Notes under the pieces: generated by a model | The model's database searches: none | What the model was told of the DNA's origin: nothing | Seen by the model: the letters and a program-made list of their open reading frames with translations, nothing else | Made by a program: the position numbers and the translations under genes | Source of the DNA: an uncultured Acidimicrobiaceae bacterium | Lineage (GTDB): Bacteria; Actinomycetota; Acidimicrobiia; Acidimicrobiales; SZUA-35 | Length of the DNA stretch: 64,000 nt | NCBI GenBank assembly: GCA_947259095.1 | Contig: CAMYLA010000013.1 | Span: forward strand, 1 to 64,000 | Direction of reading: 5' to 3' | In this document: piece by piece, positions 1-64,000 of the stretch | Layout: each line of letters starts with the position of its first letter | How positions within the stretch are numbered: the first letter of the stretch is position 1

Positions 1-545
1 CGGCCCGATGCGGCTGCGTCGCCCTTTGCGGCCGCGACCCCGCCGGCCGCGGCATCGACGCCGGCGGCCGCCCCATCGTTTCCCGCCCCTGCGGTCTCGG
101 GGTCGCCGGCGGTTCCGGAGCCGGCGTCCGGGGTGGCCGACCCCGATCGATCATCATCACCGCCCTGGCCAGACGCACCATCGGCGCGTCCCTCGTCGAG
201 GCGACCCCGGCCCGGTTCGGCGGCCGACATCTCCGGCTCCGCTTGGGGCCAGGCGAACAGCCCCCACATCAACAATGCGACCGCAGCGGCACCGATCGCC
301 ACCCACCGGAGCGGGAACCCCGACGCGACCTCGGTATGGGACTCCACCGATGAGGCCGACGTCTCCGAGGTGAGCAGCAGCGACCTGTCATCGCCGTCGA
401 CCGGCGCCGACGACACTGCATCGGCCACGGCGCCGGTCGTCGATGTCTGCCCGAAGGCGGTCTCGACGGCGGAGCCACATCGGGCGCAGAATCGGTCCCC
501 GCTCTCCAGCCGGCGGCCGCAGGAACATCGGTTCACCTTTCCCAC
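1..545 (-). CDS. Zinc-ribbon single-pass membrane protein (partial)
   Basis: Partial gene: the 3' end lies beyond the left edge of the window. The N-terminus has a zinc-ribbon knuckle (C-S-C, then C-A-R-C about ten residues later). A serine/threonine-rich linker follows, then one hydrophobic segment near residues 75-95 (WVAIGAAAVALLMWGLFAW), then a low-complexity Ala/Gly/Asp-rich tail that runs off the edge. This layout suggests a cytoplasmic zinc ribbon anchored in the membrane with a disordered outer tail. I chose the GTG at 545 because GGAGG lies about 11 bases upstream; a second in-frame GTG at 536 is possible. The function is unknown. Confidence 0.65.
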   Translation of the reverse strand, partial: MGKVNRCSCGRRLESGDRFCARCGSAVETAFGQTSTTGAVADAVSSAPVDGDDRSLLLTSETSASSVESHTEVASGFPLRWVAIGAAAVALLMWGLFAWPQAEPEMSAAEPGRGRLDEGRADGASGQGGDDDRSGSATPDAGSGTAGDPETAGAGNDGAAAGVDAAAGGVAAAKGDAAASG

Positions 546-632
546 TGTAGTGCCGCCCTCCGGCGTCGCCCGGATCGCCGACCCTCGATACTTCGCTCAG
601 TCGCATCGTCGATCGCTGCTACGTTCGGCCCC

Positions 633-1862
633 ATGTCGATCGAGATCCGCTCCATCGCCGAGCCCGAGCTCGACCAGTACATCGGTTCGGTGCGCACGGC
701 GTTCGGCGACGAAGCGAATGAAGGTGAGCAGGATCGAGTCCGGCGGGTGCTCGGGTTGGCCAGGGCCAGAGCGGCGTTCGACACCAAGGGTCGTATCGTC
801 GGCACCACCGGCTCCTACGACTTCAGCCTCGCCGCCCCCGGCGGGGTCGACGTGGCCTGTGCCGGGCTGACCAGGGTCACCGTCGCCACCTCCCATCGAC
901 GGCGTGGCATCCTCCGGTCGCTGATGGCGGACCACTTCGACGAGGCCGCCGGCCAGGGTGCGGCCCTGTCGATCCTGTGGGCCAGCGAGGTGGCGATCTA
1001 TGGTCGCTTCGGGTACGGCCAGGCTTCGGAGAACATGGCGGTTTCCTACGACGGGCGCCTGGCCGACATCGCAGCACCGGTCCAACCCGACGAGCTCGAG
1101 CTGATCGACCCCGCCGAAGCCCACACGACGCTGCCCGACCTTCGGGAACGCCATCGGATCGCCCGTCCCGGGCTGTTCCACCGCACCCCGGTGTGGTGGG
1201 AGGTCCGCTCCTTCCCGGACCATGAGTGGCAGCGCACCGGGGCAAGCGCCAATCGCACCGTGTTGGCCAGTCGCAACGGGGAGCCGGTCGGCTACGCGAT
1301 CTACCGGCAGAAGCCGAAGTGGAACGACCTCGATCTCCCGGACGGGGAGGTCCGCGTCGGCGAGGTGGTGGGCATCGACGATCGGGCCCTGCACACGCTG
1401 TGGTGGTACCTGTCCAATATCGACCTGTTCCCGAATGTCACCGCCTACCTCCAGCCCGTCGATTCGATGGTGCCGTGGCTGGCCCGGAACCCCCGGGCCA
1501 TTCGGCGCCTGGTCAACGACGGCATCCACCTCCGGGTCTTGGATGCCGCTGCGGCGCTGACCGCCAGACGGTACGACACACCGGGCGAGCTGGTTTTTCG
1601 GGTCGTCGACGACCAGCGTGATGACGTTGCCGGGACCTACCGGCTGGTCGTTGCCGACGATGGAACCGCCCGCTGTGAACGCCACGACGGCGAACCGACG
1701 GCCACCCTCTCGGCTCAAGCCCTTGGGGCGCTGTACCTCGGCGGCTGCCGCCCCGACCCACTGGTGACCTGCGGCTGGCTCCAGGCCGACGGCCGGACCG
1801 TCGACGCCATGCGCCGGATGTTCACCTGGCCCGTCGCCCCGTTCTGCGACGAGGGTTTCTGA
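633..1862 (+). CDS. Eis-family GNAT N-acetyltransferase
   Basis: 409-residue protein with the three-part Eis layout: two GNAT-like domains and a C-terminal SCP2-like domain. The acetyl-CoA loop HRRRGILRSLM is at about residues 88-98. The YGRFGYG motif starts at Tyr123, matching the family's proposed general-acid tyrosine. The protein ends in Phe, as Eis proteins do; the terminal carboxylate is the proposed base in that family. Eis enzymes acetylate amines such as aminoglycosides or polyamines; the substrate here cannot be read from sequence. It is monocistronic and begins divergently from the zinc-ribbon gene. A paralogue lies at 16511-17704. Confidence 0.85.
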   Translation: MSIEIRSIAEPELDQYIGSVRTAFGDEANEGEQDRVRRVLGLARARAAFDTKGRIVGTTGSYDFSLAAPGGVDVACAGLTRVTVATSHRRRGILRSLMADHFDEAAGQGAALSILWASEVAIYGRFGYGQASENMAVSYDGRLADIAAPVQPDELELIDPAEAHTTLPDLRERHRIARPGLFHRTPVWWEVRSFPDHEWQRTGASANRTVLASRNGEPVGYAIYRQKPKWNDLDLPDGEVRVGEVVGIDDRALHTLWWYLSNIDLFPNVTAYLQPVDSMVPWLARNPRAIRRLVNDGIHLRVLDAAAALTARRYDTPGELVFRVVDDQRDDVAGTYRLVVADDGTARCERHDGEPTATLSAQALGALYLGGCRPDPLVTCGWLQADGRTVDAMRRMFTWPVAPFCDEGF

Positions 1863-2072
1863 CCGGACCATCTCGGCGCCCGGCGGGCGTGTGAGCCGAT
1901 CTGTCGTTGAGCCGCTTCTCTTCACGATCACCACCTCCGGCACCGGTCCGTCGACCACCGCCATCGCAGCGCCGAATGAGGTCCGAGGGTTTGGTAGATG
2001 CCATCATTGAGGTGGAAAATCTCGGTCCCGGGCCCGTCCCGGGAGAGCCACGTCAACCCAGGGATACGTCAC

Positions 2073-3392
2073 ATGCCAGTGCAGCCACTCAACCTCGACG
2101 ACTTCGGCGGAGAGCTCAATCAGCTCGCCATGTCCGACAGCGCCCGCCCGTTCCTCCAGAAGGTCCGGACCTTCATCGACGAGGAGGTCGAGCCGATGTC
2201 GATCGAGTTCCACAAGCTCGACGACAACAAGTCGGATCCGTGGTCATACGCTCCCGGCCAGTTGGAGCTGCTGGAAGAGACCAAGTCCAAGGCCAAGGCC
2301 AACGGGCTGTGGAACTTCTTCCTGCCAGACTCCGAGGTCGGCGGTCTCTCCAACCTCGACTACGCCTACATCGCCACCGAGCTTGGCAAGAACCGGCTGG
2401 CCTCGGAGTCGCTGAACTGCTCGGCACCCGACACCGGCAACATGGAGGTCCTGGAGCGGGTCGGCACTCCGGAGCAGAAGGAGCAGTGGCTCAAACCCCT
2501 GCTCAACGGCGAGATCCGCTCCGCCTTCGCCATGACCGAGCTGCATCACGCCTCGTCCGACGCCAAGAACGTCGCCACCAGCGCCGTGCGCGACGGTGAA
2601 GAATACGTGATCAACGGAGAAAAGCACTACATCTCCGGCGCCGGTGACCCCCGATGCAAGATCATGATCACCATGGTCCGGTCCAACCCGGACGCTCCGC
2701 CCCACAATCAGCAGAGCCAGATCCTGGTCCCCATCGACACCCCCGGGGTCGAGATCGTCGGCGCCCAACATGTGTTCAGCCGCGATGACGCTCCTCACGG
2801 CCATATGCACATCCGGTTCAACGACGTACGGGTGCCGGCATCGAACATGCTGCTCGGCGAGGGCCGCGGCTTCGAGATCTCCCAGCTCCGCCTCGGGCCG
2901 GGCCGCATCCACCACTGCATGCGCTCGATCGGGGCAGCCGAGAAAGCCCTGGAGCTGATGGTGACCCGAGGCCTGAGCCGAGAGGCCTTCGGCAAGCCGC
3001 TGGTGGCACTCGGTGGCAACACCGAGATCATCGCCCGGGCCCGGGTCGAGATCGAGGCCATGCGGCTCATGGTGTTGAAGGCGGCCAAGGCCATGGACCT
3101 GATGGGCAACGCCGAGGCCCGGGTGTGGGTGTCCGGCGTGAAGGCGATGGTCCCGGAGCGGGTGTGCAAGATCATCGACCAGGCCATCCAGATGCACGGC
3201 GCCCTCGGCGTGTCCCAACACACTCCGCTGGCCGACATGTACACCCAGCAGCGGACCCTGCGGCTGGCCGACGGCCCGGACGAGGTCCATTGGATGGTGG
3301 TCGGTCGGTCCGAGATCGCCCGGTACCAGCAGATGCTGGCCACCGGAGCAGCAGACGCTGCCGCCGATCACACCGACGTGGGCCGGAACTGA
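2073..3392 (+). CDS. Acyl-CoA dehydrogenase (ACAD10/11-like)
   Basis: 439-residue FAD flavoenzyme of the acyl-CoA dehydrogenase fold: N-terminal helical domain, central beta domain (FAMTELHHASSDAKN region, then INGEKHYISGAGD) and C-terminal helical domain. The C-terminal stretch RLADGPDEVH is typical of the ACAD10/11-like branch rather than short/medium-chain enzymes. It would oxidise an acyl-CoA and pass electrons to ETF, such as the fixAB pair at 23.8-25.6 kb. The ATG at 2073 is preceded by AGGGA eight bases upstream; reading from 1998 would add 25 residues with no family similarity. A strong hairpin follows the stop. Confidence 0.9.
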   Translation: MPVQPLNLDDFGGELNQLAMSDSARPFLQKVRTFIDEEVEPMSIEFHKLDDNKSDPWSYAPGQLELLEETKSKAKANGLWNFFLPDSEVGGLSNLDYAYIATELGKNRLASESLNCSAPDTGNMEVLERVGTPEQKEQWLKPLLNGEIRSAFAMTELHHASSDAKNVATSAVRDGEEYVINGEKHYISGAGDPRCKIMITMVRSNPDAPPHNQQSQILVPIDTPGVEIVGAQHVFSRDDAPHGHMHIRFNDVRVPASNMLLGEGRGFEISQLRLGPGRIHHCMRSIGAAEKALELMVTRGLSREAFGKPLVALGGNTEIIARARVEIEAMRLMVLKAAKAMDLMGNAEARVWVSGVKAMVPERVCKIIDQAIQMHGALGVSQHTPLADMYTQQRTLRLADGPDEVHWMVVGRSEIARYQQMLATGAADAAADHTDVGRN

Positions 3393-3416
3393 CCTCAACG
3401 AGTCTCCATCGGTTCT

Positions 3417-3454
3417 CGCTCCGGGGGCGCACTTCCGCCAGTGCCCCCGGAGCG
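3417..3454 (+). terminator. Hairpin after acyl-CoA dehydrogenase
   Basis: Perfect 12-bp inverted repeat CGCTCCGGGGGC / GCCCCCGGAGCG with a 14-base loop, 25 bases after the acyl-CoA dehydrogenase stop codon. There is no T-run, as is common for actinobacterial L-shaped terminators. Confidence 0.6.
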
Positions 3455-3541
3455 TCGCGTCCGGGGGCATGTCAACACTCGACGCAGACGACCCTGGCTG
3501 TCGAACGGCCCCGATCCCCTCCCTTCGGCTGTGCACGAACC

Positions 3542-3614
3542 GGTGGACAACCGGTGGATACGAACAGGAACTTTGGGGAAGAGCAAGAAATCCTGAGGAC
3601 AACCCTGGGGATTG
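3542..3614. repeat. Cluster of DnaA-box-like 9-mers
   Basis: GGTGGACAA (3542-3550) and TGAGGACAA (3594-3602) each match 8 of 9 bases of TGTGGACAA, the high-GC DnaA box. GGTGGATAC (3553-3561) matches 7 of 9 of TGTGGATAA, and TGGGGATTG (3606-3614) matches 6 of 9. The spacing is irregular and neither dnaA nor dnaN is nearby, so this is a resemblance only. Confidence 0.25.
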
Positions 3615-3958
3615 GGAGAAAGCTCTTGACCCTCCTAGACGGACCTACCAGGATGTTCCTCAGTCAGCTGAACAACGGCGGCGAAACGCTGAGGAAGCTG
3701 AGAAGATCGCACGAAAACCAACCGGTTCGCCGGGCGGTGATCGGGCGGGAAGCTCGACCGATCCGAGGCGGGAAACCGACCGAAGCGCAGTTGATCAGGA
3801 AGAAATTCACCAGGTCCGCAGAAGCTAGGATAACGACAGTTTGATGGGCAGACGCTGACCAACGACCTCACTCGCTTCGGCTGCTGAGGTCGCCGGGTAA
3901 CCGGTTGTGAGCAGAGGCGAGGGCAACCTGACCGAAGCTCACAGTTCACATAACGGCA

Positions 3959-3994
3959 CACTGCCCGCCAGACCTTCAGGACCGACGGGCAGTG
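3959..3994. other. Inverted repeat in gene-free region
   Basis: CACTGCCCG and CGGGCAGTG form a perfect 9-bp stem with an 18-base loop. It is followed on the plus strand by AT-rich ATTGTTATAT. It could be part of an RNA structure or a weak terminator. Confidence 0.4.
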
Positions 3995-4060
3995 ATTGTT
4001 ATATCGGTACGAACAGTAACCCTGATCAGATCGATTGTGGTGGATTTCATCCGAATTGAC

Positions 4061-4116
4061 GACGCTCCCGCGATCAGTCGGCGAAAGCCGATCGGTCCGG
4101 GAGCGTCGGACTTTTT
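4061..4116 (+). terminator. Strong rho-independent terminator
   Basis: GACGCTCCCG pairs with CGGGAGCGTC over 10 bp. Inside is a partly paired GATC/GGTC segment and then TCGGC-GAAA-GCCGA, a perfect 5-bp stem closed by a GAAA tetraloop. GGACTTTTT follows on the plus strand. It lies upstream of the OmpA-domain gene and far (670 bases) from the last plus-strand gene, so it may end a non-coding transcript from the gene-free region. Confidence 0.75.
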
Positions 4117-4214
4117 GCGGGTATCGTAGGGCCTGCACCCGGCGGGCTGTCAGAGCTGTCGCCATGATTTCGCAGCGGCCGCTTGGCAAGGCCCGATCGG
4201 AGGAGTATCAGAGG

Positions 4215-6518
4215 ATGAGTTGGACCTCTGAGTTCGAGCCTTCGGCGTCGCACTCCGACATCGACGACGACCCCCACGGCGACGCCGACGATCTGGTCAT
4301 GGAGGGCTTTTCCCTGGTCAACCGTCCGGACACCGCCGACGCGGACGGCGAGCCCCCGGAGGACATCCGGACCGACGTGTCGGCCCCGATGGACGTGCCA
4401 GATGAAGGCCCGCTCGACCCGTCGATCTTCGACGGGTTGTTCGCCGACCTTGCCACCGAGGGCGACGCCGCCAAAGAAGACCCCGGTGACCACACCGTCG
4501 ACGACCCGGACCACGAACCTCCCCCCGATGACGATGAGGGTCACGGTGACCCCGACCCCGCCGACCAGGCCGAGCAGACCGAGGAGACCGACCCCGCCGA
4601 CCAGGCCGACGACGTAGAGAACGTAGAGAACGTAGAAAACGAGGGCGAGGCAGCGGCCGATGCCGATGCCGACCGGGACGCCGACCATCCCGATGAGCCG
4701 GATCATGCGGATCCCGCAGACCGGTTGCCGGGCTTCGAACCGGGCGGTCCATCCAACGGAGCGACATCTCTTCCCGGCGAAGACGGCGGCGCCGAACCGG
4801 AACACCTTCCGGCCAACGACCGTCGGCCGGCCCAGACCGTACCGGGCGACCCGGGGCAGGAGCGCACCGAGGTCGACCTTCGCTCCCCCCCAGGTGACCC
4901 GGCCGGTGATCCGACCGCCGACTCGATGCCCGAGGGGTTCGATCTGGAGATGGCCCGGTCGCTATTCGACACCGGCGACGTGACCGGACGAACCGGACCG
5001 GGACGCTCGACCACCGATGCCACCGATGACGCCGAGTACCAGACCGCCGGCCACGTCGACAACCGCGGTGACCATCCCCAGGCCCTCGGGCTCACCCCAA
5101 CCACCGACCGCAACGGGAACGGGAACGCACACCGGGCCGGCGACGGACCACCGGGCCGGGTGGAGACCAAGGCCATCGTCGGCCTCGACCCGTCGTCCAT
5201 CCCGGAGCCGGTTCCCGACGGCGGCGGCAGCACCGACCCGGCGTTGGACGAGCGGCCGGCCGGCGTCGGCCGGTCTTCGACGGCCCGCCGCTGGCCGGCG
5301 TTCGCCGTCGCCACACTGATCGGCGCCGGCCTCGGCATCGGCGGCGCCTTGGTGCTGTCGCAGGTCATCAATGAGCCCGACATCCCGGGAAGTACCGAGG
5401 CCGTCCAGCAGGCGACGGTCTCCAAGGCCCTCGAGACCACCCCGGTGAACGCCAGCGCACCCGCGGCGGACTCGGCGGCGCCAGCGCCGATCGCCGAGGT
5501 GATGGCCGGCGGCGGCCTCGAGTTGAACACGATACGGTTCGTGCCCGGCACCCTCACCCTCACCGATGGGAGCCTGGCGACGCTCAGCGAGGTCGCAGCC
5601 GAGGCGGCCGAGCTCCCGCCGGCTCCGCTCGCGGTGGCGGTTCGGAGCTACTCCGAGCAGACCGCAGCGGAGAATCTCACCCTCAGCATTGCCCAGGCCG
5701 AGGTGATCGTCGACTACCTCACCGGCCTGGGAACATCGGCCGAACTGGTGACCGGAACCGGCTTGGGAGCCCCCCTGCTCACCACTGCGCAACCGGTGCC
5801 GAATTTTGTGGCCGTCAATGCCGGGCTGCAACCATCGGCACTGCGAACCACGGTGGAGGGTCTTGCTCCCTTCGCCATCGGCCTCGATCCGGCCACCGGC
5901 GGGTTGCGCCCCGAGAGCATCGAACCGCTCAACATCCTGGGCCGGGCCATGGCCTCGGACCCGGACGGCTCGGTGAGCTTGGCGGCCTACGCCCACAGCG
6001 GAACCGACCAGGCCGCCAACAGGGCCCTGGCCACCGCCGCCGTCGACGCGGTCGCCGACCACCTCGTCGACGGTCTCGGGATAGATCCGGCCCGACTGTC
6101 GATCCTCACACCGGGTCAGGCCCCCTATGTCGTGGCCACCGCAGCGGGGAACCACATCAGCCTTCGCTGGGGCACAACGGCCACCGAACAGGCGGAAGTC
6201 GCCGCCATCGAGCCGACGGCCATCTCATTCACCCCCGGCTCGGCCAGGATCGACGACGACGCAGCGCAGGCCCTGGACCGCCTGATCGAGATCGTCTCCC
6301 CCGGCGAGCGGACCGTGGTGATCGAGGTCCACACCGCCACCGAGGCATCGGCGGCGGCCAACCTCGAACTGGGGCGAAGCCAGGCGGAGGCGATCCAGGA
6401 CCACCTGACCGACGGTGGTCTGCCCGCCTCCCGGATCCGGGCGTTCGGCAGCGGGAACCTCCGGCAGTTCCGGGCCGGCGACCAGGACAGCCTGGTGGTC
6501 GTCACCGTGGTGCCCTGA
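4215..6518 (+). CDS. Acidic membrane protein with tandem OmpA-like domains
   Basis: 767 residues. The first ~340 residues are highly acidic, Asp/Pro-rich and probably disordered; they include a VEN repeat coded by a tripled 9-mer. A transmembrane segment follows at about 355-385 (AVATLIGAGLGIGGALVL). The C-terminal ~330 residues hold three OmpA-like modules, each with an 'N..L...A..I/V...L' helix: AAENLTLSIAQAEVI, NRALATAAVDAVADHL and NLELGRSQAEAIQDHL. Only the third keeps an Arg at the position that binds diaminopimelate in OmpA proteins. A cell-wall-binding or envelope-spanning role is inferred. The ATG at 4215 has GAGG/GGAGT just upstream and follows a terminator. Confidence 0.75.
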   Translation: MSWTSEFEPSASHSDIDDDPHGDADDLVMEGFSLVNRPDTADADGEPPEDIRTDVSAPMDVPDEGPLDPSIFDGLFADLATEGDAAKEDPGDHTVDDPDHEPPPDDDEGHGDPDPADQAEQTEETDPADQADDVENVENVENEGEAAADADADRDADHPDEPDHADPADRLPGFEPGGPSNGATSLPGEDGGAEPEHLPANDRRPAQTVPGDPGQERTEVDLRSPPGDPAGDPTADSMPEGFDLEMARSLFDTGDVTGRTGPGRSTTDATDDAEYQTAGHVDNRGDHPQALGLTPTTDRNGNGNAHRAGDGPPGRVETKAIVGLDPSSIPEPVPDGGGSTDPALDERPAGVGRSSTARRWPAFAVATLIGAGLGIGGALVLSQVINEPDIPGSTEAVQQATVSKALETTPVNASAPAADSAAPAPIAEVMAGGGLELNTIRFVPGTLTLTDGSLATLSEVAAEAAELPPAPLAVAVRSYSEQTAAENLTLSIAQAEVIVDYLTGLGTSAELVTGTGLGAPLLTTAQPVPNFVAVNAGLQPSALRTTVEGLAPFAIGLDPATGGLRPESIEPLNILGRAMASDPDGSVSLAAYAHSGTDQAANRALATAAVDAVADHLVDGLGIDPARLSILTPGQAPYVVATAAGNHISLRWGTTATEQAEVAAIEPTAISFTPGSARIDDDAAQALDRLIEIVSPGERTVVIEVHTATEASAAANLELGRSQAEAIQDHLTDGGLPASRIRAFGSGNLRQFRAGDQDSLVVVTVVP
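4614..4640 (+). repeat. Triplicated 9-mer coding VEN
   Basis: GTAGAGAAC repeats three times (last copy GTAGAAAAC), coding Val-Glu-Asn three times in the acidic tail of the OmpA-domain protein. It looks like slippage within a disordered region. Confidence 0.7.
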
Positions 6519-6537
6519 GGCCGCCGCTCGGGCAGCA

Positions 6538-7416
6538 TCACCGGCCAAAGGACCGGGCCGATCGATTCGCCACCACGTACTGAACGGCCCGCACCGAGCT
6601 GTCGAGCAGGAAACCGATCACCCCTGCCGCGTAGATCCCGACCATGATCACGTCGCTTCGATCCTGGGCGAACCACACCAGGGCGCCGAGGCCGGTCGAG
6701 GCCAGGACGGTCTCCACGGCCAAGACGGTGGCCCAGGCCAACAGCAACGCCGACCGCATCCCGGCGATCAGCTCCCGCCGCAGATCGGCGATCGTGCCGC
6801 GGGCGGCGCCCATCCTGGCATCGGAGGCCGAGCCCATGGTGGTCCACAGCACCGTCATCGCAACCACTGCCACCATCGCCGCCTGACCAGCCCCGAACCA
6901 GACGATCACCAGCGGGGCAACCGCCAGCCCCGGCACCATGCGGAAGAACGACGTGATCGGATCGATCACCGTCCTGGTCAACGGGGCGGCGCCGGTTGCC
7001 AACCCGAGGCCGACCCCAAGGAGCGACCCGATGGTCAGGCCGAGGACCAGCCGCAGCAGGCTGGCACCGGCGTGGTGGGCCAGCGTCGCCCCGGCGTAGC
7101 CTTCGGAGCGGACCTCGTTGAATGCCGTCGCAACCTGGGTCTGGGTCGGCAGGGCATCGTCGCTGACGAGTCCGGATGGCAGCTTCACCAGGTACCAGGT
7201 GATGGTGACGATGATGAAGGCGAAGGCCGCACCGACAATCCGCCGCCACAGCCAGATCGAGGGCTCGCCGTACTCGAGCCGATGGCGGGCCGCCAGCTCC
7301 TGTTGGCGGTGGCCGGCCACCAGGTCGAGCACCGTCCGGCCGGCCGCCGAAGCGTCGAGGCCTGCCAGCGGTCGCCGAGGGTCGACGGTGGTTGCGGGCT
7401 CGGGAGCGCTCGACAC
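6538..7416 (-). CDS. ABC transporter permease, TauC/SsuC/NrtB type
   Basis: 292-residue inner-membrane permease with about six hydrophobic helices and the cytoplasmic coupling region typical of the nitrate/sulfonate/taurine family (LLRLVLGLTIGSLLGVGLGL; VPGLAVAPLVIVWFGAG). Its usual partners, an ATPase and a solute-binding protein, are not adjacent on either side, so it is an orphan here and its substrate is unknown. I chose the GTG at 7416 because GGAG sits seven bases upstream; a TTG at 7440 would add eight residues. It converges with the OmpA-domain gene and lies downstream of the formate dehydrogenase operon on the same strand, about 100 bases away. Confidence 0.8.
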   Translation of the reverse strand: MSSAPEPATTVDPRRPLAGLDASAAGRTVLDLVAGHRQQELAARHRLEYGEPSIWLWRRIVGAAFAFIIVTITWYLVKLPSGLVSDDALPTQTQVATAFNEVRSEGYAGATLAHHAGASLLRLVLGLTIGSLLGVGLGLATGAAPLTRTVIDPITSFFRMVPGLAVAPLVIVWFGAGQAAMVAVVAMTVLWTTMGSASDARMGAARGTIADLRRELIAGMRSALLLAWATVLAVETVLASTGLGALVWFAQDRSDVIMVGIYAAGVIGFLLDSSVRAVQYVVANRSARSFGR

Positions 7417-7516
7417 GACAGGTCTCCGGTGTGGGATCAACCCGACGTCTGCCGGCCGGTGAGGCGGCGCTGATCGGGTCAGGCGGCGGTTGGACCCGAG
7501 TTTAGGTCAGCCCGGC

Positions 7517-8371
7517 TCACGTTCCGTGGACGTACTGCCAGCCGAAGCGACCCTTGATGCAGAGGTGGCCGCTGGTCACGCTGTGATCGTTCGGCGAGGT
7601 GACCTTGACGATCGTCTCGTCCTGGACATGCAGTTCGAGGTTGCAGCCGACCCCACAGTAGGAACAGACGGTGGTGGTGACCGTCTGCTCCTCCGGCTTC
7701 CAACGGTCGGCCTGGCGGAGGTCGAACTCGGTCTTGAACTGGAGGGCGTTGGTTGGGCAAACGGCAACGCAGTTGCCGCAGTACACACAGGCCGAGTCCG
7801 GCAGTGCGGTGTCGAACTCGGTGCTGATCCGGGCGTCGAAACCCCGACCGGCTACGGCGATGGCAAACGTGTGCTGGGCATCGTCGCCGCAGGCCTCGAC
7901 ACACTTGTAGCACAGCACACACTTGTCGTAGTCCCGGATGTAGAGGTCGTCCTGGATCCGGATCTCCTCTTCGATCCGTGCCGCCGCCGGACCGTAGCGC
8001 TCGGGGGCGGCGCCGTAGTGGGCGCTCCAGCGAGCCAGCTCGTCGGCCTGGCTGAGGTCGACACCCGATCCGAGGAACTCGAGGATCATCTTGCGGCTGT
8101 GGCGGACCCGCTCGCTGTCGGTCTCGATCACCATCCCGTCCTCGGCCGCCCGGGAGCACGACGGCACCAGCGTTCGCGAGCCCTCCTGTTCGACCACGCA
8201 GACCCGGCAGGCGTTGACCGGCGTCAGGGTCTCGGCGTAGCACAACGTCGGGGTTTCAACCCCCGCTGCGTTGCAGGCGTCGAGCACGCTGTCCCCGGCC
8301 CCGATCGCCACCTCGTTGCCGTCGATGGTGAGCCGGACCGGTGTTGCAACCGGGTCGGTGCGGTCACTCAT
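7517..8371 (-). CDS. Formate dehydrogenase iron-sulfur subunit (split FdsA N-part)
   Basis: 284 residues matching the N-terminal electron-transfer part of FdsA/NuoG-like proteins. An N-terminal ferredoxin domain binds [2Fe-2S] (C-Y..., then CRVC, then C-S-R). Two [4Fe-4S] sets follow, CVLCYKCVEAC and CVYCGNCVAVCP. At the extreme C-terminus is the molybdopterin-family [4Fe-4S] motif CSYCGVGC...CIKG. It then stops at GRFGWQYVHGT, exactly where the molybdenum domain normally begins. The NuoG-type His/Cys cluster is not visible. This is the last gene of the fdh operon; its ATG overlaps the upstream stop by four bases, so translation is coupled. The subunit would carry electrons between the Mo site and the flavin subunit. 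Confidence 0.88.
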   Translation of the reverse strand: MSDRTDPVATPVRLTIDGNEVAIGAGDSVLDACNAAGVETPTLCYAETLTPVNACRVCVVEQEGSRTLVPSCSRAAEDGMVIETDSERVRHSRKMILEFLGSGVDLSQADELARWSAHYGAAPERYGPAAARIEEEIRIQDDLYIRDYDKCVLCYKCVEACGDDAQHTFAIAVAGRGFDARISTEFDTALPDSACVYCGNCVAVCPTNALQFKTEFDLRQADRWKPEEQTVTTTVCSYCGVGCNLELHVQDETIVKVTSPNDHSVTSGHLCIKGRFGWQYVHGT

Positions 8372-10269
8372 GATCCTGCCTCGGTTCCGTTGGGTTCGCC
8401 CGTCTCGATCGTGGCGTCGGCCTGGTTCGTGGTGGCGGCCTCGGAGCTGGGGGCCTCGGGGCTTGGGGTCGGTGGGTCCTCACCGAGCAGTCCGAGGGCG
8501 ATCGCCGATCGGACCGCGGTGGCCGCGGTATGACCGAGACCGCAGATCGAGGCATCCTTCATGGCCCGGTCGATGTCTTCGAGCAAGGCCACACTGGCCG
8601 AAGCCGGTCGCCGCATCTGGCCGGCCGGCCCGGCCGCCGCGCCGGTCAACCCGACCAGGATCTCGTGCTGGCGCACGGTGCCGACCCGGCAGGGGACGCA
8701 CTGGCCACACGATTCGTTGCGAAAGAACTCGGCCACCCTGGTGATCACCGGCGCCATGTCGACGTCGGTGTTGAACGCCATGATCACCCCCGACCCCAGC
8801 GAGACGCCGGCGGCCCGGGATGCTTCGAAGGTCAGCGGCATCTCGAGCCCATCGGGCCCGACAAAGCTCCCGGCCGCCCCGCCGAGCAGGACGGTGGCCA
8901 ACTGGCCGACGACCCCGCCGGCCAGTGCCAGGACCTCGGCCAGCGTGGCCCCGAAGTCGACCTCGTACACCCCCGGCCTGGCCACGTTGCCGCTCAGGCA
9001 GAACAGCTTGGAGCCGGTCGATTTGTCGGTGCCGACCGAGGCGTATGCCGCCCCCCCATCGAGCACGATGTCCAACACGTTGACCAGGGTCTCGGGGTTG
9101 TTGACCGCGGTCGGCCGATCGAACAGGCCGTTGGTGGTCGGAAACGGTGGCTTCTGGCGGGGTTCACCCCGGAAACCCTCGAGCGAGTTGAACAGCGCCG
9201 TCTCCTCACCGCAGATGTAGGCTCCGGCCCCCCGCCGAACCTCGACATCGAACGAGAAGCCCGACCGGGCGATCCTCTCCCCCAGGAAGCCGGCGTCCCG
9301 GGCCTGGGAGATGGCGTTGTCGAGGCGGGCGGTGGCCAGTGGGTACTCACCCCTGATGTAGATCCAACCCTTGGTGGCGCCGGTGGCGAACCCGGCGATG
9401 GTCAGCGCTTCGATCACGGCGAACGGATCGTTCTCCAGCAGCACCCGATCCTTGAAGGTGCCCGGCTCCGATTCGTCGGCGTTGACAACGACGTACTTCT
9501 CAGCGTTGACCGCGGACCCGGCGACCGTGGAGGCGTCTGCGGCGGCCACCGCCCGCCACTTGCTCCCGGTGGGAAAGGCAGCGCCGCCGCGACCAAGCAG
9601 TCCGGAGGTGACGACCTCCTCAACCACCCCGCCGGCGCCAAGCGAGAAGGCCCTGGCCAACGCCTTGTAGCCGCCGGCGCCGACGTAACTCTCCAGGCTG
9701 GTGGGATCGACCCGGCCGATACGGCGAAGCAGCCGCAGGCCGGGTTGACCGACCTGGGGAATCGCAGAGGGCTCGGTGTCGGCCTCGACCCTATCGGGGC
9801 GGGCCCGACCCTGGATGAACCGGGCCACCGGCCGTTCGCACTGGCCGAGACAGGGGCTCTCGTGGACCACGGCACCGCCGGCCCGGAGTTCGGCGATCCG
9901 GTCCGCCGAACCGGCGATCTGGCAGGCGGCATCGACGCACACGTGGACGACGTCTTGGTCGTGGCCCGGGTCGTCGACCCGGAACAGTTCGTAGAACGTG
10001 GCGACACCGTAGGCCTCGGCCGGTGGCACCTGGAGCTGCTCGCAGGCGTAGTTCAAGCCGCCGGGCGAGATCCAGCCCATCCGGTTCTGCAGGGCGTGCA
10101 GCACCGGCAACAACAGATGGCGACGCTCATCGCGCCGGGTTGCGCCGCTTCGAACCAATCGCTCGGACTCGACGATCACCGCCGGGCCCGACGCCCTGCC
10201 GACAACATCGTCGACCGCACGCCGCTCGGCCTCGCCGGCCTGCTCGGCCCCGATGAAAAGGTCAGACAC
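8368..10269 (-). CDS. NAD-dependent formate dehydrogenase, fused NuoE/NuoF-type subunit
   Basis: 633 residues combining two usually separate subunits (FdsG + FdsB). Residues ~40-170 are a NuoE/thioredoxin-like [2Fe-2S] domain (VHVCVDAAC and SPCLGQC). Residues ~190-600 are NuoF-like: GRGGAAFPTGSKW (NADH/FMN glycine-rich loop), NADESEPGTFKD (FMN site), GAYICGEETAL, and the C-terminal [4Fe-4S] motif ESCGQCVPCRVG with a later CGLG cysteine. It passes electrons from formate to FMN and NAD+. Its start overlaps the end of the Mo subunit gene by eight bases and its stop overlaps the next start by four, so the operon is tightly coupled. Confidence 0.92.
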   Translation of the reverse strand: MSDLFIGAEQAGEAERRAVDDVVGRASGPAVIVESERLVRSGATRRDERRHLLLPVLHALQNRMGWISPGGLNYACEQLQVPPAEAYGVATFYELFRVDDPGHDQDVVHVCVDAACQIAGSADRIAELRAGGAVVHESPCLGQCERPVARFIQGRARPDRVEADTEPSAIPQVGQPGLRLLRRIGRVDPTSLESYVGAGGYKALARAFSLGAGGVVEEVVTSGLLGRGGAAFPTGSKWRAVAAADASTVAGSAVNAEKYVVVNADESEPGTFKDRVLLENDPFAVIEALTIAGFATGATKGWIYIRGEYPLATARLDNAISQARDAGFLGERIARSGFSFDVEVRRGAGAYICGEETALFNSLEGFRGEPRQKPPFPTTNGLFDRPTAVNNPETLVNVLDIVLDGGAAYASVGTDKSTGSKLFCLSGNVARPGVYEVDFGATLAEVLALAGGVVGQLATVLLGGAAGSFVGPDGLEMPLTFEASRAAGVSLGSGVIMAFNTDVDMAPVITRVAEFFRNESCGQCVPCRVGTVRQHEILVGLTGAAAGPAGQMRRPASASVALLEDIDRAMKDASICGLGHTAATAVRSAIALGLLGEDPPTPSPEAPSSEAATTNQADATIETGEPNGTEAGS

Positions 10270-12298
10270 CGCCGACCTCGACCTCGACCTCGTCCGCGAT
10301 TTCGACCTCGACCTCGGCCAGGGCCGCCCCCTTCGAGGCTGCCGCAGTCGATGGCTGTGGGGGCAGCTTCTCGACCCTGATCGACGCCGCCTTGAACTCG
10401 GCGGTGCCCGACTTGGGGTCCCAGGCGTCGTTGGTCAACAGGTTCACGTCGACGAGCTCGGGGAAGTGGAACGTGGTGAATGTCAGGCCGACCGGGAGGT
10501 CGATCTGGATCCGGGCCGGCATCTCGACCGAACCCCGAGGCGACGACACCAGCACCCACTCGCCGTCCTCGATACCCAGCCGCTCGGCGTCGGCCGGGCT
10601 CAGGTCGATCGTCTCCCCGTAGCGGATCGGTGAAGCCATCGAACCGGACTGCACCCCGGTGTTGTAGGAATCGAGGGCCCGGCCGGTGGTCAGTCGCAGC
10701 GGGAACGCTTCGGTCAACTGCTCTCGCGGCCCCTCATGGGACACCGCATGGAACGGCGCACCGGATCGCCCGCCGAGATCGTCCTCCCACAGCCAGCCGT
10801 GGAGGAACGGGCTGCCGGGATGGTCCTCGCTCGGACAGGGCCACTGGAGGCCACCTTCGGCTTCCAGCCGCGACCACGACATCCCGAGATGCAGCGGCGA
10901 CAGGCTGCGCAGCTCATCCCACAGCTCCTCGGCGGTGGGATGGCCCCAGTCCGCCCCCATCCGGTTGGCCAGCTCCGCGATGATGTCGATGTCGTGTCTG
11001 GCCTCACCGGGAGGAGGCACGGCGGCCCGGACCCGCTGAACCCGACGCTCGCTCGACGTGACGGTGCCGTCGGACTCGGCCCAGGCCACCGAGGCGGGAA
11101 AGACCACGTCGGCCAGCTCGGCGGTCCTGGTGAGGAAGATGTCCTGCACCACCAGCAGGTCGAGGTCGGACAGCAGCCGACGGGCGTGGGCAACGTCGGC
11201 TTCGGAGTCGGCCGGGTTCTCGCCGAGGCAGTAGACGGCCCGGAGGTCCTTGGTCTCCATGGCCTCGAACATCAGGGTCAGGTGGATACCGGGTTCGGGC
11301 GGGATCGAGGTCCCCCAGACCCGTTCGAACTTGGCCCTGGCGTCCGGGTCGGTGATGGCCTGGAACCCGGGCAGCTTGTCCGGCAGTGCGCCCATGTCGC
11401 CCCCGCCCTGCACGTTGTTCTGGCCCCGCAGCGGCACCAGACCGGAGCCCCAGCGGCCGATGTGGCCGGTGAGCAGGGCCAGGTTGCACAGCGACAACAC
11501 GTTGTCGACCGCATTGTGATGCTCGGTGATGCCGAGCGTCCACAGGATCTGGGCCTTGGCCGCGGTGGCGTAGGCTTGGGCCAGCTCGGCGATGGCGGCG
11601 GCGGGGACGCCGGTGATCTCCGATGCGTGGTGCAGGGTGTAGGGCTCGACCGACGCTCTGTAGGCCTCGAAGCCGGTGGTCGCCCGATCGATGAAGGCCT
11701 GGTCGTGCCACCCATTGGCGATGATCTCCCGGCCGATGGCGTTGGCCAGCGCAATGTCGGTGCCAACGCTCAGCCCCAGCCACACGTCGGCGAACTTGGC
11801 GGACGAGGTCCGCCTGGGGTCGACACAGAACATCTTGGCCCCGTTGTCGAGGCCCTTCATGAGGTGGTGGAAGAAGATCGGGTGGGCTTCACGGGCGTTG
11901 GAGCCCCACAGCACGATCACATCGGTTTCCTCGATCTCGGCATAGGACGAGGTGCCGCCGCCTGCTCCGAACACTGTCGCCAGACCGACGACGGAGGGAG
12001 CGTGTCAAGTTCGATTGCAGGAATCGATGTTGTTGGTGCCGAGCACCGTCCTGGCGAACTTCTGGGCTGCGAAGTTCATCTCGTTCGTCGACTTCGAACA
12101 GCTGAACATCCCGACCGCCCCGGGGCCGTGCCGGTCGATCACGTCCCGGAAACCGGCGCCGGCCCGGTCGAGGGCCTCGTCCCAGGATGCGGGACGCAGC
12201 TCACCGTCGTCACGAACCATGGGTGTGGTCAACCGTGGCCGAGGGGTCACCGTCCTCAACGGTCCTCGACGGTTGGATCTCCCGTTGCGGCTACCCAT
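10262..12298 (-). CDS. Formate dehydrogenase catalytic (Mo/W) subunit, selenocysteine-containing
   Basis: 678 residues when the in-frame UGA at 12007-12005 is read as selenocysteine (residue 98). The two open frames on either side of the UGA are in the same phase and together make one molybdopterin oxidoreductase. Upstream is RLTTPMVRDDGELRPASWDEAL; at the active site is SCNRT-Sec-HAPSVVGLA, the 'C/U-H' position of formate dehydrogenases; the C-terminal domain binds the pterin dinucleotide (YNTGVQSGSM...). A SECIS hairpin follows the UGA. The molybdopterin-family Fe4S4 motif is absent here and is found in the 7517-8371 gene. The tail is a repetitive EVEVEI stretch. The ATG at 12298 is the only ATG before an upstream stop (12362), but its ribosome site is weak. 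Confidence 0.9.
11964..12007 (-). promoter_or_regulatory. UGA codon and SECIS element
   Basis: Directly after the UGA (12007-12005), GUCGUC (11992-11987) pairs with GGCGAC (11981-11976, one G-U) around a GGUCU loop. An outer stem pairs GCUCC (12001-11997) with GGAGC (11968-11964). The GGU of the apical loop is the seventh codon after UGA, the same position as in E. coli fdhF, where SelB reads it. This supports recoding rather than a nonsense mutation. Confidence 0.88.
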
Positions 12299-12551
12299 GT
12301 GGCTACTCGTTTCCCCTGCCCCGTTCCCCGATCCTTCGGGGAGCCTGCCGGGACCCGGTGGCTACGATCGTAGCCCCGACCGTCGGCGTTCTCCGGGTCG
12401 AGGTTCGTTTGGCACCGGCGAACCGGATCACTCCCCGGTCCGCAACCGGTGCATCAACACGATTCGACCTGCGAAGATGGGGAGATCGGAATCTCGTCGC
12501 CATGACGGTAAACGATCATCGCCAGAGCCAAATATCGCTAGGTTGAAGGCC

Positions 12552-14297
12552 ATGCGATGGTCAAAACTGTTCATCCCCACCCTTCGCGATGCCCCGGCCG
12601 ATGCCGATGCGGCGAGCCATGCGTTGCTGGTCCAAGGCGGGTTCATCCGCCAACTGCACGCCGGCCACTATTCCTTGTTGCCGCTGGGATGGCGGGTCCA
12701 CAACAAGGTGGCGAACATCGTTCGCCAGGAGATGGACGCCCTCGGCGCCCAGGAGTTCCTCCTCCCGACCATGCACCCGGCCGAGATCTGGAAGCAGTCC
12801 GGCCGGTGGGACACGATGGGCGAGATCATGTTCCGGCTGAAAGACCGGCGGGGCAACGACATGGCGTTGGGTATCACCCACGAGGAGATCTTCGCCACCG
12901 TGGCGGGTGAGCTGACCTCGTACAAGGAACTGCCGCAGCTGTGGTACCACATCCAGATCAAGTATCGGGACGAGGCCAGGCCGAAGAGCGGCCTACTGCG
13001 GGTCCGCGAGTTCGCCATGAAGGACTCCTACTCCTTCGACACCTCCTGGGAGGGACTGGACGCCCAGTTCGAGGCCCACGAGCGGGCATACACCCGGATC
13101 TTCGAGCGCCTCGGGCTGCCCGCCATCCCGGTCGAGGCCAGCAGCGGTGCCATGGGCGGCAACGACTCGACCGAGTTCATGGTGCCGTGCCCGGCCGGTG
13201 AGGACGACGTGGTCCAGTGCCCGAATTGCGACTACGCCGGCAATATCGAGAAAGCCACCTCGGCGCTGCCGCCGATCACCGATCCGCCGGCGGCCAGACC
13301 CGATGGACCGGAGCGGTTCCCCACCCCCGGGGTCCGCACCATCGCCGCCCTCCAGGAGTTCGACGGTGGCGCCGAGGCGACCCGCCAGATCAAGACGATG
13401 GTCATGGTGATCGACGACGAGGTCGTCCTGGCCCTCCTGCGAGGCGACCACCAGCTCAACATCCAGAAACTGATCGATGCCACCGGTGGCATCGTGGTCC
13501 GGCCGGCAACGGCCGAGGAGGCCAAGGCCAACCTCGGCGCCATGCCCGGCAGTCTCGGCGCGGTCGGGGTCGAGCAGCTGCGGGTCATCGCCGACCTGGC
13601 CCTCGAGGGTCGGACAAACCTCACCACCGGCGCCAATGAAGACGATTGGCACCACCGGGGTGTCGACATCGCCCGCGACATCGCCGTCGACGAATGGGCC
13701 GACCTGCGGGAGGTGTCGGCCGGCGAGGCCTGCCCCAAGTGCGGTTCGGAGCTGGAGATCGTCCGCTGCGTCGAGGCCGGCCACATCTTCAAGCTCGGCG
13801 CCCTCTACGCCGAGAAGTTCGACATCTCGGTGTCGGATGCCGATGGCGGCCGCCAGCCGGTCATCATGGGCAGCTATGGCATCGGCATCGGCCGCAACAT
13901 GGCCACCGTGGCCGAGACGTACCACGACGACAAGGGTCTGATATGGCCGGTCTCGGTTGCCCCGTACGAGGCGGTGATCACGGTCATGAAGCTCGACGAG
14001 ACGACGCTGGGGGCCGCCGAGGACATCTACAACGGGCTCCGGGCCAGGGGGGTCGACGTGTTGCTCGACGATCGGGATGCCCGAGCCGGCGTGAAGTTCG
14101 CCGATGCCGAGCTGATCGGCATCCCCTACCGGCTCACCGTCGGGCCGAAGTCGTTGGCCGATGGCGAAGTGGAGTGGACCAGCCGGGCCACCGGCGAAAC
14201 CAAGCGCATCGGCCTGTCGATCGCGGTCGACACGGTGGCCGACGCCATCATCGCCGAAGCGGGCCCTGCGCCCCGGACCATTCCCGGGCTCGTCTGA
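12552..14297 (+). CDS. proS: Prolyl-tRNA synthetase (bacterial type)
   Basis: 581 residues, full length for bacterial ProRS with the insertion (editing) domain between class II motifs 2 and 3. Visible are motif 1 (QEMDALGAQEFLLPTMHPAEIW), motif 2 (RDEARPKSGLLRVREF), an insertion domain around residues 225-385, motif 3 (GSYGIGIGRN) and the C-terminal anticodon-binding domain (DVLLDDRDARAGVKFADAELIG). It charges tRNA-Pro in the cytoplasm. The ATG at 12552 begins MRWSKLFIPT, the normal family start, with AAGG just upstream. It is divergent from the formate dehydrogenase operon; the 253-base gap must hold both promoters. Confidence 0.96.
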   Translation: MRWSKLFIPTLRDAPADADAASHALLVQGGFIRQLHAGHYSLLPLGWRVHNKVANIVRQEMDALGAQEFLLPTMHPAEIWKQSGRWDTMGEIMFRLKDRRGNDMALGITHEEIFATVAGELTSYKELPQLWYHIQIKYRDEARPKSGLLRVREFAMKDSYSFDTSWEGLDAQFEAHERAYTRIFERLGLPAIPVEASSGAMGGNDSTEFMVPCPAGEDDVVQCPNCDYAGNIEKATSALPPITDPPAARPDGPERFPTPGVRTIAALQEFDGGAEATRQIKTMVMVIDDEVVLALLRGDHQLNIQKLIDATGGIVVRPATAEEAKANLGAMPGSLGAVGVEQLRVIADLALEGRTNLTTGANEDDWHHRGVDIARDIAVDEWADLREVSAGEACPKCGSELEIVRCVEAGHIFKLGALYAEKFDISVSDADGGRQPVIMGSYGIGIGRNMATVAETYHDDKGLIWPVSVAPYEAVITVMKLDETTLGAAEDIYNGLRARGVDVLLDDRDARAGVKFADAELIGIPYRLTVGPKSLADGEVEWTSRATGETKRIGLSIAVDTVADAIIAEAGPAPRTIPGLV

Positions 14298-14422
14298 GGT
14301 TGCCCGCCGACCGGCGATCCAGCGACCGGCCCGTGCTCACCCCGGGACCGTTGCCGCAACCGGGGAGCTGAACTTGGCCCCAAAATGCGAACTCGGCGGG
14401 CTGCGGAACTAGCGTCGGGTCC

Positions 14423-15331
14423 ATGAAGATCGCCATCAACGGGTCCGGGCTGCTGGCCCGACCGAACCTCGACGTCCTGCTCAAGGACATCACCAGGGCC
14501 GAGCAGGCCGGACTGGGCGGGTACTGGCTGGCCCAGACCGGCCTCGTCGACTCGCTGACCGTGTTTGCGGTGGCCGGGAACTCGACCAGCTCGATCGAGT
14601 TGGGAACCGCGGTCGTGCCGACCTGGCCCAGACACCCCCAGGCCCTGGCGGCCCAGGCCCTCACCACCCAGGCCGCAACCGGTGGGCGGACGATCCTGGG
14701 GATCGGCCTGGCCCACAAGCCCTCGGTGGAAGACCGATGGCGGATGACGTGGGAGAAGCCGATACGGCACATGCTCGACTACCTCGGGGTCCTGGAGGAG
14801 CTGCTGGCCACCGGCAAGTCGTCATACGAGGGTGAGGTGTGGTCGTTCGTCGGCGAGGCTCCGCTGCCGGTTGACAACCCGCCGAGCCTGATGCTCGCCG
14901 CCCTCGGCGACCAGATGCTGCGGATCGCCGGCAAACGCAGTGACGGCACGATCCTGTGGTGTGTCGGGCCAAAGACCCTGGAGCGCCAGATCGTGCCCGG
15001 GATCAGCGAGGCCGCGGCCGAAGCCGGCCGTCCCGCTCCCCGCGTGGTCGCCAGCCTGCCGGTCTGGGTCACCGACCGGCCAGACGATGCCCACAACGTG
15101 GTTGCCGATTCGCTCACCATCTACGGCCAGCTGCCCTCCTATCGGGCCATGCTGGACATCGAAGGTGTCGACGGACCGGCCGACATCTCGCTGATCGGCA
15201 GCGAGGCCCAGGTCGCAGAAGGCCTGGCCACGATCGCCGCCGCCGGTGCCACCGACTTCACCGCCGTCATCCAGGGTTTCGACCAGGACGAACGGGAGCG
15301 GGCCTGGCAGGTGTTGGCGGCGGCAGTGTAG
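14423..15331 (+). CDS. LLM-class F420/flavin-dependent oxidoreductase
   Basis: 302-residue luciferase-like TIM-barrel protein. It starts MKIAINGSG and has the family features of an early substrate/cofactor strand (GLGGYWLAQTG), an 'ELGTAVVPTWPRHP' strand and a 'GGRTILGIGLAHK' glycine segment. Such proteins use F420 (in actinobacteria) or FMN to oxidise or reduce small organic molecules; the substrate is unknown. It lies 125 bases after proS and 43 bases before a second LLM-class gene, so the two are probably co-transcribed. Confidence 0.85.
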   Translation: MKIAINGSGLLARPNLDVLLKDITRAEQAGLGGYWLAQTGLVDSLTVFAVAGNSTSSIELGTAVVPTWPRHPQALAAQALTTQAATGGRTILGIGLAHKPSVEDRWRMTWEKPIRHMLDYLGVLEELLATGKSSYEGEVWSFVGEAPLPVDNPPSLMLAALGDQMLRIAGKRSDGTILWCVGPKTLERQIVPGISEAAAEAGRPAPRVVASLPVWVTDRPDDAHNVVADSLTIYGQLPSYRAMLDIEGVDGPADISLIGSEAQVAEGLATIAAAGATDFTAVIQGFDQDERERAWQVLAAAV

Positions 15332-15374
15332 GGATCGCCGTTCGGCGGCGGGCGGTTGGAAAGGACCGGAAAAG

Positions 15375-16385
15375 ATGAAGGTCGGAGTCTTGCAGTTCTT
15401 CAGCTGGCCCGGTCGCAAGGCCCCGATCGAGTCGGTCTACCAGCGGGCGCTCGAGCGTATCGAGGTCATGGATCGCACCGGGTACGACGCGGTCTGGCTG
15501 GCTGAACACCACTTCAACGCCTTCAGCGTCTGCCCATCGGTGACCATGATGGGGACCCTGGTCGCAGCCAGAACCGAGCGACTTCGGATCGGCACCGCCG
15601 GCACGCTGGCCGGCCTCCACCATCCGCTCCACCTGGCCGAGCAGCTGGCCCTGCTCGACGTGCTGTCCGACGGCAGGCTCAACTGGGGTGCGGCCCGGGG
15701 TTTCGACAGCACCGAGTTCCGGGCCTTCGACGTCGAGGCCTCCGAAACCGTCGATCGATTCCGGGAGAACGTGCTGGCGGTGCTGGCGGCCTGGGGATCC
15801 GAGCGGGCGTCGTTCCATGGCCGCTACGTGTCGTTCGACGACATCGAGCTGCTCCCGAAGCCCGCCCAGCGCCCGATGCCGCCGACGTGGCTGGCGGTGA
15901 GCTCGCCGCCGGCCATCGGCTGGGCCGCTGAGCAGGGCCTGCCGATCCTGATGGATCCCCACAGTTCCCATCGTGAGATCGGCCGCAAGCTCGGGCTGTG
16001 GCGGGCGGCGATGGCCGACAACGGCCACCATCACGAACAGTTCGACATTCCCATCGCCAGGCTGTTGGCCGTGGCCGACACCGATGCCGAGGCCGAGGCG
16101 GTGGCCCGCCGGGGGGCGGGGTGGATGATCGGCAGCTACGTGGGGGCCGGGACCAAGAAGGTGCTGGCCCAGGGCGCGGACGCCCCGATGGATCTCGCAC
16201 CGGATGTCGATCCGGTCGACCGCTATGTCGACGAGGTGATGGTGTGGGGCTCACCGGCCAGGGTCGTCGACCAGCTGGAGCAGCTCCGGGAAACCATTCC
16301 CCTGGCCTATCTGATGGCCGCGCCGCTGAGCGGGCGATCTTTTGACCTGCTGACCGAGCGGGTCCTGCCCGCCATCGCCCGTTAG
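15375..16385 (+). CDS. LLM-class flavin-dependent oxidoreductase (bacterial luciferase-like)
   Basis: 336 residues with a bacterial-luciferase-like barrel: GYDAVWLAEHHFNAFSV (the EHH motif of this branch), LRIGTAGTLAGLHHPLHLAEQLALLD and LSDGRLNWGAARGF. It belongs to a different LLM subfamily from its upstream neighbour and is more monooxygenase-like. The ATG at 15375 has GGAAAAG immediately upstream. The substrate is unknown. It probably forms an operon with the preceding gene. Confidence 0.85.
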   Translation: MKVGVLQFFSWPGRKAPIESVYQRALERIEVMDRTGYDAVWLAEHHFNAFSVCPSVTMMGTLVAARTERLRIGTAGTLAGLHHPLHLAEQLALLDVLSDGRLNWGAARGFDSTEFRAFDVEASETVDRFRENVLAVLAAWGSERASFHGRYVSFDDIELLPKPAQRPMPPTWLAVSSPPAIGWAAEQGLPILMDPHSSHREIGRKLGLWRAAMADNGHHHEQFDIPIARLLAVADTDAEAEAVARRGAGWMIGSYVGAGTKKVLAQGADAPMDLAPDVDPVDRYVDEVMVWGSPARVVDQLEQLRETIPLAYLMAAPLSGRSFDLLTERVLPAIAR

Positions 16386-16510
16386 CCGGCGGGCCGGCCG
16401 GGCCGGGTGCTCTGCTGGCGATCGCACCGGTGGCCTGGCGGGTGCGCCTACGGCGGCTGTGAGCCAATAATCTGCGGGCCGGGCCCGGCGTGAGCCACTA
16501 GTCTGCGGCG

Positions 16511-17704
16511 GTGGTTGCAGAGATACGAAGAGCCGAGCCGGAAGACCTGACCGCTCTGGTCGCCCTCGACTACCGGAACTTCGGGGTGGCGGCCAAGCCC
16601 ACCGACGCAGCAGAGGTGAAGGAAGTCCTCGATCTGGATCGGTTCCTGGTGGCGGTCGACGGCGGCGATCTGGTTGCCGCCGGTGGCAGCTTTCAGATGG
16701 AGCTGACCGTGCCCGGTGGTGGCACGCTGCCGATGTCGGGGGTGACCTGGGTCAGCGTGCTGGCCTCCCATCGCCGCCAGGGCATCCTCCGGGGTTTGAT
16801 GACCGGCCTCGACGAGCTGGCCACCGAGTACGAGGAGCCGATCCTCGGGCTGGGGGCCAGCGAGGGCCCGATCTACGAGCGGTTCGGCTACGGCATCGCC
16901 ACCCGGGACCGGGTGATCGAGATCGATCGGCGACGGACCCGGATCGATCCGCGATTCGAGCCGGACCCGGTGCGGCTGGTTGATGCGGGCGGTCACGTGG
17001 ACGAGATGATGGCCTGTTTCGACCGGTACCGGGCGACCCAGATCGGCGAGGTGTCGCGGCCCACCGAGCTGTTCCGAGCCGAGTTCATCGAGAAGAACAT
17101 GGTCAACTTCGGTGCCATACATCCCGACGGCTACGCCATCTGGTCCATCGAGAACGCCTGGAACAACGGCCATCCGGCCCACGTGCTGACGGTCAAGGAT
17201 CTGATCGCGGTCACCCCCGCCGCCCACCTCGCGCTGTGGAACGTGGTGCTGTCGGTGGACCTGGTCGGGCCGGTTCGGAGCCTGCGAACGGTGGCCCTCG
17301 ACGACCCGCTCCCCTATCTCCTGACCGACCAGCGGGCGCTGCGAACCGTTGAATCGAACGACAGCCTGTGGCTCAAGGTCGCCGATCCGGTCCGCTGTTT
17401 CCAGTCCCGGTCGCTGCGGGGAGATGATCGGCTGGTGATCGGCGTGGTCGACGAGACCATGGTGAGCGCCACCAGCGGGCCGGATCCGACCCAGATCGTG
17501 GCCATCGGTGCCGGCGGCTGCGAAACGACGGACGAACCGGTCGACATCGTGGCCACCCGCTCGGCCCTCGGACCCCTGCTGCTGGGGGTGGCGGCATCGC
17601 AGTTGGCCGCCGGTCGGCGGCTGCATGGCGACGCGGTGGCCATCGAACGGGCCGATGTGCTGCTCGGCACCGGCCGGACCCCCCACTGCCGGACTCCGTT
17701 CTAG
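16511..17704 (+). CDS. Eis-family GNAT N-acetyltransferase (second copy)
   Basis: 397 residues, the same fold as the protein at 633-1862: acetyl-CoA loop HRRQGILRGLM (~87-97), IYERFGYG with Tyr122 at the general-acid position, SCP2-like C-terminal domain, and a C-terminal Phe (HCRTPF). The two share the core motifs but differ widely elsewhere, so they are old paralogues rather than a recent duplication. The start is GTG at 16511. An IclR-type regulator begins 48 bases downstream. Confidence 0.82.
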   Translation: MVAEIRRAEPEDLTALVALDYRNFGVAAKPTDAAEVKEVLDLDRFLVAVDGGDLVAAGGSFQMELTVPGGGTLPMSGVTWVSVLASHRRQGILRGLMTGLDELATEYEEPILGLGASEGPIYERFGYGIATRDRVIEIDRRRTRIDPRFEPDPVRLVDAGGHVDEMMACFDRYRATQIGEVSRPTELFRAEFIEKNMVNFGAIHPDGYAIWSIENAWNNGHPAHVLTVKDLIAVTPAAHLALWNVVLSVDLVGPVRSLRTVALDDPLPYLLTDQRALRTVESNDSLWLKVADPVRCFQSRSLRGDDRLVIGVVDETMVSATSGPDPTQIVAIGAGGCETTDEPVDIVATRSALGPLLLGVAASQLAAGRRLHGDAVAIERADVLLGTGRTPHCRTPF

Positions 17705-17752
17705 CGACCTCGCTGTATAGGATCTTCCTGGGGCCGTCATAGATGGGAACAC

Positions 17753-18496
17753 ATGTCCGGAGTGCAATCCATACAGCGTGCGTTTTCGCTGCTTCGGGCG
17801 TTGGCGGTCGGGCCGGCCGGGGTCACCGAGCTGGCCGAGCGGGCCGAGCTCCCGAAGAGCACGGTGGCAAGGCTGCTTGGGGCGTTGGAGGCCGAGGGTG
17901 CCGTCGAACAGGTCGAGGCCGGGGGTGAGTACCGGCTGGGGGCGGGGCTCATCGATCTGGCCGGTGCCGCTGCCCCAGGCCGCAACCTGATCGCCGCCGC
18001 CCGACCCCACCTTCTGGAACTGATGGATGTAACCGGCGAGAGCTCCGGCATCTCGGTGCTCGAGGGCGACACCGTGCTGTACCTCGACCAGGTGGAGTCC
18101 GAGGAGGAGGTCCAGGTCAGGAGCTGGACCGGGGACCATGCCCCGCTGAACGTGGTCCCGTCCGGCCTGGTCCTGCTGATGGGTCAGCCCCAGGCCTTCA
18201 TCGACGGCTACCTTGCGAAACCGCTGCCCCGCTACACCAGGCGGAGCGTGACCGATGCCGACGCCATCCGGGCCAGGCTGGCAGAGATCCGGGAACTGGG
18301 TTTCGCCTGGGTCTACGCCGAATTCGACGAGAGCATCAACTCGGTTGCGGCCCCGGTCCACAATGCCGCCGGCCAGATCCTGGCCGCCATACACGTCCAC
18401 GGGCCGGCCTATCGATTCCCCGCTCCGGATACCGCCGAGGCCATCGGCCTCACCATTCGGGAGGCGGCCGAGAAGCTCTCGGCCCAGCTCCGCTGA
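17753..18496 (+). CDS. IclR-family transcriptional regulator
   Basis: 247 residues. The N-terminal winged helix-turn-helix is at ~5-60 (VQSIQRAFSLLRAL; VTELAERAELPKSTVARLLGAL). The C-terminal ~170-residue ligand-binding domain has ESSGISVLEGDTVLYLDQVES. IclR proteins bind short inverted repeats and respond to small organic acids or similar effectors. It stands between the second Eis-like gene and a VOC protein. Its own upstream region contains CATAGATGGGAACAC (17738-17752), which partly resembles the operators at 28.4 and 37.9 kb, but a regulatory link to the one-carbon genes is only a guess. Confidence 0.88.
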   Translation: MSGVQSIQRAFSLLRALAVGPAGVTELAERAELPKSTVARLLGALEAEGAVEQVEAGGEYRLGAGLIDLAGAAAPGRNLIAAARPHLLELMDVTGESSGISVLEGDTVLYLDQVESEEEVQVRSWTGDHAPLNVVPSGLVLLMGQPQAFIDGYLAKPLPRYTRRSVTDADAIRARLAEIRELGFAWVYAEFDESINSVAAPVHNAAGQILAAIHVHGPAYRFPAPDTAEAIGLTIREAAEKLSAQLR

Positions 18497-18549
18497 GCCG
18501 TCGACCCGGTGGACGGGCGTCGCGTACGGCATCGGGTTAGGTTGTCCCG

Positions 18550-18957
18550 ATGGGAGTTCAGCTGGCCAAATCCGCAATCGACCTGGGCATCGTCATCAGC
18601 GACAGCGAGAAGTCGTTGGCCTTCTACCGGGACCTTCTGGGGTTCGAGCACGTGGGCGATATTCCGATGCCCCTCGGAGGCGGCGGCACCATGCACCGGC
18701 TGAACTGCGGCGACACCTTGATCAAGCTGGTCAACTTCGACACCAACCCCGAGGGTGACGGCAGCGGTGGCATCGCCGCATCGACCGGGATGCGGTACTT
18801 CACGATGATCGTCTCCAACCTGTCGGAGATCATGTCCGAATGCGAGGCGGCCGGGGTGAAGGTGACCGTCCCCATCACCGAGGTTCGCTCCGGGGTGACG
18901 ATCGCCATGGTGGCCGACCCAGACGGCAACTTCGTGGAGTTCGTCGAGAACTCCTGA
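18550..18957 (+). CDS. VOC (glyoxalase/bleomycin-resistance) family protein
   Basis: 135 residues forming one VOC unit of paired beta-alpha-beta-beta-beta modules: DLGIVISDSEKSLAFYRDLLGF, a central metal-site strand near HRLNCGDTLIKLV, YFTMIVSNL, and the closing DPDGNFVEFVE with the metal-binding Glu. VOC proteins bind a divalent metal and act as isomerases, dioxygenases or resistance proteins; the substrate is not visible. It lies 53 bases after the IclR gene and may be co-transcribed with it. Confidence 0.82.
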   Translation: MGVQLAKSAIDLGIVISDSEKSLAFYRDLLGFEHVGDIPMPLGGGGTMHRLNCGDTLIKLVNFDTNPEGDGSGGIAASTGMRYFTMIVSNLSEIMSECEAAGVKVTVPITEVRSGVTIAMVADPDGNFVEFVENS

Positions 18958-19174
18958 GCCGGCCTCTCGAGCCCTGACCGGAGACGGGTCGTGGCCGAGA
19001 TTGGGCCGGCCCGATGCGACTCGGCGTCGCAGACCCAGGTGAACTCCGGCGAGGCCGGGCCGCCAGGGCCGAGAATGCGGCGCGGGCACGGGCCCGCCGC
19101 AGGGTCTCGTCGCTTCGCCGGCCGTTTGGCACCGAACCGGCCGGGCACAGGCGCTGTGCCTCAGCGGGAGCTTA

Positions 19175-19195
19175 TTGACAAATCTAGCTTTCAAT
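19175..19195 (+). promoter_or_regulatory. AT-rich promoter/operator before arsR-type gene
   Basis: TTGACA, a consensus -35 hexamer, lies 32-37 bases before the GTG, within a locally AT-rich segment bounded by TTGA and TCAA. A matching -10 is not obvious. The outer bases are inverted repeats, so it could also be an operator. Confidence 0.3.
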
Positions 19196-19211
19196 AGCAC
19201 GATGATCGGGC

Positions 19212-19823
19212 GTGTTGGATTTGGATGTCATCGGAGACCCGGCTGCTGCGTCGGCGGTGCTCGACCCGTTGAGGTGTCGCATCCTGTCGGTGCTCGGTTC
19301 CCCGGGCTCGGCCACCACCGTCGCCGCCGAAATCGGCGAGAGCCGGCAGAAGGTCAACTACCACCTGCGGACCCTCGAACGCCTCGGGCTGGTCCGGCTG
19401 GTGGAGGAACGGGCCAGGCGGGGCCTGACCGAGCGGGTGGTGCAGGCATCGGCGGAGAGCTACGTCGTGTCGCCGGCCGCGCTCGGCGACATGGCACCCG
19501 ATCCGGCCCGCACCGAGCCGTTCTCGGCCGCCTACCTGGTGGCGGTGGCGGCCCGGCTGGTGGTCGAGGTCGGCGAACTGGCCAGACGGGCCGAGCGGGC
19601 CAGGAGGCCGTTGGCAACCCTCACCATCGACACCGAGATCCGCTTCGCCTCCGCAGCCGACCGTGCCGCCTTCACCGAGGAACTGGCCACCGCCGTCAGG
19701 GGACTGGCGGCCCGGTACCACGACGAATCGGCCGTCGGCGGCCGGTGGCACCGGCTGGTCGTCGCCGCCCACCCCCGTCCCGCCCACCCCCAGCGGGAAT
19801 CGAACGAACCGAAGGAGAGATGA
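19212..19823 (+). CDS. ArsR-family winged-helix regulator
   Basis: 203 residues. The helix-turn-helix is at ~12-75 (LDPLRCRILSVLGSPGSATTVAAEIGESRQKVNYHLRTLE written in parts), followed by a longer C-terminal region found in the regulators that precede SRPBCC genes. No metal-binding cysteine pair is visible, so it is not a typical metal sensor. The GTG at 19212 is the start; TTG at 19215 is possible. Its stop overlaps the next ATG by four bases, so it and the SRPBCC protein form a coupled two-gene unit, a common actinobacterial pairing. Confidence 0.82.
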   Translation: MLDLDVIGDPAAASAVLDPLRCRILSVLGSPGSATTVAAEIGESRQKVNYHLRTLERLGLVRLVEERARRGLTERVVQASAESYVVSPAALGDMAPDPARTEPFSAAYLVAVAARLVVEVGELARRAERARRPLATLTIDTEIRFASAADRAAFTEELATAVRGLAARYHDESAVGGRWHRLVVAAHPRPAHPQRESNEPKER

Positions 19824-20605
19824 CCATGGCCGATGAGAACCGATCGCTGGAACTGGAGATCGAGGTGCCGGGAACCCCCGAGGAGGTCTGGCGGGCCATC
19901 GCCACCGGCCCGGGGATCTCGTCGTGGTATGTCCCCCATACCGTGGAAGAGCGGGAGAACGGGACTGCGACGGCATCGTTCGGTCCGGAGCCGGAGATGC
20001 AGATCCCCGGGCGGGTCGCTGCATGGGAGCCGCCGAAACGGGTGGTCTTCGACGGCGGTGAGGGGGTCGCCGGCCTGGCCTTCGAGTGGCTGGTCGAGGC
20101 ACGCCATGGCGGCACCTGCATCGTCAGGCTGGTCAACACGGGCTTCGGCTCCGGCCAGGAATGGGACGATCAGTACGACGGCATGGCCGAGGGTTGGCGG
20201 TTGTTCCTGCTCAACCTCAAGCTCCATCTCGAGCACTTTCCCGGACAGACCGCCACACCACTGCTGCCGAGCGCCGAATGGACAGGCCCCCGTGCCAGAA
20301 CCTGGGCCGACCTGACGAAGGCGCTGGCAATCCCGGCCGCCCCGGCCGTGGGCGACCGACTCGAGGTCGGCGCCGCGGATGCTCCCCCGCTGGCCGGCGT
20401 CGTGGCCGACGTCGCACCGTGGCGCATCGCCCTCGTCCTGGACGAACCGGCACCCGGCACGGCCTTCATCGCGGTTGAGGGGCGATCGGAAGCGGAGAGG
20501 ATCGCCACCTCGATCTGGTGCTACTACTACGGCGACCAACGTGGCGCGCTGGCCGCCAGGGACGAACCCCGATGGCGCCAGTGGCTGGGGCACCAGGCCG
20601 GCTAG
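19820..20605 (+). CDS. SRPBCC (AHSA1-like) domain protein
   Basis: 261 residues. Residues ~5-150 are an AHSA1/START-like SRPBCC domain (LELEIEVPGTPEEVWRAIATGPGISSWYVPH; VRLVNTGFGSGQEWDD; WRLFLLNLKLHLEHFPG). The C-terminal ~100 residues are an additional, SRPBCC-like or unknown module. The fold binds hydrophobic ligands in a deep cavity. The ATG at 19820 overlaps the ArsR-family stop (ATGA) and is preceded by GAAGGAGAG. It is probably regulated by that neighbour. Confidence 0.83.
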   Translation: MTMADENRSLELEIEVPGTPEEVWRAIATGPGISSWYVPHTVEERENGTATASFGPEPEMQIPGRVAAWEPPKRVVFDGGEGVAGLAFEWLVEARHGGTCIVRLVNTGFGSGQEWDDQYDGMAEGWRLFLLNLKLHLEHFPGQTATPLLPSAEWTGPRARTWADLTKALAIPAAPAVGDRLEVGAADAPPLAGVVADVAPWRIALVLDEPAPGTAFIAVEGRSEAERIATSIWCYYYGDQRGALAARDEPRWRQWLGHQAG

Positions 20606-20800
20606 CGCCCGGTCGGGGTCTGACACGAGGGCCGGGCAGGGCCGGCGGCAGGCCCGACTCCGAGGCCCGACCGCCTCCCGAATCGCCACTGCGGGGTCGG
20701 TCGTGCTGCAATAAAGCCGTCGCTCTGCCAACCGGCCTGCACCTTGTCGGTCAAATGCCACCGGCGACAGTCACAGATTCACCGATTATTGGAGTCAGCC

Positions 20801-21712
20801 TTGCTACGTCGAACCGTCGTCGTCACCCTTGCCGTCCTGCTCGGCCTCGTCACCGCCGCCTCCCCGGCCACCGCCAGAAAGAGTTTTCCCGAGGTGATCG
20901 ACCTCCCGGCAGGCTTCTTTCCCGAAGGCATCGCCATCGGCCGAGGCACCACCTTCTTCACCGGCTCATTGGCCGACGGCGCCATCTACAAGGGCGACCT
21001 TCGTACCGGAGACGGGGCGGTCTTCGTGGAAGGACAACCCGGGACGCGGGCTGTTGGCCTCGACATCGACCGGAGAGGCAAGCGACTCTACGTGGCCGGC
21101 GGCCCATCCGGCGGCGCCAAGATCTACGACACCCGCAAAGGATCCCTGTTGGCCGACATCCCGTTGGGCGACGGCTTCATCAACGACGTGATCGTGACCA
21201 GACGAGCCGCCTACTTCACCAACTCGTTCGCCCCGGAACTCTACGAGGTCCCGCTCGACCGTCGCGGTGGGGTTGCCGGACCGGCCCGGACGATCCCTCT
21301 TTCCGGCGACTTCGAGTTCATCCCCGGCGCCTTCAACGCCAACGGCATCGAGTCGATCAACCGGCACACGCTGGTCATCGTCAACAGCGACGTCGGTGCC
21401 CTGTACACCGTCGATATCGAAACCGGGGCGGCTCATCAGATCGACACCGGCGGTGAGGTGATCAACGGCGACGGCCTGGTCCTGGTCGGCAAGACCCTGT
21501 ATGCCGTGATCGGTGGCCTCAACCAGATCACCGAACTGCGCCTGTCGGCCGACCTGGAGCGAGCCAAGGTCACCGATGTGTTGACAAACGACAACTTCGA
21601 CGTGCCGACAACCGCAGCCCGCCAAGGTCGCTTTCTCTACGCGGTCAACGCCAAGTTCAGCACGCCACCGACGCCGACAAAGCCATACGAGGTGGTCAGG
21701 GTGCGGCGGTAG
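20801..21712 (+). CDS. Secreted SMP-30/NHL-like beta-propeller protein
   Basis: 303 residues beginning with a signal peptide (LRRTVVVTLAVLLGLV...ASPATA, cleavage near residue 25). The mature part repeats short beta-sheet blades with 'PEGIAIGRG', 'AVGLDIDRRGKRLYVAGG', 'INDVIVTRRAAYFTNS' and 'GIESINRHTLVIVNSDVGALYTVD', as in SMP-30/strictosidine-synthase-like propellers. It is exported, possibly as a lactonase-like enzyme, with substrate unknown. I chose TTG at 20801 because GGAG lies six bases upstream and the signal peptide then starts correctly. Confidence 0.75.
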   Translation: MLRRTVVVTLAVLLGLVTAASPATARKSFPEVIDLPAGFFPEGIAIGRGTTFFTGSLADGAIYKGDLRTGDGAVFVEGQPGTRAVGLDIDRRGKRLYVAGGPSGGAKIYDTRKGSLLADIPLGDGFINDVIVTRRAAYFTNSFAPELYEVPLDRRGGVAGPARTIPLSGDFEFIPGAFNANGIESINRHTLVIVNSDVGALYTVDIETGAAHQIDTGGEVINGDGLVLVGKTLYAVIGGLNQITELRLSADLERAKVTDVLTNDNFDVPTTAARQGRFLYAVNAKFSTPPTPTKPYEVVRVRR

Positions 21713-21772
21713 GGCGACCTGCACCGCTCCTCCACAGCTCCCGAATCCGGTTTCCGGTGGCCGTGATCTACC

Positions 21773-22279
21773 ATGGACGGAGTGAGATCAATTCGGTGGA
21801 TACGGGTCATGGTGGCCTCGGCGGTTCTCTTTGCGGTCTGTGTCATGACGCTGTCCGACTCGATCCTGGTCCCGCTCCGCCTGGCCCGGAACTCGGCGCT
21901 GCAGGTGCTTGGCACCCTCGAGGCAGGATCGGGGTTCGATCTGGTCTCACGGTCGGATCTTCCCGTCGGTCTCGACACACTTGGCCACTTCGTGGCCTGG
22001 ACCGCCATAGGATTCCTGGCCGCCGGCGTGGCCCGGGGCGCCGTGGCCCGAGTCGGCCTGTTCGTGAGCCTCTTCACCCTCTCGGCGCTGCTCGAATTGG
22101 GCCAGCGGCATCTCTCGTGGTCCCGGACCGCCGAGCTGAGTGACCTGATGGCCAACGGCATCGGCCTTGGCCTGGGGATGACCGTCGCCATCATCCTGAT
22201 CGCGGTGTTCGGTGCGATGGCTTCGGCCGTCGGCGGCCGACGCCGGCCGGCGCTGCACGGGGCCACACCCCGAAGCTGA
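21773..22279 (+). CDS. VanZ-like membrane protein
   Basis: 168 residues with three to four hydrophobic helices and the VanZ-like core: LDTLGHFVAWTAIGFL, then ELGQRHLSWSRTAELSDLMANGIG, where the conserved Glu and 'D...N..G' are visible. VanZ-like proteins are integral membrane proteins of poorly known function, and some affect glycopeptide resistance. The gene sits alone between a secreted propeller and the amidase gene. Confidence 0.78.
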   Translation: MDGVRSIRWIRVMVASAVLFAVCVMTLSDSILVPLRLARNSALQVLGTLEAGSGFDLVSRSDLPVGLDTLGHFVAWTAIGFLAAGVARGAVARVGLFVSLFTLSALLELGQRHLSWSRTAELSDLMANGIGLGLGMTVAIILIAVFGAMASAVGGRRRPALHGATPRS

Positions 22280-22344
22280 GCTCCGTCGGCCACCGGTGGG
22301 CCGAACGACTCAGGAGCCGACCCTCCCGTCCGACATGAACCCCG

Positions 22345-23772
22345 ATGGGTTCATTTCGAACAATGGCCGGGCTGCTGGCGCTGACACTGGTCGCCGGGGC
22401 CTGCGGCTCCGTCGCCGGAGGTGGACCGACCGCCGACGGCCCTCCCGATGAGCGGCTCGCCTTCGGTGACCCCGACCTGGAAGCGACAGCCGGTGAGCGA
22501 CTCGGATCGGAAGCCGCCCCGGCGGAGGCGACAGGCGACGGATCCCAAGACCCGGACACAACGGGAGGCCAGGGGCCGCCGACAACCGGTGGCCCGATCG
22601 AACCGGGAACCGTCGACAACCCATTCGTGGCGCTCCCTTCGGTCGACGAGGCCCGGGCCGTGCTGACCTCGACCGGGGTCGTGGTCCCGGTCATCGACCA
22701 ACGGCCCAAGAGCTGGCTGGTCGCCACGCCATGCCAGAACATCGCGTTCGTCACCGATGGCCAACCGATCGGCCGAGCCCATGTGGTTCTCGATCCCGGC
22801 CACGGCGGCGCCGAATACGGTGCGGTCGGCTCGACCGGGATCACCGAGAAAGACCTGAATCTCCGGGTGGCGATGGCCGCAGCCGACATCCTCGAACGAG
22901 CCGGGGCCACCGTGGTGCTGGCCCGAACCGGCGATTACACGATCACCGCCGCGTCACGGGGCCTCATCGCCAAGGCCGTGGATCCTGCGTTGCTGGTGTC
23001 GATCCACCACAACGGTGGCGCCCCGGCCGGCGGCGAGAAGCCGGGAACGATCGTTTTCACCAAGACCGAGAGCCCGGCCTCGACCAGATTCGGCGGTCTC
23101 CTGCACCAGACCCTCCAACCGATGCTGCAGGGGGCGGCGGAACCGAAGCGCCAGCGGTACCGCGAGTATGCCGATGCCCTCGAGTCCCACGAGGCGGCCA
23201 TCGCCGCCTACGATCGGTCGGTGGCCGACCGGGACGCCGTCCTGGTGGCCAACGGCCAGGTCCCTGCCGAGGCCACCACCGTGCCACCGACAACGGTCGG
23301 GCCGGCCCCCGGCGAACCTCGGCTCCCCAGCGTCCGCCAGGCCATCACCACAACGACCGCACCCCCCACCACCTCGGCCGGTGGCGGGGCGCCGGTGCCG
23401 GTACCGGAACAGCCGACCCCTCCCCCAGCGTTGGCCATGGCACCGGTCCGCCCCTTCACCTGGGCCGGTTCCGGAAACGCCGGGGTGCGATCCTGGACGC
23501 GAGCCGACGGACGCGACTATCTGGCGGTGCTCCGCCACAGTGGTGACGTTCCGGCGGTGCTGGCCGAGTTCCTGTACGTCACAAATCCAGCCGAGGAGGA
23601 ACTGCTGGCCGACGCGGACTTCGTGGCCAGGGAGGCCGGGGTGCTGGCCGACGCCATCATCTTGTTCTTCACCGGCCAGGCCGGAGGAACCGGCCATGTC
23701 GCCGATCAGTTCGATGATCAACCGATCGGCGGCAGCGGCGGCATCGACAACTGTGTCGAGCCTGAGTTGTAA
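22345..23772 (+). CDS. N-acetylmuramoyl-L-alanine amidase (Amidase_3), lipoprotein
   Basis: 475 residues. The N-terminal signal ends in the lipobox LVAGAC, so it is probably a lipoprotein anchored to the outer face of the membrane. A Thr/Gly/Pro-rich linker leads to the zinc amidase domain at ~145-470: VVLDPGHGG (zinc His), a Glu in GITEKDLN, SIHHNGG (zinc His) and AEFLYVTN with the catalytic Glu. The domain is interrupted between these parts by a ~130-residue helical and Pro/Thr-rich insertion (TTVPPTTVG, TTTTAPPTTS). It cleaves the amide between MurNAc and the stem peptide in cell-wall turnover. Confidence 0.87.
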   Translation: MGSFRTMAGLLALTLVAGACGSVAGGGPTADGPPDERLAFGDPDLEATAGERLGSEAAPAEATGDGSQDPDTTGGQGPPTTGGPIEPGTVDNPFVALPSVDEARAVLTSTGVVVPVIDQRPKSWLVATPCQNIAFVTDGQPIGRAHVVLDPGHGGAEYGAVGSTGITEKDLNLRVAMAAADILERAGATVVLARTGDYTITAASRGLIAKAVDPALLVSIHHNGGAPAGGEKPGTIVFTKTESPASTRFGGLLHQTLQPMLQGAAEPKRQRYREYADALESHEAAIAAYDRSVADRDAVLVANGQVPAEATTVPPTTVGPAPGEPRLPSVRQAITTTTAPPTTSAGGGAPVPVPEQPTPPPALAMAPVRPFTWAGSGNAGVRSWTRADGRDYLAVLRHSGDVPAVLAEFLYVTNPAEEELLADADFVAREAGVLADAIILFFTGQAGGTGHVADQFDDQPIGGSGGIDNCVEPEL

Positions 23773-23826
23773 CCACCACTCGACCGCTCCGCCCGGCGCC
23801 GGTCAAAATCTCTGTTGGGGCGTCCC

Positions 23827-24810
23827 TCAGGACGAACGGCGGCGGCGGATTTCGGCGCTGATGGCCGGGACCACCTTGTGCAGGTCGCCGAGTACCGCAT
23901 AGTCGGCCTTGGTCACCATGTTGGCCTCGGGGTCGGTGTTGATGGCCAGGATCTTCTTCGACGCCATCGCCCCCACCCAATGCTGGATGGCTCCCGAGAT
24001 GCCGGTTGCGATGTAGATCTCGGGGGCGATCCTGGTCCCGGTCTGGCCGACCTGATCGGCGTGGGGCCGCCAGCCGTTGTTGGTCACCGCCCGCGAGCAG
24101 CCGACCCGACCACCCAGCAGTTCCGCCAACTCCTCCAGCACCGCGAAGCCGTCGGCCGAGCCGACGCCGCGACCACCCGACACCACCACCGGTGAGGTCG
24201 ACAGGGTCACCCCCTGGCTCAGCACCACCCGATCCTTGACCATGGTGACGGCCAACTCGTCGTCGAGATCGGGCTCGAACAATTCGACCGACCCGTCGGA
24301 GGCACCGGCGAACGGCTCGGCGGCCACCGCATGGAGGCCGAAGCTGACCAGCTTCTGATCGGCGGACAGGGTCACGTCCTCCAGCAGCGAGCCGCCCCAC
24401 TGGATTCTGGTGATCGTCCACGGCTCGTCGCCCGGTGTGGTGTCGATCGACACGCAGTTGGCCACGAACGGCAGGTCGGCCCTGGCCGCCAGTTGGGCCA
24501 TGACCTCGTTGCCCCGATCGGTTCCGACGGCCATGATCGTGGTTGCGTCGAGCTCGTCGGCGAGCTGTCGCACCGTTTCGGCCCAGGTGTCTGGCCCGTA
24601 GTCGACCAGCAGGTCATGCTCGGCCAGGTGGATCACGTCGGCCCCGTTTGCCGCAACCTCGGCGGCCAGCGGTTCAGCGGCGCCACCGATCAGCAGCGCA
24701 TGCAGGGAGGCGTCGAGCTTGGCCGCCAGGTCCCGACCGGCGGTCAGGGCCTCCCGGCTCGCTTCTGCCAGCTCCCCACGATCATGTTCCAACACCACCA
24801 GCAGCGTCAT
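23827..24810 (-). CDS. fixB: Electron transfer flavoprotein alpha subunit
   Basis: 327 residues, normal length for EtfA/FixB. The C-terminal FAD-binding domain is clear: GGRGVGSADGF, VGCSRAVTNNGW, QVGQTGTRIAPEIYIATGISGAIQH and INTDPEANMVTKADYAVLGDL. It pairs with the beta subunit just upstream and carries electrons from flavoprotein dehydrogenases to the quinone pool via ETF-quinone oxidoreductase. It overlaps fixA by four bases. Its position behind the dimethylglycine-dehydrogenase-like gene suggests that enzyme as one donor; the acyl-CoA dehydrogenases in this window are other candidates. Confidence 0.95.
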   Translation of the reverse strand: MTLLVVLEHDRGELAEASREALTAGRDLAAKLDASLHALLIGGAAEPLAAEVAANGADVIHLAEHDLLVDYGPDTWAETVRQLADELDATTIMAVGTDRGNEVMAQLAARADLPFVANCVSIDTTPGDEPWTITRIQWGGSLLEDVTLSADQKLVSFGLHAVAAEPFAGASDGSVELFEPDLDDELAVTMVKDRVVLSQGVTLSTSPVVVSGGRGVGSADGFAVLEELAELLGGRVGCSRAVTNNGWRPHADQVGQTGTRIAPEIYIATGISGAIQHWVGAMASKKILAINTDPEANMVTKADYAVLGDLHKVVPAISAEIRRRRSS

Positions 24811-25589
24811 TGCAGAACCCCGAGCTCCTCGAGCAGATCGACAACCTTGGCCGCCGCCTCCTCCGAATCGCCGAGGATCTCGGTCTTGGAGATCTCCTCG
24901 GCCGGCCGGTGGAGCCGGATCATCGACTGCCCGCCAGGGTCGGCATCAACCATCAGCTCCTCCAGCGCCACCTTCTTGGAAGCCAACCGCCCTTTCATGG
25001 TGGGGTACCGGGGCAGATTGAGGCCCTCCTTGACGCCGAGGACCGCGGGGCGAGGCAGCTCATAGACCTCGAAGCCGGCGTCGACGGCCCGCCGTGCGAT
25101 GACGGTGTCGTCGTCGATCTCGATGTCCTTGACGCCGTTCACGATCGGCCTGCCAAGTGCGTGGGCCACCCGGACCCCGACCTGGAAGCCACCGGCGTCC
25201 GCCGACTCGTTGCCGAACAGGATGAGGTCGAAGGCTCCGTGCTCGGCTTCTCTCGAGGCGATCGCCTCGGTCAGCGCCGAAGCGGTCCGTTGCGGATCCC
25301 AGGGGGAGCCGCCGACTCCGCCCGCTCCGGTCGGGATGAGCACCAGCTCATGGGCGCCGACGCTGGCCGCATAGCGCAGTTGCTCCACCGCTTCGGGCGG
25401 CCCGAGGGTCAGCACCGTGACCGTTCCGCCGTGGGCCTCGGTGAGCAACACCGCCTCCTCGACCGCACACTCCTCGTGAGGGCTGGTGGTGAACCCCAGG
25501 TGGGCGGTCTCGACCTGGCGGCCATCATCGGTGACGTTGATCCTGGCCCCCGGTGCCGGGACCCGTTTCACGCAACACAGAATTCGCAC
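24807..25589 (-). CDS. fixA: Electron transfer flavoprotein beta subunit
   Basis: 260 residues, full-length EtfB/FixA: MRILCCVKRVPAP start, the AMP-binding region (GTVTVLTLGPPEAVEQLRYA; FDLILFGNESADAGGFQVG), and the recognition loop LPRYPTMKGRLASKK. It forms the heterodimeric ETF with the next gene. It is the middle gene of a three-gene minus-strand operon, 36 bases after the DMGDH-like gene with a GGAG ribosome site in that gap. Confidence 0.95.
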   Translation of the reverse strand: MRILCCVKRVPAPGARINVTDDGRQVETAHLGFTTSPHEECAVEEAVLLTEAHGGTVTVLTLGPPEAVEQLRYAASVGAHELVLIPTGAGGVGGSPWDPQRTASALTEAIASREAEHGAFDLILFGNESADAGGFQVGVRVAHALGRPIVNGVKDIEIDDDTVIARRAVDAGFEVYELPRPAVLGVKEGLNLPRYPTMKGRLASKKVALEELMVDADPGGQSMIRLHRPAEEISKTEILGDSEEAAAKVVDLLEELGVLQ

Positions 25590-25625
25590 GCTTGCTTCTC
25601 CTCCATCGCGGGCCAGGCCCGCAGG

Positions 25626-28172
25626 TCAACCCTTGAGCCGCGTGTCATCGGGATCGAAGACCGACCCCTCGATCGCCGCCACCTTCACCGGGAACAACTC
25701 GTTCATGTACATGACCTGCAGGTCGGTGCCGATCACCGCCAGCTCGGTCGGCAGGTAGGCCATCAGCAGGTGCTTGCCGACCGACGGCCCCGGCGCGGCG
25801 GTGGTGACCCTTGACACCCGCCCGTGCGAATCCTCGATCCGTTCACCTTCCATGGTCAGGATCGGCTCGTTGCCGCCCTGCATGTACCGCAGACGACCCT
25901 GGCTGTCGGCATGGTCCTCCACGGTCAGGGTGCACATCTTGGCGATGGGGTCGGACTCCCGGGCCCGAAGGTATGCCTCCTTGCCGATGAAGTCGGCGGC
26001 CTTGACCTTGGGCCTGGCCAGCCCGGCCTCGACCGGCGTGTACTCCGACTCCAGCTCCGCCCCCATCAGCCGGTAGCCCTTCTCGACCCGTCCCGAGGAA
26101 CCGTAGACGCCGCCGCCGGTGGGCCGGATGCCGTGATCACGGCCGGCCTCCATCAAGGCGTCCCACAGGGCGGGACCGTTGTCCCAGTCGGTGTAGATCT
26201 CCCAGCCGGTGTCGCCGACGTAGGAGATACGAAACAGCTTGCAGGCCAGGGTCCGGCCGCCGGCCTCCAGCTCGGCGTCGAGGTAGGAGCCGTACGGTGA
26301 GCCGGCCTGGCTGAGGTCGTGGTTGGTCAGCTGACCGACCACCGCCGGGGCGTTGGGGCCCCAGACCCCCAGGGTGGTGATCGAGTCGGTGAGGTTGGCG
26401 AACTGCACCGAGCCGTCGGCCGGGAGGTGCTTGCGAACCCAGAACTCGTCCCGGCCACCATCGAACACCCCGGTGACGATCTGGACCTTGTCCTCGCCGG
26501 TCCGCATCATCGTGAGGTCGGAGTGGAAGCCACCGTCGGGAGTGAGCCACGGGGTGTAGACCGAGGACCCGACCGGCTTGTCGACCTTGTTGACCGCCAG
26601 GTACTCGGCATATGCCACCGCTCCGGGTCCGCTCAGCTCGAAGATCTGGAAGGCGCTGAGATCGACCACCCCGCAGTTCTCCCGGAGGTTGAGGTGCTCG
26701 CCGATGGTGATGGGGCTCCACCAACGGTTGTCCCACTCGGTGTCGCGTACGGCCAAACCTTTTTCCGGCAAACCGTATCGCTCGACCAGGTCGGCGTTGG
26801 CGTTGTACCACTGGGGCCGCTCCCACCCTCGGGCCTCGAAGAACTCGGCCCCGGCGTCCTGTTGACGTGAGAAGTACGGGCCGGTCCTGAGCTCCCGACG
26901 ACCGGCCCACTGCTCTGCCGGGTGGACGATGCCGTAGGTCTTGTTGAAGTGCTCCGAGGCCCGGGCCCAGATGTGGTCGTCGCCCCGCTCCCAGGGGTAG
27001 AACCGGGCGATGTCGGAGGCGTGGGCGTCGATAACCCTCGGGTAGCCGTAGGTCATCCACTCGGCGACCACCTGGGCCATCCCGGGGCCCTCCTTGACCC
27101 ACACCGCAGCCGCAGACCACAGGTTCATCACCTCGGCGGTCTCACCGAGGCAGGGCATGGCGTCGGGGGTGAGCGACAGCAGCCCGTTGATGGCGTACTT
27201 GATCTCGGCGTCGCCCAGCATGTCCATCAGCTCGATGGCCTGTTCCATCTGATCGTCGAAGTCGTCCGGCGTGAACGGCATCTCGGTCGGTGACAGGGCC
27301 GCCTCCTCGTTGGAGGGGATCTCGTCCGGATGGTGGAGGATCGGCCGGTGGGCGTAGGAGCCGACCTCCATCGAACCTGCCGACTGGCGCTCGTAACAGA
27401 AGGTGTCCATGTCCCGGACGATCGGGTAGCCGATCTCGTTGTTGGTCTCGGCCAGGATGTCCATCGGGCCGACGTCTGCCATCTGATGGACCGCCGGCAC
27501 CAGTGGAATGGTGGCGCCGGCCATGTTGGCCACCTTGTTGCTCCAAACGCCGCAGGCGATGACCACATACTCGGCCTCGATGCGGCCCTTGTCGGTGACC
27601 ACTGCGGTGACCTTCGCCAGACCGTTGTGGGCGTCTTCGGTTTCGATGTCCAGCACCTCGGTGTTGGCGAAAACCTGCAGCGCTCCCTTGTCGATGGCTT
27701 TGCGGCGCATCACAGTGCCGGTTTCCAACGAGTCCACCACCGAGACCGTCGGGCAGTAGAACCCGCCGAGAATGACCTCGTCGTTGACGAACGGGACCAA
27801 CTCCTTGACCTCGGCCGGGCTCAACAGCTTGGCCTCCACTCCCCAGGCCGTCGCCGAGGTCATGCGCCGTTCGAGCTCGTCCATGCGCTCCTGGGTTCGA
27901 GCCACCTCGATACCGCCGGAGTCGACGCTGAGCCCGAGGTCCCGATATTGATTGGCGCTCTGAACCCCGAGCAACGCCATCTCCTTGTTGTGGTCGACGG
28001 GGAAGATGAAGTTGGAGGCGTGGCCGGTCGAGCCACCGGGGTTGGGGAGCGGGCCCTTGTCGATCAATACCATGTCGGTCCAGCCGAGGTCGGCGAGATG
28101 GCCGACGAGGCAGTTGCCGACGATGCCGGCACCGATCACGACGACCTTGGCATTCGTAGGGAAATCGCTCAT
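25626..28172 (-). CDS. Dimethylglycine/sarcosine dehydrogenase-like flavoprotein with GcvT domain
   Basis: 848 residues, the usual length of this family. Residues ~5-400 are a DAO-type FAD domain (VVVIGAGIVGNCLVGHL; STGHASNF, where the His corresponds to the covalent-FAD site). Residues ~430-848 are a GcvT-like folate-binding domain with its C-terminal barrel (NLRENCGVVDLSAF; RISYVGDTGWEIY). Such enzymes demethylate N-methylglycines, pass electrons to ETF and give the methyl group to THF as methylene-THF. It heads an operon with fixA-fixB. The ATG at 28172 has AAGGAG upstream; the frame open to 28655 would overlap the fhs start and has no supporting features. Confidence 0.9.
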   Translation of the reverse strand: MSDFPTNAKVVVIGAGIVGNCLVGHLADLGWTDMVLIDKGPLPNPGGSTGHASNFIFPVDHNKEMALLGVQSANQYRDLGLSVDSGGIEVARTQERMDELERRMTSATAWGVEAKLLSPAEVKELVPFVNDEVILGGFYCPTVSVVDSLETGTVMRRKAIDKGALQVFANTEVLDIETEDAHNGLAKVTAVVTDKGRIEAEYVVIACGVWSNKVANMAGATIPLVPAVHQMADVGPMDILAETNNEIGYPIVRDMDTFCYERQSAGSMEVGSYAHRPILHHPDEIPSNEEAALSPTEMPFTPDDFDDQMEQAIELMDMLGDAEIKYAINGLLSLTPDAMPCLGETAEVMNLWSAAAVWVKEGPGMAQVVAEWMTYGYPRVIDAHASDIARFYPWERGDDHIWARASEHFNKTYGIVHPAEQWAGRRELRTGPYFSRQQDAGAEFFEARGWERPQWYNANADLVERYGLPEKGLAVRDTEWDNRWWSPITIGEHLNLRENCGVVDLSAFQIFELSGPGAVAYAEYLAVNKVDKPVGSSVYTPWLTPDGGFHSDLTMMRTGEDKVQIVTGVFDGGRDEFWVRKHLPADGSVQFANLTDSITTLGVWGPNAPAVVGQLTNHDLSQAGSPYGSYLDAELEAGGRTLACKLFRISYVGDTGWEIYTDWDNGPALWDALMEAGRDHGIRPTGGGVYGSSGRVEKGYRLMGAELESEYTPVEAGLARPKVKAADFIGKEAYLRARESDPIAKMCTLTVEDHADSQGRLRYMQGGNEPILTMEGERIEDSHGRVSRVTTAAPGPSVGKHLLMAYLPTELAVIGTDLQVMYMNELFPVKVAAIEGSVFDPDDTRLKG

Positions 28173-28516
28173 CTGCTTCGGTTCTCCTTGCGTTCGTCTT
28201 GGCGTTCGTGCTGGCGTCCGTCGGACGGTCGTCCTGGCCTGTGTCCCGTGGCGGCCGGCCGAATGCCAAACTACCTTCCGACGGGGCGGCCGGACACGTG
28301 TCGTGCGAAGTCGGTTCGGAATGTGGCCCGGCCGTCCAGGGTTTCGATCAATGGGTTGGCTACCGGGCAAAAGCCTCGACACCAACCCTGGACCGATCGA
28401 CTCCAGTTCTGTATGATGGAATCGTTCTGCATAGTGGAACACTATCGGATGGCACGTTTGTTGTCGATATCGAGAATGTGGCTCTTCAGTAGCTCTACCC
28501 GCACGGAGAATGCAGC
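28173..28516. promoter_or_regulatory. Divergent promoter region of the one-carbon locus
   Basis: 344 bases between the start of the DMGDH-like gene (minus) and fhs (plus). It holds the tandem operator-like 17-mers at 28406-28440, then AT-richer DNA before the GTG start of fhs. No protein gene or RNA gene was seen. Both transcripts probably start here. Confidence 0.6.
28406..28440. promoter_or_regulatory. Tandem 17-bp operator-like inverted repeats
   Basis: GTTCTGTATGATGGAAT (28406-28422) and GTTCTGCATAGTGGAAC (28424-28440) are 13/17 identical, one base apart, and each is an imperfect GTTC...GAAC palindrome. The second, read on the minus strand (GTTCCACTATGCAGAAC), matches 15 of 17 bases of the sequence at 37914-37930 upstream of the corrinoid operon. 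The size and shape suit an IclR/GntR-like dimer site. Confidence 0.65.
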
Positions 28517-30229
28517 GTGTCCTTCCCAACTGACCTCGAAATCGCCAAGGGCGCACACCTCCTACCACTGGACGAGGTTGCGACCGACGCAGGTATCCCC
28601 ACCGAGTACCTCGAACCGTTCGGTACCGGGGCGGCCAAGATAGGCCTCGGTGCAATCGAGGCCATGGCCGATCGGCCCCGGGCCAAGTATGTGGTCGTCT
28701 CGGCCATCACCCCGACCCCGCTCGGCGAGGGCAAGACGACCACCACGGTCGGCCTCGGCCAGGCGTTCCAGCACATCGGCTCGTCGGCCACCATCGCCAT
28801 CCGGCAACCGTCGATGGGGCCGACCTTCGGTATCAAGGGCGGCGCAGCCGGCGGCGGCTACAGCCAGGTGGTGCCGATGGAGCTGCTCAACCTCCACCTC
28901 ACCGGCGACATGCACGCCGTCACCGCGGCCCACAACCTGTGCTCGGCCATGCTCGACGCCCACCTCTACCACGGCAACGAGGCCGGGTTCGACCAGCACA
29001 ACATCGCCTGGCGGCGGGTGCTGGACGTGAACGACCGGGCCCTTCGAAACACCGTGATCGGCCTCGGCGGCCGGCTCGACGGCGTGCCCCGGGAGACCGG
29101 CTTCGACATCACCGCCGCCTCCGAGGTGATGGCTGCGCTGGCACTGTGCACCTCGCTCCAGGATCTGCGGGCCAGGATGGGTCGGATCGTGCTCGGCTAT
29201 TCCAAGGACGGCGATCCGATCACCGCAGAGGAGATCGGGGCCGCCGGCTCGATGACGGTGATCCTGCGCGAGGCCATCAAGCCGAACCTGATGCAGACAC
29301 TGGAGAACACCCCGGCCCTCGTCCACACCGGACCCTTCGGCAACATCGCGACCGGCAACTCTTCGATCGTGGCCGACCAGATCGGCATCCACATGAACGA
29401 GTTCCTCCTCACCGAGGCCGGGTTCGGGGCCGACATGGGGGCCGAACGGTTCTTCAACATCAAGTGCCGCTATTCCGGCATCGCCCCAGACGCCGCAGTG
29501 CTGGTGGCCACCGTGCGGGGGTTGAAGGCCCATGCCGGCAACCACAGGATCGTGGCCGGAAAACCACTGCCGGAGGCCCTACTGGCCGAGAACCCCGACG
29601 AGGTCCACCAGGGTGGCGACAACCTGCGCAAGCAGCTGTCGAACATGGCGATCCACGGGGTGACCCCGGTGGTGGCCATCAACGCCTTCCCCGGCGATCA
29701 TCCGGCCGATATCGCCGCCATCGCCGAGATAGCCGAGGAGTACGGCGCCCGCTCGGCGTTGTCGACCCACTTCGCCGACGGCGGCAAGGGTGCGACCGAG
29801 CTGGCCGAGGCGATCAAGGATGCGGCGGACGAGCCATCGGACTTCCAGCTCCTCTACCCAAGCGACATGTCGCTTCGGGACAAGATCAACACCGTGGCCA
29901 CCAGGGTCTACGGTGCCGACGGCACCGAGTTCTCCGCGGCGGCCGACAGACAGATCGACACCTACGAGGCGGCCGGTTTCGGCGATCTGCCGGTCTGCAT
30001 CGCCAAGACCCACCTCTCGATCTCGGCCGACCCCAACCTCAAGGGGGCGCCGACCGGCTGGACCCTGCCGGTCCGGGAGGTCCGGGCCTCGGTCGGTGCC
30101 GGGTTCATCTACCCGCTGTGCGGGGACATGCGAACCATGCCCGGCCTCGGCACCAACCCGGCGGCGAAACACATCGACATCACCTTCGACGGCACCGGTC
30201 CCGAGGGCGAGATCGTGGGGCTCAGCTGA
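28517..30229 (+). CDS. fhs: Formate--tetrahydrofolate ligase
   Basis: 570 residues, full-length family member: MSFPTDLEIAKGAHLLPL start, P-loop-like ATP site TPTPLGEGKTTTT (~66-77), and the conserved FGIKGGAAGGGYSQVVPMEL and DMHAVTAAHNL. It interconverts formate, ATP and THF with 10-formyl-THF. Next to methyl-group oxidation genes and a formate dehydrogenase it probably runs in reverse, releasing formate and making ATP. The start is GTG at 28517 with GGAGAA upstream. Its stop overlaps the metF-like start (TGATG). Confidence 0.95.
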   Translation: MSFPTDLEIAKGAHLLPLDEVATDAGIPTEYLEPFGTGAAKIGLGAIEAMADRPRAKYVVVSAITPTPLGEGKTTTTVGLGQAFQHIGSSATIAIRQPSMGPTFGIKGGAAGGGYSQVVPMELLNLHLTGDMHAVTAAHNLCSAMLDAHLYHGNEAGFDQHNIAWRRVLDVNDRALRNTVIGLGGRLDGVPRETGFDITAASEVMAALALCTSLQDLRARMGRIVLGYSKDGDPITAEEIGAAGSMTVILREAIKPNLMQTLENTPALVHTGPFGNIATGNSSIVADQIGIHMNEFLLTEAGFGADMGAERFFNIKCRYSGIAPDAAVLVATVRGLKAHAGNHRIVAGKPLPEALLAENPDEVHQGGDNLRKQLSNMAIHGVTPVVAINAFPGDHPADIAAIAEIAEEYGARSALSTHFADGGKGATELAEAIKDAADEPSDFQLLYPSDMSLRDKINTVATRVYGADGTEFSAAADRQIDTYEAAGFGDLPVCIAKTHLSISADPNLKGAPTGWTLPVREVRASVGAGFIYPLCGDMRTMPGLGTNPAAKHIDITFDGTGPEGEIVGLS

Positions 30230-31143
30230 TGGCGGCGCTCGACCCCCTCGACCCCGGGATGACAGCCGATCATCGGACCGAGCACCTCGCCGACCAGCAG
30301 CGACAGTACCGGTGGAAACTGATCGAGGGACTGACCTTCGAGGTGGTCCCCATGAGCGGGCTCGACGAGGCGATCGACGCCCTACCACCGGCCTCGGAGG
30401 TGTCCGTCACCTGCTCCCCGGTCAAGGGCATCGCCGAGACCATGCGACGCAGCGACCAGCTCCGCAGCCTCGGCCACACCCCCATTCCCCACATCGCGGC
30501 CAGGATGGTCGAGAGCCGGACCCACGTGGCCGAGATCGCCCGCTGGTTGCGCAGCGAACAGATCGGACGGATGTTCCTGGTGGGCGGCGACGCCACGCCG
30601 GCCGGACCCTACACCGACGCCGCAAGCTTTCTCCGGGATCTGCTCGAGGCCGGCCCTGCGTTGCATGCGATCGGGGTCACCGCCTATCCCGACGGCCACT
30701 CGGCAATAGATTCGGCCCACCTGTCGCAGGCCCTGCACGACAAGCAGGCCATCCTCGACGAGGCGGGCATCGTCGGCTACGCCAGCACCCAGATGTGTTT
30801 CGACCCCGGCCGGATCACCTCCTGGCTGACCAGGGAACGACGAAACGGCTTCGACCTCCCGGTCCACCTCGGCGTCGCCGGCGTGGTCGATCGGACGAAG
30901 CTGATGACGATGGGCGCCAGACTCGGCATCGGCACATCCCTGAGCTTCCTCCGCAAGAATCGCCGAGCCATCGGCAAGCTGATGACCCAGGGCGGCTACG
31001 ACCCCGACACCCTGCTCGATCCGTTGGCACCCGACCTGGAGGCCTTGCGGGTCTCCGGTTTGCACTGCTTCACCTTCAATCAGGTCGAGGCCACCGAGGC
31101 CTGGCGCAGCTCGGCGATAGGGTCGCTCCAACCACGCCACTGA
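30229..31143 (+). CDS. metF: Methylenetetrahydrofolate reductase-like protein
   Basis: 304-residue TIM-barrel protein of the MetF family, with the first ~25 residues as an N-terminal extension (DHRTEHLADQQRQYRWKL). Family features include FEVVP, VSVTCSPVKG, HIAARMV, FLVGGDATPAGPY and the GVTAYPDGH-like substrate loop. It interconverts methylene-THF and methyl-THF with FAD. In this locus it could oxidise methyl-THF delivered by the MtgA-type enzyme. It is shorter and more divergent than methionine-synthesis MetF, so the symbol is by family. It overlaps fhs by one base. Confidence 0.82.
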   Translation: MAALDPLDPGMTADHRTEHLADQQRQYRWKLIEGLTFEVVPMSGLDEAIDALPPASEVSVTCSPVKGIAETMRRSDQLRSLGHTPIPHIAARMVESRTHVAEIARWLRSEQIGRMFLVGGDATPAGPYTDAASFLRDLLEAGPALHAIGVTAYPDGHSAIDSAHLSQALHDKQAILDEAGIVGYASTQMCFDPGRITSWLTRERRNGFDLPVHLGVAGVVDRTKLMTMGARLGIGTSLSFLRKNRRAIGKLMTQGGYDPDTLLDPLAPDLEALRVSGLHCFTFNQVEATEAWRSSAIGSLQPRH

Positions 31144-31258
31144 CCCCGTCGCCCCGGGGCCGACCCGGCACCGCGGATGGGCCCCTGCCGGTGGCGGGCT
31201 GACCGAACCCGGTGGCAGGTACCGACCCGGCGGCGCCGATTCGATAGCCTCGCCGACA

Positions 31259-33379
31259 ATGGGGAATCGCATAGGCCAGCTGTTCCAGCCGTCGGCTCTG
31301 GCACCGTCGGTTGCCCTGGCGGTGATGCAGACCGGCTCCGCAGTGTCGCTGGCGGCCCTGGTTTTCGTCGGCGACGTCGCCGACGGCCTGGGCCGGGCAA
31401 CGATCACCTTCGTCGTCGGCAGCGTGCTGGCCGGCGCGGTCTATGCCTGGCGGACCCGGTTCGAGGTGGTGGTGGCCGGTGCGAAGAACAACGTCACGGT
31501 GGTGATCGCCGGCATTGCAGCCGGGGTCGCAGCCGATGCGGGAGGCGACGCCACAGACACCGTCTTCGTCTTCGTTGCCATCGCCGCCTGCATCAGCGGC
31601 GGGTTGATGTACCTGACCGGGCGGCTGGGGCTTGGCAAGCTGGTCCGCTTCCTGCCCTTTCCGGTGATCGGCGGGTACCTGGCGGGCACGGCCTGGCTGA
31701 TGCTGAAGGGTGGGCTGTCGGTCATGGTCAACCAGCCGCTCGAGCTGGACCGGATCGGCGAGCTGACCGACGGGGACGTGGCCAGGCTGTGGCTTCCCGG
31801 CGTGATCCTGGCCGCAGCCGTGGTGTTCATGAGCGCCGGCCGGCAGAGCCTGACGATCGTCGGGGCCGTTGCCGGCTTCCACGTGCTGGTGTGGTTGTTC
31901 GGGTCCCATAGCCAGGCCGAGGCCGACGGATGGGTTCTGGGCCCGCTCCCCCGGACCGAGGGCATCGATACCCTCGTGCCCGATCCGGGTGCCGTCGACT
32001 GGTCGGCCATCGGCGGAGCCGCGGTCGGTCTCGTCGCCATTGCGCTCATCTCGGTGATCAGCCTGCTGCTCGACGTCACCGGGACCGGCTATGCGACCGG
32101 CGAGGACGTGGACATCAATCGGGAGCTGCGGGCGTCCGGCCTGGCATCTTTGACCTCGGGCGCGGTCGGCGGCACGGTTGGTTTCATCGGCGTCGGCCAG
32201 ACGATCCTGGCCCGCAGGCTTCGGGCCTCGTCGCTGCTGGTCGTCACCGCATTCGTGACGATCGCCGCCTTCACGGTGGTGACCGGCCCGTGGCTCGTGG
32301 GCTGGATGCCCCGGTTCGTCGCCGGTGCGCTGGTCATGGGGCCGGGCATCGTGCTCGGTCACCGCTGGTTCGTCGATTCGATCGTCGCCGCCCGGTCGGC
32401 CGATCGGATCATCGCCATCATCATTCCGCTGACCGTCGCCTTCGTCGGCATCATGGAGGGCGTCGGTCTCGGCGTGGCCGTGGCGGCCGGGATCTTCGTT
32501 GTCCGCTACGCCTCCATCGACCCGGTGCGGTCCGAGGTGTCGGGCCAGGTCCTCCGCAGCGCCATCGACCGGCCGGCGGACCAGCAGGCGGCACTGGATG
32601 AAAACGGCCACCGGGTGGTGGTGGTGTCGCTGGTCGGCTTCCTGTTCTTCGGTTCGGTGTCCAGGCTGACCGGCCGGGTCCGGGAACTGGTGAACGACGG
32701 CATCACCGACTGCATCATCGACCTGCGACGGGTGTCGGGGATCGACACATCGGCCGAGGCGGAGCTGGCCAAGCTGACCGCGCTCTGCGACGACCACTCG
32801 GTCCGGTTGTACCTGGCGGCGCCGACGACCGAGGTCCTGCGGGCCCTGCGCCAGGGCCGGATGGTTCCAGGCTTGGACAGGCTGCTCCACACCGATGTCG
32901 ATCACGCCCTGGAGGTCGCGGAGTCCCGGATTCTCGACGCCCAAGAATGCAGCGAGACGACGGCCGCCGCCGACCTGTCGCCTGTGACGTCGGATCCGGT
33001 GCTCGAGCGATTCGTCACCCGCCAGGAGATCCCGGCCGGCGCCGAATTGATCACCACCGGCGGTGCGGCCGGCGACCTGTTCATGATCCGTCATGGTTCG
33101 TTCACCGTGTGGGCCGACGACGATGGCCGGCGGCGCCGCATCCGGCGGCTGACCGGCGGGACCTTCGTCGGCGAGATGGCGTTCTTCACCTCGTCGGCCC
33201 GATCGGCGACGGTGACCGCCGACTGCGATTCGGTGGTGCTGCGGATGACCAGAGCCCGATTCCGGGCGCTGGCCGCGACTCACCCCGAGGTCGCCGTCGA
33301 CCTGGCCGAACGGCTGTTGGTGGTCAATGCGAAGCGGCTCGATGCCGCAAATGCAGTGATCAGGGACCTGCTGCGCTGA
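31259..33379 (+). CDS. SulP-type transporter with STAS and cyclic-nucleotide-binding domains
   Basis: 706 residues. Residues ~1-420 form the SulP/SLC26 membrane domain with 10-12 helices (NNVTVVIAGIAAGVAA; RFLPFPVIGGYLAGTAWLM; VGLVAIALISVISLLLDVTG). Residues ~450-560 are a STAS domain (VVVVSLVGFLFFGSVSRL; DCIIDLRRVSGIDTSAEAEL). Residues ~580-700 are a cNMP-binding fold (GAELITTGGAAGDLFMIRHGSF; TFVGEMAFFTSSARSATV). The predicted role is an anion (sulfate, bicarbonate or carboxylate) carrier gated by STAS and possibly a cyclic nucleotide. It is preceded by 115 bases containing its own promoter region. Confidence 0.88.
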   Translation: MGNRIGQLFQPSALAPSVALAVMQTGSAVSLAALVFVGDVADGLGRATITFVVGSVLAGAVYAWRTRFEVVVAGAKNNVTVVIAGIAAGVAADAGGDATDTVFVFVAIAACISGGLMYLTGRLGLGKLVRFLPFPVIGGYLAGTAWLMLKGGLSVMVNQPLELDRIGELTDGDVARLWLPGVILAAAVVFMSAGRQSLTIVGAVAGFHVLVWLFGSHSQAEADGWVLGPLPRTEGIDTLVPDPGAVDWSAIGGAAVGLVAIALISVISLLLDVTGTGYATGEDVDINRELRASGLASLTSGAVGGTVGFIGVGQTILARRLRASSLLVVTAFVTIAAFTVVTGPWLVGWMPRFVAGALVMGPGIVLGHRWFVDSIVAARSADRIIAIIIPLTVAFVGIMEGVGLGVAVAAGIFVVRYASIDPVRSEVSGQVLRSAIDRPADQQAALDENGHRVVVVSLVGFLFFGSVSRLTGRVRELVNDGITDCIIDLRRVSGIDTSAEAELAKLTALCDDHSVRLYLAAPTTEVLRALRQGRMVPGLDRLLHTDVDHALEVAESRILDAQECSETTAAADLSPVTSDPVLERFVTRQEIPAGAELITTGGAAGDLFMIRHGSFTVWADDDGRRRRIRRLTGGTFVGEMAFFTSSARSATVTADCDSVVLRMTRARFRALAATHPEVAVDLAERLLVVNAKRLDAANAVIRDLLR

Positions 33380-33439
33380 GGCCGGCACGCAACCGGGCCG
33401 ACCCCGATCGAACCGTCGGTCAGGGTGACCTCGCCGAGG

Positions 33440-34638
33440 TCAGGCTCGACCCTTGAGCATGAGATTCCAGTACAGGAAGGGCAGCCCGTACTTCTTCAGG
33501 TACCACATGTCCCGCCGGGGTTTCGTGGTGTCGATCAGCGGGAACGAGGGTTTCGGCTCCATCGAGTAGTCGAATTCGGCCAACAGCATTGCCTTGCTCG
33601 AGGTGGTGAGCGGGCACGAGGCATAGCCGCCGTAGGAGTCCGTCGGGTCCTTGCCTTCGAGTTGCCCCAGAACGTTGGCCGTCACCACCGGAGCCTGCTT
33701 GCGGACCGCGGCGCCGGTCTTGGAGTTCGGAGTCGATCCGGCGTCGCCGAGGGCGAAGACGTTGGGGTGTCGCACATGTTGCATCGTGTGCTTGTCGACA
33801 TCGACATAGCCGGTCGGCGCGTCGGTGGACAGCGGGCTGGTCTTGACCCAGTCCGGGGCCGACTGATGGGGGACGACGTGCATCATGTCGTAGTCGATGT
33901 CGAACCCGGGTTGGCCCTCGTTCATCGACTTGAAGGTGGCTCGCTTGGTGGCCGGATCGACCGACGCCAACTCCGACTCGAAGTGCACGTTGATGCCGTA
34001 GTCGGCCGCCACTGCGTCCTGCGCCTTCGAGAAGACCGGCACACCGAACATGCCGGGGGTGGGGAGCACGAGGTGCACATCGATCTTGTCCAGAAGCCCG
34101 GCCTGGCGCCAGCGGTCGCAGGCCAGGTAGGCGATCTTCTGGGGAGCGCCGGCACATTTGATCGGCCCCGACGGCATGGTGAACACCGCGGTACCGGAGC
34201 TGGTGCCCTGGATGAAGTCCCACGTCTTTGGTGCCAGGTGTGGTTCGTAGTTCGACGACACGCCGTTGACGCCGATGGTGTCGGCCACCCCGGGGATCTT
34301 GTCCCAGTCGAGCTGGATGCCGGGACAGACGATCAACACGTCGTATTCGATCCGCTTCCCACCCGAGGTCTCGACCACGTTCTCAGCAGGCTCGAAGGAG
34401 AGCGCCGCCTCCTTGATCCAGGTGACACCCTTCGGTATCACCGAGGCTTCGCTGCGTTCGGTCTGGGCGATCGTGGCATGGCCTGCGCCCACCAGCGTCC
34501 AGAGCGGGTGGTAGTAGTGCTTGTCTGACGGCTCGATGATGGCGATGTCATCGACCTCCCTGCCAGCCGGGCGGCGACCGAGATACCCGCCGCCCCGCCG
34601 CCGACGATGACGACACGGTGATGATCGGTGGTGGCCAT
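33440..34638 (-). pseudogene. Sulfide:quinone oxidoreductase-like flavoprotein, frameshifted
   Basis: The body (IAIIEPSDKHYYHPLWTLVGAG onward, in parts) is a type II SQR: PIKCAGAPQKIAYL with the catalytic Cys, HVRHPNVFALGDAGSTP, and GGYASCPLTTSSKAMLLAEFDY with the second Cys. The FAD-binding start MATTDHHRVVIVGGGAAGISVAARLAG lies in another frame; the two meet at 34555-34565, where one base appears missing. Restoring it gives ~399 residues, the normal length. The N-terminal ATG at 34638 has GGGGGA upstream. The body shows no other damage, so this is either a recent mutation or a sequencing error. SQR oxidises sulfide to polysulfide and reduces quinone at the membrane. Confidence 0.8.
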
Positions 34639-34703
34639 GACGATTCCCCCTCTCGTCGCCCCCCGACACCGCTGCTTGCGGCCCGAACGCGACATGCTTG
34701 TGA

Positions 34704-34716
34704 CTAGAGTTTCTAG
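34704..34716. promoter_or_regulatory. Palindrome upstream of SQR gene
   Basis: CTAGA-GTT-TCTAG is a perfect 5-bp inverted repeat 66 bases before the SQR start, in an AT-rich segment unlike the surrounding DNA. SQR genes are often controlled by ArsR-type sulfide sensors, so an operator is plausible. Confidence 0.4.
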
Positions 34717-34862
34717 ACTATGATGTACGGTCTTACGTTTATTAGGTCAATCACTATGGGGTCAAGCGTCGCCCCCCAACCGCGGATGGTCACCGGCGCA
34801 GGCAGTGATCATCTCGGGTCCGACCACTAGGCTGTGGCGCGGCTCCAACGACGCTCGAGCCG

Positions 34863-36431
34863 ATGGCGCAACTCACAAGTCCCGACGGCCTCCACGATGC
34901 GACCACCCGACCGATAGGGAAAGCCTCGTGTGTACGAAGCGGAAAGACCCGACCTGAATTGACGACCGACCACTCGTCGCCCGGCCACGCTGCGGCCCCG
35001 GCGATCGATCGCGCCTCGACCGACCCTGACCCGCTGACCGGCCGCCCGGTCCCCGCCAGCACCTTCACCACCGACACCATCGCCACGATCAGGGGCACCG
35101 ACACCAAGGACCGCACCGCCACCACCCACAGCGACACCGATGACCGCAGCGACGAGTTCGGCAACGAGTTCGTCAGCGGTCTGCAGGAGCGGCCGAGCCG
35201 AGGCAGCGCCGCCGCCGCCTCCTGGGCTCTGTTCACCGGTATGGGCCTGCTCATGCTGGGCAACGGTCTCCAGGGTTCGCTGATCGGTATCCGATCGGCC
35301 AACGAAGGCTTCTCGACCGCCGCCTCCGGCATCGTGATGGCGTCGTACTTCGTTGGCTTCCTGGCCGGGACGAGGGCCGCCACCAGGGCCATCGCCGCAG
35401 TTGGCCACATCCGGGTGTTCGCCGCCCTGGCGTCGATGGCATCGACGGCAACGTTGGTCCATGTGCTCACCATCAGCCCCTTCACCTGGTCGCTGATGCG
35501 ATTCACCACCGGGCTGTGCATGGCGGGGTTGTACGTGGTCGTCGAGTCGTGGCTCAACGAGTTGGCGACCAACGCCACCCGGGGCCGACTGCTGGCCATC
35601 TACATGGTGGTGAGCATGTGCGGGATGGCCGGTGGCCAGTTCCTCTTGAACCTCGGCGATCCCCGGAGTTTCGAGTTGTTCATCATCGCCTCGGTGCTCG
35701 TCTCCTTGGCCCTCGTGCCGGTATCGCTGTCGGACCGGGGCGCGCCACCAAACCGTACGCCGATCCCGATGTCGCTCCGGGAATTGGCCGCCATCGTGCC
35801 GACCGGGCTGACCATCTCGGCCCTTGGCGGCATGGCCCACGGGTCACTGCTCGGCATGGGCGCCGTCTATGCCACCCGGGCCGGACTGACCCCGAGCCAG
35901 ACCGCACTGTTCATGGGAGCACCGATGCTCGGCGGGGTGATCCTGCAGTTTCCGATCGGCGCATTGTCCGATCGGGTGCCTCGCCGGGGGGTGATGTTCG
36001 TTGTGGCAGTGGCGGCAACCCTGGCCGCATCGGGCCTGTTGACCGTGGCGGCGGGAAGCGCCGCCAGCTACCTGTTGATCTTCGCCGTCGGCGGCTTCAG
36101 CTTCCCGCTCTACTCACTCGGCATTGCCTACACCAATGACTGGATCAAACCCGAACAGTCCATGGGTGCCAGCTCGGCCCTGGTGACGATGAACGGCATC
36201 GGGGCGGTCCTCGGCCCGATCATCTCGGCCGGGCTGATCACGTTCTTCGACACCCAGATGTTCTTCGTCGTGCTGATTGCCACCCACGGCACCATTGCGA
36301 CGTATCTGACCTACCGGATCGTGGCACGCGACGGGCTGCCGATGTCTCGCCAGGGCCGGTTCCTGCCGATCCCGGCTCGAGCGTCGGCCACGGCCATCGG
36401 TCAGCTGGCCCGTCGGCGGCGAAGGGGCTAG
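34863..36431 (+). CDS. MFS transporter (YcaD-like)
   Basis: 522 residues. About 115 N-terminal residues are Thr/Asp-rich and probably disordered. Twelve hydrophobic helices follow, from SWALFTGMGLLMLGNGLQGSLIG to FFDTQMFFVVLIATHG. GTRAATRAIAAVGHIRVFAALAS (in parts) and SDRVPRRGVMFVV resemble the YcaD/MFS sugar- or drug-type branch. The substrate is unknown. The start is uncertain: 34863 is the longest ATG frame, but the membrane domain begins only near 35200, and a later start is possible. Confidence 0.75.
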   Translation: MAQLTSPDGLHDATTRPIGKASCVRSGKTRPELTTDHSSPGHAAAPAIDRASTDPDPLTGRPVPASTFTTDTIATIRGTDTKDRTATTHSDTDDRSDEFGNEFVSGLQERPSRGSAAAASWALFTGMGLLMLGNGLQGSLIGIRSANEGFSTAASGIVMASYFVGFLAGTRAATRAIAAVGHIRVFAALASMASTATLVHVLTISPFTWSLMRFTTGLCMAGLYVVVESWLNELATNATRGRLLAIYMVVSMCGMAGGQFLLNLGDPRSFELFIIASVLVSLALVPVSLSDRGAPPNRTPIPMSLRELAAIVPTGLTISALGGMAHGSLLGMGAVYATRAGLTPSQTALFMGAPMLGGVILQFPIGALSDRVPRRGVMFVVAVAATLAASGLLTVAAGSAASYLLIFAVGGFSFPLYSLGIAYTNDWIKPEQSMGASSALVTMNGIGAVLGPIISAGLITFFDTQMFFVVLIATHGTIATYLTYRIVARDGLPMSRQGRFLPIPARASATAIGQLARRRRRG

Positions 36432-36444
36432 CAGGGTGCCGCGG

Positions 36445-37746
36445 TCAGTCGGGATTCTGAACCAGATCGTCTGACACCGCAGGAATCCGCAACGGCGCAA
36501 CGGCCACGTCCGGCCGTTCCGTCCGCGGCATCGTCTCGTCGTGGCGGAGCCAGACCGTGCGTTGGGGGAACGGCATCTCGATCCCGGCTTCGTCGAGGGC
36601 CTCTTTGATCCGCACCCGCAGTTCACGGCCGACGATCCACTGCTCGGCCGGGTCGGTCCGAACCACCAGCCTGATCGTCACCCCGTCCGCCCCCAGGTTC
36701 TCGACGCCCCAGACCTCCGGCGGGTCGATGATGTCGCCGTCGACGAAGCTCGGGTCGCGCCAGAGCTCGTCGGCCACCCACTGGATAATGCCTTCGGCCC
36801 GGCGAATGTCGGTGTCGTAGGCAACGTCGACGTCGATGACCGCCCGCGACCAGAGTTGGGACTTGTTGCCGACCCGCCGGATCTCCGAATTCCGGATGTG
36901 CCACACCGTGCCGTTGACATCACGAATGGTTGTGGTCCGCAGCGAGAGGTTCTCCACCGTGCCCGATGCCTCGCCGAGGTCGACCACGTCGCCAACGCCG
37001 AACTGGTCCTCGAACAGCATGAAGAAACCGGAGAGGAAATCGGACACAACCGATTGGGCCCCGAAGCCCAACGCCACCCCAAGCACTCCCGCCCCGGCGA
37101 ACAGCGGCGCCAAGCTCACGTCGAACTGGCCGAGGATGACCACCCCGGCCACCGCCCAGACCGCGACCGTGGACAACGAGGAGAGGACCGCCACCAGGGT
37201 GTCGATCCGCAGTTTCAGCCGGCCGTTGGTGGCTGGGGCCTGCGGGGTGGTGGAGCCCGGTACGGCATCGGCGTCCCCTGGTTCACCGACTCGGCGATCA
37301 CCAGGACCGGACCGCTCGCCCGGCTGAGGACCGTCGCCTTGTTGAGGGCCGACGGCCTGTGCTCGGGCGTCGCTCGTTGACACCGGCCCAGCTTCGGTCG
37401 GGGCGGCGACCGTGGTGGCCGGCTGGGCCGGAGCGGTGGCGGCCAGCCGGGAGGCACGGGCACCACGTCGGACCGCGCTCGGCGCCCGTCGTTCCATCGT
37501 GGCCAGCCGCTCCAGGCTGCGCTGGGCCAGATGGCTGCCGTACCGATCGATGAAGCGTCGCAGCAACCGGGAGACCAGCAGCGCCACCACGATGATGATC
37601 AGGATCCGCAGCGGCACTTCGACCACCAGCTGCACGGCACGGGTCAACCCAACCGAGCCCGTTCGGTCGGCGACCCAGTCGCAGATCCAGCTCGGGTCTT
37701 CCCCGCATGCTTCGAGTCGCTCTGGATCGGTCAGCTGGTATCGCAC
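36445..37746 (-). CDS. MscS-family mechanosensitive channel
   Basis: About 433 residues. One N-terminal helix (VPLRILIIIVVALLVSRLL) is followed by a ~120-residue Pro/Ala/Gly-rich linker, then the MscS core: VWAVAGVVILGQFDVSLAPL, the pore helix GAGVLGVALGFGAQSVVSDFLSG, and the beta domain (FEDQFGVGDVVDLGEASGTVENLSLRTT in parts). It opens under membrane tension to release solutes. The start is uncertain: I chose GTG at 37746, near the family's usual beginning (LEACGEDPSWIC). The frame stays open to 37944 but that would run over the corrinoid operon's operator. Confidence 0.82.
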   Translation of the reverse strand: MRYQLTDPERLEACGEDPSWICDWVADRTGSVGLTRAVQLVVEVPLRILIIIVVALLVSRLLRRFIDRYGSHLAQRSLERLATMERRAPSAVRRGARASRLAATAPAQPATTVAAPTEAGPVSTSDARAQAVGPQQGDGPQPGERSGPGDRRVGEPGDADAVPGSTTPQAPATNGRLKLRIDTLVAVLSSLSTVAVWAVAGVVILGQFDVSLAPLFAGAGVLGVALGFGAQSVVSDFLSGFFMLFEDQFGVGDVVDLGEASGTVENLSLRTTTIRDVNGTVWHIRNSEIRRVGNKSQLWSRAVIDVDVAYDTDIRRAEGIIQWVADELWRDPSFVDGDIIDPPEVWGVENLGADGVTIRLVVRTDPAEQWIVGRELRVRIKEALDEAGIEMPFPQRTVWLRHDETMPRTERPDVAVAPLRIPAVSDDLVQNPD

Positions 37747-37913
37747 CGCAACACCGTAATTCCAACCACGGTTGCCCAGCCGCCGATAGCCGCAGATTTT
37801 CCCATCCGAAGTCCATGAATTTGCGTCGAGCCGAGCGTTACCATGACATGCCATGGCCGAACGGTTGGCAACTCCGGCCGATGGATCTCGACTTGATGCC
37901 ATGATACGGTACA

Positions 37914-37948
37914 GTTCCACTATGCGGTACGCGCTTCCACGCACGGAG
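37914..37948. promoter_or_regulatory. Operator-like motif before corrinoid operon
   Basis: GTTCCACTATGCGGTAC (37914-37930) matches 15 of 17 bases, the first 12 perfectly, of the minus-strand reading of 28424-28440 at the fhs/DMGDH promoters. A second TTCCAC lies 20 bases further (37935-37940). It ends about 26 bases before the corrinoid-protein ATG, close to where the promoter should be. Confidence 0.65.
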
Positions 37949-37956
37949 TAGACAGC

Positions 37957-38682
37957 ATGTCCGATACCGAAGACAGCGAGAACGGCGCAGCCGACGAGGA
38001 GGAGATCGATCTCTCCTCATTGAACGACGACGATCTCTGCGCCCAGATGCACGACGATCTTTACGACGGGCTTGCCGACGAGATAGCCGAAGGCACCAAC
38101 ATCTTCCTGGCAAGGGGCTGGTCTGCCGACAAGGTGCTCAACGATGCCCTGGTGGAGGGGATGCGAATCGTCGGCATCGACTTCCGGGACGGCATCCTGT
38201 TCGTTCCCGAGGTGCTCCTGGCGGCAAATGCGATGAAGGCCGGGATGGCGATCCTCCGCCCCCTGCTGGCCGAGACCGGGGCCGAGCCCATCGGCAAGGT
38301 GGTGATCGGCACGGTGAAGGGCGACATCCACGACATAGGTAAGAACCTGGTGGCGATGATGATGGAGGGTGCGGGATTCGACGTGATCAATCTCGGCATC
38401 AACACCGACGTCGACGAGTTCCTCGGCGCACTGGAGGAGCACAAGCCGGACATCCTGGGAATGTCGGCGCTGCTGACCACCACCATGCCCTATATGAAGG
38501 TGGTGATCGACACCCTGGTCGAGCGGGGCCTGCGCGACGATTGCATCGTGCTCGTCGGTGGCGCACCGCTGAATGAGGAGTTCGGCGAGGCCATCGGCGC
38601 CGACGCCTACTGTCGAGATGCCGCGGTTGCGGCCGAGACGGCAACCCGGATGATCGGCGAACGCCGTGCGGCCGCAGCCTAG
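37957..38682 (+). CDS. Corrinoid (methyl carrier) protein, MttC/MtgC type
   Basis: 241 residues. The N-terminal helical cap domain (~25-105) contains DALVEGMRIVGIDFRDGILFVPEVL (in parts). The C-terminal cobalamin-binding Rossmann domain has the lower-ligand motif GDIHDIGKN with His125, plus GFDVINLGINTD and ILGMSALLTTTMPYMK. It carries the methyl group from the MttB-type methyltransferase to the methyl-THF methyltransferase as methyl-Co(III). It is the first gene of a five-gene operon; GGAG lies 9 bases before the ATG. An unusually acidic N-terminal 20 residues precede the cap. Confidence 0.93.
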   Translation: MSDTEDSENGAADEEEIDLSSLNDDDLCAQMHDDLYDGLADEIAEGTNIFLARGWSADKVLNDALVEGMRIVGIDFRDGILFVPEVLLAANAMKAGMAILRPLLAETGAEPIGKVVIGTVKGDIHDIGKNLVAMMMEGAGFDVINLGINTDVDEFLGALEEHKPDILGMSALLTTTMPYMKVVIDTLVERGLRDDCIVLVGGAPLNEEFGEAIGADAYCRDAAVAAETATRMIGERRAAAA

Positions 38683-38697
38683 GAGTCGCCGGCAGCC

Positions 38698-39036
38698 ATG
38701 AGTCGACGTCGGGGCAAGGCCAACAGCATCACCATGATCTACTGGCGCGACATCCCGGCCCAGGTGACGGCCGTGGCCGGCGGGGTGACCGAACGAGCGC
38801 TGCTCGAACCTCGATTCCAGCACGCCATCGACCGTGCCGCCGCAGTTGCCGACCTCACCGAGACCGACGCCTACGTGGCCCAGTGGCGTCGGATCACCGA
38901 ACCGTTGACCACCGATCCGGCCCCTGCGGTCGCCGATGCCGCAGCCAAGCTGGACGATGACTACCCCCGGGCGAGGCTCGAAGAGCTGGTGGCCAACGGT
39001 GGCGCAGAACCGGACCGCACCACCGCCGACCGGTGA
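38698..39036 (+). CDS. Small 'virulence factor' (PF13769-like) protein
   Basis: 112 residues. MIYWRDIPAQVTAVAG, FQHAIDRAA and TDAYVAQWRR match the small uncharacterised family named 'virulence factor', which is often found beside corrinoid methyltransferase genes. No catalytic motif or membrane segment is visible. It lies 15 bases after the corrinoid protein gene with AGGAG upstream, and 68 bases before the methyl-THF methyltransferase, so it belongs to the operon. A role as a structural or assembly partner is inferred from position only. Confidence 0.75.
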   Translation: MSRRRGKANSITMIYWRDIPAQVTAVAGGVTERALLEPRFQHAIDRAAAVADLTETDAYVAQWRRITEPLTTDPAPAVADAAAKLDDDYPRARLEELVANGGAEPDRTTADR

Positions 39037-39104
39037 CCGGACCGGCACCCCCACCACACCCCGACCGGCACCACAAGATCGCTCCAACCCTGGATGGGAC
39101 ACCC

Positions 39105-40016
39105 ATGACCGACACGATCATCAGCTCCGCCACAAAAGAGGTGGCCATCGGCTTCGGCCGGCCCTTCGTCATGATCGGCGAGAAGATCAACCCCACCGGC
39201 CGCAAGCTGCTGGCCGAGGAGATGAAGACCGGCGACTTCTCAAGGGTCGAAAAGGACGCACTCGACCAGGTCGCGGCGGGGGCCCACATGCTCGACGTCA
39301 ACGCCGGTATCCCGCTGGCCGACGAGCCGGCACTGCTGGCCAAGGCGGTGGAGCTCGTGCAGTCGATCACCGATGCGCCGATCTCCATCGATTCCTCGAT
39401 CGTCGAGGCCCTGGAGTCGGCCATTGCGGTGTACAAGGGCAAACCGCTGATCAACTCGGTCACCGGTGAGGAGGAGGTCATGGAACGGGTGCTGCCGTTC
39501 GTCGCCAAGTACGGGGCCGCGGTGGTTGCGGTGTCCAACGACGACACCGGCATCTCCGAGGACCCCGACGTTCGCTTCGAGGTGGCCAGGACGATCATCA
39601 ATCGAGCCGCCGACCACGGCATCCCGAAGCAGGACGTGGTCGTCGACCCGTTGGTCATGCCGATCGGGGCGATGGCCACCGCCGGCCGTCAGGTCTTCGC
39701 ACTGGTTGGCAGACTCCGCACCGAGCTCGAGGTCAACACCACCTGCGGGGCCAGCAACGTGAGCTTCGGGCTCCCCAGCCGCCATGCGGTGACCGGCAGC
39801 TTCCTGGCCATGGCCATTTCACACGGCATGACCTCGGCCATCATGAATCCCATGCACGCCGAGGTGAAGGCCGCGGTCATGGCGGCCGACGTGCTCAACA
39901 ACCAGGATCCGAACTGTGCGGCCTGGATCGCCGAGAACCGGGAACCACCTGCCGACGGCGGGCCCGGGCGCCGGGGTGGCCGTCGAGGTGGCCGCCGGCG
40001 CTCCGCCACCGAATAG
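39105..40016 (+). CDS. Methyl-THF:corrinoid methyltransferase (MtgA/AcsE type)
   Basis: 303-residue pterin-binding TIM barrel: MIGEKINPTGRK, HMLDVNAGIP, ISIDSSIVEAL, INSVTGEE, and the folate-site signature NTTCGASNVSFGLPSR. It moves the methyl group from the corrinoid protein to THF (or the reverse), linking demethylation to the folate pool. The final ~25 residues are a Gly/Arg-rich tail (RRGGRRGGRRR) absent from typical members. The ATG at 39105 begins the family's normal N-terminus. It is the third gene of the corrinoid operon. Confidence 0.9.
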   Translation: MTDTIISSATKEVAIGFGRPFVMIGEKINPTGRKLLAEEMKTGDFSRVEKDALDQVAAGAHMLDVNAGIPLADEPALLAKAVELVQSITDAPISIDSSIVEALESAIAVYKGKPLINSVTGEEEVMERVLPFVAKYGAAVVAVSNDDTGISEDPDVRFEVARTIINRAADHGIPKQDVVVDPLVMPIGAMATAGRQVFALVGRLRTELEVNTTCGASNVSFGLPSRHAVTGSFLAMAISHGMTSAIMNPMHAEVKAAVMAADVLNNQDPNCAAWIAENREPPADGGPGRRGGRRGGRRRSATE

Positions 40017-40042
40017 GCCGTAGAGAAGGCACCGGAACGACG

Positions 40043-42130
40043 ATGACAGCGGACTCGACAGCGGTCGACCCGGAGCTCCGATCGGGGCTCGGCGGCGAAC
40101 AATGGAACGACGGCCCAGACGAGGTCACCGTCGTGTTCACCCCCTCGGGGCTGGCCGGAAAGATACCGGCTCGCTCGACTGCGCTGGAGGCGGCCCGGCA
40201 GCTGGGGGTCGACCTCGACTCGGTCTGCGGTGGGCTTGGCATCTGCGGCCGCTGCCAGGTCGTGCCCGGGGTCGGCGAGTTCCCGAAGTGGGCCATCACC
40301 GCTGCGCCCGATCACATCACGGGCCCGGGTTCGATCGAGGCCGACTACCGGGGCAAGCGACCGATCAAGGACGGCCGTCGGCTGGGGTGCGGGCTGCAGG
40401 TCATTGGCGACATGGTCTTCGACGTCCCGGCCGAGAGCCAGATCCACAAGCAGGTGGTCCGCAAGGGGGTCGACCTGGAGGGGTTGACCGTCGATCCGAT
40501 GATCACCCTCCACTACCTCGAGCTGGCGGAGCGAGACCCCGAGGACGGCACCAGCCTCTCGGTCCAGATCATCGACCAGCTGGCCGAAGACTGGTCGATC
40601 GATGCCACCGGGTTCCGGTTCGAACTCCTGGCCGACCTCCAGGCCGCCACCAAGGATCGCACCCTCACCGTTGCTGTCGCTCGGGCCGATCGCTCGGTGA
40701 TCGGGATCTGGCCGGGATTCGTGGACCGGGCGCTGGGGGTGGCGATCGATATCGGCTCCACCACCGTGGCCGGGCACCTGTGCGACCTGACAACCGGTGA
40801 GGTCCTGGCCAGCGCCGGGCGGATGAATCCCCAGATCCGCTTCGGCGAGGATCTGATGAGCCGGGTGTCCTATGTCATGCTCAACCAGGGCGGCGACCGG
40901 GAGCTGACCGTGGCCATCCGGACCGCCCTCGGCGAGTTGGTGGCCGAACTGCTGGACGAGGGCCGCCGACAGGATTCGTCGATCACGGAGCGTCATCTGC
41001 TCGACGTCGTGCTGGTCGGCAATCCGATCATGCATCACCTCGCCCTCGGCATCGACCCCACCCCCCTCGGTCAGTCGCCGTTCACCCTGGCCACCGATCG
41101 ACCGGTTCACGCCGAGGCGACTGCGGTTGGCATCGATGCGCCACTGGCATCGCTGTACTTCGCTCCATGCATCGCCGGCCACGTCGGCGCCGACACCGCA
41201 GCGGCAATCCTGTCCGAGGGGCCCCACCGCAGCGAGGCGATCCAGCTGCTGGTCGATGTCGGCACCAACGCCGAGATCGTGCTCGGCAACAACCGCCGGC
41301 TGTTCGCCGCATCCAGCCCCACCGGACCGGCCTTCGAGGGGGCCCAGATCTCGTCGGGCCAGCGGGCAACGGCCGGCGCCATCGAGCGGGTCCGGATCGA
41401 TCGCAGCACCCTCGAACCGCGGTTCAAGGTGATCGGCTGCGAGCTGTGGTCGGACGAGCACGGGTTCGAAGCCGAAACCGCCGCCACCGGGATCACCGGG
41501 ATCTGCGGCTCCGGCATCATCGAGGTGATCAGCGAGCTGTTCCTCTCGGGGGTCATCGATACCCAGGGGGTGATCGTCGGCGAGGCGGCCACGCGCTCGG
41601 CCCGGATCCTGCCAGACGGTCGGACCTTCTCCTACCACCTGACCGGCCGGATCGCCGTGACCCAGGCCGACGTTCGAGCCATCCAGCTGGCCAAGGCGGC
41701 GCTGCGAGCGGGGATCGATCTGCTGCTGGAGCATGCCCGGCTGGGATCGGTCGACGAGGTCCGGCTGGCCGGAGCCTTCGGTGCCCATATCGACCCCGTC
41801 CATGCCATGGTCCTCGGTCTCATCCCCGATTGCCCGATCGACAAGGTCCGGGCGGTCGGCAACGCAGCCGGATCCGGTGCGGTTCGTGCCATGCTCTCGG
41901 CATCCCAGCGTCAGGAGATGGAACGGGCCGTCGACCGGGTGACCAAGATAGAAACCGCCACCGAACCGCGGTTCCAGGAGCTCTTCGTTGCGGCGCTGGC
42001 CTTTCCCCATCTCGACGCCGAGACCCCCAACCTGGCGGCGGCGGTTGATCTGCCGCCGCGATCGGCGGCCGCCGCCGAGCGCGGCGGCCCGAAGCGACGA
42101 CGGCGTCGCCGATCACCTGCAAAGGACTGA
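40043..42130 (+). CDS. Reductive activator of corrinoid protein (RACo/RamA-like, ASKHA)
   Basis: 695 residues. The N-terminal ~100 residues form a plant-type [2Fe-2S] ferredoxin (CGGLGICGRC with a later RLGC). A linker and middle domain follow, then the ASKHA ATPase-like domain (VAIDIGSTTVAGHLCDL; LVDVGTNAEIVLGN; ITGICGSGIIEVI; VRLAGAFGAHIDP). It re-reduces inactive Co(II) corrinoid to Co(I), driven by ATP. The C-terminal 8-Fe ferredoxin of methanogen RamA is missing, so it is closer to RACo. The last ~25 residues are basic. It is the fourth gene of the operon, 26 bases after mtgA. Confidence 0.9.
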   Translation: MTADSTAVDPELRSGLGGEQWNDGPDEVTVVFTPSGLAGKIPARSTALEAARQLGVDLDSVCGGLGICGRCQVVPGVGEFPKWAITAAPDHITGPGSIEADYRGKRPIKDGRRLGCGLQVIGDMVFDVPAESQIHKQVVRKGVDLEGLTVDPMITLHYLELAERDPEDGTSLSVQIIDQLAEDWSIDATGFRFELLADLQAATKDRTLTVAVARADRSVIGIWPGFVDRALGVAIDIGSTTVAGHLCDLTTGEVLASAGRMNPQIRFGEDLMSRVSYVMLNQGGDRELTVAIRTALGELVAELLDEGRRQDSSITERHLLDVVLVGNPIMHHLALGIDPTPLGQSPFTLATDRPVHAEATAVGIDAPLASLYFAPCIAGHVGADTAAAILSEGPHRSEAIQLLVDVGTNAEIVLGNNRRLFAASSPTGPAFEGAQISSGQRATAGAIERVRIDRSTLEPRFKVIGCELWSDEHGFEAETAATGITGICGSGIIEVISELFLSGVIDTQGVIVGEAATRSARILPDGRTFSYHLTGRIAVTQADVRAIQLAKAALRAGIDLLLEHARLGSVDEVRLAGAFGAHIDPVHAMVLGLIPDCPIDKVRAVGNAAGSGAVRAMLSASQRQEMERAVDRVTKIETATEPRFQELFVAALAFPHLDAETPNLAAAVDLPPRSAAAAERGGPKRRRRRRSPAKD

Positions 42131-42196
42131 ACCCAAGAGCCGAATCCGTGATCGCAACGCACGGACGGTCGGCGCCAACCCGGAACGAGGACATCA

Positions 42197-43747
42197 ATGA
42201 GCGAGGGACGACGAGGGCGTCGCAGCGGCGGCCGGGCCGGCAGGCAGGCGGCCAGGGATACCGCAGCCCGGGCATCGGCCGCCGCAGCCGATGCATTCCT
42301 GACCCGCAGGCTGCAGCCGTTCGAGATCATGGGCGAAGAGGGTCTGGCCCTCATCGAGCACAACGCGGACACGATCCTGGAAACGGTGGGGGTCGACTTC
42401 GTCGACTACCCGGCTGCCCTGCACCTCCTGGCCGATGCCGGGGCGGAAATCGATGGTCAGCGGGTCAGGTTCCCCCGCGGACTGTGTCGCAAGATCGTGA
42501 CCGATCACGCGCCGGCGGTCTACACCCAACACGCCAGGAATCCGGCTCGCAGTGTGCAGATCGGCGGCGACGCAACGGTCTTCGCCCCCAACTACGGCTC
42601 GCCGTTCGCCTTCGACCTCGACCGGGGTCGCCGGTATGCGAGCATCGAGGATTTCCACAACTTCGTGAAGCTCACCTACCTGTCGAGCCCCCTGCATCAC
42701 AGCGGAGGCACGGTCTGCGAACCGGTCGACATCCCGGTCAACAAGCGGCACCTGGACATGGTCTACGCCCACCTCCGCTACAGCGACAAGCCGTTCATGG
42801 GGTCGGTGACCGCAGGCGAGCGGGCCGAGGACTCGATCGAGCTGGCCAGGATCGGCTTCGGCGGCGACCTCGAGGATCGCACGGTCATGACCAGCCTGAT
42901 CAACGCCTCGTCGCCGTTGACCTGGGACGCCACGATGCTGGCCTCCACCGAGGCCTACGCCAAGGCCAACCAGGCCTGCATCATCGCCCCGTTCATGCTG
43001 GCCGGCGCCATGGCGCCGGTGACCGCGGCCGGCGTTGCGGCCCAGACCCTGGCCGAGGCGCTGGCCGGCATGACCTTCGTCCAGCTCGTCCGCCCCGGGG
43101 CGCCGGTGGTGCTCGGTTCGTTCGCCAGCTCGATGTCGATGCAGACCGGGGCTCCCACCTTCGGCACCCCGGAACCGGCCCTGGTGCTCTACACCGTTGC
43201 CGCCCTCGCCAGGCGCTTGGGGGTACCGTTCCGCTCCGGCGGCTCGTTGACCGCCTCGAAACTGCCCGACGCCCAGGCCGCATACGAGAGCGCCGCCACC
43301 CTCATCCCCACCGTGATGGGAGGGGTGAACTTCGTACTCCATGCCGCAGGTTGGCAGGAGGGCGGCCTGGCCATCGGCTACGAGAAGTTCATCCTCGACG
43401 TCGACCAACTGGGGATGATGGAAGTGTTCGCAAAGGGTGTCGACATGTCGGAAAACGGTCAGGCCGTCGACGCCATCCTCGAGAACCAGCCCGGCCAGCA
43501 CTTCCTGGGAACGGCCCATACGCTGGCCAACTTCGAGTCCGCCTTCTACCGGTCGACGACGGCCGACAACGCCTCGTTCGAGCAGTGGACCGAGGAGGGG
43601 GCGCTCGACGCCGGCCAGCGGGCCAACAAGATCTGGAAGAAGCGGTTGGCCGACTACGAGCCGCCGCCACTCGACGACGCCATCGACGCCGAGTTGTTGG
43701 ATTTCATCGCCCGGCGCAAAACGTCGATGGCCGACGAATTCGGTTGA
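42197..43747 (+). CDS. MttB-family (MtgB-like) quaternary amine methyltransferase
   Basis: 516 residues, the family's usual length, with no in-frame amber codon, so it lacks pyrrolysine and belongs to the non-Pyl MttB group that includes glycine betaine, proline betaine and carnitine methyltransferases. Visible family blocks: LALIEHNADTILETVGVDF, APNYGSPFAFD, SSPLHHSGGTVCEP, and the central barrel region PFMLAGAMAPVTAAGVAAQTLAEALAG (in parts). It transfers a methyl group from a quaternary amine to the corrinoid protein. A basic Gly/Arg-rich N-terminus precedes the domain. It is the last gene of the operon; GAGG lies upstream of the ATG. Glycine betaine is inferred from the DMGDH-like neighbour. 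Confidence 0.88.
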   Translation: MSEGRRGRRSGGRAGRQAARDTAARASAAAADAFLTRRLQPFEIMGEEGLALIEHNADTILETVGVDFVDYPAALHLLADAGAEIDGQRVRFPRGLCRKIVTDHAPAVYTQHARNPARSVQIGGDATVFAPNYGSPFAFDLDRGRRYASIEDFHNFVKLTYLSSPLHHSGGTVCEPVDIPVNKRHLDMVYAHLRYSDKPFMGSVTAGERAEDSIELARIGFGGDLEDRTVMTSLINASSPLTWDATMLASTEAYAKANQACIIAPFMLAGAMAPVTAAGVAAQTLAEALAGMTFVQLVRPGAPVVLGSFASSMSMQTGAPTFGTPEPALVLYTVAALARRLGVPFRSGGSLTASKLPDAQAAYESAATLIPTVMGGVNFVLHAAGWQEGGLAIGYEKFILDVDQLGMMEVFAKGVDMSENGQAVDAILENQPGQHFLGTAHTLANFESAFYRSTTADNASFEQWTEEGALDAGQRANKIWKKRLADYEPPPLDDAIDAELLDFIARRKTSMADEFG

Positions 43748-43886
43748 CCGTGTCGATGGCGGGAGTCGGGAGGCGCCACGTCATGAGGCCGAGCGGCCGC
43801 CATCACAAGCGATTCGAGTGCAGCCGGCCAACGACGAACCGGCCGAGGGTCGGGGTCGACACCGCAGCCGAGGGCGGGTCGAGTCG

Positions 43887-45383
43887 ATGAACGTGGACAC
43901 AGCGCCGGGGCGAATGCGACTCGACTCCAGCGCCGGTCGTGTCCTGATCACCACCACCGTCGCCGGCTCCGCGGTGGCAATGCTGACCGCAACGGTGGTG
44001 AACGTTGCGCTGCCGACGCTGGCCGCCGATCTGGGTGCCACCTCCGGACAGCAGCAGTGGGTGGTCAATTCCTACCTGCTGACCATCGCCTCCCTGATCC
44101 TGATCGGAGGATCACTGGGGGATCGCTACGGCAGACTCAGGATCTACCGGCTCGGCATCGCCTGGTTCGCCCTGGCTTCACTGGCCTGTGCGGTGGCACC
44201 GACGATCGAGACGTTGATTGCCGCCCGGCTGTTGCAGGGCGTCGGCGGGGCGCTGCTCACCCCCGGCAGCCTGGCCATCATAGAGGCCACCCTGGTCCCC
44301 GACGATCGCTCCCGTGGCGTTGGCCGGTGGTCGGGGCTGAGCGGGATCGCCGGTGCCGTCGGGCCGCTGGTGGGCGGCGTGCTGGTCGACTACTCGTGGC
44401 GCTGGGTCTTCGTCATCAATCTCCCGGTGGCGGCTGCGGTGCTGTTGTTGAGCAGGAGACTGCCGGAGACCCGCAACCATGACGGTGCCGATGCCGACCT
44501 CGACATCATCGGGGCCGTCTTGACCGTTGCCCTGCTGGCTTCGACCTCCTTCGTTCTGATCCAGGGGCCACCGGGTGGCTTCGATCCGATCGACCTGGCG
44601 GCGGCGGCGATTGCGGTTGTGACCGCGGTGATGCTCGTGCCATACGAACGGCGACACCCGAATCCGATGGTGCCGATCTCGCTGTTCACCGGTCGGGTCT
44701 TCGCCACGGCCAACGCCCTGACCTTCCTGGTCTATGGCGGCATGGGGGTGGTGTTCTTCCTGCTGTCGGTCCAGTTGCAGGTCACCGCCGGGATGACACC
44801 GCTCCAGGCCGGGGCGGCGCTGTTGCCGGTCACGGTGCTGATGCTGGCGTTCTCCTCTCGGGCCGGTGCCCTGGCCCAGAGGATCGGGCCTCGGATTCCC
44901 CTCACCATCGGCCCGATGCTCATCGCCACCGGCATGTTGTTGTTGACCAGGATCGGCCCGGACACCGACTATGCGACCGATGTCCTGCCCGGGGTACTGG
45001 TCTTCGGGGCCGGCCTGGCGCTCAGCGTTGCACCGGTGACCGCCACCGCACTCCATGCGGTGCCTGACAACCTGGCCGGCGCGGCCTCGGGTACCAACAA
45101 TGCGGTCTCCCGCACCGGTCAGTTGCTGGCCATCGCCGCCACCCCGCCGCTGGTCGGTCTGACCGGCGATGCGCTGAGTGATCCCGAGCAGCTCAACGAC
45201 GGCTTCGGTCTCGCCATGGTGATCGGCGCCGGATTCGTGCTGGCCGGCGCCGCCACCGCCGCGTTGTTCCTCCGAGCCGGTGATCTCGGCGGCCCCGATG
45301 ATGTGGCCGATGGCCCGCCGCCGTTCCAATGCGGCGTCGACGGCCCCGGCCAGCTCGGCCGAAGACAAACCGCCACCACCTGA
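43887..45383 (+). CDS. DHA2-type MFS drug exporter
   Basis: 498 residues with 12-14 transmembrane helices. Signature motifs: NVALPTLAADLGATSGQQQWVVNSYLL (motif D-like), GGSLGDRYGRLRIYRLG (motif A), and RLLQGVGGALLTPGSLAII (motif C region). This family uses the proton gradient to export hydrophobic compounds. The ATG at 43887 gives the correct first helix. It follows the mtgB gene by 139 bases and may be a separate transcript; a hairpin lies right after its stop. Confidence 0.88.
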   Translation: MNVDTAPGRMRLDSSAGRVLITTTVAGSAVAMLTATVVNVALPTLAADLGATSGQQQWVVNSYLLTIASLILIGGSLGDRYGRLRIYRLGIAWFALASLACAVAPTIETLIAARLLQGVGGALLTPGSLAIIEATLVPDDRSRGVGRWSGLSGIAGAVGPLVGGVLVDYSWRWVFVINLPVAAAVLLLSRRLPETRNHDGADADLDIIGAVLTVALLASTSFVLIQGPPGGFDPIDLAAAAIAVVTAVMLVPYERRHPNPMVPISLFTGRVFATANALTFLVYGGMGVVFFLLSVQLQVTAGMTPLQAGAALLPVTVLMLAFSSRAGALAQRIGPRIPLTIGPMLIATGMLLLTRIGPDTDYATDVLPGVLVFGAGLALSVAPVTATALHAVPDNLAGAASGTNNAVSRTGQLLAIAATPPLVGLTGDALSDPEQLNDGFGLAMVIGAGFVLAGAATAALFLRAGDLGGPDDVADGPPPFQCGVDGPGQLGRRQTATT

Positions 45384-45385
45384 AC

Positions 45386-45409
45386 CCGGGGAACCCAAGG
45401 GTTCCCCGG
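45386..45409 (+). terminator. Hairpin after MFS exporter
   Basis: CCGGGGAACC and GGTTCCCCGG form a perfect 10-bp stem with a CAAG loop, three bases after the stop codon. There is no T-run. The core GGAACCCAAGGGTTCC resembles the tandem repeat at 46648-46707. Confidence 0.7.
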
Positions 45410-45577
45410 TGGCTTGTCTCGCCGAGTTTCGCTCGACCGCCCCATCTGCACCGGCGGCCACGGCGTGGATCACCGAGCGGTCAGCTTTCTTGGGTTTCTC
45501 GGTCACAACCGTCACGAGTGGTCGTCAAACCCTCCTGAAGTACCCAACACGGGGCGCATCGCACAAAGGAGAATCGC

Positions 45578-45960
45578 ATGTCTTGTGAACCCACCACCGC
45601 CACCCCCCAGGGACTGATGATGGAGCTGTTCAGCCAGTGTGCTGGATCCGGCGACATCGACGGTCTCACGGAGCTCTATGACGTCGCCGCAGTGTTCCAG
45701 CCGAAGTTCGGTGTAGCCCTGGCGGGTCATGAGCAGATCCGGCCGGTGAGCGAGGAGTTCCTGGCGCTGAGGCCGCAGATCACCTACACCGCAGATACTG
45801 ATGTTCTCATCGTCGGCGACATTGCCTTGGTGTCGAACTTCTGGACGATGGGTTGCCACCCTGCCAGACGGCACGGTGATGAACGAAGGCGGCACCAGTG
45901 CCGATGTCGTTCGTCGACCGAGACGGCCGTGGACCCACTCACCGGCGTTCGGGCCCACGG
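45578..45960 (+). pseudogene. SnoaL/NTF2-like protein, frameshifted
   Basis: It starts well, with AAGGAG six bases before the ATG and ~90 residues of a SnoaL-like fold (MELFSQCAGSGDIDGLTELYDVAAVFQPKF in parts; VSNFWTM). Similarity then jumps frames: ATLPDGTVMNEGGTSADVVRR is in the +1 frame from about 45852, DRDGR in a third frame near 45915, and WTH...FGP back in the second. At least two frameshifts in 100 bases make a working protein unlikely. Small SnoaL proteins often sit beside ECF sigma factor genes, as here. Confidence 0.7.
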
Positions 45961-45975
45961 TCTCGTCTTCTTGTT

Positions 45976-46584
45976 GTGCTCCCCGACGCAGATTCATTTG
46001 TGGAGGCCGCCCGGCAAGGAGACGCCGATGCCATGGAGGCTCTCGTCGGGTCGGTCCGTGATCGTGTCTACCGGCTCGCGCTTCGCATGGTCGCACAGCC
46101 CTCCGATGCCGAGGATGCCACCCAGGAGATCTTGATCAAGGTCATGACCCGCCTGTCGACCTTCAAGGGCGATGCTGGCTTCACGACCTGGGTCCACCGC
46201 ATCGGGGTCAACCATCTGCTCGATCGCAAGAAGACCCAGGTCGAGCGGCTGGAGGTGAAATTCGACTTCTACGCCGAAGACCTCAGAACCGGCCTGGCGG
46301 AACCCTCGGCCCGCTCCGGGCCCGACAACGCGTTGTTGGCAGAAGAGATCAAGCTCAGCTGCACCCAGGCCATGCTCACCTGCCTCGACCGCCAGCACCG
46401 CGGTGTCGTCAACAAAAAGGCCGCCTGCCGCTGCAGCAAACGCATCGAAGCAGCCGTCACCCTGGGGCGCCTCGACCCGAACAACCTCGAGTTCGTCGGC
46501 CACCCCGACTACGTCGCGCCCGACACGTTGACCGACCGAATCGGGGACCTGGTGAGATCAGGAAGCTATGGCATCCTCCGATAG
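45976..46584 (+). pseudogene. ECF-type sigma factor lacking region 4
   Basis: 202 residues. Region 2 is intact: FVEAARQGDADAMEALVG, VYRLALRMVAQPSDAEDATQEILIKVMTRLSTF (in parts), WVHRIGVNHLLDRKK. After AMLTCLDRQHRG the sequence jumps directly to VVNKKAACRCSKRIEAAVTLGR, the far C-terminal Cys-rich tail of this sigma subfamily. The ~70 residues of sigma region 4, which bind the -35 element, are missing without a frameshift. The GTG at 45976 is the likely start. With the broken SnoaL gene just upstream, this looks like a decaying pair, although a region-4-less product could still be translated. Confidence 0.72.
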
Positions 46585-46641
46585 CGAACGCCCACCATCG
46601 CCGCCGAAACCAGAACAACACCTCGGCAGGAGCCGAAACTC

Positions 46642-48612
46642 CTAGGAACCCAAAGGGTTCCCACCCAAAGGGTTCCCACCCAAAGGGTTCCCACCCGAAG
46701 GGTTCCCAGTGGCCCGCTCCCACATGGCGTACATCGCCCCGTAGTGGCCACCCAGGGCCACCAGCTCGTCGTGGGTGCCGAGCTCGATCAGGCGGCCGTG
46801 ATCGATCACCCCGATGCGATCGGCCCGCATGGCGGTGGCCAGTCGATGGGCGATGATGATGGCGGTCCGCCCCTCCAGTACCCGGTCGAGGGCCCGCTCC
46901 ACCAGTGTCTCCGAGGCCAGGTCGAGGTTGGAGGTGGCCTCGTCGAGGATGAGCACCCGGGGGCGGGCCAGGAAGGCCCGGGCCAGCGCCAGGAGCTGGC
47001 GCTCGCCCGACGACAACGAGGAGCCGCGCTCGTGGACCGGCGAGTTCAACCCGTCCGGAAGCCTGGCGATCAGCTCGGTCAGACCGACCTCGTCGCAGGC
47101 GTGGCGGACCTCGTCCTCGGTGGCATCGGGCCTGGCGAACCCGACGTTGTAGCGGATGTCGCCGTTGAACAGGAACGGTTCCTGGGGTACGACGCCCAAT
47201 TGGCGCCGCAATGACGCCAACGTCACGGTGGAGATGTCGGCTCCGTCGATGCTGATCGTCCCGGACCCGGGATCGTAGAAACGGGACAGGAGTTTGGCCA
47301 CGGTCGACTTCCCGGCCCCGGTCGGGCCGACGATGGCGATCGTCTCCCCCGGCTCGATCGTCAGATCGAAATCGCTCAGCACCTCGGTCCTGCCGTCATA
47401 GCTGAACGACACGTCGTCGAAGACGACCCGGCCTTCGACGAGCGGCAACTCGATGGCGTCTGGGGACTCCGGGACCTCCGGGTCGGTGGACAGCAGATCC
47501 CGCAGCTTGCCTACCGCAGCCTGACCCTGCTGGTAGGAGTTGTAGAGCTGGACCAACTGTTGGATGGGAGCGAAGAACGCCGTCAGATAGAGCAGGAAGG
47601 CGAACAGCTCCCCGACGGTCAGCGTGCCGTTGAGCACCATCCGCCCACCGAAGAAGAGCAGCGCAGCCTGACCGGCGACGCCAATGGTCTCGCTGGATGG
47701 CCCGTAGACCGCACCGACGGTGGAGGCGTAGACGTTGGCGTCGCGATACTCGCCGACGACGTTGGCGTGGTGGATGACATTGTGGTGGCGACGGTTCATG
47801 GCGGTGATGACCCGCATCCCGGCCAGGCTCTCGGAGAGGTCGGCCAGCACGTCTGCGATGCGTTCCCTGACCCGGCCGTAGCCGACCTCCGAGGCGCTGC
47901 GGAACCACAGGGTCAGCAGCGCCATCGCCGGCACGACGGCCAGCAGGGTGATCAAGGCCAGCGTCGGGTTGAGCGTGGTCAACACGACGGTGATGATCGC
48001 CAGCGTCAGTACCTGTACCGCCAGGTTGACCAGCCCGTCCTGGAACAGGGCGGCCAGGGCGTCGATGTCGCTGGTCATCCTGGTCAGCAGCACGCCGACC
48101 TTTTCGCTGGTGAAGAAGCCGAGCGATTGTCGCTGGAAGTGGGAGAAGACCCCGACCCGAAGCTGGTACATCAGCCGCTCGCCGAGGCGTCCGGTGTAGG
48201 CGATGCGAACGGCGGAGGCGCCGGTGTTGACAACGACGGCCAGGAAGTAGGCGGCCGCCACCACAGCCAACACCGAGGCGTCCCGGGGGATGATGGCCCG
48301 GTCGATCCCGATCTGGGTCAGCAGCGGGCCGGCCTGGAGGGCCATGGTCTCGATCACCACCAGCCCCAACGCCCCCGCCAGGCCCCGACGGTGGGGACCC
48401 AGGAATCGGCGGAGCGTGAACGGCCGACGATCATGGTCCCACTGGGAGAAGGCGATGTCCGGTTCGGGGTGATCCGGTTCGGCATCGAGGATCGCGGTTG
48501 CCCGCTCGGCCAGTTCCGATGGCATGCCGGCGAACGGCAGCCCGGCCGCGGCGCTGGTCTGGGTGGCAGACGGGCCGGAGAACGGCGAACCGGGGGGTGG
48601 ACCGAAGCTCAC
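46642..48612 (-). CDS. ABC exporter half-transporter (subunit A)
   Basis: 656 residues. About 85 N-terminal residues are Pro/Ser-rich. Six membrane helices occupy ~95-390, and the C-terminal ATPase has Walker A GPTGAGKST, an altered signature LSSGERQ, Walker B RVLILDEATS with the catalytic Glu, and switch His IIIAHRL. It pairs with the next half-transporter (stop and start overlap by four bases) to form a heterodimeric exporter of the TmrAB/LmrCD kind. The C-terminus ends in a GNPLG repeat coded by a 15-bp tandem repeat. The substrate is unknown. Confidence 0.9.
   Translation of the reverse strand: MSFGPPPGSPFSGPSATQTSAAAGLPFAGMPSELAERATAILDAEPDHPEPDIAFSQWDHDRRPFTLRRFLGPHRRGLAGALGLVVIETMALQAGPLLTQIGIDRAIIPRDASVLAVVAAAYFLAVVVNTGASAVRIAYTGRLGERLMYQLRVGVFSHFQRQSLGFFTSEKVGVLLTRMTSDIDALAALFQDGLVNLAVQVLTLAIITVVLTTLNPTLALITLLAVVPAMALLTLWFRSASEVGYGRVRERIADVLADLSESLAGMRVITAMNRRHHNVIHHANVVGEYRDANVYASTVGAVYGPSSETIGVAGQAALLFFGGRMVLNGTLTVGELFAFLLYLTAFFAPIQQLVQLYNSYQQGQAAVGKLRDLLSTDPEVPESPDAIELPLVEGRVVFDDVSFSYDGRTEVLSDFDLTIEPGETIAIVGPTGAGKSTVAKLLSRFYDPGSGTISIDGADISTVTLASLRRQLGVVPQEPFLFNGDIRYNVGFARPDATEDEVRHACDEVGLTELIARLPDGLNSPVHERGSSLSSGERQLLALARAFLARPRVLILDEATSNLDLASETLVERALDRVLEGRTAIIIAHRLATAMRADRIGVIDHGRLIELGTHDELVALGGHYGAMYAMWERATGNPSGGNPLGGNPLGGNPLGS
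46648..46707 (-). repeat. Four tandem 15-bp repeats in ABC exporter 3' end
   Basis: The unit ACCCAAAGGGTTCCC occurs four times in a row (the fourth with G for A at its fifth base). Read on the minus strand it codes the repeating GGNPLG tail of the ABC protein up to its stop. Each unit is itself a palindrome-like hairpin half. Confidence 0.9.
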
Positions 48613-50591
48613 GGGCTGTCCCCGGCGATCGGTTCTGCTGCCGCCGCGTCGCCGGAGGGCACCACGGCGGGAGCGGCGTCGGGACCGGCCGCGGCTTGCG
48701 GGTCGGCGGGCTCGTCGTCATCGAGGTGGGCCAGCACCTCGGCGTATGCCGGCTCGGTGGCCATCAGCTCGCGGTGTTGACCTGCGGCCCTGACCCGCCC
48801 CCCTTCGAGCAGTACCACCCGGTCGGCGGCGGCGATGGTGGACAGCCGGTGGGCAATCAGGATGGTGGTCAATCCGTGGCGGTTCTCGTCGAGGGCGTCG
48901 AGAATGCGCTGCTCAACCGTCACGTCCACTGCGCTGGTGGCGTCGTCGAACACCAGGACCTTGGGATTCACCAGTGCGGTTCTGGCGATGGCCACCCGCT
49001 GCCGCTGGCCACCGGACAGGGTGTAGCCCCGCTCCCCGACCATTTCGTCGTAGCCGGCCGGAAGCGCCGAGATGAAATCGTGGGCCTGGGCCATCCCGGC
49101 CGCGGCCTCGATGTCGAGCCGGGCCGCAGTGGGGTCGCCGTATGCGATGTTGTCGGCCAGGCTGACCGAGAACAGGAACGGCTCATCGGCAACGATGCCG
49201 ACGGTGTTGCGGAGGCTGAGCTGGGTGACATCGCGCACGTCGTGCCCGTCGACCCGAATGGCGCCACCGTCGACGTCGTAGAACCGGGCCAACAGCCTGG
49301 CGATGGTGGACTTGCCGCTGCCGGTCCTGCCGACGAGGGCCACCGTCTCGCCCGGCTCGACCCGGAGGTTGAACCCGTCGAGCACCAGTGGTCCGTGGGC
49401 GTCGTAGCGGAAGCTCACATCGTCGAACTCGACCAGGCCGGCCGGGTCGACGATGTCGGCCGCATCGACACGATCGACGACCTGGGGTTCCTCGTCGAAG
49501 ATCTCATAGATCCGGTCGGCCGAGGCCCGGGCCCGCTGGCCCAACATCAAGAACAGCCCGAGGGTCCGGAACGGTGCCTGCAGCATGGTGACGTAGGCGG
49601 TGAAGGCGAACAGGGTTCCCTCTGTGACCTGGCCTTCGATGACCAGCCAGCCGCCGTAGACCAGCACCAGCAGGGTGCCGATCCTCGGGAGATTCTCGAT
49701 GATCGGGTTGTGGGAAGCTCTGGCGTCGACGGTGCGGACCCCGGCCCAGCGAAGTCTGGTGGCGGCCTTTGCCAACTCGTTGATCTGGTTCCGTTCTGCC
49801 GCGAAGGACCGCACGACCCGGACGCCGTTGATGTTCTCGTCCACGATGGTCGACACGTCGGCCACCCGGGCCTGCACGATCCACGACAGTGGGAAGACCT
49901 GGTCCCGTAGCCGCTTGCCGAGCACGTAGACCCCGGGTAGGGGCAGCACCGCCACCACCGTCAGCCAGACGTGGATCGAAAGCATGTAGGCCAGGGCCAC
50001 CACGAACATGACGGTGGTCATGGAGATGAGCGGGGCGAAGGTGAGAAACATCTGCACCGAGCGGATGTCGGAGTTGGCCCGGGAGATCACCTGCCCGGAG
50101 TGGGTCTTGTCGTAGAACGAGAACGAGAGCTTCGACAGGTGCTCGTAGAGCAGTGTCCGCAGATCGGTGTCGATCTCGAATGCGGTGCGGTACAGCCCGT
50201 ACCGGTAGGCCAGGGTCAGCAACCCCCTGGCGACGCCGATGGCCAGCAGTATGCCGACATAGAACAGCAGCCGGTCGGTGTCGGCATCGGTTGCGGCCAC
50301 CTCGGCCACCGCCTGGCCACCGGGCACCACCTCGCCGGAACGTGCGTCGTCGGAAAGCACCTCGTCGATCGTTGCCCGGATCACCGCCGGGATCGCCACC
50401 TGCAACAGGTTGGCCATCAGGGCCAGGGCCATCGAACCGAAGAACAGGAACCGGTGGGCCATGACGACCGGGGCGATCCGCCGCAACCAGCCCTTGCTGG
50501 CATCAGGGTCGATCCCCGACCTGGCCCGCCGATACCGCCGCTCGACCCCGACCGGTGGTCGCAACTCGAGATCGGGGGCCCCGTCACTCAT
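48609..50591 (-). CDS. ABC exporter half-transporter (subunit B)
   Basis: 660 residues: six membrane helices (~45-340), then an ATPase with Walker A GRTGSGKST, normal signature LSGGQRQR, Walker B KVLVFDDATSAVD and switch IAHRLS. The catalytic Glu after Walker B is replaced by Asp (VFDDATS), whereas its partner keeps Glu but has an altered signature. This is the pattern of asymmetric heterodimeric exporters with one degenerate ATP site. It is first in the two-gene operon. The C-terminus adds ~55 Ala/Pro-rich residues. Confidence 0.9.
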   Translation of the reverse strand: MSDGAPDLELRPPVGVERRYRRARSGIDPDASKGWLRRIAPVVMAHRFLFFGSMALALMANLLQVAIPAVIRATIDEVLSDDARSGEVVPGGQAVAEVAATDADTDRLLFYVGILLAIGVARGLLTLAYRYGLYRTAFEIDTDLRTLLYEHLSKLSFSFYDKTHSGQVISRANSDIRSVQMFLTFAPLISMTTVMFVVALAYMLSIHVWLTVVAVLPLPGVYVLGKRLRDQVFPLSWIVQARVADVSTIVDENINGVRVVRSFAAERNQINELAKAATRLRWAGVRTVDARASHNPIIENLPRIGTLLVLVYGGWLVIEGQVTEGTLFAFTAYVTMLQAPFRTLGLFLMLGQRARASADRIYEIFDEEPQVVDRVDAADIVDPAGLVEFDDVSFRYDAHGPLVLDGFNLRVEPGETVALVGRTGSGKSTIARLLARFYDVDGGAIRVDGHDVRDVTQLSLRNTVGIVADEPFLFSVSLADNIAYGDPTAARLDIEAAAGMAQAHDFISALPAGYDEMVGERGYTLSGGQRQRVAIARTALVNPKVLVFDDATSAVDVTVEQRILDALDENRHGLTTILIAHRLSTIAAADRVVLLEGGRVRAAGQHRELMATEPAYAEVLAHLDDDEPADPQAAAGPDAAPAVVPSGDAAAAEPIAGDSP

Positions 50592-50639
50592 CGGCGATCA
50601 CCGCACCGGAGGCTGATCGATCGCCGGCCGAGCCGGGTA

Positions 50640-51215
50640 TCACCGATTGATGGCCACCTCGCCAGGGCCGGGGGCGGCGTCGTCGGCGGTGGTGGTCGCG
50701 GTCTGGCTGGTCGGGGGACGGGTCGTCGAGGGACGTGGTGTGGTGGGCGGCCGCTCGGTTGTTGTCGGCCTCCGGGTGGTGGAACTGCCGGCGGTGGGCT
50801 CGGTGCCGCCACCGGTGGTGGGCGGGGTGACCTCCGACGTTGCCGACGTGGACGGTGTGCTCGGTTCGGTGGTCGTCTTGGCGGTTGTCGGTGATTGGGT
50901 GGAGCCGGTGGTCGGCCTGTCCCCGTCGCCGGGATCGTCGTTGCGGGTGGTCGTCGTGGGCCGGGCACGGACCGAGGTCGAGATCCTCGGACCGGCGGCG
51001 GTGGAACGGGATCGGGTCGAGACAACGCTGTTGTCCGGCAGCGGTGCCAGATCGACGAACGTCCGGCGGCCGAGCGTGGTCGTGGTCTCCTCCACCAGGT
51101 CGGCCTCGGAGACCGTACCGTCGGCGTCCACCCGTCCGCCGCCACGCGTGCCCCAAACCTGGAACGCCGCAACGACGACCAGAAGCATGAGCACGATCGG
51201 GGCGACTTTGTTCAA
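50640..51215 (-). CDS. Membrane-anchored Thr/Pro-rich protein
   Basis: 191 residues. An N-terminal signal anchor (VAPIVLMLLVVVAAFQVWG) is followed by a short conserved-looking stretch (RRTFVDLAPLPDN) and then ~110 residues dominated by Thr, Pro and Ser (TTRRPTTTERPPTTPRPST). It resembles mucin-like, possibly glycosylated, cell-surface stalks of actinobacteria. TTG at 51215 is the likely start, with GGAG about 11 bases upstream. Function unknown. It lies 48 bases upstream of the ABC exporter genes on the same strand and may be co-transcribed with them. Confidence 0.65.
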   Translation of the reverse strand: MNKVAPIVLMLLVVVAAFQVWGTRGGGRVDADGTVSEADLVEETTTTLGRRTFVDLAPLPDNSVVSTRSRSTAAGPRISTSVRARPTTTTRNDDPGDGDRPTTGSTQSPTTAKTTTEPSTPSTSATSEVTPPTTGGGTEPTAGSSTTRRPTTTERPPTTPRPSTTRPPTSQTATTTADDAAPGPGEVAINR

Positions 51216-51395
51216 TGGAGACAGCTCCTGGACTCCGAGGCGAAGGCGCAGGTGGGGTTTCCCGTTCTTCCGGGATGACCGTTGGCCTGCGGACGGCGTG
51301 GACGCCGCTGGGACCGCCTACGCGCCCCAGGTCGATGCTAGCGCCCGAAAGCCACCGGATTGGCCCAACCGGGCCCGGCTGGGCCCGAGTTTGTG

Positions 51396-51422
51396 AAAAA
51401 AGGTGCGTTTGGGGGCCCAAAA
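51396..51422 (-). terminator. Candidate terminator after DUF2510-like gene
   Basis: Immediately after the stop of the 51423-52154 gene, the minus strand reads a TTTGGG/CCCAAA inverted repeat and then, about six bases later, six T residues. The stem is short, so confidence is limited. Confidence 0.4.
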
Positions 51423-52154
51423 CTAGCCGTCGACCGGTAACCGCAACACCCCGGTGACCTCACAACCGACCGAATCGAACGGCTCCCGGGCCGAGATCAC
51501 GTTGAACACGTCCTCGGTTCGCTCCTCGAATGGGGCCATGGAGCGGAAGACCACTTCGTCGACGCCGAGCACCGAGCCGCCGGCCCCGACCACCCGGAAG
51601 GCAACCAGGTAGTGGGAGTCGACCTCGGCCGACACCGCGGTGAGGGTGGCGTCGATCTCGTAGTCTTCACCGAAATCGACACCGGTGACCACACAACTGG
51701 CCGGATCGTCGGCCGGGACGGCGTCGGTGAAGTCGATTGCCGCATCTGCGATCTCGTCCCGGAACGACCAGATGAACACGCCACAGCCCCCGGCCAGCAG
51801 CAGGAACACGCCACCGAACACGATGGCCAGGATCTTGCCGGTCGAGCGCTTCTTCGGTTCGGCCACCGGGTACCGCAGCCCGGCACCGGGCCCAAGGCCC
51901 GGTCCGGCGGCCGGCGGGGGCATCGATTCCATCCGATCGGTCGAGCGCGGCGGCTCGAAGTCACTCACCGGCGCGGGGTTCCAATCGGCCTGTGCTCCCG
52001 GGGGCGTCTGTGCCGCCGGTGGTGTCTGTGCCGCCGATGGTGTTGGCGGTGGCGGCGCGGGCCCGGGAGGCTGATAGTCGGGGTGGAGCTCGGGGGCGTA
52101 CCACTTGCCGTCGGATGCCTCCCACCAACCGTCGCCAAGGGGATGGTCGCTCAT
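51423..52154 (-). CDS. DUF2510-type membrane protein
   Basis: 243 residues. The N-terminus GDGWWEASDGKWYAPELHPDY is the actinobacterial DUF2510-like tryptophan motif. A ~70-residue Pro/Gln/Ala-rich linker follows, then one transmembrane helix (ILAIVFGGVFLLLAGGCGVFIW), then an outer domain of ~110 residues with two Cys (SCVVTGVDF, VGCEVTGVL) that could form a disulfide. Function unknown. It overlaps the upstream phosphotransferase gene by four bases (ATGA), so they are co-translated. Confidence 0.75.
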   Translation of the reverse strand: MSDHPLGDGWWEASDGKWYAPELHPDYQPPGPAPPPPTPSAAQTPPAAQTPPGAQADWNPAPVSDFEPPRSTDRMESMPPPAAGPGLGPGAGLRYPVAEPKKRSTGKILAIVFGGVFLLLAGGCGVFIWSFRDEIADAAIDFTDAVPADDPASCVVTGVDFGEDYEIDATLTAVSAEVDSHYLVAFRVVGAGGSVLGVDEVVFRSMAPFEERTEDVFNVISAREPFDSVGCEVTGVLRLPVDG

Positions 52155-53218
52155 CGATCCGATTGGGCCTCGGCGAGGTCGATGGCTCCGATCATCCGCT
52201 CCTTGAGGCCCTCGACGTCGATCCCTTCGGTGCTCTTGTTGCCCAACATGTAGCGAGCGTAGACCCCGTGGAGGATGCAGGCGGTCTTGAAGTAGTTGAA
52301 TGTCCGGTAGTAGTCGAGGTTCGACAGGTCTCGGCCGGTGAGCTCGGCATAGTGATCGGCCAGCTCCTGGCGCCTGGGGAACCCGGGGGCGGTGGTCGCC
52401 GCTTCGTGGGACACCCTGATCTCGTCTTCGGGGTCGCTCCAGCCATTGAGCGCATAGGCGAAATCGGCGAGCGGGTCACCGAGGGTTGCGATCTCCCAAT
52501 CGAGCACCGCCACCACGTTGCCGTCCCGGTCGATCATGGCATTGTGCATGCCGTAGTCGCCGTGGACCACCCTGGCCGGCCCCTGGCCGGGCACCGTCTC
52601 ACTGAGTTCGTCATGGAGCCGATGGATGCGGGGATCGTCGTAGCCGGCGCCGGCGATCGATGCCTGCCACGACCCGTACCAGGTCCGCAGTTGGCGGCTG
52701 ACATAGCCGTCGTGGCGGGCCAGCTGATCGAGCCCGACGTCGGCCGGGTCGATGCCGTGGAGCGTGGCCAGGGTGGCGATGAATGAGTAGCCGACGGCTT
52801 GGCGGGCCTCCATCGTCAGCCAGTCGTCGACGTCCTCGGCGGTGTACAGGGCCCGGCCCCCGACCTCGCTCATCACGTAGAACACCGCCCCGGTGACCGA
52901 GGTGTCCTCGCACAGGCCAAGGGCGGTGGCCACCGGCACATCGGTCGGCCCGAGGCCGGAGATGATGGTGAACTCCCGTTTCATGTCGTGGGCCTTCGGC
53001 AGCAGCTCACCCTGAGGTGGTCGCCGGATCACCACCCGCCGCCCATGGCCATCGCTCAGCAGGAACGTGAGGTTGGAATGGCCGCCTTCGAGCCGGGTCC
53101 AATGGAATGGACCGGCGAGGCCTTCGATGTTGGCCTCGATCCAGGCCTCGACCGGGGGCCTGTCGTAGCCCGGGGTATCGACGCCGGTCTGGCCGGCCGC
53201 TGTGCGACTGTCGGTCAT
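52151..53218 (-). CDS. Aminoglycoside phosphotransferase-like kinase (ACAD10/11 N-domain type)
   Basis: 355 residues with the APH kinase fold: LEGGHSNLTFLLSDG and VVIRRPP (N-lobe Lys equivalent), RVVHGDYGMHNAMIDRDG (catalytic loop, HGDxxxxN) and VLDWEIATLGDPLADFAYAL (metal-binding DWE). The closest family is the APH-like domain fused to acyl-CoA dehydrogenase in ACAD10/11, proposed to phosphorylate hydroxyacyl substrates before they enter beta-oxidation. A stand-alone copy is common in actinobacteria. It heads a two-gene unit. Confidence 0.87.
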   Translation of the reverse strand: MTDSRTAAGQTGVDTPGYDRPPVEAWIEANIEGLAGPFHWTRLEGGHSNLTFLLSDGHGRRVVIRRPPQGELLPKAHDMKREFTIISGLGPTDVPVATALGLCEDTSVTGAVFYVMSEVGGRALYTAEDVDDWLTMEARQAVGYSFIATLATLHGIDPADVGLDQLARHDGYVSRQLRTWYGSWQASIAGAGYDDPRIHRLHDELSETVPGQGPARVVHGDYGMHNAMIDRDGNVVAVLDWEIATLGDPLADFAYALNGWSDPEDEIRVSHEAATTAPGFPRRQELADHYAELTGRDLSNLDYYRTFNYFKTACILHGVYARYMLGNKSTEGIDVEGLKERMIGAIDLAEAQSDR

Positions 53219-53266
53219 GTCAACCGATTGTTGCGGCTTTTGCGGTCGGAGGAAAGTTCCCTTCGA

Positions 53267-54961
53267 TCAGCCGTGGCGGCGGAGCCAGGTCAGCACCGAG
53301 ATGGCGACCGCCTCCGGCTGTTCTGGCAACAGGGCATGGCCGGCGGCCGGAACCTCGACGACGGCAACCTTGCCATTGAGCTCGTTGGCCAGCAGCCGCG
53401 TGCTTTCCGCCGAGACGATGCGGTCCTCGGCCGGCCGGACGATCAGCGTGTCCACGACACCCCCGGACGCCCACGCTTTGGTCGGCGTGCGCTGTTGGGC
53501 TTCGAGTTGGGCCGATGCCAGGATCGGGTGCCAACCGTCGACCCACACTACCGGATCGTTGCCGGCGGCGAAGAAGGCCAGGGCCACCGCCTCGAGATGC
53601 TCCTCGACGGAGAGCTCGGGGATGAAGGTGCGGCGATGGGCGGTGGCCGGTTCCGGTTTCGGGGGTACGGGCCCGGGCGTTGCCAGCAACACCATGTTCT
53701 TCACCAGCTCGGGATGACGGGTGGCGGTGGCCCGCGCCACCTGACCCCCGAAGTCGTGGCCGACGACGGCAGATGGGCCCTTGCCGTTGGAGCGGATCAC
53801 CGCCGCAACGTCATCGGCCAGGTCGGTGAGGGTGATGTCGGCGACCGCGCCAGACGATCCGGACCAGCCCCGAGGCTCCGGCGACAGGACCTGGAACCCG
53901 GCCCTGGCCAGCCGATCGGAGAGCCCGGTGAAGTCATCGGCTCCCCGGCCCAACGAGGGCAGAAGCACCACCGGCGGCCCTTCACCCTGGACGGTGACCT
54001 GAAGCCGGCAGGCCGGGCCGCGAACCGACCGCTGGGAGCGGTAGTTGGCCTGCAGCTCCAGACCTCGGACCTGCGAGGCGAACGACTCCAACTCCACCAT
54101 GGCGTCGACCGAGGAGTCGTCGTTGTAGGTCTTCCACAGCAACCGGCCGATGAACCGGAAGGCGTCGACCAGGCGAGGGCCGACCGATGGGCCGACGTGG
54201 TTGCCTCCCTTTGTCAGCCGGTACTCATGGGAGATGCCGATGTCGAACAGGCATCGGTGGAGCAGCTCGGTGCCGTATTGGACGTGCAGCAGATCCTCGT
54301 CGCCTGCCTCCAGGTAGATGGAGAGGTCACCGGCGGCGATGGCGGTGGAGTTGGCGACCGCCAGCGACGTGGGATGGTTGGCCTTCCAGTACTGGTGGTC
54401 GAGGGGTTCGCCGAACAGCTTCCTGCGGACCCCCGGCGGCATGTAGACCCGATCTCGGCTCGGCACCCGGTCCCAGGTGAGGGCCGCTTCCACCGTCGGT
54501 TCGATGGCCACCACCGCCTTGAACTGGTCGGGGTATTTGAACGCCATTCGCAGCGCCCCCAGGGCCCCGACCGAGATCCCGCCGATCAGCAGCGGCCCGT
54601 CCGTGGCGCCGGTCTGTTCCCGGATGGCGGGGATGAACTCCTCGAGGAGGAAGGTCTCCCACAATTCCGAGCCGTCCTGGCGGTCGAGGTAGAACGACCA
54701 GCCGGCGCTCGGGGTAGCGACCACCATCTTCGGTAGCGAACGGTCGGCCCAGCAGGCGGCGAACTGCGACTTGCAGGTCTCGAGGAATCGGCGTGACCCG
54801 CCGCCGCCGTGGAGCCAGATGAGTACCGGCAGCTTGGTGGTGGAACCATCGGTTGCCACCAGCGTCGAGTACTCGACCGGACCCGGGACGCGTTCGGTCA
54901 GCAGTTCGCCGTGTCGTAGACCGGTCCCGCCGCTGCGCTGCCTGCCGTCGGTGCTCGCCAT
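53267..54961 (-). CDS. Double alpha/beta-hydrolase fusion protein
   Basis: 564 residues holding two complete alpha/beta-hydrolase domains. Domain 1 (~20-295) resembles esterase D/PHB-depolymerase-like esterases: LIWLHGGGGS (oxyanion strand), GGISVGALGALRM (nucleophile Ser in GxSxG) and KGGNHVGPS (His). Domain 2 (~315-564) resembles epoxide hydrolase/haloalkane dehalogenase-like proteins: VVLLPSLGRGADD, VVGHDFGGQVARA (nucleophile Asp in GHDxG) and PAAGHALLPEQP (His). A serine esterase and an Asp-nucleophile hydrolase in one chain is unusual. The substrates are unknown. Confidence 0.8.
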   Translation of the reverse strand: MASTDGRQRSGGTGLRHGELLTERVPGPVEYSTLVATDGSTTKLPVLIWLHGGGGSRRFLETCKSQFAACWADRSLPKMVVATPSAGWSFYLDRQDGSELWETFLLEEFIPAIREQTGATDGPLLIGGISVGALGALRMAFKYPDQFKAVVAIEPTVEAALTWDRVPSRDRVYMPPGVRRKLFGEPLDHQYWKANHPTSLAVANSTAIAAGDLSIYLEAGDEDLLHVQYGTELLHRCLFDIGISHEYRLTKGGNHVGPSVGPRLVDAFRFIGRLLWKTYNDDSSVDAMVELESFASQVRGLELQANYRSQRSVRGPACRLQVTVQGEGPPVVLLPSLGRGADDFTGLSDRLARAGFQVLSPEPRGWSGSSGAVADITLTDLADDVAAVIRSNGKGPSAVVGHDFGGQVARATATRHPELVKNMVLLATPGPVPPKPEPATAHRRTFIPELSVEEHLEAVALAFFAAGNDPVVWVDGWHPILASAQLEAQQRTPTKAWASGGVVDTLIVRPAEDRIVSAESTRLLANELNGKVAVVEVPAAGHALLPEQPEAVAISVLTWLRRHG

Positions 54962-55019
54962 AATCCCCGCATCATCTTAGGACGACCGACCCCACCACCC
55001 AAGGGCAATTTTCCGCCGA

Positions 55020-56096
55020 TTATCGACGCTGGAACGGGCCAGACCGATGCTCGTCGTGGCCGGCCAAACGGTCGAACACCGCTTGGCGGCCCTCCGCGCT
55101 CTGGGCCTGGATGAGGTAGAACATCGTCTCCCGACTCAATCGCTGCGCCGGATGGTCGAGCTGCATGGCGCTGCCCCCGACCGCGGCCAGCAGGGCCGTC
55201 GCCAGCCGCTGCACCGCCAGCAGCGTCTCGGCCCTGGCCGCTGCCACCTCGGTCAGCTCCGCGGTGCCGCCGTCAACGGCCTTGGCCTGGACCTCGGCCC
55301 GGTCGCCGACCTCGCCCCACCAGCCGGCGAGCTCGTCTACCAGCTCCGGGGCATGGTCGGCCAGGCAGGCCAGGGCCCGATCGCCAACCCCGAGGCAGAG
55401 CGGATTGGGCCGCGCCGCCAGGAAGCGGTCCTTGCGGGTCCAGCGATCGAAGTCGATGACGCTCACCACCATGTCGGCGTCGACCCGGTACCGGTCGAAG
55501 CGCAGGGCAACGGTCTGGGTTGCGCCATAGACCATCAGATCGAACGTTCTGGCCACCGACAGGCCCTGGCTGACCTTGCCCGGGACCAACGCCCACACCA
55601 TCCGGCCGTCGTTGGTGGCGGCCGCCACGCCGAACACCGCGGCGGTGCCCCATGAGGTGACCCAGGGGGCGGTGCCGTCGAGCACCCAGCCGTCACCGTC
55701 GGGCTCGGCCCGCAGCACCGGCGGGCCCGGCCGTCGCAGGTGGGCGTAGGCGATGCCGGCCAGGCTGTGGTCGACCAGGGCCGGCAGCCACCGGGCACGC
55801 AACGTTTCGTTGTCGCTGGCGGCCACCGCCCCCACCGTTCCGTGGTGCTGGGCGAAGGCGAAGCTGGTGGCGCCACAACCCGAGCCGAGCAGTCGCAGGA
55901 TTCGACGAACCGTCGACGGATCGAGGCCGAGGCCCCCTTGATCGACCGGCACGACCATCCCGTGGAGCCCGAGCTCGGCGATCGCCTCGAAGTGGTCGAG
56001 CGGCAGCCGGTCGGCCCGATCGACCGCCGATGAGGCGGGCCACAGCCGCTCCTCGACGAAGCGTTCGATGGCGGCCAGAGGCGCACCGTCGAACAC
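55020..56096 (-). CDS. Divergent acyl-CoA dehydrogenase-like flavoprotein
   Basis: About 358 residues with the acyl-CoA dehydrogenase layout: N-terminal helices (ERFVEERLWPASSAVDRADRLPLDHFEAI in parts), GLHGMVVPVDQGGLGLD, a middle beta domain (GWVLDGTAPWVTSWG) and C-terminal helices. The catalytic Glu region is not recognisable, so it could be a degenerate or hydroxylase-like member. It follows ald closely; GTG at 56096, 11 bases after the ald stop, is the most likely start, and reading from 56165 would overlap ald by 59 bases. Confidence 0.72.
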   Translation of the reverse strand: MFDGAPLAAIERFVEERLWPASSAVDRADRLPLDHFEAIAELGLHGMVVPVDQGGLGLDPSTVRRILRLLGSGCGATSFAFAQHHGTVGAVAASDNETLRARWLPALVDHSLAGIAYAHLRRPGPPVLRAEPDGDGWVLDGTAPWVTSWGTAAVFGVAAATNDGRMVWALVPGKVSQGLSVARTFDLMVYGATQTVALRFDRYRVDADMVVSVIDFDRWTRKDRFLAARPNPLCLGVGDRALACLADHAPELVDELAGWWGEVGDRAEVQAKAVDGGTAELTEVAAARAETLLAVQRLATALLAAVGGSAMQLDHPAQRLSRETMFYLIQAQSAEGRQAVFDRLAGHDEHRSGPFQRR

Positions 56097-56106
56097 CGGG
56101 GTCGGT

Positions 56107-57228
56107 TCAGAGTTGTTCGACTGCTCGGAGCGGATCGACGTAGTTAAGCCCAAGAACCCTGGCAACGGCCAACTCGGTGACCTCGCCTCCGCAGACGTTC
56201 AGCCCGTTTCGGAGGTGGGCGTCATCGGACAGCGCCTGCTTGGCCCCCTTGTCGGCCAGCGCCAGCGTGAACGGCAGGGTTGAGTTGTTCAGGGCGTAGG
56301 TCGACGTCCGGGGTACGGCCCCCGGCATGTTGGCAACGCAGTAGTGGACAACACCGTCGACCACGTAGGTCGGGTCGCTGTGGGTGGTCGGGCGGGACGT
56401 CTCCATACAACCCCCCTGATCGATTGCGACATCGACCAGCACCGAACCGGGGCGCATGGCGGCCACCATCTCGGCGGTCACGAGGCGAGGGGTCCTGTCA
56501 CCCTTGACCAGCACCGCACCGATCACCAGATCGGCGTCGAGCACCAGTTCGTTCAGGGCGAACGACGTCGAGTAGACCGTTTGCAGGGCGGCACCGAACC
56601 GGGCTGCCAGCTGGTCGAGGACCTCGATCTGGCGGTCCACCACGCTGACCTGGGCGCCGAGTCCGAGCGCCATCTCCACTGCGTTCTCGCCGACCACCCC
56701 GCCGCCGATGACCACCACCTTGGCCGATGGCACCCCCGGCACACCGCCGAGCAGCAGACCTGCGCCGCCCTGGGGCGCCTCCAGGGAATGGGCGCCGGCC
56801 TGGATGGCCATCCGGCCCGCAACCTTGGACATCGGGGCCAGCAGCGGCAGGTCGCCGTCGTCGTCGGTCACCGTTTCGTAGGCGATACAGGTCGCCCCGC
56901 TGGCGATGAGGTCCTTGGTCTGTTCCGGGTCGGGAGCGAGATGAAGGTAGGTGAACAGGATCTGGCCCTCCGACAGCATGGCCCGTTCGGCGGCCTGGGG
57001 CTCCTTGACCTTCACCACCATGTCGGCTTCGGCGAAGACCTGGGCCGGCGAGTCGACGACAGACGCCCCCTGGGCCCGATAGTCCTCGTCGGCGGCACCG
57101 ATACCGATGCCGGCGTTGGTCTCCACGATGACCTCGTGGCCCCGGGCGATCAGCTCGTACACACTGCCGGGTGTCAACCCGACCCGGTGCTCGGCGTTCT
57201 TGACTTCTTTCGGCACTCCGACTCGCAT
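56107..57228 (-). CDS. ald: Alanine dehydrogenase
   Basis: 373 residues, full length. [18 protein letters not shown] is the family start. Lys75 (VKVKEP) and His96 (TYLHLAPD) fall at the known catalytic positions, and the NAD fold [22 protein letters not shown] begins near residue 171. It interconverts L-alanine, NAD+ and water with pyruvate, ammonium and NADH. The ATG at 57228 has GGAGGG nine bases upstream. It is divergent from an Lrp/AsnC regulator 157 bases away, the usual arrangement for ald control. Confidence 0.95.
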
Positions 57229-57385
57229 GTGCTCAGACCCTCCGCTCCGTTGCGTGGCCCCGGAACGAACCGGGGCCGGTGCTCCCACTGTAAACCACCG
57301 CTGGAGCCAGGCACTTGCGAATCTTGCTGGATCGGCGACCCGGAACACAATATTCTTGCTCAACGTCTCCCCATCAAGGCAGAAA

Positions 57386-57892
57386 ATGAGCACCATGAAT
57401 CTAGATGCGACGGATCGCTCCATCCTGGCTGCGCTGCAACACGACGGTCGGATCACCAACGCCGAGTTGGCGGCCACGGTCGGGCTCTCGCAGTCGGCGG
57501 CGTTGCGACGTACCCGCACGCTCGAGAAGGCGGGCGTCATCGAGAACTACGTGGCCCTGGTCGATGCGAAGTCGGTCGGGCGGGCCACCACCGTGTTCGT
57601 CGAAATCTCGCTCAGCACCCAATCGGAGAGCCAGCTCGACGATTTCGAGGCGGCGATCGTGGAGTGTCCGGAGGTGATGAGCTGCCACCTGATGGCCGGC
57701 GACTCCGACTACCTGCTCCAGGTCGCCTGCGCCGACGTCGGCGACTACGAGCGCATCCACCGGGACTGGTTGTCGAAACTGCCGGGTGTCTACCGGATTC
57801 GATCCAGCTTTGCGTTGCGGGCGGTCTGTCGCCGGACCGCCCTCGACCTCGACCCAGCCCGAGCGCGGCCGGGATCTACCACACCGCCATAG
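57386..57892 (+). CDS. Lrp/AsnC-family regulator (AldR-like)
   Basis: 168 residues. The N-terminal helix-turn-helix (MNLDATDRSILAALQHDGRITNAELA in parts; VGLSQSAALRRTRTLEKAGVI) is followed by a RAM ligand-binding domain (VEISLSTQSESQLDDFEAAIVECPEV in parts; GDSDYLLQVACAD). Lrp/AsnC proteins form octamers that sense amino acids. Being divergent from ald with a short shared promoter region, it probably regulates ald in response to alanine. The ATG at 57386 is used; a second ATG lies nine bases later. Confidence 0.92.
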   Translation: MSTMNLDATDRSILAALQHDGRITNAELAATVGLSQSAALRRTRTLEKAGVIENYVALVDAKSVGRATTVFVEISLSTQSESQLDDFEAAIVECPEVMSCHLMAGDSDYLLQVACADVGDYERIHRDWLSKLPGVYRIRSSFALRAVCRRTALDLDPARARPGSTTPP

Positions 57893-57980
57893 GCTCGCGG
57901 CGCCGGTGGTGTGACGGTTCGGCGACGCCCGGGGGATCGAACCCCATCGGTTCCGTCGGGCGAACCCTTCGGAAAAGGGC

Positions 57981-58010
57981 AGGGGCGAGAACCTAATGGT
58001 TCCCGCCCCT
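57981..58010 (+). terminator. Hairpin between lrp-type gene and flp
   Basis: AGGGGCG-A-GAACC and GGTTC-C-CGCCCCT form a 12-bp stem with one mismatch and a TAAT loop. It lies between convergent genes and could serve both. Confidence 0.6.
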
Positions 58011-58072
58011 TCAACCGGCCATGGTGGTGGTGGACGGCCGGTGTTGTCTGAATTGTGCCGTCGGCGACTCGA

Positions 58073-58255
58073 TCAGTTGATCGAGCTACCGATGGTGCTG
58101 AAGCTGTCGGCGGCTTCCCGTCCAAGGAAGGTGACCGCACCGATACACACCACGGCGATCAAGGCCACCAACAGGGCGTACTCGACCAGCGAAGCGCCAC
58201 GCTCGGAGGAAACCCGAGCCTTCAACCAAGCGGAAACGAACTCATAGTGAAGCAT
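58073..58255 (-). CDS. flp: Flp-type pilin (copy 1)
   Basis: 60 residues. A 20-residue charged leader ends in ...SSERG, followed by ASLVEYALLVALIAVVCIGAV. This is the Flp/type IVb prepilin pattern, with cleavage after Gly and Glu-Tyr at +5/+6. The prepilin peptidase TadV/CpaA and the tad assembly genes are not in the window. GGAGAG lies six bases before the ATG. Fifty of 60 residues are identical to copy 2 (59302-59484). Confidence 0.92.
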   Translation of the reverse strand: MLHYEFVSAWLKARVSSERGASLVEYALLVALIAVVCIGAVTFLGREAADSFSTIGSSIN

Positions 58256-58602
58256 TTGATACTCTCCAGGCACTCGAGGTGCGGTAACTTTTTTGATCCA
58301 TCGGGGACTTGCCCTCTCTTCATCGTCGGCAACCCCGGAGAGCTTCATAGGCCGCCCGGCTCTAGATCGGCCCATATTGGTGGCCATTCGGCCCCCATCC
58401 CGTCTCCCGGGTGTCCGGTGCAGGGCCCCAGACCACCTGGCTGACCAGCCTCCTGGCCGACCGGCTTCTGCACAAGTGGCCACCGTCTCGATCTAGGTTG
58501 TCTTCAGCCCGCTCGCGGTGAGCGGCCTCGGGAGCCACTCCCCCACTGCCAACCTCCATGAGCGGTGCCGGCTGCGGCCGGCCCAAGGAGGATGTGTCCG
58601 TC

Positions 58603-59247
58603 ATGGGCTCAGCCGAAGAACCAACACCCAACCACCCGCCCGACCGGCCCGCCGGCCGCCTCTGGGGCCAACCCGGTGATCCGCCGGCGGGCAGACCTGC
58701 CGATACCCCGATCGATCGTCCGATCCGTGCCCCCATCGATGGCCCCATCCACTCCCCCATCGATGGCCCGGCCGACACGCAATCCCATGTTCCGGCCGAT
58801 GCGCAATCGATCCTCACGTTTCGTGACGCATTGGGCATGGCCATGGAACTGGCCTACGAGTACGCCTTCGTGAACGCAGAGGCAATCCTCGACCAGCACC
58901 ATCGCCTGCACGATCTGATCGTGGCCGAGGGCATCGGTCGAACCATCGAGCCGGTCGTCGGGTGGCTCACCGACGCGGTCGGCCTCCGCTTCACCGATCA
59001 ACGGCTGGGATCGGTCGGGGTCGTTCTTGTCACGGTCCGCCCCTTCGACGTCGACGTCGTCCGGGAACAGGACCTGTTCCAGTACCGGCGGGCCGGATGG
59101 GCCATCGCCCAACGGGGCGCCCACCTGATCGACTGGCTGGAGACCGACGGCGACTGTTGCCGATCGTATGCCTACGTCACCTGCCCGGCCAGAGCCTGGG
59201 AATCCGATCCACCCGGCCATCGCCTGTCGGATGGCCGAACCTGGTGA
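58603..59247 (+). CDS. Unknown protein between the two flp genes
   Basis: About 214 residues, no recognised family. The first ~75 residues are Pro/Asp-rich with an imperfect repeat PIDRPIRAPIDGPIHSPIDG. The rest looks like a compact, soluble domain of mixed helices and strands (RDALGMAMELAYEYAFVNAEAI; GVVLVTVRPFDVDVVREQDL) and ends with several Cys. I chose ATG 58603 because AAGGAGG lies 11 bases upstream; ATG 58558 is in the same frame. It is on the strand opposite to the two pilins that flank it. Confidence 0.6.
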   Translation: MGSAEEPTPNHPPDRPAGRLWGQPGDPPAGRPADTPIDRPIRAPIDGPIHSPIDGPADTQSHVPADAQSILTFRDALGMAMELAYEYAFVNAEAILDQHHRLHDLIVAEGIGRTIEPVVGWLTDAVGLRFTDQRLGSVGVVLVTVRPFDVDVVREQDLFQYRRAGWAIAQRGAHLIDWLETDGDCCRSYAYVTCPARAWESDPPGHRLSDGRTW

Positions 59248-59301
59248 CGGTCCCGGTAAGGCCGACCTGTGGTCGGCCCGGCCGAGGGCGCTGAGATGTC
59301 G

Positions 59302-59484
59302 CTAGTTGAGCGAGCTGCCGACGGCGCTGAGCGAGTTCCCGACCTCCCGGCCAAGGAAGGTCACCGCGCCGATACACACCACGGCGATCAGGGCCACCAG
59401 CAGGGCGTACTCAACCAGCGAGGCCCCCCGCTCGGAGGAAACCCGAGCACTCAACCAGGCGTGAACAAACTCAACGTGAAGCAT
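59302..59484 (-). CDS. flp: Flp-type pilin (copy 2)
   Basis: 60 residues with the same leader, cleavage site (ERG/ASLVEY) and hydrophobic helix as copy 1. The differences are concentrated in the first 12 and last 13 residues. The ribosome-site region (TGCCTGGAGAGTAT read on the minus strand) is also shared with copy 1, so the duplication included the 5' leader. Confidence 0.92.
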   Translation of the reverse strand: MLHVEFVHAWLSARVSSERGASLVEYALLVALIAVVCIGAVTFLGREVGNSLSAVGSSLN

Positions 59485-59671
59485 TCTGCATACTCTCCAG
59501 GCAAGGCTCGACCGAGATCGGCGTCGATCGGGAACGACTTCTCTCAGTCTTCGACCCGGCATCATGGCAACTGGATAGGCCACCCTGCTCAAACCGCACT
59601 GGGCCGACCAGCCGGATCCGACGGCCGGGGCTGCACGGTCGCGCCCCCGTCGGGCACTGCGGCCGATGCGT

Positions 59672-61198
59672 TCAGCCCAGCGGACCCCACGCTCGCAGGC
59701 AGGTGCCGCTCGGCGAGCGTGGCACCGCCCGCCGGAAGCCGAACTTGTGGCGAAACTCCGAACCGATCCATTGCCAGACGCTGCCAGACGGTGCCTCGGT
59801 CCCGAGTCCCAACTGCGCAGCATCGATCACCTCGCCGCGGTGGCGAACCAACACCCGCTCCCCCCGATGGGTCAGCAGATACCGGTCCAGGTTCTCCACC
59901 GGCAACAGGAGGTCGTTGTCCACGTAGTACGACAGGCTGGAACCGTCCTCGGTCTCCACCAGCTCGACAACCGACGGCGCATCACCAACGCCGAGAGCGC
60001 CGATCAGGACATGGTTGGAAGACCCGTCGATCACCCGGAGGTTGGAATACATGTTGAACGCCGCCGCAGTGCGGATCTGCAGGTACGGTCCGAGCCCGAC
60101 CAGGACGGTGGCCACAATCACCGGGACCAGGCACCTCCTCACGCTCCAGCCGCCGACAAGGCCCGCCGGCCGCAGGGTCGGTGTCTCGGGCCGACCACCG
60201 TTGCCGGCAAACCGGACGACCCAGGCCCCGATGGTGACCCAGAGCATCAGCCACACCGGATAGGCCACGATCCAGCCTGGAAGCGGGGTCGCACCGGACA
60301 TGGCGATGGCGTGGAGACCAACGATCAGCGCCACGATCAGCGCACGCTCCAGGACAGGGCGGCACAGCAGGCGGGCGAGCCTGCCATCCAACAACGCACC
60401 GAACGTCGACGGTGTGAACAGGAGAAAGAGGGGCAGCAGCGTGGCCGAGAAGTCCCACACATGACCAACGGGATCGGCTGCCAGCACAAAATGGAAACCG
60501 AGCGCCAGGACCACACCGACCCTTCGGGACCGGGGCCAGGCCAACAACACCGGGATCGCCAGCTCGATCACCACCGTCGCCGTGATCACCCCCGGCGCCA
60601 GTGCGGCAATCGGCTCCCGACCGATCCCGACGGCCCCGCCCAGCGCCTCGCCGAACAACAGCGCACAGCTACGGCCGGGGTCGAAGAAGTCCCAATTGAG
60701 CTTGGACAGCGCAATGAAGCCGTAGGCCAGAACCAGAATCCACCGTCCGGCCGGGGCGACCAGCGCCGCCCACGAGGCGGGTCGGCGAACCACGGCGATC
60801 AGGATCGCAGCGGAACCGAGGGCCAGGAGAACCTCATGATTTCCCACAACCGGGGATTTGAGCCAGAACACCGCCAAATAGAGCGCCGCCATGGCCCCCA
60901 CGGCCCGGGCGGTCGGCCACAGCAGGGTCAGACCGGCCGCTGCCGCCAACAGCAGTTGCAGCAAACCGATCCGATCGCCGGCCAACAAGTGGCTGTCGTT
61001 CGCCGCAAGGTGCAACAGCATCGCAAGGGCCCACAGCGGCCCAAACCAGGCGCCCGCACCGAGCGTGGGCTCCACCATCGGAGCCCCATCAGCGGCGCCA
61101 TTGGTGGCCGACGATGCATCGCCTGCGGTCCCAGCCCCGCCCCCCGGGCCGCTATGGGGCCCGCCGGATGCCACCCGGCGGGGCCGGCTGGTGGTCAC
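59672..61198 (-). CDS. HTTM-like multi-pass membrane protein
   Basis: 508 residues. About nine to ten hydrophobic helices (for example LWALAMLLHLAAND, ILVLAYGFIALSKLNWDF, VGVVLALGFHFVLAADP) are followed by a ~140-residue soluble tail (SYYVDNDLLLPVENLDRYLL). FIALSKLNWDFFDP...SCA resembles the HTTM family related to vitamin-K-dependent gamma-carboxylase. Enzyme activity is not established for most bacterial members. Start: GTG at 61198; the first ~40 residues are a Gly/Ala-rich, probably disordered leader. Confidence 0.75.
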   Translation of the reverse strand: MTTSRPRRVASGGPHSGPGGGAGTAGDASSATNGAADGAPMVEPTLGAGAWFGPLWALAMLLHLAANDSHLLAGDRIGLLQLLLAAAAGLTLLWPTARAVGAMAALYLAVFWLKSPVVGNHEVLLALGSAAILIAVVRRPASWAALVAPAGRWILVLAYGFIALSKLNWDFFDPGRSCALLFGEALGGAVGIGREPIAALAPGVITATVVIELAIPVLLAWPRSRRVGVVLALGFHFVLAADPVGHVWDFSATLLPLFLLFTPSTFGALLDGRLARLLCRPVLERALIVALIVGLHAIAMSGATPLPGWIVAYPVWLMLWVTIGAWVVRFAGNGGRPETPTLRPAGLVGGWSVRRCLVPVIVATVLVGLGPYLQIRTAAAFNMYSNLRVIDGSSNHVLIGALGVGDAPSVVELVETEDGSSLSYYVDNDLLLPVENLDRYLLTHRGERVLVRHRGEVIDAAQLGLGTEAPSGSVWQWIGSEFRHKFGFRRAVPRSPSGTCLRAWGPLG

Positions 61199-61307
61199 CG
61201 CGGCCGCCGGGCCGGATGCACGGATTCTGAGTTCACTGCCACTCGTTCACGAGTCGGCACCAAGCGCCCGGAGCTGAACCTCTGGCCGATGCCCCATAGA
61301 CTCGAAC

Positions 61308-62306
61308 GTGATGCTTGCCGCTGACACCGCCACAGAGAAGTTCGTAGACCTGTCGGTTCCGTTGTGGGCCTGGGTGGTTCTGCTCGTCTCGGTGGTCTCC
61401 CTCCTCGCCCTCGACCTCTGGCGCCACCGCGAGGCCCACGCTCCCACCTTCAAAGAGGCCGGCCTCGAATCCACGTTCTGGGTGCTGTGCGCGCTCGGTT
61501 TCGCCGTCTTCGTCTTCGCCCAATTCGGAGGCCAGGCCGGCGGCGAGTATCTCGGGGTCTACATCACCGAGAAATCACTCAGCGTGGACAACGTGTTCGT
61601 CTGGGCACTGCTGTTTTCCACCATGTCCATCCCGCTCAAATACCAGCATCGGGTGCTGTTCTGGGGCATTTTCGGTGCGCTGACGCTTCGGGCGATCTTC
61701 ATCCTCATCGGCGCCGCGCTGGTGGAGCGGTTCTCGGTGGTACTCGTGTTCTTCGGGGTCTTCCTGATCTACACCGGATTTCGGATCATTCGCCATCGTG
61801 AGGGCGAGGGCGAGGATTCCACCACCGCCGGCTTGTCGCTGCTGCGGCGGTTCATGCCGGTGAGCGACCACTACGACGGCCAGAAGTTCTTCACCAAGAT
61901 CGATGGTCGCCGGGCCGCAACCCCGCTCTTCGCCGCCCTGGTGGTTGTCGAGGCCACCGACGTCGTCTTCGCCGTCGATTCGGTACCCGCATCGTTCGGT
62001 GTGGCCAACGACCCCTATCTGCTCATCTCGGCCAACGCCTTTGCCATCATGGGGCTCCGGGCCATGTATTTCCTGTTGGCCGACGCCCGGGAGCGCTTCC
62101 ACTACCTCTCCCATGCACTGGGAGCGATCCTGCTGTTCGTCGGGGTGAAACTGGTGGTCACCCCCTGGTACCACATCCCCATCTCCTACTCGCTGGGCAT
62201 CATCGTCGTGATCTTGGCCCTGGCCATTGGGTTCAGCATCTGGAAGGCCCGCCAGGTCGAAGGCACCGACTCCGAGCAACCGACCGGCAAACACGACCAC
62301 AGCTAG
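61308..62306 (+). CDS. TerC/Alx-family membrane protein
   Basis: 332 residues with eight to nine helices. Conserved features include YITEKSLSVDNVFVW (the acidic DN pair) and VVVEATDVVFAVDSVPASFGV, the hallmark repeated acidic motifs of TerC proteins. Members export Mn2+ or other metals and are linked to tellurite resistance or metal loading of secreted proteins. Start: GTG at 61308 immediately followed by ATG. It is divergent from the HTTM-like gene. Confidence 0.88.
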   Translation: MMLAADTATEKFVDLSVPLWAWVVLLVSVVSLLALDLWRHREAHAPTFKEAGLESTFWVLCALGFAVFVFAQFGGQAGGEYLGVYITEKSLSVDNVFVWALLFSTMSIPLKYQHRVLFWGIFGALTLRAIFILIGAALVERFSVVLVFFGVFLIYTGFRIIRHREGEGEDSTTAGLSLLRRFMPVSDHYDGQKFFTKIDGRRAATPLFAALVVVEATDVVFAVDSVPASFGVANDPYLLISANAFAIMGLRAMYFLLADARERFHYLSHALGAILLFVGVKLVVTPWYHIPISYSLGIIVVILALAIGFSIWKARQVEGTDSEQPTGKHDHS

Positions 62307-62619
62307 CGCGGTGGCACCAACGCTCGCTCCGGTTTCGGCGAGTCCATGGCGTTCCTGTGAGCGTAAGAGGGGCCACGAGGCTCGAGGGGCGCCAAAGGCC
62401 GACCAGACACCGCAGGGTCGGTGGTCGCGGCACGAGCGTCGGGCCCGCCATCACCGTCGGTGAGTTGCTCGAAGGCGGTCACTGCGAAACACTGGGATTC
62501 GAGGCCCGATCACCACCGAGCCCGGTCCGCAGCGGTGATGAACGGGGCTGCGGACGGCCGGAAATCGACCCCACGGAACCGTGGCGGTCGTCGGTGATCA
62601 AGAGTCGTGGAGGAAACCG
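62307..62619. other. Gene-free region before P450
   Basis: 313 bases without a gene. The one structure seen is GTCCGCAGC (62525-62533) pairing with GCTGCGGAC (62547-62555), a perfect 9-bp stem with a 13-base loop and no T-run. It may be a terminator for the TerC gene or lie in the P450 leader. GGAGG just before 62620 is the P450 ribosome site. Confidence 0.5.
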
Positions 62620-63942
62620 GTGACCGAGTCCAGCGTCAACAGCTACCACCAGCCCCGCCCTGAGATCCCGCCTCCACCGGTCGGTTGCCCCGTCGAGCAC
62701 CACTGGAGCCCACTCGACGACGACTACCTGGCAGATCCCTACCCCATTGCGGCCGAGCTTCGAGAGGATCACCCCACCTTCTACGCCGAGCAGCTCGGCT
62801 ATGTGGTGGTGACCAGAATGGAGGACATCGAGGCGGTGTTCACCGACCCGGACACCTACGCATCGACCAACGTCCAGGATCCGGTCTTCCCCCTGGCCCA
62901 GGAGGCCACCGACATCCTGTCGGCCGAGGATTTCAACCCGGTGGCGGTCATGTCGAACCGTCCCGAACCGGACCACCAGCGGATCAGGGTCTACACGAAA
63001 CGAGGGTTCTCCAAGCGCAGACTCAAGACCCTGGAGCCCTACGTGAGGCGTCGCAGCCACGAGCTGATCGATGCGATGCTCGCCGCCGGCTCGCCTGCGG
63101 AGTTCATCGAAGCCTTCGCCTTCCCGCTGCCCGGCGAGACGGTGTTCCGTTTCATCGGCTTCCCCGAGTCCGACGACGAGATGCTCAAGAACTGGTGCGG
63201 TGAACGAAAGGCGTTCTCCTGGGGGAAACCAACGGCGACCGAACAGACCGAGATCGCCGAGAAGATGTTGTCCTACTGGCGGTATTGCCGGGATTTCACC
63301 GCAGCCAAGCGCGACGAGCGGGCCGACGACTTCGCCTCCGAACTTCTCGACGCCCACGATGCCGATGCCGACGAGCTGAGCTACCGAGAGGTCGAATCGG
63401 TCATCTACGGCCTGTCGTTCGCCGGCCATGAGGCCGTCACCAGCCTGATCTGCAACTGCCTCGTCAACCTGTTGTCCCGGCGGGACCAGTGGGACGAGAT
63501 CTGCGCAGATCCGTCGCTGATCCCCAACGCCGTCGAGGAGGTACTCCGATTCGATTCCAGCCAGATCTCCTGGCGCCGGGTCACCACCCGGGACACCGTG
63601 TTGAACGGCTTCGACATTCCGGCCGGAACGGGCGTCTTCATGAATTTTGCCGCCGCCAACCGGGAACCGCGCCTGTTCGACGATCCACACCGGTTCGACA
63701 TCCACCGGGGAAACGCCAGGCGCCACATCTCGTTCGGGAAGGGCATCCATTTCTGCCTCGGGGCCAACATGGCCCGGTTCGAGGCGACCATCGTCCTGGG
63801 GATCCTGGCCGAGCGGATACCCTCGCTTCGGCTGGTCGCCGATCAGGCGATCACCTCGTTCCCCAACATCACATTTCGAGGACCCGAGCGCCTTGTGGTG
63901 GAATGGGACGCCGAACAGGCGGCCGCAGCCCCAACGAGTTGA
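62620..63942 (+). CDS. Cytochrome P450
   Basis: 440 residues, a soluble bacterial class P450. The heme-binding loop FGKGIHFCLG carries the axial Cys, EEVLR gives the ExxR pair, and the I-helix is SFAGHEAVTSL. The usual I-helix Thr (AGxET/DT) is Ala here, so the proton-delivery threonine is missing or shifted; substrate-assisted catalysis is known in a few such P450s. It needs ferredoxin and a reductase, not encoded nearby. I chose GTG 62620 because GGAGG lies six bases upstream. The last 58 bases of the window after it hold nothing recognisable. Confidence 0.9.
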   Translation: MTESSVNSYHQPRPEIPPPPVGCPVEHHWSPLDDDYLADPYPIAAELREDHPTFYAEQLGYVVVTRMEDIEAVFTDPDTYASTNVQDPVFPLAQEATDILSAEDFNPVAVMSNRPEPDHQRIRVYTKRGFSKRRLKTLEPYVRRRSHELIDAMLAAGSPAEFIEAFAFPLPGETVFRFIGFPESDDEMLKNWCGERKAFSWGKPTATEQTEIAEKMLSYWRYCRDFTAAKRDERADDFASELLDAHDADADELSYREVESVIYGLSFAGHEAVTSLICNCLVNLLSRRDQWDEICADPSLIPNAVEEVLRFDSSQISWRRVTTRDTVLNGFDIPAGTGVFMNFAAANREPRLFDDPHRFDIHRGNARRHISFGKGIHFCLGANMARFEATIVLGILAERIPSLRLVADQAITSFPNITFRGPERLVVEWDAEQAAAAPTS

Positions 63943-64000
63943 GGGCCACGCCGTGGAAGCGGCATCCTGGTGCGGCACAAGACGACAACACTGACAACGA

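Follow-up and report, generated by a model that had tools for sequence, protein, structure and literature searches.

Does the stop codon that interrupts a formate dehydrogenase gene in this stretch of DNA mark the site of a selenocysteine (Sec), and to what kind of enzyme does the gene belong? The window, by which we mean the whole stretch of 64,000 nucleotides that was analysed, is part of contig C13 in a draft host genome of 6.39 Mb (229 contigs, 96% complete, 7.1% contaminated). Three genes follow one another on its minus strand, in transcription order at 12298..10262, 10269..8368 and 8371..7517. We refer to them as AC, NuoEF and AN; they encode 678, 633 and 284 amino acids, respectively. 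With the predicted starts, the end of AC overlaps NuoEF by 8 nt and the end of NuoEF overlaps AN by 4 nt. The features of the locus are the following.

10262..12298, minus strand: fdhA C-terminal part (AC), 678 aa with predicted Sec98; metal-bis-MGD domains PF00384 and PF01568
12005..12007, minus strand: in-frame UGA, very probably read as selenocysteine, at the position of FdhF U140; from the read-through frame, homologues and FdhF alignment
11976..11992, minus strand: bacterial SECIS hairpin with a 6-bp stem and GGUCU loop (loop 11986..11982); comparative evidence
10264..10262, minus strand: UGA stop codon of AC, end of the read-through frame
8368..10269, minus strand: NuoE-NuoF fusion, diaphorase subunit; thioredoxin-like 2Fe-2S, FMN/NADH, SLBB and 4Fe-4S domains
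7517..8371, minus strand: fdhA N-terminal part (AN), 284 aa; 2Fe-2S, 4Fe-4S and molybdopterin Fe4S4 domains
7526..7684, minus strand: C-terminal Molybdop_Fe4S4 domain of AN, containing C236, C239, C243, C271 and K273

The operon is flanked on the same strand, directly past its end, by an ABC-transporter permease gene (PF00528, window 6541-7440). On its other side, a prolyl-tRNA-synthetase-like gene runs in the opposite direction (12552..14294), and beyond it lie two adjoining luciferase-like (PF00296) genes on the plus strand (window 14423-15328 and 15375-16382).

An in-frame UGA at the active-site position

The minus-strand ORF 12298..12005 closes with ...NNIDSCNRT-UGA, and the same frame then runs HAPSVVGLATVFGAGG... 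until the UGA at 10264..10262. Reading through the UGA at 12007..12005 yields a single frame of 678 residues. Translation table 11 gives two ORFs, just as the preliminary description of this DNA had anticipated in stating that an automatic annotator would split the gene. PF00384 matches positions 1-353 of the read-through protein and spans the UGA; the fragment reaching nine codons beyond the UGA matches at 1-88, and the ORF starting at 11974 at 99-353. Frame and similarity therefore do continue on both sides of the UGA, as had been claimed. In an alignment with E. coli FdhF, the UGA (U98) falls on U140, H99 on H141 and R291 on R333, as in the alpha subunit of Sec-containing formate dehydrogenases, which confirms the proposed location of the UGA exactly at the active-site Sec/Cys position. 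The preliminary description placed a formate dehydrogenase catalytic subunit at 11964-12298. The identity and the site hold, while the span needs correction, as it takes in roughly the first sixth of the gene and no more, and the ORF encodes the C-terminal part alone, not the whole subunit.

The SCNRT motif that precedes the UGA occurs in 133 of 141 scanned loci. The next codon is TGA in 129 of these 133 and a Cys codon (TGT or TGC) in the other four, in keeping with the expectation that homologues would carry U or C at this position. All four Cys-codon loci come from family f78, whose genomes measure 6-10 Mb. The 129 UGA loci are the window, sets of 38, nine and 80 loci, and L098, in which a Sec-type AC is truncated by the contig end; they yield 115 distinct 60-mers and 68 distinct 33-mers. 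The stop codon in this formate dehydrogenase gene is very probably decoded as selenocysteine. The sequence is best read as the gene of a Sec-containing formate dehydrogenase with a SECIS element, and the protein itself would then contain selenocysteine.

A constrained hairpin follows the UGA

In the hairpin at 11992..11976, GUCGUC pairs with GGCGAC around the GGUCU loop. The GGT of GGTCT begins 21 nt from the first base of the UGA both here and in E. coli fdhF, so that the equal distance given in the preliminary description proved correct. Among the 68 distinct 33-base stretches that follow the UGA in homologues, GGTCT is kept in all 68, and 406 of the 408 pair cells of the stem are standard. 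Pair 15-27 is C-G in 62 stretches and G-C in six, with no mixed pairs; the swap exchanges GTC..GCG for GTG..GCC and leaves the amino acids unchanged, a double-synonymous covariation. Its G-C carriers stand at three separate places in the tree described below (L080/L081, L086 and L106/L112), with L133 absent from that tree. None of 20000 column shuffles, which ignore kinship, equalled the observed stem. Two of the six stem pairs are invariant and therefore uninformative.

The seventh codon is GGT in 115 of 115 distinct 60-mers; further downstream, GGT makes up 17% of the glycine codons (117 of the UGA genes). GGT is replaced by GGG or GGA in the four Cys forms, whose stems have one to three of the six pairs broken. 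When the 3' side was shifted out of register by one, two or three positions, pairing dropped from 99.5% to 16-84%; the raised values at +3 (84%) and -3 (65%) are put down to a putative codon periodicity.

Folding the bases after the UGA, a check proposed in the preliminary description, gave no support from energy in stretches of 35, 39 or 58 nt. As a single sequence of 35 nt the hairpin is unremarkable, with 143 of 200 shuffles folding as well; the corresponding figure for 58 nt is 142 of 200, and for the stretches of 39 and 58 nt a structure other than the hairpin is the optimal fold. A search across the window at the Rfam gathering cut-off reached zero families. A SECIS element with a GGU loop follows the UGA, and the evidence for it is comparative.

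Selenocysteine machinery in the host and its relatives

The presence of selA, selB, selC and selD elsewhere in the genome had been predicted, and all four were found. The host has a tRNA-Sec with anticodon TCA, and its selA and selB are adjacent on a 4.8-kb contig, separate from the operon contig; SelB carries a GTPase domain and SelB-wing_3. Absence of selB and tRNA-Sec had been named as an observation that would refute the selenocysteine reading, and both are present in the draft genome. Host selA is 57-61% and selB 56-59% identical to the genes of four genomes of the order, where the two are adjacent as well. These identities and the adjacency fit the lineage, the alternative being a contaminant contig. 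The fdhD gene is also present. The selD gene is present twice; both copies are interrupted in frame by a TGA at one shared position, and 212 of 308 residues are identical (contigs C27, 8618-9541, and C83, 1757-2680, of the host genome G000; loci L019 and L020); they are either paralogues or derive from a second strain within the bin. The cut-off used for tRNA-Sec was also passed by 5 of 14 control genomes, and those for selB and selD by 2 of 14.

Across the host's class, selA (E <= 1e-60) is found in 257 of 395 genomes, so the earlier statement that selenoproteins are rare in actinobacteria does not apply to this class. The UGA gene is present in at least 138 class genomes, a lower bound counted among the matches listed with at least 60% identity and at least one TGA, partial matches included; none of the listed class matches at this identity is without a TGA. 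The selA gene accompanies it in 125 of the 138, compared with 132 of the other 257 genomes (Fisher p 2.6e-16, the genomes being non-independent). Ten of the 13 UGA-gene genomes without selA at this cut-off are less than 90% complete, and three are not (G234, G292 and G364).

Among the 33 genomes of other classes listed at 60% identity or more, 28 have the TGA, four have the Cys form (G729, G542, G512 and G698), and in the fifth without TGA, G560, the match begins past the Sec position. All nine UGA genomes tested from other classes have selA, one of them as two sub-cut-off pieces. In the Cys-form genomes selA lies above the cut-off in one of four, and two further f78 genomes have none. The exception is G729 (L100), an f78 genome with a TGT codon, which unlike the other three Cys genomes retains selA above the cut-off and possibly reflects a recent Sec-to-Cys change. 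A separate observation concerns genus g89 of family f34: selA occurs in 34 of its genomes among the matches listed (0.7-1.1 Mb), and these genomes are absent among the listed genomes that match this formate dehydrogenase.

Two other explanations of the interrupted frame were weighed against these data and dropped. A draft of 229 contigs with 7.1% contamination invites the suspicion of a nonsense mutation, a pseudogene or an assembly error in the host genome. We regard this as extremely improbable, given the identical UGA in 129 of 133 motif loci, the Cys codons in the remaining four, the sel genes and the conservation on both sides of the UGA; a downstream part without conservation in homologues had been named as a further ground for rejecting selenocysteine, and the homologues do conserve this part. 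If the UGA were instead a genuine stop, the two ORFs would encode separate proteins, and the second ORF indeed has a GTG start at 11974. The chance of this is minimal, since the break falls on the active-site Sec/Cys and His, four homologues place a Cys codon at the position and the SECIS element is under constraint.

The catalytic subunit is divided over two genes

The ORF with the in-frame UGA covers one part of the catalytic subunit, and the other part lies at the end of the operon. On the TIGR01591 model, positions 47-672 are matched by AC (657 bits) and positions 1-49 by the end of AN (56 bits), and neither half reaches the equivalog cut-off of 666.25. On FdsA of Rhodobacter capsulatus, AN covers 22-303 in two stretches and AC covers 303-933, together 22-933 with the joint at 303; on E. 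coli FdhF, AN covers 6-55 and AC 60-691. FdhF residues C8, C11, C15, C42 and K44 correspond to C236, C239, C243, C271 and K273 of AN, which are invariant in 15 of 15 and in 22 of 22 aligned AN sequences. The Sec, His and Arg of the active site are located on AC, and the Cys ligands of the [4Fe-4S] cluster, together with the lysine, on AN. Whereas the FdsABG type joins the 2Fe-2S, 4Fe-4S and Molybdop_Fe4S4 domains and the metal domains in a single chain, here the two groups are encoded by two genes. The predicted structure of AC (mean pLDDT 73.6) has FdhF entries as its two best PDB matches; that of AN is poor (mean pLDDT 53.4). Two separate proteins correspond to the catalytic subunit, and the order of their genes is swapped.

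Conservation and origin of the split

The order AC-NuoEF-AN was observed in 119 of 131 loci and contradicted in none; in the other 12 the contig ends no more than 452 bases away from the last visible gene. The 131 loci comprise 38 (of the 138 class genomes) and 13 (of the 33 from other classes), picked for spread, and 80 that are the best 80 of at least 571 confirmed, and the sample leans to close relatives. They contain 122 distinct AC sequences, nine pairs being the same contig in two collections. The nearest named records belong mostly to Acidimicrobiia, which makes the host most likely an acidimicrobiian, and include the isolate Ilumatobacter nonamiensis, with the UGA gene on its contig L138. 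Two bins labelled Planctomycetota (L195 and L199) also hold the split operon with the UGA, through either transfer or mis-binning. A plasmid collection gave 149 records matching AC and 44 matching AN at the limits set, all below 60% identity, so there is no close split relative among those records.

An intact form is present in nine more distant relatives, in all of which AN, or its Fe4S4 end, continues straight into AC. In four of these loci (L098, L099, L117 and L118) NuoF lies upstream, giving the order NuoF-AN-AC. The genome that carries L098 (G090) has, besides the intact formate dehydrogenase behind NuoF, the truncated split-type AC with Sec mentioned above. The f71 genomes L113-L116 (50-52% identity) were considered as another split form and rejected, as the Fe4S4 part lies directly before AC in all four. 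All four are intact. L113 has one frame with a TGA at codon 158 and its end at codon 711; by eye, a separate ORF upstream of it resembles fdhD.

The tree comprises 67 rows. Its 58 split rows, out of 132 available, form one clade with support of 100/100. Under midpoint rooting, the only rooting applied, the intact f71 form adjoins this clade; the four Cys forms lie inside it, and the basal forks are weak. We infer as the simplest history a single rotation of an ancestral NuoEF-FdhA operon that was broken between the Fe4S4 and metal domains. Because L113 also has a TGA, the rotation probably took place in a Sec user, with Cys in f78 arising later.

Comparison with known systems

The closest known system is that of Actinomycetospora chiangmaiensis DSM 45062, whose formate dehydrogenase FDH3 has alpha (with Sec), beta and gamma subunits of 640, 614 and 316 aa, compared with 678, 633 and 284 aa here; all three were detected in the proteome, and the enzyme is described as cytoplasmic and NAD+-dependent (PMC7176365). 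FdhD, SelA, SelB and SelD are in the same proteome, and formate removal by this organism depends on selenite (PMC7176365). Two further Sec enzymes (FDH1 and FDH2) occur there, so the selenium effect is no proof for FDH3 alone. In the passages that describe FDH3, the 316-aa protein is called the 'gamma subunit', with no mention of 'split' (PMC7176365). Likened by subunit sizes and description, FDH3 (WP_084681743.1, WP_018332443.1 and WP_018332444.1) very probably belongs to the split type.

FdsABG of R. capsulatus and formate dehydrogenase 1 of Methylorubrum extorquens both have a NuoE/NuoF-like diaphorase. In the window, too, such a diaphorase is encoded together with alpha, as in NAD+-dependent formate dehydrogenases of the FdsABG/FDH1 type. 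Both enzymes (6tg9, and 7vw6, which is labelled tungsten-containing) have the same alpha domains, and AN and AC together match FdsABG alpha end to end. In both, alpha is one chain of ~960-990 aa, whereas here it is encoded by two genes in swapped order and has Sec. E. coli FdhF shares with AC and AN the residues U140, H141, R333 and C8/C11/C15/C42/K44, as well as the distance from UGA to GGU, but is one chain of 715 residues. Its partners are not known to include NuoE/F. Formylmethanofuran dehydrogenase FwdB/FwdD is a member of the superfamily that also extends over two chains; there the C-terminal dinucleotide-binding domain is separate, whereas in the window enzyme it is the N-terminal Fe4S4 domain.

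Judged as a selenoprotein, the window enzyme is unexceptional and its family is common. One survey has formate dehydrogenase alpha as the largest family of selenoproteins, with 822 organisms (PMC5029168), an actinobacterial Sec formate dehydrogenase is already in print for Corynebacterium aurimucosum (PMC2830990), and SelA and SelB have been recorded in sponge symbiont bins of various phyla, with two Acidimicrobiia bins in the table (PMC5649159). The part worth passing on is the divided, reordered catalytic subunit. No description of a split or permuted formate dehydrogenase was found in titles, abstract openings and full-text phrases, a search that took in few subscription papers and preprints. 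The Sec gene is of interest for annotation: it shows as two ORFs under table 11, and each subunit half scores below the family cut-off. The split is also relevant to molybdoenzyme assembly, because in nitrate reductase the cluster is needed before the cofactor (PMC5123574): with cluster ligands and cofactor site on different polypeptides, the order of insertion could be probed by supplying one of the proteins or leaving it out. A clade in which Sec and Cys members both occur further offers a matched set for studying what selenocysteine costs and gains.

Proposed enzyme and its assembly

The UGA, the hairpin under constraint, the selenocysteine genes and the split with its order and conservation are directly observed. 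From them we propose with high confidence that the three-gene operon encodes an NAD+-type molybdenum (or tungsten) formate-oxidising selenoenzyme, probably cytoplasmic, whose catalytic subunit is made as two polypeptides. Selenocysteine would be inserted at the UGA by SelB and tRNA-Sec acting on the hairpin immediately downstream. AC would hold the bis-MGD cofactor, Sec98, His99 and Arg291, and AN the neighbouring [4Fe-4S] cluster with the lysine and the relay clusters; docking of AN on AC would complete the pocket. Following established knowledge of formate dehydrogenases, formate would be oxidised at the metal with Sec as a ligand. Electrons would then pass from the metal to the adjacent [4Fe-4S] cluster across the protein-protein joint, and through AN and NuoEF to NAD+. 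In FdhF the cluster lies close to the pterin site, at 6.1 A edge to edge, and the lysine between the two centres governs cluster occupancy, stability and activity (PMC12176258); in nitrate reductase the adjoining [4Fe-4S] cluster has to be inserted before the cofactor can be (PMC5123574). Because of these two precedents, our analysis suggests that AN may have to meet AC early during assembly.

The role assigned to AN could be questioned on the grounds that its first ~215 residues also resemble HoxU and hydrogenase subunits. AC would then be a complete enzyme that does without the adjoining [4Fe-4S] cluster, and AN a HoxU-like relay subunit of other descent. We consider this highly unlikely, as AN terminates in a Molybdop_Fe4S4 domain (PF04879, 6.4e-21) that includes the equivalent of K44, and on both FdsA and FdhF its match gives out at the point where that of AC starts. 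It is also quite unlikely that the enzyme acts mainly as a CO2 reductase or uses an acceptor other than NAD+. The direction of the reaction cannot be set from sequence, and among PDB sequences AC matches best the FdhF of the hydrogen-dependent CO2 reductase; yet the NuoE-NuoF diaphorase subunit with its FMN/NADH domain and the selenium-dependent removal of formate with the Actinomycetospora enzyme set (PMC7176365) argue against this reading.

The rotation could conceivably have been adaptive, in that a UGA as codon 98 of the leading gene, ahead of NuoEF and AN, would let low selenium switch off the whole complex; we find this rather doubtful. With selenium in short supply, ribosomes would stop at the UGA and translation of NuoEF and AN would not be restarted across the overlaps, which would spare iron and flavin otherwise wasted on the complex. 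The AC stop lies at most 10 nt before the start of the NuoEF match, or overlaps it, in 24 of 39 class loci. Against such gating, AC and NuoEF are further apart in 15 of the 39, including one locus (L085:4922-7610) with a gap of ~2.7 kb, no other gap in this set exceeding 139 nt, and the split order is retained in the four Cys forms.
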